From positions 1,178,001 to 1,242,000 of the forward strand of contig NZ_CP006271.1 of assembly GCF_000737595.1 (NCBI RefSeq): a stretch of 64,000 bases of DNA, read 5' to 3'. The position numbers and the translations under genes were made by a program. This document shows positions 1-64,000 of this stretch, in pieces (within the stretch, counting starts at the first letter, position 1; every line of letters begins with the position of its first letter). The DNA comes from Synechococcus sp. KORDI-52 (lineage in GTDB: Bacteria; Cyanobacteriota; Cyanobacteriia; PCC-6307; Cyanobiaceae). A model generated the notes under the pieces. The model worked only from the letters and a program-made list of their open reading frames with translations. It made no database searches and was not told the origin of the DNA.

Positions 1-3000
1 GTATTTGACGAACCATATACTGGAGACACAATTACACTTAAAGGAATTCGACTAGCAGACTCCGATCCTGATATTGCAAACTATACATTCAAGTTCAAAG
101 ATCCTAGCGGCGCTGAGGCTCAGCCAAATGAAAGACCTATAAAAATTACAAGTGGAGGTGGGACAGCCCCAGGACCGGATAATGACATCGTCTTGAATGC
201 ATCAATAGGTTATACAAATATCAAGGAAATTAAAATCTTTGGCGAGGAAGATGGGACAAATGGAGGAGATAAAGGGTCAGGACTATTAGGCATAACTTTT
301 ACAGGCCCCGTTCAAGTACTTGGCGATACCGGTGAACCAATAAGCGTCAATGTTGTTGTTGATGGATTCAACGCGACGATTAAGGGTAACGCTAACATCG
401 TCGCAACAGTGGCGAATGATTACACTTCGTCTGCTAAAACGACGACGGGAGATGCAAGTGCCAGCTCGTCGACATCTGGACGAAATGGGCAAGGAGAAGT
501 AATTGCTATTGATGCCAATGCTGTCAGTGTCAAAGGAACGGGAATTATTGCTGGAAGTGTAGAAAACCATCAATCTACATCAGCCAAGACGACTACAGGT
601 AGAGCCGAAGCAGAGTCGCAAGATGGTCTTGTGAAAGGCGTCAGAGCTAATGATCTTTTGATTAACGAGACTGCCACAATCACAGGAGATGTAAAGACTG
701 ATGTCGTAGCAAAAGCAGTCACCCATGGAGGAGGAGATGCAGAGGCATCAGCGAATTCATTCAATCCAGATGCCAAGAATTCTTCATTTGGTGGGGAGTC
801 AGTTGGTGCAGATATTGAAACGGTTGTAGCCAAACAAGCGTTGAATATAAATGGAAGTGTCGAATCAAAATTCGATGTTGATGCCAAAAATAATCACGGT
901 GACGCTTCTGCATCCTCGGCAGAACTTCAAGTCACGGGTGTCTTAATTAAAGACACTAAAGGAGCAGATGTTGACATCGAAGGTAGTGCAACAGTTGAGC
1001 AAGATGTGTTTGCTAAAACCGTTGGGGGTGGGAATGCAGAAGCAACAATCACCTCTGGTCCTGATTTTTCAGAAACAGTTCCGCTAAAACTAGATGGCAT
1101 CACTGGTATTGCCAGCACCTCTGGAATCAATGCCAAAGGGATGCTGAATGTTCACGGTGTTGTTGAGTACGACGGCACCGCTGTTGCGAAGAACACGACT
1201 GGTAATGCCAAGGCCCGAGTTGGAACAGACGACCTTCCTTTGCAGGATATGGTCGGCACACTGCTTGTGAATTCTGGTCCGAAGAGCGGCAGTGCCGGCA
1301 TGCATGTGAGTGGTAAATCAACCGCAGATACTGTTGCAAAAGCAACCACACATTCTGGCAAAGCTGTTGCTTCTGTGGATTCTGATCCTGTCAAAGGTGT
1401 CAAGAGCAATGCCGGAACGCTTTATATGTCGAAAGGAGATCTTTCGGTTGATGGTGATGCGACATTTACGGCAGATGTTGATTCTCGATCGACTGGATCG
1501 AGTGGTTCAGGAGGTAAGTCTTCTGCATCTGCTGATGTCTCGAATGTGGTTGGTGTTGATCTTTCCCAGCTTGATAGTAGAGAGAAAGCAAGTGCGAATC
1601 AGCTTAAAGCAGCTGGTCATATCGATGTTGACGGTCACGTTGACACAACGCTCAATGCGCAAGCTGTCAATACAACAGGGCGATCGACTGCATCAACAAC
1701 AACCAGTCTGCAAAAGGGTGTTTTGATCAGTGACAACGATAATTCTTTCCCCCCTTCTAACGATAGTACGGTTGTTCGAGGCAGCTCTGTCGATATTGAG
1801 GGTGGTGTCATTAGCACATCAATTGCCAATGCAGTCAGCCATGGTGGTGGAGGTGCATTTGCCAGTGCGGATGCGGTTAACCCTAAGAATGTTGATGTTA
1901 GGGATAGAAACTTCTCAACATTTGGCGGTGAGACTGTTGGTGTTGATGTCGACAAGGTTGTTTCCAAGTCTGACTTGAAATTAAACGGCAGTGTCGAAAC
2001 AAAATACGATGTTGATGCCAAGAATACCCACGGGAAAGCGCTAGCTTCCTCGGCTGCACTTCAGGTGACGGGTGTTTTGAACAATGTTGCCAAAGGAGCA
2101 GATGTTGACATCGACGGTAGTGCAACCGTTGAGCAAGATGTGTTTGCTAAAACCGTTGGTGGAGGGAATGCGAAGGCAACAATCACCTCTGGCCCTGATT
2201 TCCCATCGAAGGCACCTGGTCCAAAGCTTGATGGCATCACTGGTATTGCCAGCACCTCTGGAATCAATGCCAAAGGGACGCTGAATGTGGACGGTGTTGT
2301 TGATTACGACGGCACCGCAGTTGCGGAGAATACGACTGGTAATGCCAAGGCCCGAGTTGGAACAGACGACCTTCCTTTGCAGGATATGGTCGGCACACTG
2401 CTTGTGAATTCTGGTCCAAAGAGCGGCAGTGCCGGCATGCATGTGAGTGGTGACTCCACCGCTGACACTGTTGCCAAAGCAACCACACATTCTGGCAAAG
2501 CTGTTGCTTCTGTGGATTCTGATCCTGTCAAAGGTGTCAAGAGCAATGCCGGAACGCTTTATATGTCGAAAGGAGATCTTTCGGTTGATGGTGATGCGAC
2601 ATTTACGGCAGATGTTGATTCTCGATCGACTGGATCGAGTGGTTATGGAGGTAAGTCCTCTGCGTCTGCTGATGTCTCGAATGTGGTTGGTGTTGATCTT
2701 TCTCAGCTTGATAGTGCACCATCGAGATTCTCGAAGAAGTCAGTACCTGCGAATGAACTGAAAGCAGCGGGTCATGTCGAAGTCGACGGCCACGTTGACA
2801 CAACGCTCCATGCGCAAGCCGTCAATACATCAGGGCGATCGATTGCATCAACAACAACCAGTCTGCAAAAGGGTGTTTTGATCAGTGACAACGATAATTC
2901 TTTCCCCCCTTCTAACGATAGTACGGTTGTTCGAGGTGGCTCTGTAGATATTGAGGGTGGTGTCACTAGCACATCAATCGCCGAGGCAGTCAGCCATGGT

Positions 3001-6000
3001 GGTGGAGGTGCATTTGCCAGCGCGGATGCAGTTAATCCGAATAATGTTGATGTTAGGGATAGAAACTTTTCAACATTTGGTGGTGAGACTGTTGGTGTTG
3101 ATGTCGACAAGGTTGTTTCCAAGTCTGACTTGAAATTAAACGGCAGTGTTGAAACAAAATACGATGTTGATGCCAAGAATACCCACGGGAAAGCGCTAGC
3201 TTCCTCGGCTGCACTTCAGGTGACGGGTGTTTTGAACAATGTTGCCAAAGGAGCAGATGTTGACATCGACGGTAGTGCAACCGTTGAGCAAGATGTGTTT
3301 GCTAAAACCGTTGGTGGAGGGAATGCGAAGGCAACAATCACCTCTGGCCCTGATTTCCCATCGAAGGCACCTGGTCCAAAGCTTGATGGCATCACTGGCA
3401 TTGCTAGCACCTCTGGTATCAACGCCAAAGGGACGCTGAATGTGGACGGTGTTGTTGATTACGACGGCACCGCAGTTGCGGAGAATACGACTGGTAATGC
3501 CAAGGCCCGAGTTGGAACAGACGACCTTCCTTTGCAGGATATGGTCGGCACACTGCTTGTGAATTCTGGTCCCAAGAGTGGAGGCGACATGCACATCAGT
3601 GGTGACTCCACCGCTGACACTGTTGCCAAAGCAACCACCCATTCTGGCAAAGCTGTTGCTTCTGTGGATTCTGATCCTGTCAAAGGTGTCAAGAGCAATA
3701 CCGGTACGATCTATAAGTCGAAAGGAGATCTTACGGTTGATGGTGATGCGACATTTACGGCAGATGTTGATTCTCGATCGACTGGATCGAGTGGTTATGG
3801 AGGTAAGTCTTCTGCGTCTGCTGATGTCTCGAATGTGGTTGGTGTTGATCTTTCTCAGCTTGATAGTGCACCACCGAGATTCTCGAAGAAGTCGGTACCT
3901 GCGAATGAACTGAAAGCAGCGGGTCATGTCGAAGTCGACGGCCACGTTGACACAACGCTCCATGCGCAAGCCGTCAATACATCAGGGCGATCGATTGCAT
4001 CAACAACAACCAGTCTGCAAAAGGGTGTTTTGATCAGTGACAACGCTGCTGGAGGCCCACCTGTTAATGCTCAACAATATTTGATTGCAAGAGATGTTGT
4101 GGCTCCGGGCTATGGAGATGGCTCGCCGAATGAGACATCATCGCCAAGCACGGTTGTTCGAGGTAGCTCTGTAGATATTGAGGGTGGTGTCACCAGCACA
4201 TCAATTGCCAATGCAGTCAGCCATGGTGGTGGAGGTGCATTTGCCAGTGCGGATGCGGTTAACCCTAAGAATGTTGATGTTAGGGATAGAAACTTCTCAA
4301 CATTTGGCGGTGAGACTGTTGGTGTTGATGTCGACAAGGTTGTTTCCAAGTCTGACTTGAAATTAAACGGCAGTGTCGAAACAAAATACGATGTTGATGC
4401 CAAGAATACCCACGGGAAAGCGCTAGCTTCCTCGGCTGCACTTCAGGTGACGGGTGTTTTGAACAATGTTGCCAAAGGAGCAGATGTTGACATCGACGGT
4501 AGTGCAACCGTTGAGCAAAATGTGTTTGCTAAAACCGTTGGTGGAGGGAATGCGAAGGCAACAATCACCTCTGGCCCTGATTTCCCATCGAAGGCACCTG
4601 GTCCAAAGCTTGATGGCATCACTGGTATTGCCAGCACCTCTGGAATCAATGCCAAAGGGACGTTGAATGTGGACGGTGTTGTTGAGTACGACGGTACCGC
4701 TGTTGCGAAGAACACGACTGGTAATGCCAAGGCCCGAGTTGGAACAGATGACCTTCCTTTGCAGGATATGGTCGGCACACTGCTTGTGAATTCTGGTCCT
4801 AGAAGTGGAGGTGATATGCACATTGGTGGTGTATCCACTGCTGAGCTTGTCGCTGACGCAAAAACAGGAACTGGTTCGGCGAAGGCTTTAGTGAATGCAG
4901 ATCCTGTTAAAGGTGTTAAGGGAAATCCAGGTGTTCTGTTTAGAGCAAATGGTGACCTTCACGTTGATGCAACTGCCGAAATTATTGTGCAAGCTAATTC
5001 GTTTGCCGTTGGTGGTAGTGGAGAGAGGAGTGCAGCCAATGTTCAGACAACGAATGTGATCGGCTTCGATTTAAGCCCTCTTGATTCAGCACGTTCCTCT
5101 TACGAGCCTGCACGTGCCAACGCTAAAGGTGATATTCATCTTGGTGGAGTTGCCTCCGCAGACCTGGCCTCAGATTCTGAGATTACAACGGGCAATGCAA
5201 GTGCAGATGTTGCTAGTGAATTAGTGGTTGGTGTTAATGCACAGAGCATCCTTTCAAAGGGATCAGGCACTATATCCGGTAGTGCAATCAATGTATCCAC
5301 AGCCTCTTCCTCAACTACTACAGGTAAATCTGATGCTTCGGTGCTCAATATAAAAACGTCTGGAATTAGTCTATTGAGTTCCAATGACATTTCGATTAAA
5401 GGTAATGGCAGTGTTGAAGGTGATGGCATTGTGAGCGGGTACAGTGATGCCTATGCGGTCACTGGTAACGCGACTTCTGATGCTCAAATGAGTGCAAATG
5501 GTATTGACCTTGGCTATGAGTCGCAAATTAGGATTAAAGGGGAAGGTGGCGTTACAGGCAAGGGATATGTTGGAGAGCCCATCTATGAATATGAGGACTA
5601 CTTGGTTCTCTCACCGTTCATTATCTCCTCGGAGACAACAACAGGAAATAGCGTATCTACGTCAGATTTCTCTGCTTCCGGTATCAGTGGTGATGACCTT
5701 AGTTTGGTCAAGGTGTCTAGCGGAGATGTTAAGGGTACTGGAGCAGCTATTGTTAACACAAGCAGCTCTACTCATCACGGGTCAACTTCTAGTGCAACTT
5801 CAGATTTGAGTATCTTTGGCATTAAGAATGTAGATAATATTACAATTAGTTCGCCTGGTGCTATAGAAGGTCGGGCTCTTGGAATTGCCGAGACTGAGGC
5901 ATTGAATGTTACCGGTGATGCTCATGCTAGTAGCACAATCAGTGCTATTGGTATTGATAGCAGCACAATCCATTCAAGTGGTGAGATTAATGGTGTTGCT

Positions 6001-6168
6001 ACTATCAGTCAAACCGTTACTGCGAAAACTGTAACGGGCAGTGCTTCGGCTCGTGCGATATCAGGACCTATTATTGGCATTAATTCCAGTACGATCAATA
6101 GCAGAGGAGATCTAACGATTACTGCTACAGCTTCTTTGGATACTGTTGCCTACTCGGAAAGCATTTGA
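1..6168 (+). CDS. Giant repetitive protein, C-terminal part (5' end outside window)
   Basis: The frame is open from base 1 without a stop, so at least 2055 residues of a larger protein are present and the true start lies upstream. The sequence is low-complexity and rich in Gly, Ala, Ser, Thr, Val and Asp. It is built from short modules of roughly 50-60 residues with a recurring pattern: V-x-G-x-V, then a K-x-T-T-G-x-A-x-A type segment, then V-x-G-V/I. This looks like a beta-solenoid, though that is inference. Modules are grouped into long super-repeats of 378, 385 and 409 residues, nearly identical in DNA in the last copies. The gene is visibly more AT-rich than the core genes that follow. 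No cleavage or anchoring motif is seen at the C-terminus. A large cell-surface or secreted protein is the likeliest role, but I do not recognise the family. Confidence 0.85.
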   Translation, partial: VFDEPYTGDTITLKGIRLADSDPDIANYTFKFKDPSGAEAQPNERPIKITSGGGTAPGPDNDIVLNASIGYTNIKEIKIFGEEDGTNGGDKGSGLLGITFTGPVQVLGDTGEPISVNVVVDGFNATIKGNANIVATVANDYTSSAKTTTGDASASSSTSGRNGQGEVIAIDANAVSVKGTGIIAGSVENHQSTSAKTTTGRAEAESQDGLVKGVRANDLLINETATITGDVKTDVVAKAVTHGGGDAEASANSFNPDAKNSSFGGESVGADIETVVAKQALNINGSVESKFDVDAKNNHGDASASSAELQVTGVLIKDTKGADVDIEGSATVEQDVFAKTVGGGNAEATITSGPDFSETVPLKLDGITGIASTSGINAKGMLNVHGVVEYDGTAVAKNTTGNAKARVGTDDLPLQDMVGTLLVNSGPKSGSAGMHVSGKSTADTVAKATTHSGKAVASVDSDPVKGVKSNAGTLYMSKGDLSVDGDATFTADVDSRSTGSSGSGGKSSASADVSNVVGVDLSQLDSREKASANQLKAAGHIDVDGHVDTTLNAQAVNTTGRSTASTTTSLQKGVLISDNDNSFPPSNDSTVVRGSSVDIEGGVISTSIANAVSHGGGGAFASADAVNPKNVDVRDRNFSTFGGETVGVDVDKVVSKSDLKLNGSVETKYDVDAKNTHGKALASSAALQVTGVLNNVAKGADVDIDGSATVEQDVFAKTVGGGNAKATITSGPDFPSKAPGPKLDGITGIASTSGINAKGTLNVDGVVDYDGTAVAENTTGNAKARVGTDDLPLQDMVGTLLVNSGPKSGSAGMHVSGDSTADTVAKATTHSGKAVASVDSDPVKGVKSNAGTLYMSKGDLSVDGDATFTADVDSRSTGSSGYGGKSSASADVSNVVGVDLSQLDSAPSRFSKKSVPANELKAAGHVEVDGHVDTTLHAQAVNTSGRSIASTTTSLQKGVLISDNDNSFPPSNDSTVVRGGSVDIEGGVTSTSIAEAVSHGGGGAFASADAVNPNNVDVRDRNFSTFGGETVGVDVDKVVSKSDLKLNGSVETKYDVDAKNTHGKALASSAALQVTGVLNNVAKGADVDIDGSATVEQDVFAKTVGGGNAKATITSGPDFPSKAPGPKLDGITGIASTSGINAKGTLNVDGVVDYDGTAVAENTTGNAKARVGTDDLPLQDMVGTLLVNSGPKSGGDMHISGDSTADTVAKATTHSGKAVASVDSDPVKGVKSNTGTIYKSKGDLTVDGDATFTADVDSRSTGSSGYGGKSSASADVSNVVGVDLSQLDSAPPRFSKKSVPANELKAAGHVEVDGHVDTTLHAQAVNTSGRSIASTTTSLQKGVLISDNAAGGPPVNAQQYLIARDVVAPGYGDGSPNETSSPSTVVRGSSVDIEGGVTSTSIANAVSHGGGGAFASADAVNPKNVDVRDRNFSTFGGETVGVDVDKVVSKSDLKLNGSVETKYDVDAKNTHGKALASSAALQVTGVLNNVAKGADVDIDGSATVEQNVFAKTVGGGNAKATITSGPDFPSKAPGPKLDGITGIASTSGINAKGTLNVDGVVEYDGTAVAKNTTGNAKARVGTDDLPLQDMVGTLLVNSGPRSGGDMHIGGVSTAELVADAKTGTGSAKALVNADPVKGVKGNPGVLFRANGDLHVDATAEIIVQANSFAVGGSGERSAANVQTTNVIGFDLSPLDSARSSYEPARANAKGDIHLGGVASADLASDSEITTGNASADVASELVVGVNAQSILSKGSGTISGSAINVSTASSSTTTGKSDASVLNIKTSGISLLSSNDISIKGNGSVEGDGIVSGYSDAYAVTGNATSDAQMSANGIDLGYESQIRIKGEGGVTGKGYVGEPIYEYEDYLVLSPFIISSETTTGNSVSTSDFSASGISGDDLSLVKVSSGDVKGTGAAIVNTSSSTHHGSTSSATSDLSIFGIKNVDNITISSPGAIEGRALGIAETEALNVTGDAHASSTISAIGIDSSTIHSSGEINGVATISQTVTAKTVTGSASARAISGPIIGINSSTINSRGDLTITATASLDTVAYSESI
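850..4870 (+). repeat. Tandem super-repeats of 1134, 1155 and 1227 bp inside the giant gene
   Basis: Using the conserved segment encoding G-S-V-E-x-K as anchor (850, 1984, 3139, 4366), three complete units and one partial unit follow head to tail. A second anchor, encoding GITGIASTSG, recurs at about 1096, 2233, 3388 and 4615 with matching spacing. The first unit is divergent. The later units are almost identical at nucleotide level over long stretches, with synonymous sites conserved, which points to recent duplication or gene conversion. The 1227 bp unit is longer because of an in-frame replacement near 4045-4150. Similarity fades after about 4870. Confidence 0.9.
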
Positions 6169-6232
6169 TTATTTCTCGTGTAGTGCGTGAACCGTATGGA
6201 TAAGGCCCTTTGGTTCTGATTCGTTTGTTTTT

Positions 6233-6260
6233 AGCCCCTGCATAAAGCGGGGGCTTTTTG
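6233..6260 (+). terminator. Rho-independent terminator of the giant gene
   Basis: AGCCCC (6233-6238) pairs with GGGGCT (6250-6255) around a short loop and is followed by a run of T. It lies 65 bp after the stop codon of the giant repeat gene and is oriented to end its transcript. Confidence 0.8.
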
Positions 6261-6599
6261 TTGCTGTATTGCCCAATCGACTTTTGGCGTGGGTTGCATT
6301 CCCGACCAAAGTCGGAACACCTGCAAATCCATGCATCTTTTTTGGCTATCAACAGGAGTGCCCCTTCTTAAGGAGATGCTGAAAAAAACTCTCGACATGG
6401 ATTAGTGGATATCATTCTCAATGAGGCAGTAGGATCTCTCTATGCGTTAGAGAGGAAGAAAGGTTTTATTAGTGAAGTTGAATCCAAAGTTTAGTTTGAG
6501 CTTTGCTTGCTTCCAAGGCCGAGCAGCGTTTTTTCGACGTCACGTAATCTTTCCCCTTGAAGTGCCTTAAAATATCTGGATAAAAGGCCATATTCGCTC
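6261..6599. other. Non-coding gap before the SET-like gene
   Basis: Together with the terminator this makes a 431 bp stretch without a convincing gene. It is AT-rich. The only structure seen is a perfect 7-bp inverted repeat, CTCTCTA-TGCGT-TAGAGAG, at 6436-6454. The promoter of the next gene presumably lies here, but no clear -35/-10 pair stands out. Confidence 0.5.
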
Positions 6600-7610
6600 G
6601 TGGACGCTGACTTTCGGGATCTGTTAGACAAATTTACTGCCTTGGGAGGCATTGCAGATAATGTTTATCAAAGAGTAGGACAGTATGGGCGAGGTGTATT
6701 CCCCATTGATTCATCACGCATGGCGAAGATTATGACGCCTAAGAATCTTTTTGTTAATGTTGACAACTTATGCCTCGATGGTGATCATGTTGTGATTAAA
6801 GACGGCAGTTGCTATACCGCTAAAGAAATTGCGTTTTTAGAATTATACTGGAATAATTATTCTTGGGGCAATGGTGGCAACAATGACTCTTTTTCTTTTT
6901 TGAAGTTCATTGAGTTGTTGCAGGAGCCGATTAAGAAACAGCTTTTGGCTAACGGTTTTGTTGACGCAACTCTTCTTAGTTATCGTGTAGACAATGATTC
7001 CTTGTTGAAAAGATTTGTCAGTGAAAGATGTGTCAAATTTGAAGATCAGATTGTTATTGCTCCCGTATGGGAATTCGTGAACCATAGCTCTTTTGCTGCT
7101 CCGCTAAGAATAACTCCTTGTGGTGTGGAAACTCCACCAATGGAGCCTAGTTGCGAAGAGATATTGCTTAAATATAGTGTAGAAAATAGCCCAATGAGTA
7201 TGTGGATGAAGTACGGTTTTGCATGTGAATGTATTGTTGCATATAGTATTCCATTCAACATTAATATAGGTGATCAGGCGCTCGCTATCAGATGCGCTGG
7301 TCGGTTTGCCTTAGATTCTAAGGAAAAAACAAGCTTCTCTGTGGATGGCGATGTTCTTTCGATTAAGTTGCTGCCCGTTGGGTGTTTGTCTAATGCTCTT
7401 CCGCGGGAAAACTTTAAGTCGATTCTGTCTTCTGTTGGCTTGTCAGCTGATGTAGCGAGTAGCTTATTCGCCAAGATTCGCGAAGTGAATATACAAGCCA
7501 GGCGTGATCTGATTGATTCTCTCCAGGAATCGGGTTTTGGCGAAAAAGATCAACTGTATAAGGCTTTGATGTACGAAATTGAGTTGATCGAAAATTCACC
7601 GATTGATTGA
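6600..7610 (+). CDS. SET-domain-like protein, putative protein-lysine methyltransferase
   Basis: 336 residues with a GTG start at 6600. Motifs in order resemble a SET domain with an insertion: YGRGVFPID near residue 40 (SET N-terminal G-x-G motif), VWEFVNHSS near residue 157 (the D/E-x-x-N-H-S core), and a segment ending MWMKYGF near residue 205 (the terminal YGF motif). This is the layout of SET proteins of the Rubisco-methyltransferase type, which transfer methyl groups from SAM to lysine. The usual Asp before NH is Glu here and the GEE-x-x-x-x-YG segment is weakly conserved, so catalytic activity is uncertain. The gene is AT-rich like the giant gene upstream, and its 3' end overlaps the convergent TPR gene by 15 bp. 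A methylation role towards the repeat protein is only inference. Confidence 0.55.
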   Translation: MDADFRDLLDKFTALGGIADNVYQRVGQYGRGVFPIDSSRMAKIMTPKNLFVNVDNLCLDGDHVVIKDGSCYTAKEIAFLELYWNNYSWGNGGNNDSFSFLKFIELLQEPIKKQLLANGFVDATLLSYRVDNDSLLKRFVSERCVKFEDQIVIAPVWEFVNHSSFAAPLRITPCGVETPPMEPSCEEILLKYSVENSPMSMWMKYGFACECIVAYSIPFNINIGDQALAIRCAGRFALDSKEKTSFSVDGDVLSIKLLPVGCLSNALPRENFKSILSSVGLSADVASSLFAKIREVNIQARRDLIDSLQESGFGEKDQLYKALMYEIELIENSPID

Positions 7611-8780
7611 CTCTGCCGTGGAGATAATGTTTTTTGCGAAATCTTTTCCTAGTGATGAAATTGCTTCTATGTACGTTAAATCATTTAGAATCTCTTGGTC
7701 ATGCTCAAGTGCTCTACGAGCCGTAGATTTTAGGGCTAGAAGATCTCCTTCTCCGTAGGAGCTGAATAGATTCATGAGGGCATCAGGATTATTAGGTTTG
7801 AGCTCGAGTGATTTGAGAGTGGAGGTAAGAGCCTGATCGAGGTTGCCGAGTTCTTTGTAGATGCCGCCCAGATTCATGAGGGCATCAGGATTATCAGGTT
7901 TGAGCTCGAGTGATTTGAGAGTGGAGGTAAGAGCCTGATCAAGGTTGCCGAGGTCTTTGTAAATGCCGCCCAGATTCATGTGGGTAGTGGGGTGATCAGG
8001 TTTGAGTTCAAGTGATTTGAGAGTGGAGTTAAGAGCCTGGTCGAGGTTGCCGAGGTCTTTGTATATGCCCCCCAGATTCATGTGGGTAGTGGGGTGATCA
8101 GGTTTGAGCTCGAGTGATTTGAGAGTGGAGGCAAGAGCCTGATCAAGGTTGCCGAGGTCTTTGTAGATGCTGCCCAGGTTCATGTGGGCAGTGGGGTGAT
8201 CAGGTTTGAGCTCGAGTGATTTGAGAGTGGAGGCAAGAGCCTGGTCAAGGTTGCCGAGGTCTTTGTAGATGTCGCCCAGATTCATGCGGGCATCTGGATT
8301 ATCAGGTTTGAGCTCGAGTGATTTGAGAGTGGAGGCAAGAGCCTGGTCAAGGGTGCCGAGGTCTTTGTAGATGCTGCCCAGATTCATGAGGGCATCAGGA
8401 TTATCAGGTTTGAGCTCAAGTGATTTGAGAGTGGAGGCAAGAGCCTGGTCAAGGTTGCCGATAGCTATGTGTAAGCCTCCTAAGTTGGTGTAAGCATCTG
8501 GGTGATTAGGGTCTATTTGTATAGCTTTTTTGTAAAGCGAGATTGCTTCTTCCGTGCGCTGGCTTGTTTGGCAAATAATCCCTAGATTTGAAAATAATGC
8601 GATATTTAAGATTCCGGAATTAATAGCTGCTCTGTAAGCCTTCTCGGCGTTCTTTAGGTCTCCCTGAGCGTGGTGGTTAATTGCGTTCTTCAGAAGACTG
8701 TACCCATTCGTTTGTGGCTTTTGCTGAGGTCTTTTCTTCTTACTTTTTTTTTGATCTCCGAATCCCGCCATCTGTCGCAT
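7596..8780 (-). CDS. Tetratricopeptide-repeat (TPR) protein
   Basis: 394 residues. After a short Lys/Gln-rich N-terminus (KKSKKKRPQQKP) the protein is about nine TPR units of 34 residues. Seven of them share the pattern N-L-G-x-I-Y-K-D-L-G-N-L-D-Q-A-L-x-S-T-L-K-S-L-E-L-K-P and are nearly identical. TPRs form helical scaffolds for protein-protein contact. No enzymatic domain is attached and the last 60 residues are not recognised. There is no signal peptide. A second in-frame ATG lies four codons in, at 8768, so either start is possible. The gene is convergent with the SET-like gene and overlaps it by 15 bp. Its partner is unknown. Confidence 0.8.
   Translation of the reverse strand: MRQMAGFGDQKKSKKKRPQQKPQTNGYSLLKNAINHHAQGDLKNAEKAYRAAINSGILNIALFSNLGIICQTSQRTEEAISLYKKAIQIDPNHPDAYTNLGGLHIAIGNLDQALASTLKSLELKPDNPDALMNLGSIYKDLGTLDQALASTLKSLELKPDNPDARMNLGDIYKDLGNLDQALASTLKSLELKPDHPTAHMNLGSIYKDLGNLDQALASTLKSLELKPDHPTTHMNLGGIYKDLGNLDQALNSTLKSLELKPDHPTTHMNLGGIYKDLGNLDQALTSTLKSLELKPDNPDALMNLGGIYKELGNLDQALTSTLKSLELKPNNPDALMNLFSSYGEGDLLALKSTARRALEHDQEILNDLTYIEAISSLGKDFAKNIISTAESINR
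7790..8460 (-). repeat. 102-bp tandem repeats in the TPR gene
   Basis: Units of 102 bp recur about six and a half times, differing at few positions, often only in the codons for the P-D-N-P-D-A versus P-D-H-P-T-T segment. Near-identity including synonymous sites indicates recent expansion by slippage or unequal recombination. Confidence 0.85.
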
Positions 8781-9191
8781 TGTCTATTTACAAATCCTAA
8801 GCCAACTATCAAGCCACTTTCATTTCTTCTCGATCTGCTTAGTCGTTCTCCAACCCATCTCCGCAACGGATTTCTGGCGATCAAGTTTTTGTCGGATGTG
8901 TAGTGACCGAACCCTGAACAGTCCTCACCACCACTTCTGACGGTTCTCCCGCCCCACAGCGCAGAAGTTGGTCGAAGCCTGGGATGCAGACCCAAACAAC
9001 AACTCTCAGTTGGAAGAGGGGCTATCCGAGTTGAAGGCTGAACGGTAGAAGTTCAAGGCCTAAGAGCAGAGATTCCCGCTGATCCATTGCGGCGACTGGG
9101 GAGTCCGAAATCGTAGAGTTAGCTGATTCGCTGGCCATCCGTTCTACAGACGGTTGGCCAGCATCCTTCATCCCCACGCAAACAGGACCTG
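8781..9191. other. Non-coding stretch with degenerate open frames
   Basis: This 411 bp gap lies between the TPR gene and pdhC. On the plus strand, around 8951-9045, a coding-like frame reading AQKLVEAWDADPNNNSQLEEG ends in stops, and another short frame ends in two stops near 8900. These may be remnants of a decayed gene, but I cannot identify a parent. The pdhC leader with its hairpin occupies the last 60 bp. Confidence 0.35.
9132..9160 (+). promoter_or_regulatory. Hairpin in the pdhC leader
   Basis: TGGCCATCCGT and ACGGTTGGCCA form an 11-bp stem with one mismatch around the loop TCTACAG, 31 bp upstream of the pdhC start. No T-run follows, so it is not a standard terminator. A role in mRNA stability or translation is possible. 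Confidence 0.4.
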
Positions 9192-10523
9192 ATGGCGACC
9201 ACAGACATCTTCATGCCTGCCCTCAGTTCCACCATGACGGAGGGGAAGATCGTGGAGTGGTTGAAGCAGCCTGGCGACAAGGTCGCCCGGGGGGAGTCGG
9301 TTCTTGTCGTTGAGTCCGACAAAGCCGACATGGACGTCGAGTCGTTCCAGGATGGCTACCTCGCTGCCGTCTTGATGCCTGCGGGTAGCACGGCACCGGT
9401 GGGCGAAACCATCGGTCTGATTGTTGAGACCGAAGCTGAGATCGCCGACGCTCAGGCCAAGGCCCCCAGCGCACCTGCTGCAGCTTCGGCGCCCGCCCCG
9501 GCTCCGGCACCGGCTCCCACGCCAGCTGCGGTCCAGGCCCCAGCGCCGACCCCCGCCCCGGCTCCGGCTCCTGTCGCCCCCCCAGCGCCATCGGCACCGG
9601 TGGTGAACGATGGCCGCATCGTGGCGAGCCCCCGGGCCAAAAAGCTGGCCTCCCAGATGGGAGTGGACCTGGCCACGGTGCGCGGCAGCGGCCCCCATGG
9701 CCGGATTCAGGCGGAAGACGTTGAGCAGGCCACCGGGCAGCCGATCTCCGTGCCCCGCGTTGCGGAAGGAACAGCTCCCGCAGCTGCCGCCGGTGGCGCA
9801 GCGGCTGCAGTGGCCCCGGCAGCTCCGGCGGGCAACAGCTTCGGCCGGCCCGGAGAGACCGTGGCCTTCACCACCCTGCAGGGTGCTGTGAATAAAAACA
9901 TGGAGGCGAGCCTGGCGGTTCCCTGTTTCCGTGTCGGTTACACCATCACCACCGACAAGCTGGATGCCTTCTACAAACAGGTGAAGCCCAAGGGCGTCAC
10001 GATGACGGCGCTGCTGGCCAAGGCTGTGGCCGTCACCCTGGCGCGCCACCCGCAGGTGAATGCCGCCACCACCGCCGCTGGTATGGCCTACCCCGCCGAC
10101 GTCAACGTTGCTGTTGCCGTTGCCATGGGAGACGGTGGCTTGATCACACCGGTGCTGCGCAATGCCGATCGCACCGATCTCTACGAGATGTCGCGTCAGT
10201 GGGGGGATCTGGTCAAGCGCTCCCGCAGCAAGCAGCTGCAGCCTGAGGAATACACCACGGGCACCTTCACCCTCTCCAACCTCGGCATGTTCGGTGTTGA
10301 TCGCTTCGACGCGATTCTTCCCACCGGCACCGGTGCCATTCTCGCCGTCGCCGCATCACGCCCCACGGTGGTGGCGGGCAAAGACGGCTCCATCGCCGTC
10401 AAGCGTCAGATGCAGGTGAACCTCACGGCGGACCACCGGGTGATCTACGGCGCCGATGGTGCCGCGTTCCTGAAGGATCTCGCTGAGCTGATCGAGACCC
10501 GCCCGGAAAGCCTGGCGCTCTGA
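9192..10523 (+). CDS. pdhC: Dihydrolipoamide acetyltransferase, E2 of pyruvate dehydrogenase
   Basis: E2 core enzyme that transfers the acetyl group from lipoamide to CoA, yielding acetyl-CoA. The 443 residues show one lipoyl domain (1-77) with the modifiable Lys44 in ESDKADMD, and a long Ala/Pro linker (about 88-138). They are followed by a peripheral-subunit-binding domain (about 142-180, SPRAKKLASQMGVDL) and a catalytic domain (about 215-443) ending with the active-site segment ADHRVIYGADGAAFL. The DHR-x-x-YG form rather than DHR-x-x-DG is usual for cyanobacterial and plastid E2. queA follows 12 bp downstream on the same strand. The E1 and E3 genes are not in the window. Confidence 0.95.
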   Translation: MATTDIFMPALSSTMTEGKIVEWLKQPGDKVARGESVLVVESDKADMDVESFQDGYLAAVLMPAGSTAPVGETIGLIVETEAEIADAQAKAPSAPAAASAPAPAPAPAPTPAAVQAPAPTPAPAPAPVAPPAPSAPVVNDGRIVASPRAKKLASQMGVDLATVRGSGPHGRIQAEDVEQATGQPISVPRVAEGTAPAAAAGGAAAAVAPAAPAGNSFGRPGETVAFTTLQGAVNKNMEASLAVPCFRVGYTITTDKLDAFYKQVKPKGVTMTALLAKAVAVTLARHPQVNAATTAAGMAYPADVNVAVAVAMGDGGLITPVLRNADRTDLYEMSRQWGDLVKRSRSKQLQPEEYTTGTFTLSNLGMFGVDRFDAILPTGTGAILAVAASRPTVVAGKDGSIAVKRQMQVNLTADHRVIYGADGAAFLKDLAELIETRPESLAL

Positions 10524-10535
10524 TCGCTCGCCTGC

Positions 10536-11636
10536 ATGGCAGATCCCAGGGACCATCAACTCAGCAGCTACGACTACCTGCTGCCGCCCGAGCGCATCGC
10601 CCAGGCACCGGTGGAACCGCGGCACAGTGCCCGGTTGTTGATGGTTCCCCCCCAGGGGGAACCCCCCTCGGCGGCAGGCCATGGCCAGGTGTGGGACCTG
10701 CTCGAGCTCCTGCAGCCCGGTGATCTGCTGGTGGTGAATGACACCCGGGTGCTCAAGGCCCGCCTGGCGGTACGCCGTTCCGGAGGTGGGCTGTCTGAAT
10801 TGCTGGTGCTGGAGCCGCGGGGGGAGGGCCGCTGGCTGTGTCTGGCCCGCCCCGCCAAGCGCATGCGGCCCGGTGACCGCCTCACGATTGATGGCACCGA
10901 GATCAGCCTGGAGGTGATCGCTGAAGATCCCGCCAGTGGTGGCCGGGTGGTGCAGTTCCCAAGCGATTGCAGGGATGCCGAAACCATTGAGGGCTTGCTC
11001 AATGACGTGGGCGAGGTACCGCTACCGCCCTACATCGAACGGCACGATCCCAGCGACAGCCAGCGTTATCAGACCCGCTACGCCGATCGCCCCGGTGCGG
11101 TGGCTGCTCCGACGGCCGGACTGCACTTCAGCGATGAGCTGCTGGCGGGCTTGCAGCAGAACGGGGTGGATCTGGCCCGGATCACCCTGCATGTGGGGCT
11201 TGGCACTTTTCGCCCCGTTGAAACGGAGGATCTCACCGCCTTGGAGCTTCACAGTGAATGGGTTGATGTCAGCCCCGCTGTGGTGGAGGCCGTGCAGGGG
11301 TGCCGAGGCCGTGTGATTGCCGTGGGCACCACAAGTGTTCGCGCCCTGGAGGGAGCCGCTCAAGCCCATGGCGGTGTTCTCAAGCCCTACACGGGGCCGG
11401 TGGATCTGGTGATTCAGCCGGGTTATCAGTTCAAGGTGATTCAAGCCCTGCTCACCAACTTCCACCTGCCCAAAAGCTCCTTGCTGTTGTTGGTGAGTGC
11501 CCTGATCGGCCGGGACACCCTGCTGAAGCTCTATGCCGAATCAATTGAGAGGAACTATCGCTTTTTCTCCTATGGCGATGCGATGTGGATTGATGTGGCC
11601 GCCGTCCAGCCCCAGGCCCGCCCATCGGCACGCTGA
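10536..11636 (+). CDS. queA: S-adenosylmethionine:tRNA ribosyltransferase-isomerase
   Basis: Makes epoxyqueuosine by moving the ribose of SAM onto preQ1 at the wobble position of GUN tRNAs. The 366 residues fit the family length. They start [15 protein letters not shown] and carry [24 protein letters not shown], the conserved AAPTAGLHF segment, [19 protein letters not shown] and [14 protein letters not shown]. Together these are diagnostic of QueA. The start ATG at 10536 lies 12 bp after pdhC, suggesting co-transcription. It converges on cysK with a terminator between. Confidence 0.97.
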
Positions 11637-11663
11637 GGCCTGAACAGTTAACGGTGAGGACAT

Positions 11664-11688
11664 AAAAAAGCCCCGTCAACGACGGGGC
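11664..11688 (-). terminator. Rho-independent terminator of cysK
   Basis: On the minus strand GCCCCGTC-GTT-GACGGGGC, a perfect 8-bp stem, is followed by six T. It sits just after the cysK stop. The stem alone could also slow transcription arriving from queA. Confidence 0.9.
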
Positions 11689-11710
11689 CAAGGCCTCTGC
11701 TTGGGGTAGC

Positions 11711-12697
<987 letters not shown>

Positions 12698-12751
12698 GAA
12701 GCTGATGTAGAGGGGCCCGAAGAAATCAAACTAATGATCAAAAGCCTCTCC

Positions 12752-14248
12752 TCACCCGGTTGTTAAGGGCTTTTTCAGAGTCTCACCGGACTCTGCGTCA
12801 GCAAACGCTTGCTCAAACCGCATCCACAGCGCATCGGGGTCTTCCAGCCCCACCGACACGCGGAGCAGATCCGCCGGCACACCACACTGCTCGGCCCAGC
12901 TCAATTCGTCGTAATGAGCCAGTTGGGTATATGGGCAAACCAGGCTGAAATGGGTGCCAAGGCTGGGCCCCTTGCTGATCCGAAGGGCGTCGTAGACCCG
13001 CTTGGAGTGCTCTTGGCCTCCCTTCAGTTCAAAGGAGAGCAGGCAGCCGTGGCCGGCCCCGCTGCGCATCAAGGCGCGGAAGTTGGGGCAGCTCTTTGGA
13101 TGCAGCACCCGTTGCACGGCCGGATGGCTGTCAAGCCGTTCCGCCAGAAGCAGGGCGTTCGCATCGAGTTGCGGCACTCGCTGGAGCACATCCCGGCTGG
13201 CGATCTCCAGGGCGATGGCATCGGCATCGCTGAGGGGGGCGATGGCTGGAACCGCCGCCAGCAGGGAGGCCGCCCAGGGCGATTGCGGGCTCACCAGCAC
13301 ACTGCCCGCCATCACATCACCGCGGCCGGCGAAGCTCTTGGTGAGTGAGGTGAAGATCAGATCGGCGTAGGGCAGGGCGTTGAGGTTGATGCCGGTGCCG
13401 ATCGTGTCATCGGCAATCACTGGAATGCCGCGGCTGCGGGCCAGGGCCGACATGCCGGGCAGATCCACGCAGCGCAGCAGCGGATTGCTGGGCAGCTCCA
13501 CGATCACGGCCGCCGGCTGGAGCTGATCCAGGGCCGTTTCCACCTCGGTGAGGCTCTGCGGTTGCAACAGCTCGCCTCCGTGAAACACCACCTGCGGCTG
13601 CTTCAGCACATCCACGTAGGGAAAGCCCAGCTGCAGGGTGGGCCGACCCGGCCGCAGCGTCTGGATGGCGCTGAGTGCCGCATACAGGCCGGCCATCCCC
13701 GCTGGATGCAGGCTGATCTGCTGGCCATCGACGCCATGGATGCCAGCCAAGCGCTTTCGAATCAGCTCGCGGGCCGCGTCGCCGGATGTGCTGCTGGGGG
13801 ATGTCTCTTTCCCCAGGGCGATGGCGGCCTGGCGGGAGGAGAGGCCCAGGCCGGTGTGCTGCCAGAACGCTTTGGCATGGGGGCTTGCCGCTGCATCACT
13901 GCGCAGGCAGGTCACCCCAGCAATGGCAATCAGCTCCGAGCGGCTCTCCGGTGCCTTGCGTTGGCAGTGGGCCAGAGCTGCCTGGGCTGCCGCTTCGGTG
14001 GGGTAGGGCCAGACCGTGGTGCCTGCAAGCTCCGAAGGCTGAACCAGTTGTTGGATCAGTGGATGCAGGCCGAAGCGGGGATAGATCGTCTGCAGGGCAT
14101 CGCGGCAGGCCGGATCCTTCTCCTCGTAGGCGATCACATCGCGCCAGCGCGGCAGCGCCACAGACACCGCATGGGGGGAGTCGGGTAAGGGATGGCCGAG
14201 ATCAGAGCCCTGCCAGGCCGGATCGTTGAGCAGATTGCGGGGACTCAC
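12752..14248 (-). CDS. Cys/Met-metabolism PLP enzyme, cystathionine gamma-synthase-like, with long N-terminal extension
   Basis: 498 residues, about 110 longer than typical cystathionine gamma-synthases. The PLP fold-type I domain starts near residue 130 and has the lysine site in FTSLTKSFAGRGDVMAGS and a family-like C-terminus (LGTHFSLVCPYTQLAHYDEL, LRVSVGLEDPD). The N-terminal about 120 residues have no recognised domain; they mention no membrane segment or signal. The start ATG overlaps the stop of the upstream 380-residue paralogue in an ATGA arrangement, so translation is probably coupled. The exact reaction (synthase, beta-lyase or gamma-lyase) cannot be decided from sequence alone. Confidence 0.8.
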   Translation of the reverse strand: MSPRNLLNDPAWQGSDLGHPLPDSPHAVSVALPRWRDVIAYEEKDPACRDALQTIYPRFGLHPLIQQLVQPSELAGTTVWPYPTEAAAQAALAHCQRKAPESRSELIAIAGVTCLRSDAAASPHAKAFWQHTGLGLSSRQAAIALGKETSPSSTSGDAARELIRKRLAGIHGVDGQQISLHPAGMAGLYAALSAIQTLRPGRPTLQLGFPYVDVLKQPQVVFHGGELLQPQSLTEVETALDQLQPAAVIVELPSNPLLRCVDLPGMSALARSRGIPVIADDTIGTGINLNALPYADLIFTSLTKSFAGRGDVMAGSVLVSPQSPWAASLLAAVPAIAPLSDADAIALEIASRDVLQRVPQLDANALLLAERLDSHPAVQRVLHPKSCPNFRALMRSGAGHGCLLSFELKGGQEHSKRVYDALRISKGPSLGTHFSLVCPYTQLAHYDELSWAEQCGVPADLLRVSVGLEDPDALWMRFEQAFADAESGETLKKPLTTG

Positions 14249-15387
14249 GCCAGCAGCTCCAGGGCCTGGTCCAGATCGGCCTGTAGATCGGCGAGGTCTT
14301 CGCAGCCCACCGAGAAGCGCACCAGGCCATCGTCGATGCCCAGCTTGGCCTTCACCTCGGCGGATACCGCGGCGTGGGTCATGGTGGCGGGGTGGCAGAT
14401 CAGGCTTTCGATGCCGCCCAGGCTTTCGGCCATGGTGAACCAGCGCAGTTGTTTGCAGAGGGCATAGGTCTGCTCCTGGCTGGCGTTGAAGCTCACCGTC
14501 ACGATCGCGCCGCCGGCGCTCATCTGACGGATCGCCACCTGGTGCTGCGGGTGATCGCTTCGTTGGGGGTAACGCACCCAGTTCACCTTGGCGTGCCCCG
14601 CCAGTTGATCGGCCAGGGCTGCGGCATTGGCCATCTGCTGCTTGAGCCGCAGCGGCAGGGTCTTGATGCCCCGCGTGATCAGCCAGCAGTCAAAGGGGGA
14701 GGGCTGCAGGCCCAGGGCCTTCTGGGAGAACACCATCTTCTGGTGCCACTCAGGATCGTTGGTGCAGACGGCCCCACCGAGGGCATCGGAATGGCCGTTG
14801 ATGTATTTGGTGGTGCTGGTGAGCGAGAGGGTGGCGCCCAGCTCCAGAGGGCGCTGCACCAGGGCGGTGGCAAAGGTGTTGTCCACCACCACGGGGATGC
14901 CGAGGGGTTGGGTGATGGCGCAGACCGCCTCCAGGTCGATCACCTTGAGCAGGGGATTCGTGGGGCTCTCCAGCCACACCATCGCCGGCTTCTGGGCTTG
15001 GATCTGCTCCAGTGCGGCCGGCTGGGTGAAGTCCACCCAAGCGGTTTTCAGGCCGAACTTGGCGAACACCTGCTCGAACAGCCGTACGGTGCAGCCGTAG
15101 AGGTTCTCTTCGCAGAGCACCAGATCACCCTGCTTCAGCTGGGACACCACGGCGGTGATGGCGCTGACGCCGGAGGCGAAGACGGTGGCGTGGGCGCAAC
15201 CTTCAACCGAAGCGAGCACCCCATCAAGGATGCGGAAGTTGGGGTTGCCGGAACGGGTGTAATCAAATCCGCCAGCGTTGCCATGGGCAAAGGTGCTGGT
15301 GGGGAAGATCGGCGGCATCACCGTGCCGGTGTCTCCCGCAAAGCTGTCGCCGTGGTGGATCACCCGGGTGTTTAGGCCTGTGTTCAC
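14245..15387 (-). CDS. Cystathionine gamma-synthase/lyase family PLP enzyme
   Basis: 380 residues, the normal length of the family. It carries TRVIHHGDSF and PPIFPTSTFAHGN at the N-terminus, YTRSGNPNFRILDGVLASVEG, and the PLP lysine in LTSTTKYINGHSDALGG. It ends with MAESLGGIESLICHPATMTH and VRFSVGCEDLADL. Members join or split cystathionine in the cysteine-methionine interconversion pathway. It is first of a two-gene unit with the longer paralogue and lies just downstream of the psbC terminator. Assignment as MetB or a lyase is inference. Confidence 0.85.
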   Translation of the reverse strand: MNTGLNTRVIHHGDSFAGDTGTVMPPIFPTSTFAHGNAGGFDYTRSGNPNFRILDGVLASVEGCAHATVFASGVSAITAVVSQLKQGDLVLCEENLYGCTVRLFEQVFAKFGLKTAWVDFTQPAALEQIQAQKPAMVWLESPTNPLLKVIDLEAVCAITQPLGIPVVVDNTFATALVQRPLELGATLSLTSTTKYINGHSDALGGAVCTNDPEWHQKMVFSQKALGLQPSPFDCWLITRGIKTLPLRLKQQMANAAALADQLAGHAKVNWVRYPQRSDHPQHQVAIRQMSAGGAIVTVSFNASQEQTYALCKQLRWFTMAESLGGIESLICHPATMTHAAVSAEVKAKLGIDDGLVRFSVGCEDLADLQADLDQALELLA

Positions 15388-15438
15388 GGACGATCCATCG
15401 ATTCGGACAGGCTAAGAAATCGCCTCTCCCATCCCAAT

Positions 15439-15466
15439 AAAAAACCCCCGCCGTATGGCGAGGGTT
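15439..15466 (-). terminator. Rho-independent terminator of psbD-psbC
   Basis: Minus strand: AACCCTCGCC-ATA-CGGCGGGGGTT, a strong GC stem, followed by a T-run. It lies about 30 bp past the psbC stop, before the Cys/Met genes. Confidence 0.88.
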
Positions 15467-15496
15467 GATGACGATCGTTTGGGTTGAACCGTTGGA

Positions 15497-16885
15497 TCAG
15501 TCGAGGTCGGGCATGCCGAGCACAGGCTCTGCCTGACGGTCGATGCCTTTCTCGAAGCCAGCAGCAGCAGCGCGAGCGCGGCCGGCGTGCCAAAGGTGAC
15601 CAACCAAGAAGAAGAATGCGAGCACGAACTGCGCTGCACCCAGCCATTGGCGGAGGTTCACGTAGTTCACCGAATTGGGTTCGGTGATGATGCCGCCCAC
15701 GGAGTTGAGAGACGCGTTGGGAGCGTGGGTCATGTACTCAGCCGCACGGCGCACTTGCCAGGGCTGAATGTCGTTTTGCAGCTTGTCGAGGCTGAGACCG
15801 TTGGGGCCACGCAGGGGCTCCAGCCAGGGACCACGGAAGTCCCAGAAGCGCATGGTTTCACCGCCGAAGATGATTTCACCGGTGGGTGAGCGCATCAGGT
15901 ACTTACCCAGGCCGGTGGGGCCCATGGCGGAACCGATGTTGGCGCCGAGGCGCTGGTCACGCACCAGGAAGGTGAAGCTCTGAGCCTGGGATGCCTCAGC
16001 GTTGGTGGGGCCCCAGAACTCGGAGGGATAGGCGGTGTTGTTGAACCAGATGTAGGCCGAAGCGATGAAGCTCATGAAGCTCAGAGCGCCAAGGCTGTAG
16101 CTCAGGTAGGCCTCACCGTTCCAGATGAAGGCGCGACGCACCCAGCCGAAGGGCTTGGTGATGGCGTGCCAAATGCCACCGAAGATCAGGGTCAGACCCA
16201 GCCAGATGTGGCCACCGATGATGTCCTCCATGGAATTCACACCGATGATCCAGCCCTCGCCACCGAAGGGAGCACGGAACAGATATCCGAAGATCACGCC
16301 CGGATCGAGGGTGGGGTTGGTGATCAGGCGCACATCACCTCCACCGGGGGCCCACGTGTCGTAAACGCCGCCGAAGAACATGGCCTTGAAGACCAGCAGC
16401 AGGCAGCCGACGCCCAGAAGGATTAGGTGATAACCAATGATGTTGGTCATCTGGTTCTTGTCACGCCAGTCCTGGGAGAAGAAGGAGGAATAGTTCTCCA
16501 GGATCTCCGGACCACGCAGGGCGTGATACAGGCCGCCGAGACCGAGCACGGCGGAGCTGATCAGGTGCAGAACACCGACCACGAAGAAGGGGAAAAGATC
16601 AGTGACCTCACCGCCGGGGCCCACGCCATAGCCAAGGGTGGCGACGTGGGGCATGCAGATGAAGCCCTGCTCATACATGGGCTTGTCGAAGGTGAAGTGG
16701 CTCACCTCGAACAGCATCATCGCGCCGGCCCAGAACACCATCAGACCGGCGTGGGCCACGTGGGCACCCAGCAGTCGGCCGGACAGGTTGATCAGACGGG
16801 CGTTGCCAGACCACCAGGCATACCCGGTGGAGGGGAGGTCTTTGCCGCCAGTGGCGCCAAGACCGGGATTAGAGAGCGTTACCAC
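15497..16885 (-). CDS. psbC: Photosystem II CP43 chlorophyll-binding antenna protein
   Basis: Core antenna of photosystem II in the thylakoid membrane. The product is 462 residues from a GTG start at 16885; an upstream in-frame ATG at 16963 lies inside psbD and would add a non-homologous tail. Six membrane spans and the large lumenal loop are recognisable. The loop includes [14 protein letters not shown], whose Glu and Arg correspond to the manganese-cluster ligands of CP43. The gene overlaps the psbD end by 17 bp, the classic psbD-psbC arrangement implying coupled translation and equal supply of D2 and CP43. Confidence 0.97.
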
Positions 16886-17924
16886 GGGGCAGAACCTCTT
16901 CAGGGAAGACGAAGTTTTCGTGCGGCTGGTCAGCCGGTGCCATCCAGGCACGCAGACCTTCATTCAGAAGGATGTTCTTGGTGTAGAAGGTCTCGAATTC
17001 GGGATCTTCTGCAGCGCGGATTTCCTGGGACACGAAGTCGTAGGCGCGCAGGTTGAGGGCCAGGCCGATGATGCCAATGGAGCTGGTCCACAGGCCCATC
17101 ACAGGCACGAAAAGCATGAAGAAGTGCAGCCAGCGCTTGTTGGAGAAGGCGATTCCGAAGATCTGACTCCAGAAGCGGTTGGCGGTGACCATGGAATAGG
17201 TCTCTTCTTCCTGGGTGGGCTCGAACGCCTTGAAGGTGTTGGCCTGCTCGCCGTCCTCAAACAAGGTGTTTTCCACGGTGGCGCCGTGGATGGCGCAAAG
17301 CAGTGCACCGCCGAGGATGCCGGCGACGCCCATCATGTGGAAGGGGTTCAGGGTCCAGTTATGGAAGCCCTGGAGGAAGAGGAGGAAGCGGAAGATCGCA
17401 GCCACCCCGAAGGAGGGCGCGAAGAACCAGCTGCTCTGGCCGAGGGGGTACATCAGGAAGACGCTGACGAACACCGCAATCGGGCCGGAGAAGGCGATGG
17501 CGTTGTAGGGGCGGATGCCGACCAAACGAGCGATCTCGAACTGACGGAGCATGAAGCCGATCAGCGCGAAGGCGCCGTGCAGAGCCACGAAGGCCCAGAG
17601 GCCGCCGAGCTGACACCAGCGAACGAAGTCACCCTGGGCTTCCGGACCCCAGAGGAGGAGGAGGCTGTGACCCATCGCATCAGCGGGGGTGGACACAGCA
17701 GCGGTGAGGAAGTTGCAACCTTCCAGGTACGAAGAGGCAATGCCGTGGGTGTACCAGGAGGTGACAAAGGTGGTGCCGGTGAGCCAGCCACCGATGGCCA
17801 GGTAGGCCGTTGGGAAGAGAAGAATGCCGGACCAGCCGACAAAAACGAAGCGGTCGCGCTTGAGCCAGTCATCGAGGACGTCGAACCATCCCCGCTGAGG
17901 CGCGCGTCCTACAGCGATCGTCAT
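16869..17924 (-). CDS. psbD: Photosystem II reaction centre D2 protein
   Basis: D2 binds the special-pair chlorophylls, pheophytin and QA with D1. The start ATG at 17924 gives [15 protein letters not shown] and 351 residues, the normal size; an upstream in-frame ATG at 18005 would add 27 non-homologous residues. Five transmembrane spans are visible, with [19 protein letters not shown] and [20 protein letters not shown] as in all D2 proteins. The 188 bp upstream to ycf4 hold the divergent promoters. Marine cyanobacteria often carry a second psbD copy elsewhere; only one is in this window. Confidence 0.98.
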
Positions 17925-18013
17925 GAGAGGTGAACGGTGCGGAAAACCGCAGGCTGTGGGATACGCCGAGACCTTAACAATCTTCATGGGCCCTGCGGGG
18001 CGCATTTGCTTGA

Positions 18014-18649
<636 letters not shown>

Positions 18650-18652
18650 TCG

Positions 18653-19324
18653 ATGCGTCAATTTCGTTCCTGGTTGCTGTTGCTGGTCGTCCCCCTGCTG
18701 GTGAGTTGCAGTCCCTCACCGCGTGCCTCCGTTGTGACGGGCTGCGCCGATGCCCAGGCGGCTTGCCTGCAGGGGCTGGCCACCGTCATCGTGCAGACGA
18801 GCCAGGGCGAGTTCACGATCGAAGTGAATGGCGATGCCGCTCCGCTCACCTCCGGCAATTTTGTTGATCTGGTGCAGCGCGGCATCTACGACGGAACGAT
18901 GTTCCACCGGGTTGTGCGTGAGCCCGTTCCCTTTGTGGTGCAGGGGGGCGACCCGCAATCCAGTGATCGATCGGTTCCCCTGGGGCAGCTCGGCACAGGC
19001 AACTTCGTTGACCCCACGAACGGCCAGGCGCGGATGATTCCCCTGGAGATCAAGTTTCGATCCGAACAGCAGCCCCGTTACAGCCGGGTCATCACCAACC
19101 CCGCAGAGCTGGATGACCTGGTGCTGCGCCATGATCGCGGGGCGGTGGCCATGGCCCGCTCCCCGTCTCCCGATTCCGCCAGCGCTCAGTTCTATGTGGC
19201 CCTGCGTCCCTTGCCGGAACTCGATGGTCGCTATGCCGTTTTCGGCCGAGTGGTGAATGGTATGGAGGTGGTGGATGCGATTCAGCAGGGAGATCGCATC
19301 ATCAAGGCCGAAGTGAAGCAGTGA
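18653..19324 (+). CDS. Cyclophilin-type peptidyl-prolyl isomerase, lipoprotein
   Basis: 223 residues. The N-terminus RSWLLLLVVPLLVSC is a lipoprotein signal with the lipid-modified Cys19, so it is exported and membrane-anchored. The cyclophilin domain begins near residue 45 (VIVQTSQGEFTIEV). It continues with FVDLVQRGIYDGTMFHRVV, FVVQGGDPQ, VAMARSPSPDSASAQFYV and YAVFGRVVNGMEVVD. It catalyses cis-trans isomerisation of prolyl bonds. Its position after ycf4 would suit folding in the thylakoid lumen or periplasm, but location is inferred. Confidence 0.92.
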   Translation: MRQFRSWLLLLVVPLLVSCSPSPRASVVTGCADAQAACLQGLATVIVQTSQGEFTIEVNGDAAPLTSGNFVDLVQRGIYDGTMFHRVVREPVPFVVQGGDPQSSDRSVPLGQLGTGNFVDPTNGQARMIPLEIKFRSEQQPRYSRVITNPAELDDLVLRHDRGAVAMARSPSPDSASAQFYVALRPLPELDGRYAVFGRVVNGMEVVDAIQQGDRIIKAEVKQ

Positions 19325-19326
19325 AC

Positions 19327-19857
19327 TCAGGCCGGCACGCGGCTCTGGCTTGGGGACACCTTGAGCATCTCCGTGTTCACGCCTGAGGCCCGCTCAAGAG
19401 CCACCTTGCCGGTGCGGGCAATTTCGAGAATGCCAAAGGGAGCCATCAAGCGTTCAAGGGCCACCAATTTGCCTGGATCCCCCACCACCTCAAGGGTCAT
19501 GGCTTCATCGGCCACGTCCACAACCTTGGCCCTGAACACCTGAACGAGTTCGAAAACGGCGCCGCGGGATGCCGCCGGTGCTGAAACCTTGAGCAGCATC
19601 AGCTCCCGTTCCACCGCCGGGCGCTGGGTCAGATCCAGCACCTGAAGCACATTCACCAGTTTGTCCAGCTGTTTGGTCATCTGCTGGAGGGTCTGGTCAT
19701 CACCCTCAACGACCATGGTCAGGCGCGACTGCCCTTCGGCCTCCGCTGGGCCAACAGCGAGGCTGTCGATGTTGAAACCGCGTCGGGCGAAGAGTCCTGC
19801 AATCCGGCTGAGTGCGCCGGATTCGTCCTCAACCACCACCGAAAGGGTGTGTTTCAT
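19327..19857 (-). CDS. ilvN: Acetolactate synthase small (regulatory) subunit
   Basis: Regulatory subunit that gives acetohydroxyacid synthase its valine feedback control and full activity in branched-chain amino acid synthesis. The start at 19857 gives MKHTLSVVVEDESGAL and 176 residues, matching the family; longer upstream starts are not homologous. An ACT domain fills residues 1-75 (GLFARRGFNIDSLAVG), followed by the C-terminal domain with ELMLLKVSAP and MAPFGILEIARTGKVALER. The upstream hydrolase gene ends 29 bp inside its coding region. The catalytic subunit gene is not nearby. Confidence 0.95.
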   Translation of the reverse strand: MKHTLSVVVEDESGALSRIAGLFARRGFNIDSLAVGPAEAEGQSRLTMVVEGDDQTLQQMTKQLDKLVNVLQVLDLTQRPAVERELMLLKVSAPAASRGAVFELVQVFRAKVVDVADEAMTLEVVGDPGKLVALERLMAPFGILEIARTGKVALERASGVNTEMLKVSPSQSRVPA

Positions 19858-20794
19858 CGCCGCTGGTCGTCCCCTGCCGGTCTGGTCCTCCCAAGTTACG
19901 GTCCAGCCAGGGCAACACCACAGCAAGGAAGCAATCGGTTGCTTCGTCATGGGGGCAGTGACCGCAATGCTCCAGCACGCGCAGCTCGAGTTGTGGGTGG
20001 GTGGCTGCCACGGATTCCCCGATGCCCAGGGGCACGAATCGGTCCTCACGGCCCCAGATCAGCAGCATGGGCGCCCGAAGTTGCTCGAGCAGGGCGGGGG
20101 CGGTGGCGCCTCGGGGACGCAGCGCCATGCCCAGGCTCATGCCTCGGAGAGCCTGGGCTGCTGTGGGCCGTCGGGCAGGACGGGCCATCAGCTGAAGCAG
20201 CTCCTGATCGGATTGGATCGAACGGCAGTAGGCCCCCTGAAGCCCCGCCTTGAGCAGACCTGTGCGTGCGATCAAGGGCACCACAAGTTCAAGCGGCAGC
20301 AGGTGCAGCACCACCCAGAGCAGGCGCCGTTGCCAACGCCGTCGCCAGGGCGCCCGACGTTTCGGCAGCGGTTGGATCAGGGCGGGGTCCGGCAGGGGCG
20401 CCGCGACCACGGCTTGCACCCTCTCGGGCGCGAGCACCGCTGCGGTGAGTGCGGTCAGGCCCCCCAGGGAGTTGCCGATCACCACTGCCGGGCCTTGCAC
20501 CACCTGGTCGAGGAACGTGCAGACTTGCTGCCCCCAGAGCCGGTTGTCCATGGGCCGCGCCGGTTGAGCGGATTGGCCGAAACCCAGGAGATCCAGGCTG
20601 TAGACCCGCCAACCTTGAGCAGCCAACTGCGGCCCGCAGTGGCGCCAGTGTCCGCTGGCGGCACCGAAACCGTGCAACAGCAGAACGGCGGGTGCCGCTT
20701 CCGGGCCGCTGACACGCCAGTGGCAGGGCCAGCCTCTCCACTCCCAGGTGCTCTGCACGCCCCACTCGGCAGTCTGGATAGCAGCAGACGGCAC
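19829..20794 (-). CDS. Alpha/beta-hydrolase fold protein
   Basis: 321 residues with a standard alpha/beta-hydrolase core: VLLLHGFGAASGHW (oxyanion hole HGF), YSLDLLGFGQS, and nucleophile elbow VVIGNSLGGLTAL (G-x-S-x-G). A late Asp in LLIWGREDRFVP and His in EHCGHCPHDEA complete the triad. The pattern resembles the family of haloalkane dehalogenase or epoxide hydrolase-like enzymes, but the substrate cannot be told. Its 3' end overlaps ilvN by 29 bp. Its 5' end overlaps the divergent trm1 gene by up to 47 bp if both longest starts are used. Confidence 0.85.
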   Translation of the reverse strand: MPSAAIQTAEWGVQSTWEWRGWPCHWRVSGPEAAPAVLLLHGFGAASGHWRHCGPQLAAQGWRVYSLDLLGFGQSAQPARPMDNRLWGQQVCTFLDQVVQGPAVVIGNSLGGLTALTAAVLAPERVQAVVAAPLPDPALIQPLPKRRAPWRRRWQRRLLWVVLHLLPLELVVPLIARTGLLKAGLQGAYCRSIQSDQELLQLMARPARRPTAAQALRGMSLGMALRPRGATAPALLEQLRAPMLLIWGREDRFVPLGIGESVAATHPQLELRVLEHCGHCPHDEATDCFLAVVLPWLDRNLGGPDRQGTTSGDETHPFGGG

Positions 20795-21962
20795 CCTTCT
20801 GAGCTCAACCGAACACCACTATCGCGAAGGTCTGGCTGAGCTCAGCCTGGGCCCCGGCTTTTTCAGGGCTGAGTCGCGTCCGGCCCGGGATCTGTCGGTG
20901 TTGCTGGCGCGCCATCAGCGCTCACGCGCAACGCGTTCCCTCCGCTGGCTTGATCTGATGGCCGGTTGCGGGATCCGGGCCCTGCGCTGGGGCCTGGAGG
21001 CCGTGGGCGGCCATGCGGCTGAGACAGAGCTCTGGATCAACGACGGGGATCCCGATCGCTTGGCGCTGATCCAGGCCAATCTGCAGCCGCTGCAGGGTGC
21101 AATCCGGCTCACGGCTGATGCTGCAGACACATTGCTGCACGGCGCGATTCTTAAGCGAAAGCGGTTCGATTTCATTGATCTCGATGCCTTCGGGGCGCCA
21201 GGGGCTTTGATCCAGCCGGCCCTACAGGCCTTGCGCTTCGAGGGCCTGTTGTTTCTGGCGTCCACGGATGGCCGTTCCCCCACCGGTCATGACCGTGTTG
21301 GCGCCATCCGCAGCCTCGGTGCCGCCGCCCGCGCCCATCCGGCCAGCTGGGAAATGGCCCTGCGGCAGCAGATCGGTTTGGTGGCGCGGCAGGCCTGGAT
21401 GCTGGGGCACGGCCTGCAGCCGCTGTTCAGCTTCAGCGAAGGCCGAACCTTTCGCCTCGCCCTGCGCCTACGGCGCCGGATCCCCGCCGGTGATGAGCGG
21501 AATCTCGGGCTCGTGGCGCGTTGTGAACGCTGCGGTGCACAACGGTTTCAGCCTCTGCTGAAGCTCAGCGGTTGGCCGGCCTGTTCGTGCGCGGATGGTC
21601 AGGGGCGGTGGAGCGTCAGCGGCCCGTTGTGGATCGGCCCTTTGCAGGAGCCGCTTCTGCTGCTGCAGCTGATGGCCGATGCTCAAGAGTTGAATCGTCA
21701 ACAGATCAGCCCCATTACCTTGCGCCTGATGCAGCGTCTGCAGGCTGATCCCGGCGATGGCCCCACGGTCTGGTCCACCGATGAACTGGCTCGGAGGCTG
21801 GGTCTGGGCGGACCGCCGGCCCTGGGCCGATTGGTGCGGGCGCTCCAGGCCGCCGGCCACCGCGCCAGCGCCAGCGGCGTCATGCCAGGCCAGGTGCGCA
21901 CCGATGCTGAGCTGCCAGAGCTGTTACAGATCTGCACCAGCCTGCGGGGGGAAGGCCTTTAA
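20748..21962 (+). CDS. trm1: tRNA (guanine26-N2)-dimethyltransferase
   Basis: Dimethylates G26 (and possibly G27) of tRNA using SAM. The 404 residues contain [15 protein letters not shown] near the N-terminus, the SAM site [37 protein letters not shown] and [12 protein letters not shown]. They also contain a zinc-type Cys cluster, [11 protein letters not shown] to [10 protein letters not shown]. The start is uncertain: GTG at 20748 is the only clear candidate upstream of the conserved region, and it overlaps the divergent hydrolase gene. Trm1 is mainly archaeal and eukaryotic; in bacteria it is restricted, with cyanobacteria among the holders. Confidence 0.88.
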
Positions 21963-21990
21963 ATGGGCGGGTGATCGCTTTGCCCTGACC

Positions 21991-22092
21991 ATGGCTGCTG
22001 AGATTTTTGGAACTGCTGCGATCTTCTGGGTGTTGATTCCCATCGGCCTCGCTGGCGGTGCATTGCTGCTGAAACTGCAGGGAGACGACTGA
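21991..22092 (+). CDS. petM: Cytochrome b6-f complex subunit 7 (PetM)
   Basis: A 33-residue single-span protein, [19 protein letters not shown] then a Gly/Leu-rich stretch ending in KLQGDD. This is the PetM consensus at its normal length. It is a peripheral small subunit of the thylakoid b6f complex. It lies 28 bp after trm1 on the same strand and 56 bp before the ycf39-like gene. Confidence 0.95.
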
Positions 22093-22148
22093 AGCAGCCG
22101 CTTGCAGACGGAGACCATTAGGCTCCTCGCTTCGCAAGGAAGGCGTTG

Positions 22149-23111
22149 ATGCAACTGCTTGTGGTGGGTGGCACGGGCACCCTGGGACGACAGATCGCCC
22201 GTCGTGCCATTGATGCCGGCCACCAAGTGCGTTGCATGGTCCGGGTTCCCCGTAAAGCGGCCTTCCTTCAGGAATGGGGGTGTGAGCTGACCCGAGGAGA
22301 CCTGCTGGAGCCCGACAGCCTCGATTACGCCCTGGAAGGCATGGATGCCGTGATTGATGCATCCACAAGCCGCCCCAACGACCCCCGCAGCATTTACGAA
22401 ACGGATTGGGACGGGAAGCTCAACCTGCTCCGGGCCTGTGAGCGGGCCGGGATCAAGCGTTTTGTTTTCCTCTCCCTGCTGGGGGCGCACCAGCACCGCG
22501 ATGTGCCCTTGATGGACATCAAGGCCTGCACCGAGAAGTTGCTGGAATCATCGGATCTGGATTACACGATCCTGCAAGGTGCAGCCTTCATGCAGGGGGT
22601 GATCAGCCAGTTCGCCATCCCGGTTCTGGAGAGCCAGACCGTGTGGGTCAGTGGCAGTCCCACGGCCATCGCCTACATGAACACCCAGGACATGGCCCGT
22701 TTCGCGGTTGCGGCCCTCGAGCGGCCGGAAACCGTGCGCAGCACGTATCCAGTCGTTGGCCCCAAAGCCTGGAACACCGGTGAGCTGGTGCAGCTCTGTG
22801 AGCGCTGCAGTGGCAAGACGGCCCGCGTGTTCCGGGTTCAACCTGTGCTGATCAACCTGATGCAGGGCATTGCCTCCTTCTTTGAGCCGGCCGTGAATGT
22901 GGCGGAGCGCCTGGCCTTTGCTGAGGTCACCGGCAGCGGTCAGACCCTCGATGCCCCCATGCAAACCAGTTATGCCGCCTTCGGGCTTGATGAAGCGGAG
23001 ACCACAGGCATGGAGGACTACATCCGTGAGTACTACGACACGATCCTGAAACGGCTTCGTGAGATGGAAGCCGATCTGGACAAGGACGCCAAGAAAAAGC
23101 TGCCCTTCTGA
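22149..23111 (+). CDS. ycf39: Ycf39-type NmrA-family NAD(P)-binding protein, PSII assembly factor
   Basis: 320 residues of the atypical short-chain dehydrogenase (NmrA) type. The Rossmann motif VVGGTGTLGRQIARRA is at residue 5 and is followed by RGDLLEPDSLDYALEGMDAV and KRFVFLSLLGAH. In cyanobacteria Ycf39 binds with high-light-inducible proteins to newly made D1 and delivers chlorophyll to PSII reaction-centre intermediates. The start ATG at 22149 is preferred over the adjacent TTG. It follows petM, so small membrane photosynthesis factors cluster here. Confidence 0.9.
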   Translation: MQLLVVGGTGTLGRQIARRAIDAGHQVRCMVRVPRKAAFLQEWGCELTRGDLLEPDSLDYALEGMDAVIDASTSRPNDPRSIYETDWDGKLNLLRACERAGIKRFVFLSLLGAHQHRDVPLMDIKACTEKLLESSDLDYTILQGAAFMQGVISQFAIPVLESQTVWVSGSPTAIAYMNTQDMARFAVAALERPETVRSTYPVVGPKAWNTGELVQLCERCSGKTARVFRVQPVLINLMQGIASFFEPAVNVAERLAFAEVTGSGQTLDAPMQTSYAAFGLDEAETTGMEDYIREYYDTILKRLREMEADLDKDAKKKLPF

Positions 23112-23164
23112 ACCTTGAACTGGCTTGGTTCTTTTGTACTGTTTCACTCATTGATTGTTTTCTG

Positions 23165-23380
23165 ATGGCTGTCGCTCAGCTCAAAAACCTGCAGCGGCGT
23201 CTGCAGTTGTTGTCGGACGAGGCGGAACAGGGCCTCAACCGCGTCTGCGGCCATGAGCTGTGGAAGTCAGTGGGTCCTGATGCGGTGGATGGTGTGGCTG
23301 ATCCGGATCGTCGGGCGGAAGCCAACTATTGGTATGGCCAGTGGAACGTGGTGCGCGAGCTGCAGGAGGCCATCGGCTGA
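23165..23380 (+). CDS. Conserved hypothetical protein, 71 residues
   Basis: A short soluble protein rich in charged residues (LKNLQRRLQLLSDEAEQGLN, then NYWYGQWNVVRELQEAIG), predicted mostly helical. No motif or signal is seen. Its stop overlaps the start of the arsM-like gene in TGATG, so the two are likely co-translated. The function is unknown. Confidence 0.75.
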   Translation: MAVAQLKNLQRRLQLLSDEAEQGLNRVCGHELWKSVGPDAVDGVADPDRRAEANYWYGQWNVVRELQEAIG

Positions 23381-24192
23381 TGGCTGAGGCATGTTGTTCA
23401 TCTCCGGAGCCCCAGTCTCTGGATCAAACCCAGGCGGTGCAGGCCCGCTATGGCGCAGCTGCGCAAGAGCAGGAAGCTTGCCTCTGCACGCCGGTTGGCT
23501 TTGATCCTGCCCTGCTTCGTGTGATTCCGAAGGCAGTTGTCGAGCGTGATTACGGCTGTGGTGATCCCACCCGTTGGGTGAAGCAGGGGGACCGCGTGCT
23601 CGACCTGGGCAGTGGCAGCGGCAAAAACGCTTTCATCTGCAGTCAGATTGTTGGTGCAACCGGGAGCGTCACCGGTGTTGATCGCAACGCCGACATGCTG
23701 GCCCTGTCCCGTGATGCGATTCCTGCCGTGGCCTCAGCCATTGGTTACGACAACGTTCGTTTCGTGGATGGAGCCATTGAGGCCCTCGATGCGCCTGATG
23801 CCACAGGAGAGCCCCTGATCGCGGATGCCTCCATCGATGTGGTGCTGAGCAACTGCGTGCTCAACCTGGTGAATCCATCGGCTCGAGAGAGGCTTCTCGC
23901 CAACATTCGCCGGGTCCTCGCCCCCGGCGGTCGCGTCGCCATCAGCGACATCGTCTGCGATCAGGCTGTGCCGCTGCGGTTGCAGCAGGACCCCGATCTC
24001 TGGAGTGGCTGCATCAGCGGTGCCTGGCAGGAGCAGGCTTTTCTGCAGGCGTTCGAGGCCCTTGGCTTTGAGCAGGTGCGCTACGTCGATCGCAGCGAGA
24101 CGCCCTGGCGTGTGGTGGAGGGCATTGAATTCAGGGCGGTCACCCTCGTTGGGGCCCTCCCCGCCGGAGCCCAGAGCTCGAGCTGCTGCTGA
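23380..24192 (+). CDS. arsM: ArsM-like arsenite S-adenosylmethionine methyltransferase
   Basis: 270 residues. The SAM site DLGSGSGKNAF is near residue 75. Three cysteines match the arsenic-binding triad of ArsM in order and spacing: Cys60 in DYGCGDP, Cys159 in SNCVLNL and Cys211 in SGCISGAW. In the characterised algal enzyme (CmArsM) the set is 72/174/224. Extra Cys pairs sit at the N-terminus (Cys5-Cys6) and the very end (Cys269-Cys270). It would methylate As(III) for detoxification or arsenosugar synthesis. No arsR, arsB or radical-SAM arsS gene is adjacent. Its end overlaps the convergent rluE gene by 53 bp. Confidence 0.75.
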   Translation: MAEACCSSPEPQSLDQTQAVQARYGAAAQEQEACLCTPVGFDPALLRVIPKAVVERDYGCGDPTRWVKQGDRVLDLGSGSGKNAFICSQIVGATGSVTGVDRNADMLALSRDAIPAVASAIGYDNVRFVDGAIEALDAPDATGEPLIADASIDVVLSNCVLNLVNPSARERLLANIRRVLAPGGRVAISDIVCDQAVPLRLQQDPDLWSGCISGAWQEQAFLQAFEALGFEQVRYVDRSETPWRVVEGIEFRAVTLVGALPAGAQSSSCC

Positions 24193-24787
24193 TCAGGCGG
24201 TTGAGCCTTTTCAGTTCGGCCGCGGTCACCTCACGCCACGCTCCCGGTTGAAGACCGGTGAGGTCCAGCGGAGGACCGTTGTCCATCAAGTCGATGCAGC
24301 AGCGCACCAAGCGCAACGTCGGCAGGCCGACAGCCGCCGTCATCCGGCGCACCTGCCGGTTTCGCCCCTCAGTGAGGGACAGCAGCAGCCAGCTGGTGGG
24401 GATGGCAGCGCGATAACGAATCGGAGGTGTTCTCTCGGGCAGCTGCGGTTCGTCTGGCCCTTGAAGCCAGCGTGCCTGCGCCGGCAGGGTGCGACGCCCC
24501 TGAACTACAGGGCCATCGCGAAGCTGTTGCAGTTGATGGGGGTTGGGGGTTCCTTCCACCTGGGCCCAGTAGCTGCGCCAGTGTCCAAAGCGAGGGTCGG
24601 TGAGGCGTTGTTGCAGGCGCCCGTTGCTGGTGAGGATCAGCAGGCCTTCACTGTCGGCGTCGAGGCGTCCGGCGGCGTACACATCGGGTACATCAACAAG
24701 GTCCCCCAGGCAGCTCCATCGGCTTCCGGCCTCCGGTGTGAATTGACTCAACACCCCGTAAGGCTTGTTCAGCAGCAGCGTCGTCAA
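24140..24787 (-). CDS. rluE: RNA pseudouridine synthase, RluE/RsuA type
   Basis: Converts uridine to pseudouridine in rRNA. The protein shows LLNKPYGVLSQFTPEAG, the catalytic segment AAGRLDADSEGLLILTSNG with the active-site Asp, and LTEGRNRQVRRMTAAVGLP. The layout and lack of an S4 domain match RluE (23S U2457). The start is chosen as TTG at 24787, just after a small upstream frame, because the homologous region begins there; a TTG at 24832 is the alternative. The C-terminal tail is a Ser/Arg/Gly run overlapping arsM. Confidence 0.85.
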   Translation of the reverse strand: MTTLLLNKPYGVLSQFTPEAGSRWSCLGDLVDVPDVYAAGRLDADSEGLLILTSNGRLQQRLTDPRFGHWRSYWAQVEGTPNPHQLQQLRDGPVVQGRRTLPAQARWLQGPDEPQLPERTPPIRYRAAIPTSWLLLSLTEGRNRQVRRMTAAVGLPTLRLVRCCIDLMDNGPPLDLTGLQPGAWREVTAAELKRLNRLISSSSSSGLRRGGPQRG

Positions 24788-24788
24788 C

Positions 24789-24881
24789 TCAGCCTGCGTT
24801 TTCCCGCATTCTCCACAGGTTGACCACACCAATGGAGATCAGAAGCAGACCGATATCCATGCTCAACGGTGGAAGAATCAC
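24789..24881 (-). CDS. Possible small membrane peptide upstream of rluE
   Basis: A frame of up to 30 codons (GTG at 24881, or ATG at 24860 for 23 codons) encodes one hydrophobic helix, MDIGLLLISIGVVNLWRM, ending in a basic/polar tail. Its stop TGA lies directly before the TTG proposed as rluE start, so coupling is possible. The size and one-helix form are like other cyanobacterial small membrane proteins. No clear ribosome-binding site is visible, so it may be chance. Confidence 0.3.
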   Translation of the reverse strand: MILPPLSMDIGLLLISIGVVNLWRMRENAG

Positions 24882-24989
24882 GGCAGGGGAGTGAGAGGTC
24901 GGCGTCGGAGCTTAAGGGCTCTGTTCTCTCATCGGGGTGCGAGTGGCCTTCTAAACTGGCTCCAGCAAGACAGATTTGGCTGCCGGCGC

Positions 24990-25259
24990 ATGATCGAAAC
25001 CTCGGGAGTGATCGAGAAGGAACAGGGCAACGGGTTCTATCTGGTCACCCTCGAGCAGCCTGCTGGCCACCAGTGCCTGTGCAGAGCCGCTGGAAAGCTC
25101 ACCAAGTTCCGGATCAAATTGTTGGCTGGGGACAAGGTGCTGGTGGAGATCAGCCCCTACGACCTCACCCGCGGCCGGATCACCTATCGCGAGCGCAATG
25201 CTGGTGCTCCCGGCGGTCGTCCCGGTGGCAACCGCCCCGGTGGCCCCCGTCGTCGTTGA
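24990..25259 (+). CDS. infA: Translation initiation factor IF-1
   Basis: An OB-fold factor that binds the ribosomal A site during initiation. It has 89 residues. The start MIETSGVIEKEQGNGFYLV is followed by LTKFRIKLLAGDKVLVEISPYDLTRGRITYR, the family signature. After it come about 20 extra residues of Gly/Arg/Pro (GGRPGGNRPGG), a basic tail not found in the 72-residue E. coli protein. Confidence 0.93.
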   Translation: MIETSGVIEKEQGNGFYLVTLEQPAGHQCLCRAAGKLTKFRIKLLAGDKVLVEISPYDLTRGRITYRERNAGAPGGRPGGNRPGGPRRR

Positions 25260-25271
25260 TGCCCACCGCCC

Positions 25272-26654
25272 TCAGGCTGCTGCCTGAAGGCAGGATTCAA
25301 TCGCTGCTTTGAATTCGCTGCGCTGCTTCACGCCCCGCCATTGCTTCACCATGGCTTTGTGGTGGAACAGCTGCACCGTGGGTGTGCCGTTGACACCAGC
25401 CTGTTCGGCAATCTCCTGGTCCGTTTCGATGTCGATGACGACGGCCTGGGCGGATCCATTCAGTTCGTCAATCACCCGCTTCAGCTGGGGCTTCAGCACA
25501 TGGCAGGGGCCGCAGCTGGGTGAGGTGTAGATCACCAGCAGCGGCTTCGAGCTGTCGTGATAGAGCTTGCGCAGGGCAAAACCACCTTTCTGCCAGAGGC
25601 CTTGAGGGTCGTAGGTCGCCTCAGTGGTGACATCCACGTTCAGCGGGCGTTCGGCGACCGCCGGCTCCACCTCCTCACGCTGCACCCGGGTGGCCAGGTT
25701 GTGATGGCTCAGCCAGCGCTCTGCTGCCAACGCTGCTTTGCAGCCACTGCCGGCCGCAGTGATGCCCTGTCTCCATTCAGCGTCGGCCACATCACCTGCC
25801 GCGAAGACGCCCTCCCGGGAGGTTTCCGGTCGCCCCGGTTCCGTTGTCAGGTAGCCCTTCTCGTCGAGATCCAGTTGCCCCTGCAGCAGATCTGTGTTGG
25901 GGGTGTGACCGATGGCATAGAAGAGCCCCTTGACGGAGAGGGTGGTTGAACTGCCCTCGATGCGATTGCGCAGGGTCATCGACTGCATCCAGTCATCCCC
26001 GCTCACGTCGTCGATCTCGCTGTTCCAATGCACCGTGATCGCGTCGTTGGCCAACACCCGATCAGCCATGGCGGCACTAGCGCGGAGTTTGTCGGAGCGC
26101 ACTACCAGATGCACATGGCTTCCGTATTTGGTCAGGTACACCGCCTCTTCGCAGGCGGAGTCGCCGCCGCCGACCACGGCCAGCTCTTCGTTACGGAATT
26201 GAGGTGTAGCGCCATCACAGATCGCGCAGGCGCTGATGCCCTTGCTCCAGAACGTTTCTTCAGAGGGCAGTTTGAGACGGTTGGCACTGGCGCCGGTGGC
26301 GATCACCAGGGCGTGGGTGTGGATGGTCTCTCCATCCACCTCGATGCGATAGGGCTTGGAGCTGAGGTCAATGCTGTCGGCATCAGCGTCCAGCAGGTGG
26401 GTGCCCCAACGCACTGCCTGGGACTTCATCAGATCCATCAGGTCGGGTCCGAGCACACCATCTGGAAAGCCCGGGAAATTCTCCACGTGGGTGGTGGTCA
26501 TCAGCTGACCGCCGGGAATGCCGCCGCGCTGAAACCCGGTGATCAGCAGAGGTTGCAGGTTGGCGCGGGCTGCGTAGATGGCCGCGGTGTAACCGGCTGG
26601 ACCTGATCCAACGATCACCAGGTTTTCGACATGATCAGAACGGTCTTGATCCAC
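25272..26654 (-). CDS. trxB: NADPH-thioredoxin reductase C (reductase fused to thioredoxin)
   Basis: 460 residues. The reductase part (1-310) has the FAD motif [18 protein letters not shown], the redox site CAICDG near 141 and the NADPH motif [15 protein letters not shown]. The C-terminal thioredoxin domain (about 350-460) has [15 protein letters not shown] with the CGPC site near 379. This fusion is NTRC, which in cyanobacteria and chloroplasts reduces 2-Cys peroxiredoxins and tunes redox-controlled enzymes with NADPH. It converges on infA with a 12 bp gap. Confidence 0.96.
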
Positions 26655-26761
26655 CGCTTAAGCGAATTGACTATGAGTTAAATCTAAATCCCGCTTCGAA
26701 GTTGGCGTGAACAAAAACTCAATAAAAGATGAGAGGTATTCATGAGAATTTAAGAAAATTT

Positions 26762-27010
26762 TTAGATTTCAATCTGAGAGTCGTTGGACGTGGGGTCGTG
26801 TATCGGTCGCCGCTTGCTTGGATTGCGTGGAACCGCCAGAACATTGGCTTCAAGCATCTCCATGTTTTCCCCGATGCAGGTGATCCATTCGCAGAATTCT
26901 TGCGTTATCGCATAACTGTCTTCATAGCGCTCTTCCTTGTCCAGCACTGCCATCCGCGTGGATGCCCAACCGCTTGCAACGATGACCCGGCGCTCCATTG
27001 CGGCATCCAT
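26762..27010 (-). CDS. Hypothetical protein, 82 residues
   Basis: Start ATG at 27010 is preceded by a strong GAGGAG ribosome-binding sequence about 6 bases upstream, which supports it as a real gene. The protein begins MDAAMERRVIVASGW and holds a central acidic region (EERYEDSYAITQEFCEWITC). It then has a basic, probably disordered tail. It is more AT-rich than neighbours. No family is recognised. It lies alone between NTRC and the helicase. Confidence 0.5.
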   Translation of the reverse strand: MDAAMERRVIVASGWASTRMAVLDKEERYEDSYAITQEFCEWITCIGENMEMLEANVLAVPRNPSKRRPIHDPTSNDSQIEI

Positions 27011-27106
27011 GACGACTCCTCGATGTTGATCAGGTTGGCGGATCGGGGGCCGCTTCCGGCCGTCCAATTCGCACAAATTCGCATTTTCCTCTGGGCAAGG
27101 CTGTGC

Positions 27107-28558
27107 TCAGCGCTGCAAAAAAGCCGGCAATTCAGGCGTTTTCAGTCGGATTACGGCGCCAGCTCCGTCTTCCACGGCCTCCAAGGGAAGGCTTGGTCCG
27201 CGCCATGGACCAGCGCCTGAAAGCTCCTCTTCGGTCTCCTGCTCCTGAGAGCGCAGCACGTAGGGCTCGGCCACCGACCACGACCTCGCAAAGTCCATCA
27301 GCAGCGGGTCTGCCGGCGCGAAGACAAAGGAAGGCTCCCTGGGAATGGCTTCGCGGGCGGCCAGGTCTGGGGTCATCCGCACGGCCCGCGTGATGCCTTG
27401 TACAAAGCGGCTGCGGGTCACAACGGTTGTGAGGTAAGCCACCACCCGCAGGCGTGGCGCATCAAAGCCCTCCGCGCACATGTCGATGCTCACCAGCCAA
27501 TCAGCCTCACCGCCCTGGAAGGCCTTCAACCGTTCCGTCGCTTGGGGGCTCTGGGAATGAATCAAGTCCACCCGGCTGCCGTCGTCGATCAACACCCGGG
27601 TGATGGCCTCGGCGTGGCTGATATCACGGGCGATGACCAGGCCAGCGGCCTGGGGTTGGCGCTCGCGCAGCTGATTCAGCTTCTGTTGGGCTCGCAGCAG
27701 CACCTGCTGACCAATGCTGCTGCTGTCGGCCAGGCGAATGGCGCGACGCAGGTTGCGGGCACGCCAGCTTTCCCGTTGTTCGGCAGATAAAGGGGAGACG
27801 TCGCGGTCGGGGTGCCCTTCGCGGCTGTGTTCCACCCAACCGTCCTGGAAACGAAACTCCAGGGGGCGAACATCACCAGCTGCGATCAGGTCTCTGGGTT
27901 CCACGCAAAGATCCGGACGGATCTGCTCCACCCATCCACCATCGTCCAGTCGCACGCGGATGCGTCGGGCCGCGCAGAACGCCAGGTTGTCGGCACGAAA
28001 GGGGGTCCCTGTCAGTCCCAGGCGCAGTCGGGCCGGGCTGGTCAGGTCCAGAAAGGTCTGCCCCCAGGCGGTGGCGTCCGGTTCGTCGGGGTCGACACCG
28101 AGATGGTGGGCCTCATCGGCGATGGCCATGCAGGCGCTCAGGCCCCATTGCTCGAGCCGTGCCCCCAGAGCCTCGCGCTGGCGACCGGCACCCTGGTAGG
28201 TCACCAGCAGGCCATCGGCTCCCTGGTTCTGGTTCGGCGGGCAGGGCCACTCCTCCAGCCGCAAGCCAAGACGCGACGCGGCAGTTTTCCACTGATTCAG
28301 GATGGACGTGCGGTGGCAGAAGACCACGAAATGGCCCAACCGGCCTTGATCGCGCATGGCGCGGAATCCCAACAGGGCCCCGAGGGTTTTGCCTGCCCCC
28401 GGTCCTGCAAACACCAGCAGGTCGCGGCTGCTGCCCTCAAGCTCTAGCCGGCGCCGCAGCAGCTGGATCAGCTGTTGCTGCCACTGCCGCGGTTGGACAG
28501 CACCTGGATCTGGCGCGGCATCCTGCCTGGGCGGGAGGTTGAAGCTGACGGCGGAGAT
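27107..28558 (-). CDS. DEAD/DEAH-type superfamily 2 helicase-like ATPase with unusual start
   Basis: Motifs in order: QPRQWQQQLIQLLRRRL (Q-motif-like), AGPGAGKTLGALLGF (Walker A), ADEAHHLG (DEAH, motif II), LGLTGTPFRADN (motif III), then a C-terminal RecA domain. The latter has GLVIARDISHAEAITRVL, SIDMCAEGFDAPRLRVVAYL and RFVQGITRAVRM (motif VI). The first ordinary start, GTG at 28414, lies inside the Walker A region and would remove the conserved Q region. The frame is open to a stop near 28620. A GGAGGT ribosome-binding sequence (28562-28567) stands 3 bases before an ATC codon (28558), used here as the provisional start. The function is unknown beyond nucleic-acid-dependent ATPase. Confidence 0.75.
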   Translation of the reverse strand: MSAVSFNLPPRQDAAPDPGAVQPRQWQQQLIQLLRRRLELEGSSRDLLVFAGPGAGKTLGALLGFRAMRDQGRLGHFVVFCHRTSILNQWKTAASRLGLRLEEWPCPPNQNQGADGLLVTYQGAGRQREALGARLEQWGLSACMAIADEAHHLGVDPDEPDATAWGQTFLDLTSPARLRLGLTGTPFRADNLAFCAARRIRVRLDDGGWVEQIRPDLCVEPRDLIAAGDVRPLEFRFQDGWVEHSREGHPDRDVSPLSAEQRESWRARNLRRAIRLADSSSIGQQVLLRAQQKLNQLRERQPQAAGLVIARDISHAEAITRVLIDDGSRVDLIHSQSPQATERLKAFQGGEADWLVSIDMCAEGFDAPRLRVVAYLTTVVTRSRFVQGITRAVRMTPDLAAREAIPREPSFVFAPADPLLMDFARSWSVAEPYVLRSQEQETEEELSGAGPWRGPSLPLEAVEDGAGAVIRLKTPELPAFLQR

Positions 28559-28660
28559 ATCACCTCCCGGGAAGATGAGTCTTTTTAACCATTCTTTTGT
28601 GCTGTGGCATCTCTACTCTCCGGCCATCAGCTCCATCGGGATCGGGTCCCGCCCATCGCC

Positions 28661-28837
28661 ATGGCCCAAAGTCGTTTCTTCAGCAGCCCCCTCGATCAGC
28701 AGCGCGATCAACTCGATGACTGCTGGGACCTCGATTGCGATATCGATCCTCTGATCCTTCGTGCCCGCGTTCTTCATCGCCGCGGAAAGGCGGACTGGGC
28801 CCTTGGCCTGGAACAGGAAGTGCTGCCGATCGTTTGA
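28661..28837 (+). CDS. Conserved hypothetical small protein, 58 residues
   Basis: MAQSRFFSSPLDQQRDQL, then an acidic stretch (DDCWDLDCDIDPL) and a basic helix ending in LEQEVLPIV. It is soluble, and no motif is recognised. The in-frame upstream ATG at 28604 would overlap the helicase leader, so 28661 is preferred. A 9-bp hairpin spans its stop codon and probably ends transcription. Confidence 0.6.
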   Translation: MAQSRFFSSPLDQQRDQLDDCWDLDCDIDPLILRARVLHRRGKADWALGLEQEVLPIV

Positions 28838-28848
28838 TCCGGCAGCAC
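28820..28848 (+). terminator. Hairpin around the stop codon of the 58-residue gene
   Basis: GTGCTGCCG (28820-28828) and CGGCAGCAC (28840-28848) form a perfect 9-bp stem, followed by the T-rich GTTGTTGCTT. It is likely a bidirectional or plus-strand terminator, as the minus-strand gene also ends nearby. Confidence 0.6.
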
Positions 28849-28870
28849 GTTGTTGCTTCGGCGCGCCGGC

Positions 28871-29449
28871 CTAGAGGGCTTCGGCGTGATTAACCACCAG
28901 ATGCTCCACTTCCAGCAAGGCCTCTTCTGAGGCGGATCGGGCGGCCGTGAAATCTCCCTGGGCCGACTCCAGCAGCTGCTGAGCGAGCCGATCCAGCAGC
29001 TCGTCCCGCCGTTCCTCCAACATGGCCACGATTTCGGTCTCCACCAGGGCGCGGACCGCCTGAATGCGCAGGTCATCGTTGTCGGCTTCCGCGAAGGTGC
29101 CCTGCACAAGTTCCTGGATGAACAGGCGGTGCACTTCGCTGCTGCGCAGAAAGCTTTCCGTGGCGTTGATCATCCCGTCCACCAAGGTGCGATCGGGCTC
29201 GCTTTCGCCATCGTTCAGCTTGAATTCCCAGTCAAGGTGTCGCCGCTGCCAGCCGGCTGTGTGCAGGCTCGGCATCACACTTTGCGAGAAGGTGTCGACG
29301 GAGATCTCATAGATCCGCTCCGCCAGCCGTTCACACCAGTCCTTGCCGTGCAGCTGGAGGGTGGACTGCATGGTTTCCCGTTCGACGGCATGGCCGCCGT
29401 GGTGGCTGTGACAGAGGCCGTCGGGACACTCGATTGCGCTGAGACCCAT
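28871..29449 (-). CDS. Conserved hypothetical protein with N-terminal Cys/His cluster
   Basis: About 192 residues from ATG 29449 (a second ATG, at 29458, adds three). The N-terminus ECPDGLCHSHHGGH could bind a metal such as zinc. The rest is predicted helical and acidic, with VETEIVAMLEERRDELLDRL suggesting a coiled coil. There is no signal peptide or membrane span. It is divergent from pntAA. The function is unknown. Confidence 0.7.
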   Translation of the reverse strand: MGLSAIECPDGLCHSHHGGHAVERETMQSTLQLHGKDWCERLAERIYEISVDTFSQSVMPSLHTAGWQRRHLDWEFKLNDGESEPDRTLVDGMINATESFLRSSEVHRLFIQELVQGTFAEADNDDLRIQAVRALVETEIVAMLEERRDELLDRLAQQLLESAQGDFTAARSASEEALLEVEHLVVNHAEAL

Positions 29450-29573
29450 GGGGAGCACAGAGGGTGCACTTCACGTAGCAAGAGCGACAGAACGGAGGGC
29501 CTTTCTTCAGGAAGCTTCCGGATCGCGAGAGGTCGACCTCGTAACCTGGCTTGGGTCGGTGGTTGTGTTCGCC

Positions 29574-30713
29574 TTGCCCAGACTTCTGATACCGGTGGAG
29601 TCGACACCGGGAGAAACCCGGGTCGCGGCAACGCCCGACACGGTCAAGAAATTCATCTCGTTGGGCTGCAGCGTCGCAGTCGAACGGGGAGCCGGAACGG
29701 CTTCCGGCTATCTCGATAACGCCTATGCCGCCCAGGGTGCGGATCTGGTCGAGACTGGGGATGCGTCGGCCTGGAGTCAGGCGGACGTTCTGCTCTGCGT
29801 TCAAACGCCGAGCGCGACCAGTCTGGCCCGCCTGCGCCAGGGGGCGTTGGTGGTGGGTCTGCTTTCCCCGTACGCCAACGATGAGCTGACGGCAGCCCTC
29901 AAGCGGAGCGTGCTCTCCGCCATGGCTCTGGAACTGTTACCCCGGATCAGCCGGGCTCAGTCTGCGGATGCGTTGTCGTCCCAGGCCAACATCGCCGGGT
30001 ACAAGTCGGTGCTGCTGGCCTCAGCCGCGCTCGACCGTTACTTCCCGATGCTGATGACGGCAGCGGGCACCGTTCAGCCGGCCAAGGTGGTGATTCTCGG
30101 AGCGGGCGTGGCCGGCCTCCAGGCCGTGGCCACGGCCCGCCGTCTTGGCGCCGTCGTTTATGTCAGCGACATCAGACCGGCGGTGAAGGAGCAGGTTGAA
30201 TCCCTTGGGGCCCGTTTCATCGAGCCCCCTGAGATGGAGGACAAGCCTTCGGAATCCGGTGGCTACGCCAAACAGGCCTCCGATGCCTTCCTGGCGGCCC
30301 AGCGCCAGCAGCTGTCGGATCAGCTGGCTGAGGCCGATGTTGCCATCTGCACCGCCCAGGTGCCCGGTCGTCGTGCCCCGCGCCTGATCAGCGCAGACAT
30401 GCTGGATCGGATGCGCCCAGGCTCTGTGGTGGTTGACCTGGCCGTGGCCCAGGGCGGTAACTGTGCCGACACCGTTCCTGGCGAGACCGTGGATCGCAAG
30501 GGTGTGAAGCTGATCGGCGGCAACGACCTGCCCTGCAGCGTTCCCAATCACGCCAGTGCGCTTTACGCCCGCAATCTTGTGGCCCTGCTGGAGCCCACCC
30601 TTAAGGACGGCGTCCTCAGCCTCGACCTCGAGGATGAACTGATCGCCGGCTGTCTGATCGCCCAGGACGGCACCATCCGTCGTGGCGATGTCCTCACCCC
30701 AGGTGCCAACTGA
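29574..30713 (+). CDS. pntAA: NAD(P) transhydrogenase alpha subunit, domain I part
   Basis: NAD(H)-binding soluble domain of the proton-translocating transhydrogenase. The homologous region begins PRLLIPVESTPGETRVAATP; a TTG at 29574 is the best-placed start, giving 379 residues. GTG codons at 29559 and 29565 are alternatives, and the first ATG at 29448 adds a non-homologous tail. It carries QANIAGYKSVLLAS, VVILGAGVAGLQAVATARR and VDLAVAQGGNC. It is the first of three overlapping genes. The three-subunit (split) form is usual in cyanobacteria. Confidence 0.92.
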   Translation: MPRLLIPVESTPGETRVAATPDTVKKFISLGCSVAVERGAGTASGYLDNAYAAQGADLVETGDASAWSQADVLLCVQTPSATSLARLRQGALVVGLLSPYANDELTAALKRSVLSAMALELLPRISRAQSADALSSQANIAGYKSVLLASAALDRYFPMLMTAAGTVQPAKVVILGAGVAGLQAVATARRLGAVVYVSDIRPAVKEQVESLGARFIEPPEMEDKPSESGGYAKQASDAFLAAQRQQLSDQLAEADVAICTAQVPGRRAPRLISADMLDRMRPGSVVVDLAVAQGGNCADTVPGETVDRKGVKLIGGNDLPCSVPNHASALYARNLVALLEPTLKDGVLSLDLEDELIAGCLIAQDGTIRRGDVLTPGAN

Positions 30714-31009
30714 TGTTTGTTGAATTCCTCTGGGTTCTCCTGCTTGGCAGCCTGCTTGGGCTGGAGCTGATCGGCAAGGTTCCCCCCACCTTGCACACTC
30801 CGTTGATGAGCGGAGCCAATGCCATTTCGGGCATCACCGTGCTGGCAGCCCTCACCGCCATCATCAAAGCCGGCGATAACACCGTGCTGTTGCTGCTCGG
30901 TTCCGTCTCGCTGGGCTTTGCCCTGTTCAATGTGATCGGGGGCTTCCTCGTGACCGATCGCATGCTGGCCATGTTCAGCCGCAAGCCTGCTCGCAAGGAA
31001 AACCGCTGA
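30713..31009 (+). CDS. pntAB: NAD(P) transhydrogenase alpha subunit, membrane part
   Basis: 98 residues with three to four hydrophobic spans and the family motif LHTPLMSGANAISGI, forming part of the proton channel. The start overlaps the pntAA stop by one base (TGATG), and its stop overlaps the pntB start in the same way, so the three genes form a coupled operon. Confidence 0.93.
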   Translation: MFVEFLWVLLLGSLLGLELIGKVPPTLHTPLMSGANAISGITVLAALTAIIKAGDNTVLLLLGSVSLGFALFNVIGGFLVTDRMLAMFSRKPARKENR

Positions 31010-32430
31010 TGACTGACCTTCTCAAATACGCGATCGAGCTGGTTGCGGTTCTGTTGCTTGCCCTTGGCATTAAGGGGCTGTCCAAGGTGCGCTCCGCCCG
31101 TGGAGCCAATCAGCTGGCTGCTGTGGCCATGGGCCTCGCCGTGCTGGGCCTGCTGATCAACTACCTCGGCACCAGCGGCATCAGCAGCGTGGCCTGGACA
31201 TGGATCATCGCCGGAACCTTGGTGGGTGGTGTGCTCGGTGCCATCACCGCCCAGCGGGTGCCGATGACCTCGATGCCCGAGACAGTCGCCCTCTTCAACG
31301 GCTGCGGCGGCATGTCGTCGCTGTTGGTGGCCCTGGCGGCTGCGCTGTATCCGGCAGCCCTTGATGCATCAGGCCCCGTGGCCGTGGTGTCGATCGTGGT
31401 CTCCGTGTTCGTGGGGGCGATCACCTTCACCGGCTCGATCGTTGCCATGGCCAAGCTGCAGGGCTGGCTGTCCACGCCGGCCTGGATGCAGAGCAGGGCC
31501 CGCCATGCCGTGAACATCGCTCTGGCGGTGGCATCGCTGGTGGGTGCCGTTGAGATGCTGCGCAACGCTGAGTCGGGCACAGGCCTCTGGCTGCTGGTGG
31601 TGGCCTCGGGCCTGCTGGGGATCGGGGTGACGCTGCCGATCGGCGGCGCCGACATGCCCGTGGTGATTTCGCTGCTGAACAGCTACTCCGGTGTGGCTGC
31701 TGCCGCTGCCGGTTTCGTGGTGGGCAGCCAGTTGCTGATCGTGGCCGGTGCCATGGTCGGTGCTGCAGGCTTGATCCTCACCCAGGTGATGTGCAACGGC
31801 ATGAACCGTTCCCTGGTGTCAGTGTTGTTTGGTGGCGCCCTGGGTGCCACGAGTGCTACAGGCGGTGGCGGTGGTGAATACACCAACATCACCAGCTGCA
31901 GCGTTGAGGAATGCGCTCTCACTCTCGAAGCAGCTGAACGGGTGGTGATTGTTCCGGGTTATGGCTTGGCTGTGGCCCAGGCGCAGCACACCCTGCGGGA
32001 AGTGACCCGGGTTCTTGAGAGTGCAGGCATCGATGTGGCTTACGCCATTCACCCCGTGGCAGGCCGCATGCCGGGGCACATGAATGTGCTGCTGGCTGAG
32101 GCGGATGTGCCCTACGAGCAGCTCCAGGAAATGGACCAGATCAATCCCGAGTTCCCCGCCACCGACGTGGTGCTGGTGCTGGGGGCCAACGATGTGGTCA
32201 ATCCTCAGGCCAAGAACGACTCCAGTTCGCCGTTGTACGGCATGCCCGTGCTCGATGTGCAGGATGCCCGCACGGTGTTTGTGGTGAAACGGGGCATGAG
32301 CGCTGGATATTCCGGCATCAAGAACGACCTGTTTGAGCTGGCCAACACGTCGATGTTGTTCGGCGATGCGAAAAAGGTGCTTGGCGACCTTTTGGTGGAA
32401 CTCAAGGATCTGGGCCTGGGCAAGAAGTGA
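31009..32430 (+). CDS. pntB: NAD(P) transhydrogenase beta subunit
   Basis: 473 residues: a membrane domain of about eight to nine spans, followed by an NADP(H)-binding domain from about residue 300. Signature segments are MPETVALFNGCGGMSSLLVA, GGADMPVVISLLNSYSGVA, VIVPGYGLAVAQAQHTL, HPVAGRMPGHMNVLLAEA and VLGANDVVNP. It couples hydride transfer between NADH and NADP+ to proton flow and so supplies NADPH. The 4-bp overlap with the next hydrolase gene extends the operon. Confidence 0.96.
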   Translation: MTDLLKYAIELVAVLLLALGIKGLSKVRSARGANQLAAVAMGLAVLGLLINYLGTSGISSVAWTWIIAGTLVGGVLGAITAQRVPMTSMPETVALFNGCGGMSSLLVALAAALYPAALDASGPVAVVSIVVSVFVGAITFTGSIVAMAKLQGWLSTPAWMQSRARHAVNIALAVASLVGAVEMLRNAESGTGLWLLVVASGLLGIGVTLPIGGADMPVVISLLNSYSGVAAAAAGFVVGSQLLIVAGAMVGAAGLILTQVMCNGMNRSLVSVLFGGALGATSATGGGGGEYTNITSCSVEECALTLEAAERVVIVPGYGLAVAQAQHTLREVTRVLESAGIDVAYAIHPVAGRMPGHMNVLLAEADVPYEQLQEMDQINPEFPATDVVLVLGANDVVNPQAKNDSSSPLYGMPVLDVQDARTVFVVKRGMSAGYSGIKNDLFELANTSMLFGDAKKVLGDLLVELKDLGLGKK

Positions 32431-33461
32431 CGGTCCGCGGCGGTGATCACCCCCAGCTGCTTCAGCGGCTGGGGCTTCCGTCGTTTCAGCAGCGCTGGCC
32501 GTGGATCGGTGGCGATCTGCAAACCCTTCGCGACACCCTGCGCGAGGTCGATCTGCCCCATGAACAAGGGGTTCCGATTGAAATCCCTGTGCCCGCCCTG
32601 CCCAGTGGAGCGGCGGATGCCGGGGCCTTGCTGGCCTTGCTCGATCAGCCGCAAGGGGAGTCCAAGGGCCTGGTGCTGTTGCTGCACGGCCTGGGGGGAT
32701 CCAGTTCCCGGGAAGGCCTGAGGCGGATGGGTGTTGCCCTGCAAGTCGCAGGTTTTGCGGTGCTGCGCCTGAATCTGCGCGGTGCTGATCCAGGCCGGCA
32801 TCTGGCGGGTGGAACCTACGCAGCGCGCTGCAACAGCGATCTGTTGCCGGTGATCGCGCGGGCCAGAACCTTGGCGGCGGGCCGGCCGCTGCTGGGGGCC
32901 GGCATCTCTCTGGGCGGCACGATGTTGCTGAATGCCTGTCTGGCTTTGCCTGGCGTGCTCGATGGCCTGTTCTGTGCCAGCAGTCCCCTGGATCTGGCCG
33001 CCTGCAGTGCCTCGATCGAGCGGCCGCGCAATCGCATCTATCAACGCTGGCTGCTCAAGCGATTGGTGCGGCAGACCCTGGCGGACCCCTTTGGGGTGAG
33101 CCGTGAGGAGGAGGTCACGCTGCAGGCGACCCCTCCCCGTTCGATCCGTGCCTTCGACAGTGCTTTGACGGCTCCCCGTTGGGGCTTCGCGAACGTGGAG
33201 GCCTATTACCGCGAGGCGTCCCCCTTGCAGCACCTGGTGACCGCCTGCGATGCGATGCCGCCCACGCTGCTGCTGCAGGCCCTCGATGATCCCTGGGTTC
33301 CCGCTTCCTCAGCGATGCATCTCAGCGAGGCGTTGCCGCTCGAAGCACCGATTCGCCTCTTGTTCACGCGTCATGGCGGACACAATGGATTCCATGGGCG
33401 TGGGGGCTGCTGGGGGGATCAGCTGGCGGCGGCCTGGCTCAGCGCCATCACCGACCGCTGA
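32427..33461 (+). CDS. YheT-like alpha/beta hydrolase
   Basis: 344 residues, GTG start at 32427 overlapping the pntB stop by 4 bp. The family pattern begins with a lid segment, then VLLLHGLGGSSS, LRLNLRGADPGRHLAGGTY, and nucleophile elbow LLGAGISLGGTMLLN. It ends with Asp in LLLQALDDPWVPA and His in TRHGGHNGF. The set matches the YheT/AB-hydrolase family of poorly defined esterases. Its end overlaps the convergent ferredoxin-like gene by 43 bp. Confidence 0.85.
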   Translation: MTVRGGDHPQLLQRLGLPSFQQRWPWIGGDLQTLRDTLREVDLPHEQGVPIEIPVPALPSGAADAGALLALLDQPQGESKGLVLLLHGLGGSSSREGLRRMGVALQVAGFAVLRLNLRGADPGRHLAGGTYAARCNSDLLPVIARARTLAAGRPLLGAGISLGGTMLLNACLALPGVLDGLFCASSPLDLAACSASIERPRNRIYQRWLLKRLVRQTLADPFGVSREEEVTLQATPPRSIRAFDSALTAPRWGFANVEAYYREASPLQHLVTACDAMPPTLLLQALDDPWVPASSAMHLSEALPLEAPIRLLFTRHGGHNGFHGRGGCWGDQLAAAWLSAITDR

Positions 33462-33763
33462 ATCAACCAGTCATCAATGGGATGCCCCCCGACCACATGT
33501 TCGGTGAGGATCCGATCGATGCGCTCCGGCGTCACACCGCCGTACCAGCAGCCATCGGGCCAGATCAGCAGCACCGGACCGTTGCTGCAGATTCTGAGGC
33601 AGTCCGCTTTGCTGCGCAGCACGATGCCCTGGTCCCGTTGTGGGTTCTCCAGATCCAGCCGTTGGATGCCCTGCTTCAGTGCAGCCCAGCTCTCAGCACC
33701 AAGCTGAGGGTCGCAGCACTTGGCTTTGCTGGCCGTTGCGCAGAGCAGGAGATGGTGGCTCAC
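33419..33763 (-). CDS. Thioredoxin-like [2Fe-2S] ferredoxin-domain protein
   Basis: 114 residues from a GTG at 33763 (SHHLLLCATASKAKCC); upstream in-frame codons give non-homologous sequence. The cysteines in KAKCCDPQLG and ADCLRICSNGP, followed by LIWPDGCWYGGV, match the thioredoxin-like 2Fe-2S ferredoxin family. Such proteins carry electrons, but the partner is unknown. It lies 12 bp downstream of dxr, an IspG/IspH pathway neighbour, though a link is only inference. Confidence 0.8.
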   Translation of the reverse strand: MSHHLLLCATASKAKCCDPQLGAESWAALKQGIQRLDLENPQRDQGIVLRSKADCLRICSNGPVLLIWPDGCWYGGVTPERIDRILTEHVVGGHPIDDWLIQRSVMALSQAAAS

Positions 33764-33774
33764 CCGGTGGATCG

Positions 33775-35022
33775 TCAAACGGCGAGCGCTCCCATGGACA
33801 AACGGGTGACACCGCGAGCCACCTGTTCGCGCACAGCGGTGCGGGCCCACTGATCCACCCGCAGCACGTCGTCCAGCTGCGGTTGAGCCATCAGGTCGGG
33901 CTTGTGCCGCTCACAGGCGGCCTCGATCACTGCAGGGATATCGAGGAAGTGGATCCTCTCCTCAAGGAACTGCGCGACGGCCTCTTCGTTGGCGGCATTC
34001 ATCACCGCGGGCATGGTGCCGCCGGCGCGTCCTGCGGCGTAGGCCAGTTCCATGCAGGGGTACTTGGCGGGATCGGGGCCTCGGAAGCTGAGCTGGCCCA
34101 CTTCGGTGAGATCCAGGCGGCGCCATGGCGTTTCCAGCCGAGACGGCCAACTCAGGCAGTAAAGGATGGGCAGCTTCATGTCGGGCCAGCCCAGCTGGGC
34201 CAGAACGGACGAATCCGCCAGCTCGACCATCGAATGAATGATGCTCTGGGGATGGATCACGATCTCGATGTGGTCGTAATCCAGGCCGAAGAGATAGTGG
34301 GCTTCGATCACCTCCAGGCCCTTGTTCATCAGGGAGGCGGAATCCACGGTGATCTTGCGGCCCATGCTCCAGTTGGGATGACTGGTGGCATCGGCCACGG
34401 TGGCCTTTTCAAGGTCGGCGGCCATCCAGTCGCGGAAGGCGCCGCCGGAGGCCGTCAACTGAATCCGGCGCAGCCCAGGTGTGGGCACTCCAGTGGACAA
34501 CCGTGCGTTTTCAGCCCAGGGGGTTCCCTGCAGGCACTGGAAAATGGCCGAATGTTCCGAATCAGCCGGCAGCAGTCGGCTGCCGCTCTTTTTCAGCTCC
34601 GGTAACACCACAGGGCCGGCGGCAATCAGTGTTTCCTTGTTGGCCAGGGCGAGGTCCTTGCCGGCCCGGATCGCTGCCAGGGTCGGCAACAGGCCGGCGC
34701 AGCCAACGATGCCCGTCACCACCAGGTCGGCGCTGTCCCAGGCGGCAGCGATATTGAGGCCGTCCGGTCCACCAACCAGCTGCGGTGCCTCGGGGGCTGC
34801 AAGGCCTGCCAGCTTCAAACGCTCCTGCAGTTCAGGAAGGAGATCGGCATCGGCCAGGGCCACCACGTCAGGGCGATGCCTCTGGATCTGTTCCACCAGC
34901 AGGTTCAGATTGCGGCCGGCCGTCAGCGCCACAACGCGGAACTGTTCCGGAAACTCCTCAGCGATCTGAAGGGTCTGGGTACCGATGGAGCCCGTGGATC
35001 CAAGCACGCTGATGGCTTTCAT
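33775..35022 (-). CDS. dxr: 1-Deoxy-D-xylulose 5-phosphate reductoisomerase
   Basis: Second enzyme of the MEP isoprenoid pathway, NADPH- and Mg-dependent. The 415 residues have [16 protein letters not shown] for NADPH binding, [28 protein letters not shown] (metal and substrate binding), [11 protein letters not shown] and [18 protein letters not shown]. The family length is 390-420. It is divergent from the SNF symporter gene with a 79 bp gap. Confidence 0.96.
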
Positions 35023-35101
35023 GCTGATCCTGCAGTTGCGACAAGTCTCCCACCAGGACCGTTAACCGCTGGCAAGCTGGCGGACAGCTTGTGGAGAGCG
35101 C

Positions 35102-36421
35102 ATGGCGAAGGAACAGTGGCGATCGGGGCTGGGTTTTGTCTTGGCGTCTGCCGGCAGTGCCGTTGGACTGGGCAACCTCTGGGGCTTTGCTTACCGCGCC
35201 TCCCAAGGCGGTGGCGGCGCCTTTCTGCTGCTGTATGTGGTGGTCGTGCTGTTGGTCTGCCTGCCGGTGCTGGTGGCTGAAATGGTGTTGGGGCGCAGCA
35301 CGGGGCAAAGTCCCCTTTTGGCGCCCGTGGCGGCAGCCGGTCGGCGCTGGCAGCCGATGGGCTGGCTGTTCGTGCTGGCGGCCAGTGGAATTCTGGCCTT
35401 CTACGCCGTGCTGATGGGCTGGACCGTGGCGACGCTGGTGCAGACGCTGACCCAGGGGCTTCCGGCGGATATCGCCTCAGCTGAAGCGTTTTTCGCCGGT
35501 CTCAGTGGCGGCCGATCTGCCTTGATCGGCCATTTGCTGAGTCTGGCGGCCACCGCTGTTGTGGTGGCCGCTGGCGTGCGCGGAGGAATCGAGCGGTTGT
35601 CCCGCTGGGGCCTGCCGCTGTTGTTTGTTCTGTTGATCGGCCTTGCGGTCTGGGCCGCAGGTCTTGACGGTGCCTCAGAGGGTTATCGCACGTTTTTGCT
35701 GCGCTGGGACACCAGCCAGTTGCATAACCCCACCACAATTCGCAATGCCTTCACCCAGGCCTTCTTCTCGATCGGCACGGGAATCGGTTGCATTTTGGCC
35801 TACGCGGCCTACCTGAGCCGGCGGGCCCATCTGCCGCGGGAAGCCGTGGCCGTGGTGGGCATGGACACCGCTGTTGGCTTGCTGGCCGGCATGGTCACGT
35901 TCCCCGTGGTGATGAGTTTTGGCCTCAAGGATGTGATCAGCAGTTCCACCCTGGGCACGATCTTCATTGCCCTGCCCACAGGCCTGGGGTCGCTTGGGTT
36001 CACCGGACAAGTGGTGGCTGTGCTCTTCTTTGCCCTAGCCCTGATTGCTGCGATCACTTCAGCGGTGTCGCTGCTGGAGGTGCCGGTGGCTTGCTTGATC
36101 GATCGTTTGGGGTGGAGCCGGTCGCGGGCCGTTTGGGTGGCCACGGCGTTGATCTTCGTGGCCGGACTGCCGGCCGCCACCTCCACGGAGGTTCTGGGCT
36201 GGATGGATTCCGTGTTCGGGGGCCTGTTGCTGATTCTGGGTGGGTTGCTTCTGGCCTTGCTGCTCGGTTGGGTGCTTCCTGATCGCTTTCAGGAGGAGCT
36301 CACCCGCTCCGGTAGTCCCGTTTGGCTAAGGCGCTTCCTGCTGGTGATGCTTCGTTGGATTTCGCCGCCTGTGGTTGCCGTCGGTTTGGTGATCAGCGTG
36401 GTCGATCTGCTTCCGAGCTGA
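35102..36421 (+). CDS. Sodium-dependent transporter, SNF (neurotransmitter:sodium symporter) family
   Basis: 439 residues with about 11-12 membrane spans. The N-terminal signature GSAVGLGNLWGFAYRASQGG is the sodium- and substrate-binding region (unwound helix 1) of the LeuT fold. YVVVVLLVCLPVLVAEMVLG and the glycine-rich later helices agree. Substrates in bacteria are usually amino acids; this one is unknown. It stands as a single gene, with the DUF2721 gene convergent 7 bp downstream. Confidence 0.9.
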   Translation: MAKEQWRSGLGFVLASAGSAVGLGNLWGFAYRASQGGGGAFLLLYVVVVLLVCLPVLVAEMVLGRSTGQSPLLAPVAAAGRRWQPMGWLFVLAASGILAFYAVLMGWTVATLVQTLTQGLPADIASAEAFFAGLSGGRSALIGHLLSLAATAVVVAAGVRGGIERLSRWGLPLLFVLLIGLAVWAAGLDGASEGYRTFLLRWDTSQLHNPTTIRNAFTQAFFSIGTGIGCILAYAAYLSRRAHLPREAVAVVGMDTAVGLLAGMVTFPVVMSFGLKDVISSSTLGTIFIALPTGLGSLGFTGQVVAVLFFALALIAAITSAVSLLEVPVACLIDRLGWSRSRAVWVATALIFVAGLPAATSTEVLGWMDSVFGGLLLILGGLLLALLLGWVLPDRFQEELTRSGSPVWLRRFLLVMLRWISPPVVAVGLVISVVDLLPS

Positions 36422-36428
36422 ATGATTC

Positions 36429-36857
36429 TTAGGGCCCAAAGCTGGCCTGCAACTGCTTGGAGGCAAGGATGATCTCCCGCAGAAAGCAGAGTGCTGCCCA
36501 GGTGAGCATCAGCATGGCGGCCACGAACAGCGTCGCCACAAGCATCGAGAGATTGATCTGCAGGACCACCGTGAGAAAGATCACGGCCACAACCATCGAA
36601 ATCAAAAGGATGGACAGGGTGAGCAGCGCAATGGCGCGCACCACCAAACGGATGCGCTGACGAATCAACCTGAATTCAGTCGTCTCATCGTCGTCCAGAT
36701 CCTCGCCGCGATGTTTCAGGTCTCTGGCGCGATCCACACTGCGGCTCAAACGGCCCGACAGCACGTTCATCATCGCCCCGATGCCAGCCAGAAGAAACAC
36801 CGGCGACACCGAGAGCTGAATGGCTTTCAGCAGGGTCTCCGCTGGTGCAGCACTCAT
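36429..36857 (-). CDS. DUF2721 family membrane protein
   Basis: 142 residues from ATG 36857. Pattern: LLKAIQLSVSPVFLLAGIGA (first span), a charged cytosolic segment with MNVLSGRLSRSVDRARDL, then two further spans around residues 85-135. This is the DUF2721 layout, of unknown function. Its start overlaps the stop of the preceding 75-residue gene in ATGA. Confidence 0.82.
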   Translation of the reverse strand: MSAAPAETLLKAIQLSVSPVFLLAGIGAMMNVLSGRLSRSVDRARDLKHRGEDLDDDETTEFRLIRQRIRLVVRAIALLTLSILLISMVVAVIFLTVVLQINLSMLVATLFVAAMLMLTWAALCFLREIILASKQLQASFGP

Positions 36858-37081
36858 GGCTGACCAGGCGGATTCAGCATGGATTCCATCTTGCGGATCC
36901 GCAGCAGCATCTTGTTCCACACCTCAGCCTTCCAGGCTTGCTCCGCATCGCCGCTGGAGTCGGCCAACTGCCGCTGATGGGCGAGCTTGACGTCAAGGTC
37001 TTCGCCGGCATCAAGGGCTTTCATCAGCTCCATCTCCAGCTTGGCGGTTTCCATGAAATTCAGCTTCTTGAGCCAGAGCAT
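36854..37081 (-). CDS. Conserved hypothetical protein, 75 residues
   Basis: A charged, helical protein (NFMETAKLEMELMKALDAGE, ALDAGEDLDVKLAHQRQLAD, then KMLLRIRKMESMLNPPG). No membrane span or known motif. It is translationally coupled to the DUF2721 gene by a 4-bp overlap and follows cysS after 39 bp. Confidence 0.7.
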   Translation of the reverse strand: MLWLKKLNFMETAKLEMELMKALDAGEDLDVKLAHQRQLADSSGDAEQAWKAEVWNKMLLRIRKMESMLNPPGQP

Positions 37082-37120
37082 GGGGAGGGAGCGAGGGCAT
37101 TCGCCTGCAGTCTGCCGGGA

Positions 37121-38602
37121 TCAGGCCCGGATCCACTCCGTCACCCCACCGGGTTTGTCGATCAGCTCCACCCCCTGGGCCGTGAGTTCATCCCGGATCC
37201 GGTCGGCCTCGGCGTAATTCTTCGCGGCTTTTGCGGCCTTGCGCGCCGTGATGGCTGCATCAATGGCGCCGTCGTCGAGGTTGGATGCTGCTTCGGCTTC
37301 CGCGCGCAGTCCCAGCACCGCCGCCAGGTGCCGCAGCAGCTGCCAGCGCCCCTCCAGACCGATCAACTCCGCCTCAGGCAGGGCAGCATCTTCCCCCCGT
37401 TCCAGCCGGTTGGCGAGGGCCCGGAGGGGCTTGGCCAGATCGAAGAGCACGGCCAGTCCGCCCGAGCTGTTGAGGTCATCGTCCATGGCGCTGATGAAGC
37501 GTTGCTCCAGCTCCACCAGAGCGGTGTCGGCTAAATCTCCATCCGCCGTCATGGCGCCCTCCGTGAGCGCTGCGGCTGTGCTCCAGTCCAGGCTGTCGCC
37601 ATGGCGATCGCCAAGGCTCAGGGCTGCATTCAGACCCTTCCAGCCGGTGGCTGCGGCCTCAAGGGCCTCGGCGGTGAAATCAAGTGGTTTGCGGTAGTGC
37701 GCCTGCAGCACAAACAGGCGCAGGGTCATCGGCGAGATTCCACTGTCCAGCAAGGCGCGGATGGTGGTGAAGTTGCCGAGCGATTTGGACATCTTGGTGC
37801 CACCGACATTGACCATGCCGTTGTGCATCCACAGCTTCGCCAGGGTTGTGCCATTGGCGGTTTCCGACTGAGCGATCTCGTTCTCGTGGTGCGGGAACAC
37901 CAGATCTCCGCCACCGAGGTGAATGTCGATGGTTTGCCCCAGTTCCTGGCGCACCATCGCTGAGCATTCGATGTGCCAGCCCGGGCGGCCTGGCCCCCAG
38001 GGGGAGTCCCAGCTGGGTTCTCCGGCTTTGGCCCCTTTCCAAAGCGCGAAATCAAAGGGATGACGCTTGCGGCTTTCCTCTCCATCGGCGGTTCGACCGC
38101 TGGCTCCCTGCTGCTGGTCGTTGGGGTCGCGGCCGCTGAGCTTGCCGTAATTCCTGGCCTTGGAAATGTCGAAGTAGACATCACCATCCGAGCTGTAGGC
38201 GGCTCCTTTGGTTTCCAGTTCGCTGATCAGTGTCTGGATGCCTTCGATGCAGCTTGTGGCCCTTGGCATTCGGTCGGCTGGGAGGATATTCAGGCGCCCC
38301 ATGTCGATCTCGAACGCTTCGATGTTGCGTTCGCTCACCGCCTGCATCGTGATGCCCTCCTCATTGGCGCGATTGAGGATCTTGTCGTCGATGTCGGTGT
38401 AGTTCTGGACGTAGGTGACGTCGTACCCGCGCCAGATCAGATAACGACGCAGCACATCCCAGTTGATGTAGCTGCGGGCATGGCCTAGGTGGCAGAGGTC
38501 GTAGACCGTCACGCCGCAGCAATAGATGCTGGCTTTGCCCTCGGTGAGGGGCTCGAACGCTTCGGTGCGGCTGGTGAGGCTGTTGGTGAAGCGCAGGGAC
38601 AC
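37121..38602 (-). CDS. cysS: Cysteinyl-tRNA synthetase
   Basis: Charges tRNA-Cys. The 493 residues are a normal length for class I CysRS. It has the zinc Cys in [18 protein letters not shown] (HIGH motif), [21 protein letters not shown] and [11 protein letters not shown] (KMSKS). The C-terminal helical domain contains a slight expansion. It follows polA on the same strand with a 46 bp gap. Confidence 0.97.
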
Positions 38603-38648
38603 AGCTGATCAGGAGCTCAGGATGAGGCTACGGCCTGTTCGGTTGCGT

Positions 38649-41609
38649 TTATTTCGCCTCCATCCAGTTCGCGCCCACGCCGGTCTCCACCACCAGGGGA
38701 ACACTCAGCGCAACGGCCTGTTCCATGGTCTGCACCACCAGCTCTCGCGTGGCCTCCAGGGCATCCGGTGCCACCTCGAGCACCAGTTCGTCGTGCACCT
38801 GCAGCAGCAGCTGGGCCGCCAGCCCCTGACGCTGCAAAGCGTCTTGCAGCTGCACCATCGCCACTTTGATGATGTCGGCACTTGAGCCCTGAATCGGAGC
38901 GTTGGCGGCGGCCCGCAGTTGCTGCGCCTCCATGCCACCGCGGCGGGCCACATCCAGGTCGATCTCCAGGGGGTCCTTGCCCAGCAGCCGCCCCAGGCCG
39001 TTGCGATCGAAGTGGAACGGCCGCCGGCGGCCGAGGATCGTTTCCACGTAGCCGCGGCTGAGGGCGAGCCGCTCCTGCAGCTCGAGGAAGGCGAACACCT
39101 TTGGGTAGCGCTGCTTGTACTTGGCCAGGAACTCCTTGGCTTCGCTCTGGCTCACGCCGGTTTCCCGGGCGAAGCGCTGGGCTCCCATGCCATAGATCAC
39201 TCCGAAGTTGATGGTTTTGCCGAGCCGGCGTTCGTCCGAACTGACCTCGTCCTTGTCCAGCAGCAGCCTGGCGGTCAGCGCGTGCACGTCATCGCCGCTG
39301 CGGTAGGCCTCTTGCAGCACCTCTTCTCCCGAGAGGTGGGTGAGGATGCGCAGCTCGATCTGGGAGTAGTCGGCGCTGAGCAGGGTCCAGCCCTCCTGCG
39401 GCAGGAAGGCCTTGCGGATGCGCCGGCTGTACTCGGTGCGCACCGGAATGTTCTGCAGGTTGGGGTTGCTGCTGCTCAGCCGTCCCGTTGCCGTCACCGC
39501 CTGGTTGAAATCGGTGTGCACCCGCCCGGTTTCCGTCTCCACCAGCTGCGGCAAGGCGTCGATGTAGGTGCTCTTGAGCTTGCTGAGCACCCGGTGCTCC
39601 AGCACCAGGGGCACCACCGGGTGGTCGTTGCCGAGTTTCTCCAGCACGGTGGCATCAGTGCTGAAGCCGGTTTTGGTGCGCCGGGATTTCTTGCGATCCA
39701 GCCCAAGGGTGTCGAACAGAAGTTCTCCCAACTGTTTGGGTGAGGCCAGGTTGAACTCCACCCCGGCGGCTTTCTGGGCGTCGGCTTCCAGCCGCTGCAG
39801 GGTGGTGCCCATCTCCTCGGAAAGGCCCTGGAGATAGGGCACATCAATGCGGATTCCGGTGGATTCCATGAGGGCCAGCACCGGTTCCAGCGGTTGCTCC
39901 ACCTGGTTCAGCAGCGGCAGCAGCCGTGGACCCATGGCCTCCAGCTGATGGCGCAGCAGCAGGGCGAGGCGGCGGGTGACGTGCACGTCCATGCCGCAGT
40001 AGAGGCTGGCGGGCTCCAGCGGCACATCGGCGAAGGTTTGCTTCTTGCCCACCAGATCAGTGAAGGCGGTGGGCTGGAAGCCGAATTCCCGTTCGGCCAT
40101 CAGCTCCAGGCCGTGTTTCGCTGCGGCATCCCGCAGGTAATCGGCCAGCAATGTGTCGATCACGACGCCCTCCAGGGCAACGCCGTGACGCAGCAGGATC
40201 AAGCGGTCGTACTTGGCGTTCTGCAGGGTCTTGGGGTGGTTGCTGCTGGCCAGCCAGGGGGCGAGGGCGGTGAGCACGGTTTCCAACGGCAGCTGCTCCG
40301 GGCTGCTGTCGTCGCTGCCTTTGTGGCCCAGGGGGATGTAAGCGAGCGCGTTCAGGTCCTCTCCCCAGCAGATGCCGATGCCCACAAGTTCGGCACGGAA
40401 CGGGTTGAGGTCGGTGGTCTCGGTGTCGAAGGCGACAGGAAGGCTGCTGTCGGTGCAGGCCATCAGCCTCTGCACCAGGGCGTCCAGGGCTGTTTCGGTC
40501 TGGATCAGCTGCGGTTTCAGGGCCGGCAGCCCCACGTCGTCGTTGGTTGCCGGTGCGGTTGCGGCCTCTGCAGCTGCGGGCTCTGTGCTGGCTGAGCGGC
40601 GAGAGGTCTTGGCTTCAGCGGCCTCCGCATTGGCCCCATAGCCCCCTTGGGAAAAGGCCGCCACGAAGCCCTTCACCTGGCGCAGCAGGCTGTTGAGCTC
40701 GAGGTCCTCCAGGCAGCGGCTCAGGCCATCGGCATCCACCGACGACAGCGGCAGGCTGGGTTCCTTGGGCAGGGGAACATCCACAAGAATCTCGGCCAGC
40801 TTGCGCGAGAGGTAGGCGTTGTCGCGGTCGGCGCGCAACTTCCCTTTCAGTGCACCTTTGATGGCGCCCCGACTGGCTTTCGGCCCTTCGGCCTCCACCT
40901 GCTCGAGGGTGGTGTACACCGCGTCGAGGTCGCTGTTGTCTTTCAGCAGGTTGATGGCTGTTTTGGGGCCAACACCACGCACGCCGGGGATGTTGTCGGA
41001 GCTGTCACCGGTGAGGGCCTTGAGGTCCACCACCTTGTCGGGCATCACGCCGAGCTTTCCGAGCACCCCCTCTTCGCGGATCAGCGTTGGGCCACTGTTT
41101 TTGGCATAGGGCCCGCCACCCATGTAAAGCACTGCAATGTCGCGGCTGTCATCCACCAGCTGGAACAGGTCGCGGTCTCCCGAGAGGATCCGAACGCCCC
41201 ACCCCGAGTCGGCCGCTCGGTTCGCCAGGGTTCCCAGCACATCGTCGGCTTCGAAGCCTGGGGCCATGCAGAGGGGGAGCTGCAGGTGCGTCTCGAGGAT
41301 CTGCTGCAGCTGCTCAAGGTCCTGGAAGAACACCTCAGGGGCCACATCCCGGTGGGCCTTGTAATTGGCGTCAGCCTTGTGGCGAAAGGTGGGCTCGGCC
41401 GTGTCGAAGGCGATGGCGACCCCTTCGGGCTTCAGAGATTTGCTGTTGTCCAGCAGGGCTTTGAGGAAGCCATAGGTCACGCTTGTCGGCCTGCCGTCTC
41501 TGGTGGCAAGGCCACCCTCACCTCCTTTGCTGAAGGCGTAGAAGCTGCGGAATGCCAGGGAATGGCCATCAACAAGCAGCAGGAGGGGCTTGGTGGTGGC
41601 CTCGGGCAT
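38649..41609 (-). CDS. polA: DNA polymerase I
   Basis: 986 residues with three domains. The 5' nuclease (1-310) has LLLVDGHSLAFRSFYA, DDVLGTLANRA and TGDSSDNIPGVRGVGPKTA. The 3'-5' exonuclease (about 380-580) keeps FDTETTDLNPF, NAKYDRLILL and YCGMDVHVTRRL, so the acidic residues appear intact. The polymerase (about 600-986) has LLSADYSQIELRILTHLSGE, TINFGVIYGMGAQRFA and LLQVHDELVLEV. An Ala/Glu/Thr-rich linker of about 30 residues separates the first two domains. It acts in repair and Okazaki fragment maturation. Confidence 0.97.
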   Translation of the reverse strand: MPEATTKPLLLLVDGHSLAFRSFYAFSKGGEGGLATRDGRPTSVTYGFLKALLDNSKSLKPEGVAIAFDTAEPTFRHKADANYKAHRDVAPEVFFQDLEQLQQILETHLQLPLCMAPGFEADDVLGTLANRAADSGWGVRILSGDRDLFQLVDDSRDIAVLYMGGGPYAKNSGPTLIREEGVLGKLGVMPDKVVDLKALTGDSSDNIPGVRGVGPKTAINLLKDNSDLDAVYTTLEQVEAEGPKASRGAIKGALKGKLRADRDNAYLSRKLAEILVDVPLPKEPSLPLSSVDADGLSRCLEDLELNSLLRQVKGFVAAFSQGGYGANAEAAEAKTSRRSASTEPAAAEAATAPATNDDVGLPALKPQLIQTETALDALVQRLMACTDSSLPVAFDTETTDLNPFRAELVGIGICWGEDLNALAYIPLGHKGSDDSSPEQLPLETVLTALAPWLASSNHPKTLQNAKYDRLILLRHGVALEGVVIDTLLADYLRDAAAKHGLELMAEREFGFQPTAFTDLVGKKQTFADVPLEPASLYCGMDVHVTRRLALLLRHQLEAMGPRLLPLLNQVEQPLEPVLALMESTGIRIDVPYLQGLSEEMGTTLQRLEADAQKAAGVEFNLASPKQLGELLFDTLGLDRKKSRRTKTGFSTDATVLEKLGNDHPVVPLVLEHRVLSKLKSTYIDALPQLVETETGRVHTDFNQAVTATGRLSSSNPNLQNIPVRTEYSRRIRKAFLPQEGWTLLSADYSQIELRILTHLSGEEVLQEAYRSGDDVHALTARLLLDKDEVSSDERRLGKTINFGVIYGMGAQRFARETGVSQSEAKEFLAKYKQRYPKVFAFLELQERLALSRGYVETILGRRRPFHFDRNGLGRLLGKDPLEIDLDVARRGGMEAQQLRAAANAPIQGSSADIIKVAMVQLQDALQRQGLAAQLLLQVHDELVLEVAPDALEATRELVVQTMEQAVALSVPLVVETGVGANWMEAK

Positions 41610-41633
41610 GACGGTGATGAAAATGTGGGGGGA

Positions 41634-42818
41634 TCAATCGCGGCGATCAGCCCAGGGAGGCAGATCGATGAACACGCGGGTTCCCGTTTCGAGACCGTCC
41701 AGGATTGCAGTCTGGTCGCCGCTGCTGTTGCCCAGTTCCACCGGCTGGAAACGTGGTTCCTGGTCCTGACCCACCAGCAATACGCCCGGTTTGCCGTCTT
41801 CCATGGTGATCGCCACGGTGGGCACCAGGACTTTCGGTGCACTGCGTCCAGTTTGGAAATTGATGTCGGCGGTCATGCCGATCATCAGACGGTCCGGGTT
41901 GACGAGGTTCAGCCGCACTTCGAAGGAGGTGACGTTGTTCTCTTTCACCGCGCGGGGGGCAATTTCACTCACCATTGCCTGGAAGCGTTCATCGGGGTAA
42001 GCATCCACCCGGATCTCGGCGTTCTGGCCGGTCTTGATGCGTCCGATGTCGCTTTCCGGAACGAGGGCCCTGACCTCAAGGCCCTGCGACAGTTCGACGA
42101 TCGATGCGCTGGTGGCACCGGCTGTTGCTGAGGCGGCGGTGGTTGGGGTGACAAACGACCCCGGTTCGGCGTAACGCGCCGTGATCGTTCCGGCGAAGGG
42201 CGCGCGGATGGTCTGCTCACGTCTTTCCTGTTCCAGTTGCTCCAGCCGTTCTCGGGCTGCCACCAGGCCCGCCTGCCGGGCCAGCATCTCGAAGCGCGCC
42301 TCACTGAAATCGTCAGCGCTGATCACGCCGCTGACATACAGCTGGTTTTGACGCTCGAAGTCCTCCTGTTTGCTCTTGAAATTGGCTTCGGCCTGGCGCA
42401 CAAGTGCCCGGCGTTCCTGCAACCGATCATCGAGATCGCCGCGATCCATCACCGCCAGCACCTGGTCTTCCTTCACCACATCCCCTTCATCCACCAGCAG
42501 CTCATCGAGCAGGCCCTGCTTGCGCGGACTCACATTCACCTTTTGCAGGGCCTGCAGTTCCCCACTGGCGGTAATCACCCCGGAAAGTACACCGCGTTCA
42601 GCGGTGGTGGTGAAGGGCGTCAGATCCCGTTGACGGTTGCTCCAGGGGCCGAAGCGCAGCAGCAAGGCGCCAGCGCCGGCAAGGGCCAGCACCATCAGCC
42701 CAACGGTCGCGGGTTTGGGCCGCCTGGATCGCGCTCTCGCCACAGTTGCAAGTTCTGCTTCAGGTGATCGGGGCGCGGGGGAGCGCAAGGACTGCAGCAT
42801 GGGCCCACAAAACTTCAT
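41634..42818 (-). CDS. HlyD/RND-type efflux periplasmic adaptor (membrane fusion protein)
   Basis: 394 residues. One membrane span lies around residues 40-57 (VGLMVLALAGAGALLLRF), then a lipoyl-type half-motif (SPRKQGLLDELLVDEGDVVKE), a long coiled coil (about 120-195) and the return half (IRAPFAGTITARYAEPGSFV). The beta-barrel domain follows. Such adaptors connect an inner membrane pump to the outer membrane. No pump or MacB-type ABC gene is adjacent, so its partner must be elsewhere. It is divergent from ychF. Confidence 0.87.
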   Translation of the reverse strand: MKFCGPMLQSLRSPAPRSPEAELATVARARSRRPKPATVGLMVLALAGAGALLLRFGPWSNRQRDLTPFTTTAERGVLSGVITASGELQALQKVNVSPRKQGLLDELLVDEGDVVKEDQVLAVMDRGDLDDRLQERRALVRQAEANFKSKQEDFERQNQLYVSGVISADDFSEARFEMLARQAGLVAARERLEQLEQERREQTIRAPFAGTITARYAEPGSFVTPTTAASATAGATSASIVELSQGLEVRALVPESDIGRIKTGQNAEIRVDAYPDERFQAMVSEIAPRAVKENNVTSFEVRLNLVNPDRLMIGMTADINFQTGRSAPKVLVPTVAITMEDGKPGVLLVGQDQEPRFQPVELGNSSGDQTAILDGLETGTRVFIDLPPWADRRD

Positions 42819-42851
42819 AACAGTCTCGCCGTTGGCCGGTAGATTCCGCCG

Positions 42852-43943
42852 ATGCTTAAAGCCGGAATTGTCGGCTTGCCCAATGTCGGCAAGTCCACCT
42901 TGTTCAACGCGTTGGTGGCCAACGCCCAGGCTCAGGCTGCCAATTTCCCGTTCTGCACGATTGAGCCCAACGTCGGCACCGTGGCGGTGCCCGATGAACG
43001 ACTGGATCGGCTAACCGAACTCAGCAAGAGTCAGGAGACCATCCCGACCCGGATGGAGTTCGTCGATATCGCTGGATTGGTGAAAGGGGCCAGCCAGGGC
43101 GAAGGTCTGGGTAACAAGTTCCTGGCCAATATCCGCGAGGTGGACGCGATCGTTCACGTGATCCGTTGTTTCGAGGACGACGACGTCATCCACGTCTCAG
43201 GATCCGTGGGGCCGTCCAGGGATGCGGAGGTGATCAATCTGGAGCTGGGTCTGGCGGATCTGGCTCAGATTGAGAAGCGCCGGGAGCGTCTAAAGAAGCA
43301 GATGCGCACCAGCAAGGAGGCGCAGGTCGAAGACGCGGCGCTTGAGCGGATTCAGGCCGTGCTCGAGAACGGCGGCGCCGCTCGACGTGTCGAGTTGAGC
43401 GATGAGGAAGCGGCGATGATCAAGCCCTTGGGGCTGTTGACGGCCAAGCCGATCATCTACGCCACCAATGTGAGTGAGGATGATCTGGCGGAGGGCAACG
43501 GCTTCTGCAAGGAGGTGATTGAACTGGCCGCTGGAGAAGGCGCCGAAACGGTGCGGATCTCTGCCCAGGTGGAAGCGGAGCTGGTGGACCTGGGTGATGA
43601 GGAAACCGCGGATTATTTGGAGGGTCTCGGTGTAACAGAAGGAGGTCTGCAAAGCCTGATTCGGGCCACCTACCGGCTGCTGGGGCTGCGCACTTATTTC
43701 ACCACCGGTGAAAAAGAAACAAGGGCCTGGACGTTCAAGGCTGGGATGACCGCTCCGCAGGCCGCTGGGGTGATCCACACCGATTTCGAACGAGGCTTCA
43801 TCCGCGCTCAGACCATCGGTTGGGAGAAGCTGCTGGAAGCCGGATCACTGTCGGAGGCCCGCAACAAAGGTTGGCTCCGTAGTGAAGGGAAGGAGTATGT
43901 GGTGGATGAAGGCGATGTGATGGAGTTTCTGTTCAACGTCTGA
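42852..43943 (+). CDS. ychF: Redox-regulated ATPase/GTPase YchF
   Basis: 363 residues, the family length. It has P-loop [35 protein letters not shown], the G4-like YATNVSEDD region (replacing NKxD, consistent with ATP preference) and a C-terminal TGS domain with [19 protein letters not shown]. YchF (OLA1) binds ribosomes and has roles in stress. Single gene with its promoter shared against the divergent adaptor gene. Confidence 0.96.
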
Positions 43944-43998
43944 TCACGACTCCAGCCACATCTGGTGTGTTCGTGGTGTTGTTGTCCTGAATCTGCCG

Positions 43999-45138
43999 TC
44001 ATCTTCCTTGTGAGATTAGCTCAATTAATCGTCTCAGCGGTGGGGCTGGTACCAACGATTGTTGTCGCTTGATGCGACTCAACAAACGATGTGCAATAGC
44101 ATGCATGCGAATTTCGTTTTCGATGCTTCCTGGGGCGTAAACAGACCGCCTGCGATGGTGAGCTTTGTTTGTAATAGAGAAAGCTTCATCCCAGCTGCAG
44201 TTCCAAGCTGCTTCAGCAAATTTGGCGTTGTTGGCCTTGAAGTGTCGCGTCACTTTTTTGGTGAGTTTGCGTGAATATCCCCAGAAAGATGGATCACGCC
44301 AAAGCTGTCTTCGCTCTTCGTTTAAGATGATTCGAGATGAATTCTCAATTGTTTTAGGGGAAATGCGATTTTCCCTGAGAAGTTGGCTGAGCACCCGCGC
44401 CAGCCAGACCCCTCGCGTTCCAGGACTGCGGTTGTAATGCTTCTTGGGGCAGGGTTTCCAAGGGAGTTCAGGTGAGAGATTGATGGTGAGCATGAACTGC
44501 TCAAAGGGATCGCGGCCACCTTGGCGGAACGGGAGGAAACTCACCTTCAAGCCCTTGTCTTTTGCATTGAGTAAAGGTTGGAAATAGTTCCAGAAATCAA
44601 ATACGTCTTGGCGCCGTTTGATTTTGCCTCGCTTGGATTTCTCGTTTTGAAGTTGTCCCTTCAGAGCGTCTTCAACAAACTGCTCAAAAGTTTGGTGGTG
44701 ATAAAAACGTCTCAGCGAATAGATGTAGCGAGAATTGATGTAATCGAGCTGGCTGCGGATGAAAATCACGATGTGCAGCTCATAGCCTGCTTCATCTGCC
44801 ATCGCCTCCAGTTGCCGGATGCAGTCGGGGTCGGTGAGCGGTACGGCGAATTGCTCGGCGCTGAGCAGGCGATGGGGGCCGTTCGGTTGTTGCTTGAAGA
44901 ACGACGTCCAGCGTTTGCACCTCCGTTTGCACAGTTCGGCGGCGAGTTTCTTCGGTTTGGGTCTGTCGACCAGTGGGTCCTGCAGGCTCACCCCTTGGCT
45001 GCTCAGCAGGTCACGATTGCGATGGAGCCGTTCCTGGATGTAAGTGGAGGCCGTTTTGTGCGTGCCGGCGTGCACGATCAGCTGAGGGCGTTGGCTGTGC
45101 AGGGTCTGTCGCTCCCGGCCTGATCTGCTTTCCGTCAT
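43999..45138 (-). CDS. Sulfotransferase-like P-loop protein
   Basis: 379 residues. The N-terminus LIVHAGTHKTASTYIQERLH matches the 5'-phosphosulfate-binding loop of sulfotransferases. VIFIRSQLDYINSRYIYSLR fits the 3'-phosphate-binding R-x-x-x-D-x-x-x-S region. Much of the rest is basic and not recognised. The substrate is unknown; a glycan or surface polymer would be plausible. The gene is visibly more AT-rich than ychF and the MFS gene, which suggests horizontal acquisition. Confidence 0.7.
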   Translation of the reverse strand: MTESRSGRERQTLHSQRPQLIVHAGTHKTASTYIQERLHRNRDLLSSQGVSLQDPLVDRPKPKKLAAELCKRRCKRWTSFFKQQPNGPHRLLSAEQFAVPLTDPDCIRQLEAMADEAGYELHIVIFIRSQLDYINSRYIYSLRRFYHHQTFEQFVEDALKGQLQNEKSKRGKIKRRQDVFDFWNYFQPLLNAKDKGLKVSFLPFRQGGRDPFEQFMLTINLSPELPWKPCPKKHYNRSPGTRGVWLARVLSQLLRENRISPKTIENSSRIILNEERRQLWRDPSFWGYSRKLTKKVTRHFKANNAKFAEAAWNCSWDEAFSITNKAHHRRRSVYAPGSIENEIRMHAIAHRLLSRIKRQQSLVPAPPLRRLIELISQGR

Positions 45139-45216
45139 TGGTTGGTCTCATCCTTAGGATGCTCGCGGGCAGGCTTTCGACCTTGATTGCAGGGTCATTC
45201 TCCCTCGTCCGGCTGC

Positions 45217-45238
45217 AAAAAAGAGCCGTCAGGCCTCA
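45217..45238 (-). terminator. Weak terminator after the MFS gene
   Basis: On the minus strand a short GCC-TGAC-GGC hairpin is followed by C and a run of six T, immediately downstream of the MFS stop codon. The stem is short, so this is tentative. Confidence 0.4.
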
Positions 45239-46546
45239 TCACCGCAGCTGGCGTGAGCGGCCTGCCAGAACATCCCGATGTTGTTGCTGTTGTTCCGGAA
45301 GGACTCCAGTGGCATCGGGTCCGCTCGTGCGGTAGCGCGGTTTGAGGGTGCGCAGGGTGGGGGTCACAATCAAACAGGCCCCGCCCATCACCAGCCAGAG
45401 CAGGAGTCCGTTGTTCCGTAGGTCCAACAAGGCTCCTCCGGCGAGGGGGGCCACGATGGCGCTGACGGCGAAACACTGCGAAAACAGCGCCATCGCCAGA
45501 CCCCTGTGTTCCGGTGGTGTCTCCTCAATCACGGCTTCGGTGGCCGTGGGCAGGAACGCGGCCTGGGCAAAGGCCAACGGCAGCAGCCCTGCCAGCACGA
45601 GTGCTGTTCCGCTTTCGAACAACGAGGAAAGGGCGATCAAAACGCAGCCAGCACTGAACCCCGCCAGGCTCAGGCCGAGGCCGAAGGCAACGCTGCGTTC
45701 TGAAAGCCAACGGCCAACTGGCCACTGAAGGCTCACCAGTAGGGTCAGCTGCAGGGCGATCAGGGCACTGCTGTGGCTTTCGCTTAAAGCCGGTCGCAGC
45801 ACTCCGCCCCGCACCAGGTCGAGGGGAAGTGCACTCTGTTGAAGGGCCAGGATTCCTGTGGCCACCACACTGATCAACAGAACCGGCAGCAGGGGCAGCA
45901 ACCACGGCAGCCGGGGTGTTGGCCGTGGCCGTTGACCAACCGACTCTGGGCTGTTGCTGCTGAGGCTGCGATAAGGCGGACCATCCTGGAGGGGATGAAG
46001 GCTGATCAGCACCAGAACAGTGGCCATGCACACCGCCTCAACGCTGTACACGGTTCGCAGAACGCCCAAGGCCGCAGCAGCGGTCCCGATCAGGGTTCCA
46101 ATGCCGATGCCGAGGGCATCGGCACTGCGTACCAAGGCGTAGCCACGGCTGGAGGGGAGTTGGCCGCAACTCAAAGGAACGGCCAATTCGATGGCAGGCC
46201 AGTAGAGACCAGCTGCACAGCCAAGTAGCAGTTGTCCGACCAGATAGCTGTTGTAGTTGTCGGCCTGAAGAAGGATCAGATCGGCCGCGATGGCCAGCAG
46301 CGTTGTGCCCCGGATGGGCCAGGAGCAACGGATGCCTCGATCCAGCAGTGCACCGCTCAACAGGCGCACCACCGTGCCGATCAGGGCTGAGACGGCCAGG
46401 CCACTGCCTACTTCACGCGCCGAAAAGTCGATCGCATGAAAGATGAGCGGCGTCATGAACATGACTCCTCCAGCGCCGATGGAGGCGAGAAACCTCAGTC
46501 GGGTGACATTTCTCAGGGGTGATGGAAACTGGTTCCACCACCGCAG
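45239..46546 (-). CDS. Major facilitator superfamily (MFS) transporter with unusual start
   Basis: About 12 membrane spans in two halves. The loop motif between helices 2 and 3, GALLDRGIRCSWP, is a variant of the MFS G-x-x-x-D-R pattern. The first ATG (46462) lies inside helix 1. The frame stays open upstream and reads like a normal MFS N-terminus, RWWNQFPSPLRNVTRLRF then LASIGAGGV, with no ATG, GTG or TTG. A CTG at 46546 is taken as provisional start. This region overlaps the 5' end of the divergent hydrolase gene by up to 25 bp. The substrate is unknown. Confidence 0.8.
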   Translation of the reverse strand: MRWWNQFPSPLRNVTRLRFLASIGAGGVMFMTPLIFHAIDFSAREVGSGLAVSALIGTVVRLLSGALLDRGIRCSWPIRGTTLLAIAADLILLQADNYNSYLVGQLLLGCAAGLYWPAIELAVPLSCGQLPSSRGYALVRSADALGIGIGTLIGTAAAALGVLRTVYSVEAVCMATVLVLISLHPLQDGPPYRSLSSNSPESVGQRPRPTPRLPWLLPLLPVLLISVVATGILALQQSALPLDLVRGGVLRPALSESHSSALIALQLTLLVSLQWPVGRWLSERSVAFGLGLSLAGFSAGCVLIALSSLFESGTALVLAGLLPLAFAQAAFLPTATEAVIEETPPEHRGLAMALFSQCFAVSAIVAPLAGGALLDLRNNGLLLWLVMGGACLIVTPTLRTLKPRYRTSGPDATGVLPEQQQQHRDVLAGRSRQLR

Positions 46547-48168
46547 AGGGTCAGGCGTTGCTGCGCGGACGCTTAACAGGACGATGCATCGCGATGGGCT
46601 TGATGGGCAGTCTGCTGCTCAGCACGGGCGGATCGTGGCCTGTTCGCTCCGCAGAGCGTGTGGAGGTCAAGATCGACGGCGTGGTTCTCCCGGTTTCGGT
46701 GAATGAACTCGGCTCTTTCGTCCGCTCGCCGACGGGCGATCCATCTCAGCTCTCGCGATCGGAGCTGTCCACCTGGATGCGGCTTCTTGCTCCCGCAAGC
46801 AAAGAGGGGCTGATCCGTCTGCTGCAGGCTCCGGTACTCACCCGGCGCAGCCTCGGGCGTCAGCTGCTGAGCAGCTGGGGGGCCGGTCCACTCCTGGATG
46901 CGCTGGGGGAATTGATTCGCGTGGAAGACGGAGAACGCATCAATCGTTCGCTGGTTCTCTCCACGCTGGAGCAGCTGCTTGAACGGCAGGAGACCGTTTC
47001 GACACTCGATCTGCTGGAGGCGTTGCCGACTCAGAACCTCCGTCTTGACCTGGATGCACTGGTGGGTTCTGCCAACCGCTGGCGGCTGGAATTGCAGCGG
47101 CACCAGACCTTGATGAGGGCTTTGGCTCAGGAAGAGGTCCGCCTGCAGCCCCTCAACCGGAGTGAGCCTTCTGCCTTCTCAGATGTCCCCCGGTTGTCGA
47201 CACTGGTGGTGGACCATCGTTCGCGTCCATTACGGGTGGAACGCTGGATTCCCCAGTCGCCCCGTGAGGATCGGACCTGGATCTTGATGATGCCAGGGCT
47301 TGGCGGCGATCCCAATCACTTTCATTGGCTTGCGCGCTCGCTCATGCAGGCGGGGTGGCCCGTGGCGCTGCTCGAGCATCCCGGCAGCGATGCCGCTGCT
47401 GTTCAGGCGTTGCTCGAGGGGCGTCAGTCCTTTGATGGCGCGGCGGCCCTTCGTCAGCGGACGGCTGATCTTGCGGCGCTCTTGGACGCCCAACGGCGGG
47501 GTGACTTGAACATCCCTGGGGACGAGGTCGTTCTGATGGGGCACTCCCTGGGAGCACTGACAGCGTTATTGGCCACTGGGGCGGAAGTGGTTCCAGGGAT
47601 CGATCAGCGCTGTGAGAGCGCCTTGGCTGGCTTGCCCCTCACCAACCTCTCGGAATTGCTCCAGTGCGAACTGGCCGCAGGGCGTGTGCTCGAGGGCCAT
47701 GCCATGCGTCCCCTACCTCGGGCGGTGGTGGGGTTCAACAGCTTTGGCGGTTTGATCTGGCCGCACCGTTCGAGCCCGGCGTTGTTGCCTCCCTTGCTTC
47801 TGGTGGGTGGAACGCTCGATCTGATCACCCCTCCCCTGGACGAGCAGGTGGCTCTCTTGGCTGGATTGGCACGGCATCCCGCCAGCCGGGTGGTGGTGGT
47901 TGAGGGAGCCAGCCACTTTTCGCCGATTCGAGTGGATGGCCAGGAATCGGCCTCGCAGGGGGACGATCTCTTCCGGCTTGGCGAGGAGCTGGTGGGCGTC
48001 AATCCCCTCAGCGTCCAAAGGGTGATCAGCCATGAAGTCATCCGCTTCCTCGATTCCATCAGCACCGAGACACCCCGCCAAGACGCCGTTCACCTCATGG
48101 ATCCCAGCTCAACGACGCGGTGGCATCGCTTGGGCCGCCGCAGGGCCCTGCAGCTCCTGGATCAGTAG
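46522..48168 (+). CDS. Secreted alpha/beta hydrolase with DUF1400-type N-terminal domain
   Basis: About 548 residues. An N-terminal signal (RGRLTGRCIAMGLMGSLLL to PVRSAERVEV) predicts export; ATG 46522 or a TTG at 46558 could be the start. Residues about 45-160 form a helical domain seen in cyanobacterial DUF1400 hydrolases. The hydrolase domain follows: LMMPGLGGDPNHFHWLARSL, nucleophile elbow VLMGHSLGALTALLA, Asp in LVGGTLDLITPP and His in VEGASHFSPI. The substrate is unknown, possibly an ester in the periplasm. It overlaps the convergent ABC permease gene by 7 bp. Confidence 0.85.
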   Translation: METGSTTAEGQALLRGRLTGRCIAMGLMGSLLLSTGGSWPVRSAERVEVKIDGVVLPVSVNELGSFVRSPTGDPSQLSRSELSTWMRLLAPASKEGLIRLLQAPVLTRRSLGRQLLSSWGAGPLLDALGELIRVEDGERINRSLVLSTLEQLLERQETVSTLDLLEALPTQNLRLDLDALVGSANRWRLELQRHQTLMRALAQEEVRLQPLNRSEPSAFSDVPRLSTLVVDHRSRPLRVERWIPQSPREDRTWILMMPGLGGDPNHFHWLARSLMQAGWPVALLEHPGSDAAAVQALLEGRQSFDGAAALRQRTADLAALLDAQRRGDLNIPGDEVVLMGHSLGALTALLATGAEVVPGIDQRCESALAGLPLTNLSELLQCELAAGRVLEGHAMRPLPRAVVGFNSFGGLIWPHRSSPALLPPLLLVGGTLDLITPPLDEQVALLAGLARHPASRVVVVEGASHFSPIRVDGQESASQGDDLFRLGEELVGVNPLSVQRVISHEVIRFLDSISTETPRQDAVHLMDPSSTTRWHRLGRRRALQLLDQ

Positions 48169-49181
48169 CGCACCCGCGGATCGAGGGCGGCTACCAAAAG
48201 GTCCACGGCAACACTCACGAGCACCACCAAAGCAGCGATCACAACAACGATCCCTTGAACAACGGGGTAGTCCCTTTGATTGATGGCTTCCTGCAGGCGC
48301 AGGGCAATGCCTGGCCAGGAAAAGGTCACTTCAATCAAAAGAGCCCCACCGATCAAGGAGGCCACGGTGATGCCGGCGATGGTGAGTACCGGCAGCAAGG
48401 CATTGGGGAGGCCGTGGCGCAGGATCACCTGACGCTCATTCAGGCCGCGGCTCCGCGCCGCCTCCACGTAGTCGCCGCGCAGGCTGCGTCTCAGATTCAG
48501 GCGCAAAGCGGTCGTGAAGGTCCCGCTGAGCAGCAATGCCAGGGTTCCTGCGGGAAGGATCAAGTGTCGAATGGTGCCCTGGAAGGCGGCCCAGTTGTTT
48601 TGAAGTGCACTGTCCAGCAGGAAAAATCCACTTCCCTCGGGGGGCAGGAGGCTGGGGGGAAATCGTCCACCCACGGGCAGCCAGCCCAGGCTGACGGCGA
48701 ACACCAACTGCACCAGCATGGCGACCCAGAAGGGCGGCAGGGCATAGGTGCCCAATCCGTAGAGGCGACCGCTGAGATCAACCGTCCCCTCGGGCCGGGC
48801 GATGCCGCTGAAGCCAATGCTCAGCCCGATCACTGCGGCCACCAGCAGGGCGATGACACTCAGTTCCAGACTGGCGGGCAGGGTTTTCCCGATGATGGTC
48901 CGAACCGGCTCCTGATTGATCAGGGCTTGCCCCAGATCACCATGGATCAAACCCTTGAGGTAACTGAGGTACTGATCCAGCAATGATTGATCCAGGCCCA
49001 GCCGTGCGCGCATGGCGGCTTTGGCCGCAGCCGGTGCCCGGCTGCCAAGAACCGCATCCACGGGATCTCCAGGGGCCACGCGCAGCAACAGGAACACCAG
49101 GCTGGCGATCAACCACAACATCAGCGGCGCCAGGGCGAGGCGGGTGGCGCTGTAGCGGGCAAGGTCTCGAGCGCGTCCCAT
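48162..49181 (-). CDS. Peptide-type ABC transporter permease (DppB family)
   Basis: 339 residues with six membrane spans. The family features are VFLLLRVAPGDPVDAVLG at the N-terminus, SLLDQYLSYLKGLIHGDLGQ, and the EAA-type loop EAARSRGLNERQVILRHGLPNALLPVL that contacts the ATPase. The start overlaps the stop of the substrate-binding gene by one base. The second permease (DppC) and the ATPases are absent here. Confidence 0.92.
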   Translation of the reverse strand: MGRARDLARYSATRLALAPLMLWLIASLVFLLLRVAPGDPVDAVLGSRAPAAAKAAMRARLGLDQSLLDQYLSYLKGLIHGDLGQALINQEPVRTIIGKTLPASLELSVIALLVAAVIGLSIGFSGIARPEGTVDLSGRLYGLGTYALPPFWVAMLVQLVFAVSLGWLPVGGRFPPSLLPPEGSGFFLLDSALQNNWAAFQGTIRHLILPAGTLALLLSGTFTTALRLNLRRSLRGDYVEAARSRGLNERQVILRHGLPNALLPVLTIAGITVASLIGGALLIEVTFSWPGIALRLQEAINQRDYPVVQGIVVVIAALVVLVSVAVDLLVAALDPRVRY

Positions 49182-50818
49182 CAGTTGGTCGTCCTCGTCT
49201 TGAAGCGGCGCTCCAGGTCAGCGAGCATCAACTGACCACTGCCGTCAAATTTTGGAGGCCTGAGGTTCAGTTGGGCCCAGGCCCGGGGGGAATCGAGCCA
49301 GATGGGGATGTAGGCCGCACCGTCGGCGGAGAGCTGTTCGACGCGATCCAGGGCCTTTAGCCGTGCGCCTCCCATCAAGGTGTCTGATTCCAAGAGGGCG
49401 TTCTGCAATCCGGGGGCGCTCCAGAAGCTGCCACTGATCGCAGCTTCTCCCTCAACACAGGTGTCGCCTGTCTCCGTTGTGCAACTCAACAGCGGCGTCA
49501 GATAGGCCTCGGGATCGGGGTAACTGCCGCGCCAATCCAGCATCACGGCCTTGAAGGCACCCTCCCCCAGCTGGCGGTAGATGGTCGTGGACTCAACGCC
49601 ATCGAGATCCAACACCAGGCAGTCGTGGAGGTCTTGTTGCACCTGGGCCTGCCAGGTGAGGGCCAGCAGTTTGTCAGCGGGCACATTGGAGCGGAAGGTG
49701 AGGGGAAAGCGCAGTGGGCTGCCGTTGCAATAGCCAGCCGCCTTGAGCAGCTCGCGGGCCTGCCCGGTGTTGTGTTGCGGCCATGAGGCCAGGGCTCCGC
49801 CGGGAAGGCTGGGGGGCACCAGGGCCCGCAGCGGACGGCGCAGCCCGTAGCTCACCCGTTCGCTGATCTGCTTGCGGTTGAGACTGACGGCCAGGGCCTG
49901 TCTCAAACGTTGATCCTGGAATGGCTTCTGGTTGCTCAGCAGGGTGATGTAGCCGATCTCCATCGCTGGACCCACGGACTCGTGCAGGTCTCCGGCGATG
50001 GCCCGTTCATGCAGGGCGTAGCGCTGGTCTTCGTCGATGGAAGCGGAGAGCAGCAGATCCACTTCGCCACTGAGCAACGCCCCGTACAGCGCCGTGGAGT
50101 TGCTCAGCGTGATCAGATCCAGGCCGTTGTTCCGAGGTGCTTCACCCCAGTACTGCGGAAAGGGTTTTAGCCGCTGCTGATGTTCGCTGAAGTCGGTCAG
50201 CTTGTAAGGCCCTGTTCCGACAAAGCGGTCGTGCAGAAAACGGTCCTCGTAGCTGCTGTAGGCCGTCGGTGAGATGGGGGTGAGGTTGATCGACGTCAGC
50301 AGGCCCTGCAGGGATGTGGATGGTCGATTCAGGCGCAGGCGCAGGGTGTACGTATCGGCCTCTTCCACCGAGGCGATGCGGTCGCCCACCACGTAGCTCA
50401 GGGTTCCGATGTTGAGAAAGCGCCGCAGGCTGAAGGCCATGGCCGCGGCGTTAAAGGGCGTTCCATCGTGAAACAGAACATCGGTGCGCAGCGGAATCGT
50501 GACGATCCGACCGTCGTCACTCAGAACCGGAGCCGCTGCCGCCAGACGGGGTTCCAGCGATCCATCACGCTTGAGGCGATAGAGCGGATCGCCCAGGGCG
50601 CTGATCAGCTGCATGGCGCTGAGGGTGCTGGCCTGGGCTGGATCCAGGGAGCTGATTCTCCCCGCTGAAGCCACCGTGATGCGGCTTGTGGGTGGCGGTG
50701 CCTGACAGCCCATCTGGACGAAGGCCAGGACAAGGGCCACGAGAACGCCACCGAACGTCCATCGTGTGGGGCGATCGATGTGATTCAACGGGCCTTTGTC
50801 GACAACAGGTCGGCCCAT
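49181..50818 (-). CDS. Peptide-type ABC transporter substrate-binding lipoprotein (SBP family 5)
   Basis: 545 residues. A hydrophobic segment ending VLAFVQMGCQAPPP gives a lipobox with Cys38, preceded by an unusually long 20-residue cytosolic lead. The binding domain has ISSLDPAQASTLSAMQLISA and DVLFHDGTPFNAAAMAFSLR, with FVGTGPYKLTDF and LRQALAVSLNRKQI, all typical of family 5 proteins. The ligand may be peptides or nickel. It forms a two-gene unit with the DppB-type permease. Confidence 0.92.
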   Translation of the reverse strand: MGRPVVDKGPLNHIDRPTRWTFGGVLVALVLAFVQMGCQAPPPTSRITVASAGRISSLDPAQASTLSAMQLISALGDPLYRLKRDGSLEPRLAAAAPVLSDDGRIVTIPLRTDVLFHDGTPFNAAAMAFSLRRFLNIGTLSYVVGDRIASVEEADTYTLRLRLNRPSTSLQGLLTSINLTPISPTAYSSYEDRFLHDRFVGTGPYKLTDFSEHQQRLKPFPQYWGEAPRNNGLDLITLSNSTALYGALLSGEVDLLLSASIDEDQRYALHERAIAGDLHESVGPAMEIGYITLLSNQKPFQDQRLRQALAVSLNRKQISERVSYGLRRPLRALVPPSLPGGALASWPQHNTGQARELLKAAGYCNGSPLRFPLTFRSNVPADKLLALTWQAQVQQDLHDCLVLDLDGVESTTIYRQLGEGAFKAVMLDWRGSYPDPEAYLTPLLSCTTETGDTCVEGEAAISGSFWSAPGLQNALLESDTLMGGARLKALDRVEQLSADGAAYIPIWLDSPRAWAQLNLRPPKFDGSGQLMLADLERRFKTRTTN

Positions 50819-50829
50819 TCAACAGCGAG

Positions 50830-51003
50830 TCACCCGACCTGGCGAATCCTCTCCAAAGAGATTTCGAACACAGGCGACCCCTCGTTGCTTTGCAGAGGCC
50901 AGCGGCGGACCCAGCAACGGTCGTGGTCGCCATCCACGCCGATCACTTGATAAGTGTCGTCATCACTGTCGAGGTTGACGCAGTCCCCTTGGTGGACAGA
51001 CAT
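50830..51003 (-). CDS. Conserved hypothetical protein, 57 residues
   Basis: From ATG 51003: MSVHQGDCVNLDSDDDTYQV, followed by IGVDGDHDRCWVRRWPL and FEISLERIRQV. It looks like a small beta-barrel of the SH3/KOW kind, but no family is certain. It could instead start at ATG 51066, adding 21 residues. It ends 12 bp before the substrate-binding gene on the same strand. Confidence 0.6.
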   Translation of the reverse strand: MSVHQGDCVNLDSDDDTYQVIGVDGDHDRCWVRRWPLQSNEGSPVFEISLERIRQVG

Positions 51004-51167
51004 CAGGTTGAGTCCCTCCTGCAGAGAGCAGCCTTGACCCGGACTCGGGTGCATGAGGTTCTGCATGAACCGTTTTGGGCACAGAACTGAGAATTCAGAC
51101 CTGTGCCGTGAAAGTTCTTGACACTCTGACGCACGCCCGGGGGGGTCTGCCAGTGCCGCAGGCCTCC

Positions 51168-52475
51168 CTAGAGGCAGCCGAGGTGAGCTTCCAGGCCGGA
51201 AACGTCCGGTAGGGCCTGGATGGCTTCGAGGGCCTCGTTCATCTGGTGCTGGCTCACTTCATGGGTGATCACAACGATCTCGGCGCCGGCGTCGCTGGCA
51301 TTGAATTGAACGATCGACTGGATGGAGACGTTGCGTTGGCCGAAGCAACCGCCCACGTTGCCGATCACGCCGGGGGCGTCTTTTGTCTTGAAACGCACAT
51401 AGTGGCGTTGGCGAATGTCACCCGAATTGACGAGGGCACAGGGCCGCCAGCTGCTTGCCGCCAGCAAGGGATCCACTTTCCCAGGGTCGTCGCTGGCCTG
51501 GCGGATTCCTGCGATGTTGAGAATGTCGGCCACCACGGCAGAGGCGGTGGGGCCGGCCCCTGCTCCGGGGCCGTAGAACATCACCCGGCCGATCGGGTCT
51601 CCTTCCACAAGGATGGCGTTGTTGACACCGTTCACACCCGCCAGGGGGTGGTCCTTGGGAACCAGCGTTGGCTGCACCCGCAGCGAGAGCGGCAGGGGAT
51701 CGCCACCGTCCGCCATGCGCTCGGCCACCGCCAGCAGCTTCACGCCATAACCGAGTCGGTTGGCGTAATCCACATCCACGCCCTGGAGGCCACTGATGCC
51801 GTCGGTGGGAACTTCGGCGCGATCAACGCTGCCGCCAAAGGCCAGGGTGGCGAGGATTGCGATCTTGTCCGCCGCATCGAGGCCATCCACATCGGCTGCG
51901 GGATCGGCTTCGGCGTAGCCCAGCTCCTGGGCATCCTTGAGCACTGCGTCGTAGGCGGCCCCCTCCTCAGCCATGCGGGTGAGGATGTAGTTGGTGGTGC
52001 CGTTGATGATCCCGCTGACCCGGTTGATGCGGTTGCCGCCCAGGGACTGCTTCAGCGGTTCGATGATGGGAATACCGCCACCAACGGCGGCTTCGATCAG
52101 CACGTAGACCCCTGCTGCGGCTGCGGCTTCAGCGATTTCCTGACCGTGACGTGCAATCACGGCCTTGTTGGCGGTCACCACGGATTTGCCGGCTGCAATC
52201 GCCTGGAGAATCAGGCTGCGGGCCGGTTCCAGGCCACCGATCACCTCCACCACCACGTCCACGGCTGGGTCTTGGATCACTGCCGACGGATCGGTGGTGA
52301 GCAGGCTTTCGTCCAGAGCCACGGGGCGCGGACGGTTCAGATCACGGACGGCAACACGGATCAGCTCCAGTTCACCCACCATCGGGTGGCGTTCGCCTGG
52401 ACTCTGGAGGATCGAAGCGACTCCACCGCCAACCGTGCCCAGCCCCAGCAGACCAACGCCGACCTTTGCTGCCAT
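51168..52475 (-). CDS. hom: Homoserine dehydrogenase
   Basis: Reduces aspartate semialdehyde to homoserine, the branch to threonine and methionine. The 435 residues have VGLLGLGTVGGGVASIL (NADP binding), VVTANKAVIARHG, EAAVGGGIPIIEPL and GIINGTTNYILTRM. The catalytic region has LGYAEADPAADVDGLDAADK. A C-terminal ACT domain (GVIGNVGGCFGQRNVSIQSI) gives feedback control, usually by threonine. Confidence 0.97.
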   Translation of the reverse strand: MAAKVGVGLLGLGTVGGGVASILQSPGERHPMVGELELIRVAVRDLNRPRPVALDESLLTTDPSAVIQDPAVDVVVEVIGGLEPARSLILQAIAAGKSVVTANKAVIARHGQEIAEAAAAAGVYVLIEAAVGGGIPIIEPLKQSLGGNRINRVSGIINGTTNYILTRMAEEGAAYDAVLKDAQELGYAEADPAADVDGLDAADKIAILATLAFGGSVDRAEVPTDGISGLQGVDVDYANRLGYGVKLLAVAERMADGGDPLPLSLRVQPTLVPKDHPLAGVNGVNNAILVEGDPIGRVMFYGPGAGAGPTASAVVADILNIAGIRQASDDPGKVDPLLAASSWRPCALVNSGDIRQRHYVRFKTKDAPGVIGNVGGCFGQRNVSIQSIVQFNASDAGAEIVVITHEVSQHQMNEALEAIQALPDVSGLEAHLGCL

Positions 52476-52550
52476 TCCCTGAGATCCGTGTTGGAACGAT
52501 TTCGAGCGACTCTATGTAGTGACGTGATTTCGCTTGCGTTCTTCCTCTGA

Positions 52551-52973
52551 TCAGGCTTCCAGCTGCCGGGCCTGCTCCTGCATGGCCAGAAGAATGTTGA
52601 GAAAGCCATTGGCGCGGGAGGGCGTCAAGCTGGCCTGCAGGCCTGTAGCTGCCATGAAGGCCGGGTCCACCGCCTGCACCTGGGCCGGCGTCAATCCATC
52701 CAGACCCTGGATCAACAACGCCAGCAGTCCCTTGGTGATCAGCGCATCGGAGTCTCCCTGCCAGCGCATCACCCCGTTATCGAGGGCACCCCGCACAAAC
52801 ACCTGTGACACACATCCCTTCACCTTGATGTCTTCGGTCTGCAGCTCGGCCGGCATGGGAGCGAGTTTCTTGGCCAGCCAGAGCACGTATTCGTAGCGGC
52901 GTTTTGGATCGGCGGTGCTACCCAAGCGCTCCACCATTCGGTCGAGGGCATCACTGCCGGTGCTGGTGGCCAT
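52551..52973 (-). CDS. sufE: SufE-like cysteine desulfurase sulfur acceptor
   Basis: 140 residues. The family pattern includes RYEYVLWLAKKLAPMPAEL and KVKGCVSQVFVRG, where the Cys accepts sulfur from SufS. It also has GDSDALITKGLLALLIQGLDG and SLTPSRANGFLNILLAMQEQA. It serves iron-sulfur cluster assembly. The NikL-like gene follows 7 bp upstream of its neighbour in the same direction; sufBCDS are not here. Confidence 0.94.
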   Translation of the reverse strand: MATSTGSDALDRMVERLGSTADPKRRYEYVLWLAKKLAPMPAELQTEDIKVKGCVSQVFVRGALDNGVMRWQGDSDALITKGLLALLIQGLDGLTPAQVQAVDPAFMAATGLQASLTPSRANGFLNILLAMQEQARQLEA

Positions 52974-52980
52974 GCGGGGC

Positions 52981-53400
52981 TCAGTCGTTTCGACGTCGCA
53001 CGCTAACCAGCAGCCCCATCATCACCAGGCTGAAGGGGAACACGACCACCTCGTTCAGATCAACTTCGCCGTCTTGAACGGGGAGTTCGAGGTAGTCGCG
53101 GTGGCCTGGACCACCGTCCACCTGGAGATCAACGGTGCCGTTGTCCACGCTGCTGAGATCGAGGCTCAGGCGTCCCTCGGCATCGGTGTGGCCCAGTTCC
53201 AGCCCTGGAGTGCCATCGGCATTGAGCAAGCGAACAACGGCCCCTTGGGTGGGTTCACCGTTGGAAAAGCTGCTGCTCAGTTGCAGATCGCCATCGAGAT
53301 AGTGCAGAGCGCTTTCGATCTGATGGGCCTTGGCGGGAGCCAGCACCGCGCTGTGCAGCACCGAGCTGAGCAAAAGTAATGGAGCCAGCACACGCAGCAT
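52981..53400 (-). CDS. NikL/CbiL-like membrane-anchored beta-sandwich protein
   Basis: 139 residues from ATG 53400. A signal peptide (MLRVLAPLLLLSSVLHSAVL to PAKA) would leave a mature N-terminus AHQIESALHYLDGD. The domain GAVVRLLNADGTPGLELGHT then TDAEGRLSLDL and GHRDYLE looks like NikL, an extra component of nickel/cobalt ECF transporters. The end is one membrane span (VVFPFSLVMMGLLVSV) with a basic tail. No cbiM or cbiQ gene is near. A nickel role suits marine Synechococcus, which use Ni superoxide dismutase and urease, but is inferred. Confidence 0.55.
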   Translation of the reverse strand: MLRVLAPLLLLSSVLHSAVLAPAKAHQIESALHYLDGDLQLSSSFSNGEPTQGAVVRLLNADGTPGLELGHTDAEGRLSLDLSSVDNGTVDLQVDGGPGHRDYLELPVQDGEVDLNEVVVFPFSLVMMGLLVSVRRRND

Positions 53401-53435
53401 GGAAGGGCGGTCAATCGAGTCCATGATGCGGCCCC

Positions 53436-53984
53436 TCAGGCGGGACGACCAGCACCCTGCTCCGTGATCCAGCCTGTAAATGGAACATCCCAGGGCTCCC
53501 GGGGCAACGGTTCGGCCACGAGGCAGGCTGAAGGCAGCACCACCCAGGCCGGCACGGCAGCCCAGGCGGGATCGGCTCTGAGACGGTCGTAGTAGCCACC
53601 GCCGTAGCCCAGGCGGATCCCAGTGCCGTCCACCGCCAGCGCCGGCACCAGCAGCAGCGCCAGCTGATCGGGCTTCAGAGCGTCTCCCGCGGCAGGCGCG
53701 GGAATGCCGCAGCCATCGGGCTGAAGCGGCTCCTCATCCCAGTTCCGGTAGATCAGAGCGCCGAGGCCATCGGCCACCGGCAAGGCCAACGGTGGATGGG
53801 GGCTACACCGCAGCGGCCGTAAATTCGCCTCCCCCGGCAGGGGCCAGTAGATCCCCACATGGCGGTTGCCGCAATCGGAGCGGTCGATCAGTGCCGCCAC
53901 GGCGTCTTGGATGGATCGCGTGGCCGCCTCGTCCAGATGACGCTGGGTTTTGAAGTGACGGCGCAGGGTTGGCTTGGTGCTCAT
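53436..53984 (-). CDS. 5-Formyltetrahydrofolate cyclo-ligase
   Basis: 182 residues. It has [11 protein letters not shown] at the N-terminus, [17 protein letters not shown] and [12 protein letters not shown], then the ATP-binding signature [16 protein letters not shown]. It converts 5-formyl-THF to methenyl-THF with ATP. The gene overlaps the stop of ruvC by 4 bp. Gene order chlI-ruvC-cyclo-ligase is tight, suggesting one transcript. Confidence 0.92.
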
Positions 53985-54445
53985 CGCTGTAACCAGGCCG
54001 TCAGCGCCACCGCCAGGGCATCGGCAGCATCATCCGGGCGGGGCGGTTTCTCCAGGTTCAACTCCCGCATCACCGCCTCCAGAACTTCGTCTTTTTCGGC
54101 ATGGCCGAATCCCGCCACGGCGAGCTTGATCTGCATGGGAGGGAATTCCACCATCGGGATCTTGAAGCGGGCCAGGGTCATCACCACCACGCCCCGCGCT
54201 TGCACCACGTTGATGGTGTTGCTTGATCGGTAGAAGAAGAACTTCTCCACCGCTGCCAGTTCCGGTCGCCAGATCCGAATCAGCTGGCGCAGGTCTCCAG
54301 CGATCTCCACCATGCGGTCACCATCGGAGCTGCCGGAGTCGGTTTGGATGATGCCGCAGTCGAGCATGCGCTGGCATCCATCCTGGATGTCGATCACCCC
54401 ATAGCCCACGCGGGCCAGGCCCGGGTCGATGCCGAGGATCCGCAT
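53981..54445 (-). CDS. ruvC: Crossover junction endodeoxyribonuclease RuvC
   Basis: 154 residues. It has [17 protein letters not shown] (first catalytic Asp), [15 protein letters not shown] (Glu) and [18 protein letters not shown] (last Asp pair). It resolves Holliday junctions with RuvAB. It is 17 bp downstream of chlI and overlaps the next gene by 4 bp. Confidence 0.96.
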
Positions 54446-54462
54446 GGGCTGATTGTGGGGGA

Positions 54463-55557
54463 TCAGGCGGCGAGGGCCAGCTCGAAATCAGCGCGGTCGC
54501 TGCTCTCGCTGCGTTCAAACACCTTGCAGAACACTTTCACCACCCGGTCGCCTGAATCCACCTGCTCCAGGGGGTCCTTGCGCAGACGGTGCCGCAGGCA
54601 GCAGGAGGCCACACGCGCCACGTCGTCCTCGCTCACGTCCATGCGACCCTCGAAGGCGGCCAGGGCCCGGGCAGCACGGTTGGTGACGATGTCACCCCGC
54701 AGGCCATCCACATCAAGTTCGCCGCAGACGGCGGAGATGCGCAGACGCAGATCTTCGTCGATGCTCACCTGGTCTAGGCGTTGCTGGGCCTCCACCACCC
54801 GTTGTTGCAGTGCGTTCTGATTGCCTTCCACGGCGGTGCTGAAGCCGTCGGGATCGCTGTCGAAAGCGGTGCGCTGGTCCACCACCTGCACCCTCAGCTC
54901 GGGATCACGCACGGTGCGCACCTCCACGCTCATGCCGAAACGGTCGAGCAGCTGGGGGCGGAGTTCACCTTCCTCGGGGTTCCCGGAGCCGATCAAGACG
55001 AAACGGGCGGGGTGGCGCACGGAGACGCCTTCCCGTTCCACCGTGTTCCAGCCGGAAGCGGCGGAGTCGAGCAGCACGTCGACGAGGTGATCATCGAGCA
55101 GGTTCACCTCATCCACGTAGAGCAGCCCTCGGTTGGCTTTGGCCAGCAGACCCGGCTCAAAGGCGCGCACGCCTTCGCTCAGGGCTTTCTCGATGTCGAT
55201 GGTGCCGCAGAGGCGGTCTTCGGTCGCGCCGAGGGGCAGGTCCACCATCGGCACCTGCCGCGGTTCGGTGCTCAGGGTCTCCCCCTGTTGCATGCGCTCG
55301 CGCACCTCACTGCTCTGAAGGTCAGGATCGCTGGCCGAGCTGTTGTAAGGATCGCCGGCGACAACGTCGATGTCCGGCAGCAGATCGGCCAGGGCACGGA
55401 TCGTGGTGGATTTGCCGGTGCCGCGGTCCCCCATGATCATCACGCCGCCGATCCGCGGATCGATCACGTTGAGAAGCAGGGCCAGCTTCATCTCCTCTTG
55501 ACCGATCACCGCAGTGAAGGGGAAGACCCTGCGCTTCCGGGGTGCAGTCACGAGCAA
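54463..55557 (-). CDS. chlI: Magnesium chelatase subunit I
   Basis: AAA+ ATPase that drives magnesium insertion into protoporphyrin IX with ChlD and ChlH. The 364 residues have [19 protein letters not shown], Walker [10 protein letters not shown], Walker [17 protein letters not shown], and sensor/arginine-finger region [20 protein letters not shown]. Start ATG 55557 is 13 bp upstream in transcription of nothing but the DUF3370 gap. It is the first committed step of chlorophyll synthesis. Confidence 0.97.
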
Positions 55558-55571
55558 TTCTCAAGGCGTGC

Positions 55572-56942
55572 TCAGGATTGTTTCACAGGCTGCACGGTGA
55601 TGACCTGCGGTGGCGTTGCATCGGCGGGGTAAACCAGCCGAACGCGCACCTGCTTTTCTTCCCCGGGCTTGAGGGTCAGCTGTCCCAGGGCCGGCCCCTG
55701 CTGCCCCTGGCGCAGCACCAGATGCTGCGTCTGGCGTCCATTGGAAACACCCTCTGGATCTTCCAGACCCGTGGTCTGGATGGGGCCGCGGAACATCACC
55801 GGGCCGTTGAGGTCATCGCGGAAGCGCAGGAAGGACGTTGTGCTGTTGCCCTTGAGGGGCGAATCCAGCGACAGCTCCAGCGTCACCGGGGCTGAGCCGG
55901 TGTTCTTCAGCGGCAGGGTGAGGTCGTATTCCACCCCGTAGTTGCCATGGGCCGCCCAGGCGGTGCCGGGATAAAAGTTCTTCAGTTCGGCGGTCTGCAC
56001 CTGATGGGTGGAGAGGCTGCCCCGCTCCAGGCTGCTGATCGGCCAGGAGATGGGGGCCTTGGGTGCGGCCAGCACCGGGCTGCCCGGATCGGTGATGCGT
56101 GCCCGCCAGCTGCTGCCGATCTGCACACCGCTCACCCGGGAGTAGATGATCTTGCCCTTGCTGCCCCGTGGGGTGGGTTGATGCTCCTTGCTGCTCATGC
56201 GCTGGTCCTTCAGCAACTGCAGCCAGTGCTGATCATCGGGAGCCTTGCCGTCCTTGCCATGGGCGGCCAGGGTGGCGATCGCCACCGGGCCGGAGCTCTG
56301 GAAGCGCAGTTGCAGGTTGCGGCCGTTCAGCAGCGGGTCGAGACCGGCCACGGGAATCGGCAACAGCACCACCTGCGTCGCTGCGCCTGGGGTCAGGCTC
56401 CATCGGCGGTTGGCCAGTTCCGGCGCACGGCGACCGGCCAACAGATCGCCGGCCACACGGCTGCCAGGTCCTGCCGCCACAACCTCGGTGGTTTCCTTCA
56501 TCAGGCTCGGCAAGGGCAGGAAGGGGGCCTGGGTCTGGCCGGGTTCCGTCGCTTGGGAGAGTGACGTGCTGCCTGCGAGCAGATGCAGGGTCACGGGAGC
56601 GTCTCCGAGGGGAGCGGCCAGTACCGCCAGCCATAAGGTCGACGTTGGGCTGCCCTGCGGATCGCCGGCGTACACGTGGTGGCTGAACAGGTCAAAGCGG
56701 CCGTTCAAAACAACGGGAACTGATGCCTCATCTCCATCGGGGAAGGTGGAGATCAGGATGCCGTCATCCTTGATGAGCTCAGGGTTGTTGTCATTCACCA
56801 TCAACACGGTGTCGAGAGCTCCCGGTAAAGCTCGAACGCTCTGTTGACGTTCAATCACTCCCGCAGCAACGGGCAAGGCCGAAACCGCGGTCATGGCTCC
56901 ATAAGCCAGCCAAGCAGCAGACATCAAAGGGATGAGCTTCAT
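55572..56942 (-). CDS. DUF3370 family secreted protein
   Basis: 456 residues. A signal peptide (KLIPLMSAAWLAYGAMTAVS, ALPVAAG) predicts export. The rest is a beta-rich cyanobacterial domain (DUF3370) with SVRALPGALDTVLMVNDNNP and a final immunoglobulin-like section (NTGSAPVTLELSLDSPL). The function is unknown; an outer-envelope role is plausible. The start overlaps the end of the serine-hydrolase gene by 4 bp. Confidence 0.85.
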   Translation of the reverse strand: MKLIPLMSAAWLAYGAMTAVSALPVAAGVIERQQSVRALPGALDTVLMVNDNNPELIKDDGILISTFPDGDEASVPVVLNGRFDLFSHHVYAGDPQGSPTSTLWLAVLAAPLGDAPVTLHLLAGSTSLSQATEPGQTQAPFLPLPSLMKETTEVVAAGPGSRVAGDLLAGRRAPELANRRWSLTPGAATQVVLLPIPVAGLDPLLNGRNLQLRFQSSGPVAIATLAAHGKDGKAPDDQHWLQLLKDQRMSSKEHQPTPRGSKGKIIYSRVSGVQIGSSWRARITDPGSPVLAAPKAPISWPISSLERGSLSTHQVQTAELKNFYPGTAWAAHGNYGVEYDLTLPLKNTGSAPVTLELSLDSPLKGNSTTSFLRFRDDLNGPVMFRGPIQTTGLEDPEGVSNGRQTQHLVLRQGQQGPALGQLTLKPGEEKQVRVRLVYPADATPPQVITVQPVKQS

Positions 56943-58087
56943 GGCTTGGGCGGGGCAGGGTTGGGTTTCAGGTGCGGTGCCATGGCGGCGGCAAGCCGAC
57001 GAATCAGTTCGGTGGATCTGGGGTCGTTGAAGGGGCCCTTCACCAGAAATCCCGCCACAGCGCGTCTGCCATCCGGCAGTTCGATCAGCCCTGCGTCGGC
57101 GTAGGCGATGCCGATGTCACCGGTTTTGTTGTAAATGCGGTACCCCTTGCGGGCCAGACTGTCGTCTGGTCTGCCCTGAGCTCCACCCAGTCCGCGCATC
57201 AAGCCCTTGGGGAGAAGCGTGTTGGTGACCGATGTCCCCATCACCTCGCGAAACAGATCCCGGCTTCGGGGGCCGAGCACCTCACCGCTATCCACCAAGG
57301 CAATGGCCCGGCTCAGATCCCGTGCACTCGTGGTGTTGGTTCCGTCGAGGTCCGGCAGCCAGTTGTTCACCACTGTGGAGGGAAGATCCAACGCCTCAAA
57401 GCGCGCATTGATCTCGTCCATCCCTCCGGCCCTGGCAATCATCAGATTGGTGGCGGTGTTGTCGCTCACCCGGATCATCTCCGTGGCGACTTCATAGGTG
57501 GGGAAGCGGCTGCCCAGGGGCCGAGAGGCCATCCAACCGGCGCCTCCACCCACCAGCTCCTCGGTGAGTGTTAGTGGTTCGTTCCATCGAAGCGTTCCTT
57601 GATCCAGCAGTTCCAGCACCGCGAGCAGGATCGGCGTCTTGATCGAACTGGCGGCGGGCATCGGGACCTCGGCCTGCATCGCTGCAAAGCGTCCGTCGTC
57701 GAGTATCAGCATGTAGGCGCTGGCGTCCAGATCGCTCTGTTCCTCGGCCAGCTCTACCCACCGCTGGGACAGGGCCTGGATTTCCTGCTTGGGGGCAAAT
57801 CGTGCCTGCCCAAGGCCCTCCGCCTTGGCGGGCTTGGGCTTCTGCTCCTGCCTGGTGGTCTCCTCGATTGGGGGCTCCACGGCTTCACCGAGCAGCGAGG
57901 TGATCACCGCCTGATCAGCCAACCAGCTGGGAAGTGAAAACTTCTGCTGCTGAACCTGCGGTGCCAGCAGCCGCAGGCCTGTGCCTGTTAGCAGGCCGAG
58001 GCCCACACCCATCAACACAAGCCGCAGGATGAGTTGGAGCGGTTCTCTCCAACCGGCGGAGCGACGTGGCGAACGACTGCTGGACAA
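56939..58087 (-). CDS. Class A beta-lactamase-like serine hydrolase, membrane anchored
   Basis: 382 residues from a TTG at 58087; the upstream in-frame ATG gives Cys/Pro-rich non-homologous sequence. A membrane anchor lies about residues 20-45 (ILRLVLMGVGLGLLTGTGLR). The catalytic domain starts near residue 115 and has PMPAASSIKTPILLAVL (S-x-x-K), MIRVSDNTATNLMI (SDN) and YNKTGDIGIAYADAG (KTG). This is the full active-site set. Function could be peptidoglycan-related or a penicillinase-like enzyme. Coupled to DUF3370 by 4 bp overlap. Confidence 0.85.
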   Translation of the reverse strand: MSSSRSPRRSAGWREPLQLILRLVLMGVGLGLLTGTGLRLLAPQVQQQKFSLPSWLADQAVITSLLGEAVEPPIEETTRQEQKPKPAKAEGLGQARFAPKQEIQALSQRWVELAEEQSDLDASAYMLILDDGRFAAMQAEVPMPAASSIKTPILLAVLELLDQGTLRWNEPLTLTEELVGGGAGWMASRPLGSRFPTYEVATEMIRVSDNTATNLMIARAGGMDEINARFEALDLPSTVVNNWLPDLDGTNTTSARDLSRAIALVDSGEVLGPRSRDLFREVMGTSVTNTLLPKGLMRGLGGAQGRPDDSLARKGYRIYNKTGDIGIAYADAGLIELPDGRRAVAGFLVKGPFNDPRSTELIRRLAAAMAPHLKPNPAPPKP

Positions 58088-58115
58088 CCTTTCAGCCGTG
58101 ACTGTTCGGCAGAGA

Positions 58116-58862
58116 TTAGGGGCGTTCGGCGCGGATGGCCCAGCGCAATTGGCGAACCATCCCCCGCAGCAGAGCCACTTCTTCGGCGCGCACCGTGGCG
58201 CGTTGCAGCAGATCTCGCACCTTGGCCATGCGCGCTGCGGCGGTGTGCTCCAACAGGAAACCGGCCTCGAGCAGCAGATCAGTGGCGTCGTCCAGACACG
58301 CTGAAAGGGCTGTGGCGGCTGCCGGGTCCGGGGATGGTGGATCGATGCTGCGGCTTCCTGTTGTCCCGTTGTTGAGACGGGCCAACTCATGCAGCACTAC
58401 GGCCACGGCGTGGGAGAGATTCAGGGATGGATAGGCCTCTGCGCTCTGCAAACACAGAACCCGCTGGCAGAGCCTCAACTCACTGTTGCTGAGTCCGCGG
58501 TCTTCACGACCAAACACCAGAGCCACGGGGGACTGGGTGCCGGAGCTGGTGTCATCGCTGGCCAGCAGCCAACCCAGGGCCTGGTCTGGCGTTTGCAAGG
58601 GAATCTCTCCATGCTCGAGTCGACCGCAACTTCCCACGGTGCGCCGGCAATCGTTGATGGCCGTCAGCAGGTCGGGCACCACCGCGGCTGCCTTCAGCAG
58701 TGCTTTCCCGTGCACAGCCATCTGCAGCGCCTGTTCATTGAGATGGTCACAGCGGGGAGCCACGAGTCTCAGTTCGCTCACACCGAAATTGGCGCAGAGC
58801 CTGGCGACGCTTCCGATGTTCAGGGGGCCGGCCGGCTCCACCAGTACAACGACGGCATTCAA
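58116..58862 (-). CDS. trmJ: tRNA/rRNA 2'-O-methyltransferase of the TrmH/TrmJ SPOUT family
   Basis: 248 residues. It has VLVEPAGPLNIGSVARLCAN, LVFGREDRGLSNSEL and LNLSHAVAVVLHELARL, the three SPOUT knot motifs. The C-terminal helical extension matches TrmJ, which methylates position 32 of tRNA. It lies between the serine hydrolase and cytM on the same strand. Confidence 0.87.
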   Translation of the reverse strand: MNAVVVLVEPAGPLNIGSVARLCANFGVSELRLVAPRCDHLNEQALQMAVHGKALLKAAAVVPDLLTAINDCRRTVGSCGRLEHGEIPLQTPDQALGWLLASDDTSSGTQSPVALVFGREDRGLSNSELRLCQRVLCLQSAEAYPSLNLSHAVAVVLHELARLNNGTTGSRSIDPPSPDPAAATALSACLDDATDLLLEAGFLLEHTAAARMAKVRDLLQRATVRAEEVALLRGMVRQLRWAIRAERP

Positions 58863-58871
58863 GGCAGTGGC

Positions 58872-59276
58872 TCAGCTGAGTGTGTGCAGGTAGGCCAGCA
58901 GGTCGGCCATCGATTGTGGTTCCATCTCAAAACTCGGCATGGGTGGTGTTTCGCCGCTGATGATCTGGTGAACCAGGGCAGGGTCCTTGTGGTGATTGCT
59001 GACGCCTTGCAGTCGAGGCCCGACCAAGCCTTGGCCGGCTAGGCCATGACAGCCGGCGCAATTGATCCGGAACAGCTGGCCGCCGTGGTCAACGGCCCCT
59101 TGCAGTTCAAGGCTGGCCTTGATGTAGGGATCTTGCTGGGCGCTCCCCAAAACCCAGAGCACCAGGACGACGCATGCCGTGGCAGCCGACACAACAAGGG
59201 CGGCGATCAGGCCGCGACCTCGATCGTTTGCATCAGCTGGAGCCGATTCGGCCGCAATTCGTGACGGCTGGACCAC
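58872..59276 (-). CDS. cytM: Membrane-anchored cytochrome c, cytochrome cM type
   Basis: 134 residues. An N-terminal anchor (about 24-46, LIAALVVSAATACVVLVLWV) precedes one haem domain with INCAGCHGLAGQG (CxxCH) and axial Met in PPMPSFEMEP. The layout fits cytochrome cM, a low-abundance cyanobacterial electron carrier linked to respiration and heterotrophic or stress metabolism. It is divergent from petG with a 56 bp gap. Confidence 0.82.
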   Translation of the reverse strand: MVQPSRIAAESAPADANDRGRGLIAALVVSAATACVVLVLWVLGSAQQDPYIKASLELQGAVDHGGQLFRINCAGCHGLAGQGLVGPRLQGVSNHHKDPALVHQIISGETPPMPSFEMEPQSMADLLAYLHTLS

Positions 59277-59332
59277 AGAGCTGGAGTTCCAATGAGAGAA
59301 TTCTGCTTAATTCTGAATGTTGACGCGACGCC

Positions 59333-59449
59333 ATGATCGAACCTCTGCTCTGCGGCATCGTTCTTGGTCTGATCCCTGTCACGTTGATGGGTCTGTTTGT
59401 GGCGGCTTGGAACCAATACCGCCGTGGTGGCAGCGCTCTGGGGGGCTGA
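59333..59449 (+). CDS. petG: Cytochrome b6-f complex subunit 5 (PetG)
   Basis: A 38-residue single-span protein, [20 protein letters not shown] then [18 protein letters not shown], the PetG consensus at normal size. It is needed for b6f assembly and stability. Its last 71 bp are antisense to the 3' end of rsmD. Confidence 0.95.
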
Positions 59450-59999
59450 GCAGCAGCACGCTGCTGATGCCGTAGCGCCGCTGATCCACAACCGTCCAAT
59501 CTGAGCTTTGTACAGGGTTCAGATTGGAGCGGTGTTCACACACCACAAGCGAGTCCTGGTGCAGCCAATTCCCCTGGCCCAAGGCGATCAAGCAGGGCTC
59601 GTAGAGGTCTTGGTCGTAGGGGGGGTCGAAGTAGACGATATCGAAGGGCTCCTGGCTCCAACCTTTGCGCAGCCACCGGATCAGTTCCCGCCGTTCAGTG
59701 CGGATCTCGGGAACTGGTGAAAGACCTGAGGCCACAGCGCTGAGATTGGCGTGGCTGACCCGGATGCACTGTTGGTCTTGATCCACGGCAACCACGCAGC
59801 GTGCACCTCGCTGCAGTGCCTCACAGCCCATCACGCCGCTGCCGCTGCAAAGGTCGAGCCAGCTGCAGTCCTGCAAATGCGGAGCGAGGATGTTCATGAC
59901 GGCCTCCCGCACTCTCGAGGTGGTGGGCCGAGCTGTGCGTCCCCCTGGGCTCAGCAGACGTCGCCCACCGCTGAGTCGCAGGTGCCCACCACTACTCAT
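59379..59999 (-). CDS. rsmD: 16S rRNA (guanine966-N2)-methyltransferase
   Basis: 206 residues with [30 protein letters not shown], the SAM motif [19 protein letters not shown] and the catalytic DPPY in [16 protein letters not shown]. The last about 25 residues ([17 protein letters not shown]) lie over petG and are not conserved, so the reading may be an extended tail. The start overlaps the hisH stop by 4 bp. Confidence 0.92.
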
Positions 60000-60637
60000 A
60001 GACAGGGCTCAGCCCCGTTGTGCAACCACGTCAGCCAACGTTTGAGCATCTGTTCTCCAGCATCGGACGACTTCTCCGGATGAAACTGGCAGGCACCGAC
60101 TCGGCCCCGCCAGACGACAGCAGTGACCTCTTGATCGCCGAAAGGAGCCGAGGCCTTCAGGTCATTCGTATCGGTGGGAACTGCGGCGTAGCTGTGAACG
60201 AAATACACCCATTCCGAGGGTGCATCGCTGCTGAGCAGGGGGCAGGTGCCGTGGTGCTTCAACGGGGCCCAGCCCATGTGGGGGATGCGTTCGCCGCAGT
60301 CTTCAGGAAGGCGTTGCACGCGTCCGGCCAGAAGTCCGAGGCCCGAATCATGCCCTTCATCGCTCTGTTCGAACAGCAGCTGCAGGCCGAGACAGATGCC
60401 GAGCAAGGGGCGGTCGGCCTGCCCCCATCGCAGCAGGTGAGGCACCAGACCGGTGGCCTTGAGGTTGACCATGGCCGGGTCGAAAGCACCGACCCCGGGC
60501 AGGATCAGCGCATCAATGCCCTCAAGGTCCTTGGGCTTCTTCACCAAGGAGCAACCTTGACCGAGCCGGCCAAGGCATGTCTCCACAGAGTGGAGATTGC
60601 CCATGCCGTAATCGATTAACCCGAGGTTCAGACTCAA
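59996..60637 (-). CDS. hisH: Imidazole glycerol phosphate synthase glutaminase subunit
   Basis: 213 residues. It has LGLIDYGMGNLHSVETCLGR, ALILPGVGAFDPAM, LLGICLGLQLLFE with the nucleophile Cys, MGWAPLKHHG, and FHPEKS with the His-Glu pair of the triad. It supplies ammonia to HisF for histidine and AICAR formation. hisF is not adjacent. It follows trxA by 27 bp. Confidence 0.95.
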   Translation of the reverse strand: MSLNLGLIDYGMGNLHSVETCLGRLGQGCSLVKKPKDLEGIDALILPGVGAFDPAMVNLKATGLVPHLLRWGQADRPLLGICLGLQLLFEQSDEGHDSGLGLLAGRVQRLPEDCGERIPHMGWAPLKHHGTCPLLSSDAPSEWVYFVHSYAAVPTDTNDLKASAPFGDQEVTAVVWRGRVGACQFHPEKSSDAGEQMLKRWLTWLHNGAEPCL

Positions 60638-60664
60638 CCGGTCGCTCCCTTCTGGAAACGGATG

Positions 60665-60988
60665 TCAGAGATACTTGGAAATGGTGCCCGACAGCGTTGC
60701 CTTAGGAACTGCACCCACCACGGTGTCGACCTTCTGACCACCCTTGAACACCATCAGGGTCGGAATGCTTCGGATGCCGTACTGGCTGGCGACGTTTGGG
60801 TTTTCGTCTGTATTGAGCTTGAACACCTTGATCTGGCCGTCAAATTCCTTGGCGATCTCTTCAACGATGGGAGCCACCATCCGGCAGGGGCCACACCAGG
60901 GAGCCCAGAAGTCCACCAGGACCGGCACGTCGCTCTGGAGCACGTCCTGCTCGAAGGAGGCATCGGTGACAGCAGCAGCGCTGGACAT
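60665..60988 (-). CDS. trxA: Thioredoxin
   Basis: 107 residues from ATG 60988; upstream in-frame codons reach into Yfr1 and are not used. [19 protein letters not shown] holds the CGPC site, and [13 protein letters not shown] the cis-Pro. It is the m-type main thioredoxin, reduced by ferredoxin- or NADPH-dependent reductase. It lies directly downstream of the Yfr1 sRNA. Confidence 0.97.
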
Positions 60989-61089
60989 ATGAGCAGGGAG
61001 ATTTAGGGAGAATTTAGCAACCGTTTCAAGCGAAAACACAGCACTTCCCTGCCGAGAAGGGAACTGTGACAGTCGCTCTCCATCAAGAG

Positions 61090-61151
61090 TGAAAGCCCGA
61101 ACGCGCCGGGCCGGGGGGTGTGAGGAGTGTGTGGGCCGAAACCCGCACACG
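61090..61151 (-). ncRNA. yfr1: Small regulatory RNA Yfr1
   Basis: The hallmark ACTCCTCACAC is at 61118-61128 on the minus strand. It is flanked as in known Yfr1: a 5' hairpin (GTGTGCGGG to CCCACAC) and a 3' terminator hairpin GCCCG-GCGCGTT-CGGGC followed by TTTC. The position between guaB and trxA is the known cyanobacterial location. Yfr1 is a trans-acting sRNA that pairs through the CU-rich motif with mRNAs such as outer-membrane porins. Exact ends are inferred from the structure. Confidence 0.93.
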
Positions 61152-61155
61152 CTTC

Positions 61156-61161
61156 AGCCTA
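61156..61161 (-). promoter_or_regulatory. -10 element of the Yfr1 promoter
   Basis: TAGGCT on the minus strand lies about 5-6 bases upstream of the deduced Yfr1 5' end and just after the guaB3 stop codon. This suggests that Yfr1 has its own promoter. The -35 region would be inside the guaB3 end. Confidence 0.5.
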
Positions 61162-61169
61162 GCCCCGCT

Positions 61170-62333
61170 CTACTTGCCCATTCCGAGGTGCTGGGCCTTT
61201 TGGTAGACCTTGCCTTCCGTCAGCAGGGAGGGAGCCACGACCACCTCCACCTGCTGCATCTGCTTGATCGTCTGAGCTCCCAAGGTGCCCATCGATGTTT
61301 TCAGGCAGCCCAGCAGGTTGTGGGTGCCGTCGTCCAATTTGGCCGGACCACGAAGGATGCGTTCGATGCTGCCGGTGTTGCCCACATTGATGCGGGTTCC
61401 GCGGGGCAGCACAGGGCTCGGTGTGGCCATGCCCCAGTGGAAGCCCCGGCCGGGGGCTTCCTCAGCACGGGCGATGGGGGAGCCGATCATCACGGCGTCG
61501 GCGCCGCAGGCGATGCACTTGCAGATGTCACCTCCGGTGACGATGCCTCCGTCGGCAACGATGGGTACGTAGCGACCACTCTCCTTTTCGTAGTCGGCCC
61601 TGGCGGCGGCGCAGTCGGCAACCGCTGTGGCCTGGGGAATGCCCACACCGAGAACACCGCGGGAGGTGCATGCGGCGCCTGGTCCGATGCCAACCATCAC
61701 GCCCGCCGCACCAGCACGCATCAGTTGCAGGGCAACCTCATAGGTGACGCAGTTGCCGATCACCACCGGGACGCCCATGTCACGACAGAGGGCTTCCAAA
61801 TCCAGCGTCTCCTGGCCTTCAGGACCGATGTGGTCCGTCGAGACCACGGTGGCTTGCACGAAGAACAGATCGGCTCCTGCTTCGGCGATGGCCTTGCCAA
61901 AACGCAGGGCAGCCACCGGAGTGCCGCTTACGGCAGCGATGCCTCCTTGGGCCTTGATGTCCTGGATGCGTTTACGGATCAGTGCTTCTTGAACCGGTTG
62001 GCTGTAGATCTCCTGCATCAAGGGGACGAATTCGTCCTTGCCGACGGCGGCAATGCGATCCAGAACCTGGTTGGGGTCGTCATAGCGGGTCTGCACGCCC
62101 TCCAGGTTCAGCACGCCCAGGGCACCCAGCTCAGACAGGCGAACGGCCATGCCCACATCGACCACGCCATCCATGGCGCTGGCGATGATGGGGATCTCGC
62201 GCTCGATGCCCCCCAGAGTCCAACGGGTATCCGTGACCTCGGGGTCAACTGTGCGACCCCCAGGCACCAGAGCGATTTCATCGATTCCGTAGGCCCGGCG
62301 AACGGTCTTGGAGCGTCCGAGCTGAATGTCCAC
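61170..62333 (-). CDS. guaB3: IMP dehydrogenase-related protein, GuaB3 family
   Basis: 387 residues without CBS domains, shorter than GuaB (about 490). It has PIIASAMDGVVDVGMAVRL, GVMVGIGPGAACTSRGVLGV with the catalytic Cys, VPIVADGGIVTGGDICK and ADAVMIGSPIARAEE. This is the GuaB3 type of cyanobacteria and actinobacteria. Whether it makes XMP like GuaB is not settled by sequence. Confidence 0.92.
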   Translation of the reverse strand: MDIQLGRSKTVRRAYGIDEIALVPGGRTVDPEVTDTRWTLGGIEREIPIIASAMDGVVDVGMAVRLSELGALGVLNLEGVQTRYDDPNQVLDRIAAVGKDEFVPLMQEIYSQPVQEALIRKRIQDIKAQGGIAAVSGTPVAALRFGKAIAEAGADLFFVQATVVSTDHIGPEGQETLDLEALCRDMGVPVVIGNCVTYEVALQLMRAGAAGVMVGIGPGAACTSRGVLGVGIPQATAVADCAAARADYEKESGRYVPIVADGGIVTGGDICKCIACGADAVMIGSPIARAEEAPGRGFHWGMATPSPVLPRGTRINVGNTGSIERILRGPAKLDDGTHNLLGCLKTSMGTLGAQTIKQMQQVEVVVAPSLLTEGKVYQKAQHLGMGK

Positions 62334-62382
62334 CGAGCGACGTCAATAAAGTCAGATCAAGCTACCAATCGGGATGATCGCC

Positions 62383-63036
62383 TCAGCTGGATCGGCCCGT
62401 CACACGGCTCCAGGTCGAGCGCGTGCTCGCGATGAATTTGTCCCGATCGCTGTTGCGGATCAGGTTGCGCAGGGCGAAGTTCACCAACCAGATCACGCCG
62501 GCGAGCTCCAGCAGGCCCGGCACCAGGGGAAGGCTGTTGATGGTTCCGAGCACGCCGGAGTAGATCGTCGCCAAGAGGCTGAACACGATCAGGCCACCAA
62601 CCACCTTCAGGGGCAGCTGGGCCTTGGTCCAAAGCTCAGCGAGATCGTTCTGCTCGAGCCAGTCCTTCACCTTTCCCACCAGTAGATCCCACTCGCCACC
62701 GTCCTGATCGGAGCTCTCCTGGGCGGGGATGGACACGGTGGAGGCGATCACAGGATCCGGTGTTAGAGCAGCTGCGGGCGCGGGAGTCGGGTCTTCAGTC
62801 GATGCCGGGGACGGCGCAGGTGTTGGAGCAGCTGCGGGCGCGGGAGTCGGGTCTTCAGTCGATGCCGGGGACGGCGCAGGTGTTGGAGCAGCTGCGGGCG
62901 CGGGAGTCGGGTCTTCAGTCGATGCCGGGGACGGCGCAGGTGTTGCAACCGGAGCCGTAGTGGATTCAGGGGTCGGCGTGGGGTCACTGCCTGGGGTGTC
63001 GGCTTCAGGGCGTGGCTCGTCGACAGGACCCATCAC
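62383..63036 (-). CDS. CAAD-domain membrane protein (CURT1-related)
   Basis: 217 residues. The N-terminal half is a Pro/Ala/Thr-rich, probably disordered region with three identical 20-residue repeats. The C-terminal half, from about 115, has WDLLVGKVKDWLEQNDLAEL, an amphipathic helix, then two membrane spans (VVGGLIVFSLLATIYSGVLG and LLELAGVIWLVNFALRNLI). This is the CAAD domain also found appended to some cyanobacterial aminoacyl-tRNA synthetases and related to thylakoid-curvature CURT1 proteins. Here it is free-standing. Confidence 0.82.
   Translation of the reverse strand: MMGPVDEPRPEADTPGSDPTPTPESTTAPVATPAPSPASTEDPTPAPAAAPTPAPSPASTEDPTPAPAAAPTPAPSPASTEDPTPAPAAALTPDPVIASTVSIPAQESSDQDGGEWDLLVGKVKDWLEQNDLAELWTKAQLPLKVVGGLIVFSLLATIYSGVLGTINSLPLVPGLLELAGVIWLVNFALRNLIRNSDRDKFIASTRSTWSRVTGRSS
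62761..62940 (-). repeat. Three perfect 60-bp tandem repeats in the CAAD gene
   Basis: Units 62761-62820, 62821-62880 and 62881-62940 are identical except one base (62766). They encode a 20-residue Pro/Ala/Thr unit. Copy number probably varies between strains. Confidence 0.95.
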
Positions 63037-63125
63037 GTGAATGGAAAGCGGTTGGGACTTTATCCGGAGTTTTCAGATTCGATCCACTGTCCGAGATAGA
63101 CTGTTAAAGGAAGTCTGATGCACGT

Positions 63126-64000
63126 ATGACGGATTCTGTGGGGCCTGGCAGCGGCGGTCCCGGCGATTCCGACGATCGGATCATTCAGACGGATCTACGC
63201 AACGAGATGTCGCGCTCCTACTTGGAGTACGCGATGAGTGTGATCGTGGGTCGGGCGCTGCCCGATGCCCGCGACGGCCTCAAGCCGGTGCATCGCCGAA
63301 TCCTGTACGCGATGTATGAGTTGGGCCTCACTAGCGACAGGCCTTACCGCAAGTGCGCCCGTGTCGTGGGCGAAGTGCTCGGCAAATATCACCCCCACGG
63401 CGACACCGCCGTGTACGACGCCCTGGTGCGCATGGCCCAGGACTTCTCCATGTCGATGCCCCTGATCGATGGGCACGGCAATTTCGGCTCGGTGGACAAC
63501 GATCCACCGGCGGCCATGCGATACACCGAATCGCGATTGCGGGCGCTGACCACCGACAGCCTCCTGGAAGACATCGAGGCGGAGACGGTTGATTTTGCCG
63601 ACAACTTCGATGGCTCCCAGCAGGAGCCAACCGTGCTTCCTGCTCGGATCCCGCAGCTGCTGCTGAATGGTTCAGCGGGCATCGCCGTGGGGATGGCGAC
63701 CAATATTCCGCCCCACAACCTCAATGAGCTGATTGATGGCTTACTAGCGTTGATCGCGAACCCGGAGATCACCGATCAGGACTTGATCCGGCTGATCCCT
63801 GGTCCAGATTTCCCCACCGGTGGTCAGATCCTTGGGCGGGAAGGCATCCGCGAGACCTACCTGGGCGGCCGCGGCTCGGTGACGATGCGCGGAGTGGCCA
63901 ATATCGAAACGCTCGAGGTGCCGGGACGCCCCGATCGCGATGCCGTGATCATCACGGAGTTGCCGTATCAGACCAACAAAGCGGCGCTGATTGAGCGCAT
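63126..64000 (+). CDS. gyrA: DNA gyrase subunit A, N-terminal part (runs off the window)
   Basis: 291 residues are visible from ATG 63126. It has [37 protein letters not shown] and [19 protein letters not shown], with the catalytic Tyr133 in [10 protein letters not shown]. It also has [20 protein letters not shown] and [17 protein letters not shown]. Gyrase introduces negative supercoils. The quinolone-resistance-region Ser appears as Asp-Thr in [12 protein letters not shown]; ParC and GyrA cannot be split fully, but a single GyrA is usual here. Confidence 0.95.

Follow-up and report, generated by a model that had tools for sequence, protein, structure and literature searches.

Where does translation begin in a gene whose reading frame offers no ATG, GTG or TTG ahead of its conserved N-terminus? 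The question is raised by a helicase gene on the minus strand of a 64,000-nucleotide stretch of the Synechococcus sp. KORDI-52 genome (hereafter the window, in whose coordinates all positions are given). The helicase frame is open from 28612 to a stop codon at 27109-27107. Its earliest canonical start codon is GTG 28414, which is codon 49 counting from an ATC at 28558-28556 and lies downstream of P23, R24, W26 and Q27. The initial annotation, made from the sequence of this locus, had remarked that no canonical start precedes the conserved N-terminus; this is correct, and use of the GTG would remove the PRxWQ motif. It had also placed a GGAGGT sequence before the ATC and a 16-codon frame ending in TGA at that sequence, at positions that we confirm (Table 1). 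Four options had been left unranked, namely an ATC start, coupling to the short frame, frameshifting and a sequencing error; comparison of orthologues supports the first and argues against the other three as general explanations.

A RadD-like helicase of picocyanobacteria

The window protein matches the Pfam domains ResIII (2.6e-12) and Helicase_C (5.7e-08), which marks it as a superfamily-2 helicase. Its predicted structure is of low confidence (mean pLDDT 65.4, with residues 1-14 below 50). Searched with Foldseek, this weak model gave RadD chains as the first eight PDB matches (7r7j, 6jde, 8h5y and 8h5z; E 1.2e-13 to 2.0e-12), at 17-19% identity and with TM-scores of only 0.38-0.45. At E <= 0.001 a sequence search of the PDB matched RadD (YejH) alone (8.8e-06). 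Despite this likeness the protein scored 33 bits against the NCBIfam RadD equivalog model, short of the cut-off of 720, and hence we call it RadD-like rather than RadD. A PADLOC search yielded only partial, low-scoring matches to helicases.

The window genome, a single contig of 2,572,069 bases, contains one full match to the helicase protein and one short, weak match. Of 400 genomes sampled across the family, 235 gave a match to the gene at E <= 1e-30, as did 148 of the 251 that are at least 90% complete. Among 59 relatives searched, only family members gave long matches; in the wider class the helicase matches were short and weak or absent. Relatives with names comprise Synechococcus, Prochlorococcus, Cyanobium, Vulcanococcus and uncultured cyanobacteria. 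Two genomes gave interrupted matches, one (G032, locus L031) as two fragments, one of which holds a TAG, and the other (G076, loci L163 and L211) with a single internal TAG; each may be a pseudogene or an assembly error.

Table 1. Features of the helicase locus (window coordinates)
Feature	Position	Strand	Basis
TAG, in frame, upstream bound of the helicase frame	28613..28615	-	Sequence and frame reading
16-codon frame MPQHKRMVKKTHLPGR and its terminal TGA; functional role improbable	28560..28610	-	Conserved among close relatives only
GTTAAAAAG, copy of the conserved upstream element GTTARAAAG (DNA/RNA); candidate -10 promoter box	28581..28589	-	Ortholog contexts
GGAGGT, Shine-Dalgarno-like; GGAGG-to-ATC gap of 4 nt	28562..28567	-	Seen in sequence
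ATC, putative translation start of the helicase; initiator tRNA would put Met here	28556..28558	-	Ortholog start column
GTG, earliest canonical in-frame start codon; unlikely to be the start	28412..28414	-	Located after the conserved PRxWQ motif
RadD-like superfamily-2 DEAH-box helicase, 483 codons plus stop	27107..28558	-	Pfam ResIII and Helicase_C; best fold matches are RadD chains

The probable start codon in the orthologues

The start region was examined in 170 loci, which are a selection of related sequences whose counts are not independent. Thirty loci (L001 and L003-L031) came from whole-genome searches, the named loci L032-L111 were the best 80 of 125, and 60 stretches were chosen among the matches listed from the family search, with high identity and small genomes favoured. 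The motif PxxW[QK]...PG[AS]GKT, present in all 170 loci, anchored the frame. The start column was taken as the codon four before a conserved SF and was called only where it encodes Met or Ile, as it does in 161 loci. Merging of duplicates left 128 distinct contexts of 105 nt, with ATC in 68, ATT in 10, ATG in 50 and ATA in none. The ATC/ATT column of the 78 contexts coincides exactly with the window ATC, and the other 50 have their ATG at this same column, in keeping with the ATC start that had been listed among the options. A sequencing error is excluded by the independent genomes that have ATC or ATT at the same codon, and by the retention of this weak start in dozens of genomes.

Nine loci were left uncalled. 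Eight of these seem to be ATG-type with an insertion (L081, L087, L088, L089, L092, L097, L109 and L111), and the ninth, L166, has an Ile codon one place further up, which does not fit the column. A longer copy of the same gene as L166 (L214) has a doubtful ATC label. The ATC/ATT loci with names belong to Synechococcus (e.g. WH7803, L058, and RCC307, L046), Prochlorococcus (MIT 0701, L052) and uncultured cyanobacteria, and those with ATG to Cyanobium, Vulcanococcus, other "Synechococcus" strains (such as 8F6 and WH 5701) and uncultured cyanobacteria. Loci L030 and L155-L168 were taken as Prochlorococcus on account of their AT-rich sequence and small genomes.

A few records are at odds with their labels. 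One ATC/ATT-type locus labelled Gammaproteobacteria (L078) and one ATG-type locus labelled Bifidobacterium breve (L093) carry the picocyanobacterial helicase gene and are probably mis-binned. The WH 5701 assembly has an ATC-type copy on a 3.1-kb contig (L042) beside its ATG-type copy (L088), which likely reflects mis-binning or contamination.

In a quick tree of 111 different proteins, compared from PxxWQ onward, one branch (SH-aLRT 100) parts 60 ATC/ATT rows from 51 ATG rows, such that the start type changes once; rows among the eight insertion-bearing loci were scored as ATG and L214 as ATC/ATT. The tree is unrooted, and as AUU/AUC starts are rare we infer that the change went from AUG to AUC/AUU. 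A published reconstruction gives 1 of 61,358 ancestral AUG starts as switched to AUU (PMC5622118).

Several properties of the 78 contexts point to ATC/ATT as the start. In 63 of them, and likewise in the window, no ATG, GTG or TTG occurs between the upstream stop codon and PxxWQ. In 45 the frame is closed by a stop 2-10 codons ahead of the ATC/ATT, and 43 of these have no canonical start in between; the first downstream canonical codon falls beyond PxxWQ in 71 of the 78. P23, R24, W26 and Q27 are invariant across a 30-protein alignment (from which L024 is absent; since it takes in no more than 18 codons ahead of PxxWQ, the first residues are missing from some rows, several ATG-type ones and L003 among them). 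The residues that follow ATC/ATT align with those of the ATG-type proteins, and conservation at the protein level, beginning with SF, sets in four codons after it.

The start codon itself is also constrained. Codon entropy is 0.55 bits at the start as against 3.25 bits at the codon before and 3.49 bits at the codon after; ATC or ATT at one codon in 78 distinct contexts, together with this low entropy, is therefore not a matter of chance. In 60 genes the start codon is ATC in 49, ATT in 10, unresolved in one and ATA in none. ATA does occur in each of the 12 other columns where Ile reaches at least 85%, in 1-9 of the 60 genes, and it accounts for 130 of the 434 Ile codons in the genes assigned to Prochlorococcus. 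Pairing in the start region is predicted to be lower than in an in-gene control (0.36 vs 0.61; 76 ATC/ATT contexts, a 22-nt leader being assumed); for the ATG group, assumed leaderless, the values are 0.46 and 0.58 (50 contexts).

Two findings count against a start at ATC/ATT. An SD-like 4-mer is present in only 17 of the 78 contexts (and in 0 of the 50 ATG contexts), and a further in-frame near-cognate codon (ATC, ATT, ATA or CTG) occurs at codon -6 in 31 of the 78. In addition, nine contexts (L024, L031, L041, L044, L116, L118, L121, L138 and L158) have an in-frame canonical codon upstream and seven (L012, L019, L022, L038, L041, L113 and L159) have one between ATC/ATT and PxxWQ, one context having both kinds; translation could start there instead.

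Were translation to begin at a canonical codon further downstream (in the window, GTG 28414), the protein would be shorter and the ATC/ATT would stay untranslated. The GTG is indeed present in frame and is presumably the codon that gene finders would choose. A protein begun there would, however, lose the PRxWQ motif, which does not vary among the 30 aligned proteins and whose P and W[Q/K] occur in all 170 loci, and would lack the conserved SF. The first downstream canonical codon is moreover not shared between contexts, lying anywhere from 7 to 66 codons after ATC/ATT. We consider this explanation extremely improbable. Nor do orthologues begin at the position of GTG 28414, a prospect that the initial annotation had raised, as conserved residues are found upstream of it and ATG-type relatives start at the ATC column.

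Collectively, the comparison of orthologues establishes the position, identity and persistence of the codon at the level of sequence. It gives good support to a start of helicase translation at AUC 28558-28556, and it is thus very probable that initiation at this AUC takes place inside the cell. The helicase would then be a bacterial gene whose start codon belongs to the IF3-discriminated class (AUU/AUC/AUA), with no canonical start to serve the same protein in the window or in 63 of the 78 contexts. Gene finders allow ATG, GTG and TTG, and since they allow only these, the N-terminus of the helicase may be misplaced in databases.

The region upstream of the start codon

The short frame MPQHKRMVKKTHLPGR runs through codons 28610-28563 to a TGA at 28562-28560, and the ATC starts one base after that TGA. 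This arrangement would permit a different reading, in which the short frame is translated and re-initiation or a +1 frameshift at its end feeds the helicase frame. In the window and eight further contexts, all from its close relatives, the short frame is 16 codons long and a single base separates its TGA from the ATC. The remaining 69 contexts have no such frame at this place, the short frame being absent, overrunning the ATC or stopping earlier, so that coupling fails as a general mechanism, and no fused product could be made in the 45 of 78 that have an in-frame stop 2-10 codons upstream. The distance from a conserved upstream element, described below, also takes values in all three frames. 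We regard translation through the short frame as very improbable.

Two related candidates were rejected. A programmed +1 frameshift gene does not fit an upstream frame that is kept in only 9 of 78 contexts, nor the helicase-frame stops just upstream in 45. Read-through of a stop codon was considered for the ten contexts that have an in-frame stop two codons before the ATC and cannot be general.

In 70 of 78 contexts the element in question, GTTARAAAG or a less strict version, precedes the ATC/ATT by 29-32 nt. The spacing is 29 nt in 15, 30 nt in 4, 31 nt in 46 and 32 nt in 5; it has another value in three, and the element was not found in five. Since these spacings fall in all three frames the block is not coding, and we rejected an N-terminal extension encoded by it. 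Candidate roles for the block are a promoter -10 box and a leader element. A scan for sigma-70 promoters between 28500 and 28760 of the window gave none. The pattern GTTARAAAGACYYA has a single site in the window genome and so gives no signal of a regulon there. In five ATC-type loci (L118, L121, L138, L116 and L044) the conserved block itself includes an ATG or TTG in the helicase frame, 13 codons ahead of the ATC, and an N-terminally extended form is possible in these.

A different box is found in the ATG-type loci. CANAAT occupies positions -12 to -7 relative to the ATG in 43 of 50 ATG contexts (ATG-type loci among L059-L111 and L148-L171) and in none of the 78 ATC/ATT contexts. Its position suggests that the helicase mRNAs of Cyanobium, Vulcanococcus and relatives may be leaderless, with CANAAT as the -10 box.

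IF3 and the expected effect of an AUC start

In the model that we propose, the normal initiator tRNA would start the helicase at the AUC to give a protein of 483 residues. Most orthologues in the window's own group, Synechococcus/Prochlorococcus, would likewise start at AUC, or sometimes AUU, following one switch between AUG and AUC/AUU in the history of the family. AUU, AUC and AUA are start triplets against which IF3 discriminates (PMC4611024). On account of this discrimination an AUC start should keep the helicase low or conditional, its translation depending on IF3, on initiator tRNA and on the state of the ribosome. One switch kept through the sampled group, with no return to AUG seen, points to weak or conditional initiation being tolerated or favoured, and a weak start retained so widely may be useful.

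The persistence of ATC/ATT might instead be neutral, the helicase being so little needed that a weak start costs nothing. This alternative accepts the start codon and differs only on selection. It draws on the incomplete occurrence of the gene, also among the more complete genomes, which makes it dispensable, and on the stops that interrupt it in G032 and G076. The core of the protein is nevertheless strongly conserved, and ATG, one base away, is not seen at the column in any of the 78 distinct contexts, a count that stops short of a formal selection test. We consider neutral persistence possible though on the unlikely side.

Starts of the AUU/AUC type are already known in kind from infC. The infC gene of Escherichia coli, which encodes IF3, has an AUU start and is autoregulated. 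The helicase resembles it in that a start of the AUU/AUC/AUA class is kept in evolution and sensitivity to IF3 is expected. It differs in its product, a helicase, and in having AUC more often than AUU. Within the same genus infC was located in 15 of 22 genomes, and in all 15 of these loci its start codon is ATG. Given these ATG starts there is no sign here of an IF3 circuit, and we rejected an autoregulated start of the infC type. A second parallel is pcnB of E. coli, a nucleic-acid enzyme limited by an AUU start. Like the helicase it is not an initiation factor, and it belongs to another protein family.

A more speculative extension concerns both groups. Leaderless mRNAs, according to PMC4611024, require AUG and are antagonised by IF3. 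As leaderless AUG and AUC/AUU starts are both described there as disfavoured by IF3, the family would have exchanged one start sensitive to IF3 for another, with leaderless AUG in the ATG-type loci and AUC/AUU in the other group, and a repair helicase would stay inducible when initiation is disturbed. The distribution of the CANAAT box, and the presence of GTTARAAAG about 30 nt upstream in most ATC/ATT contexts, are in favour of such a scheme. Against it, a review states that IF3 at low level helps leaderless translation and, per one report, is needed for it (PMC9031893). We hold this two-route scheme to be improbable.

In a literature search confined to the best-ranked papers, with few subscription or arXiv papers among them, no title or abstract reports an AUC or AUU start in this helicase or in picocyanobacteria. 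Synechococcus and Prochlorococcus are among the most abundant groups of phototrophs. An IF3-discriminated start kept across many of their genomes would offer a natural system, outside infC, in which to ask whether low or conditional expression is selected for.

Two neighbours of the helicase were also recorded. A small ORF at 28604-28837 on the plus strand, divergent from the helicase, has 77 codons from its GTG and is without a Pfam match; its internal ATG at 28661 sits in a block, GGGCCATGGC, that is common to many aligned loci. About 1.9 kb from the helicase, at 24765-25256 on the plus strand, lies an infA-like gene with an IF-1/eIF-1a domain (Pfam PF01176, 3.5e-16).
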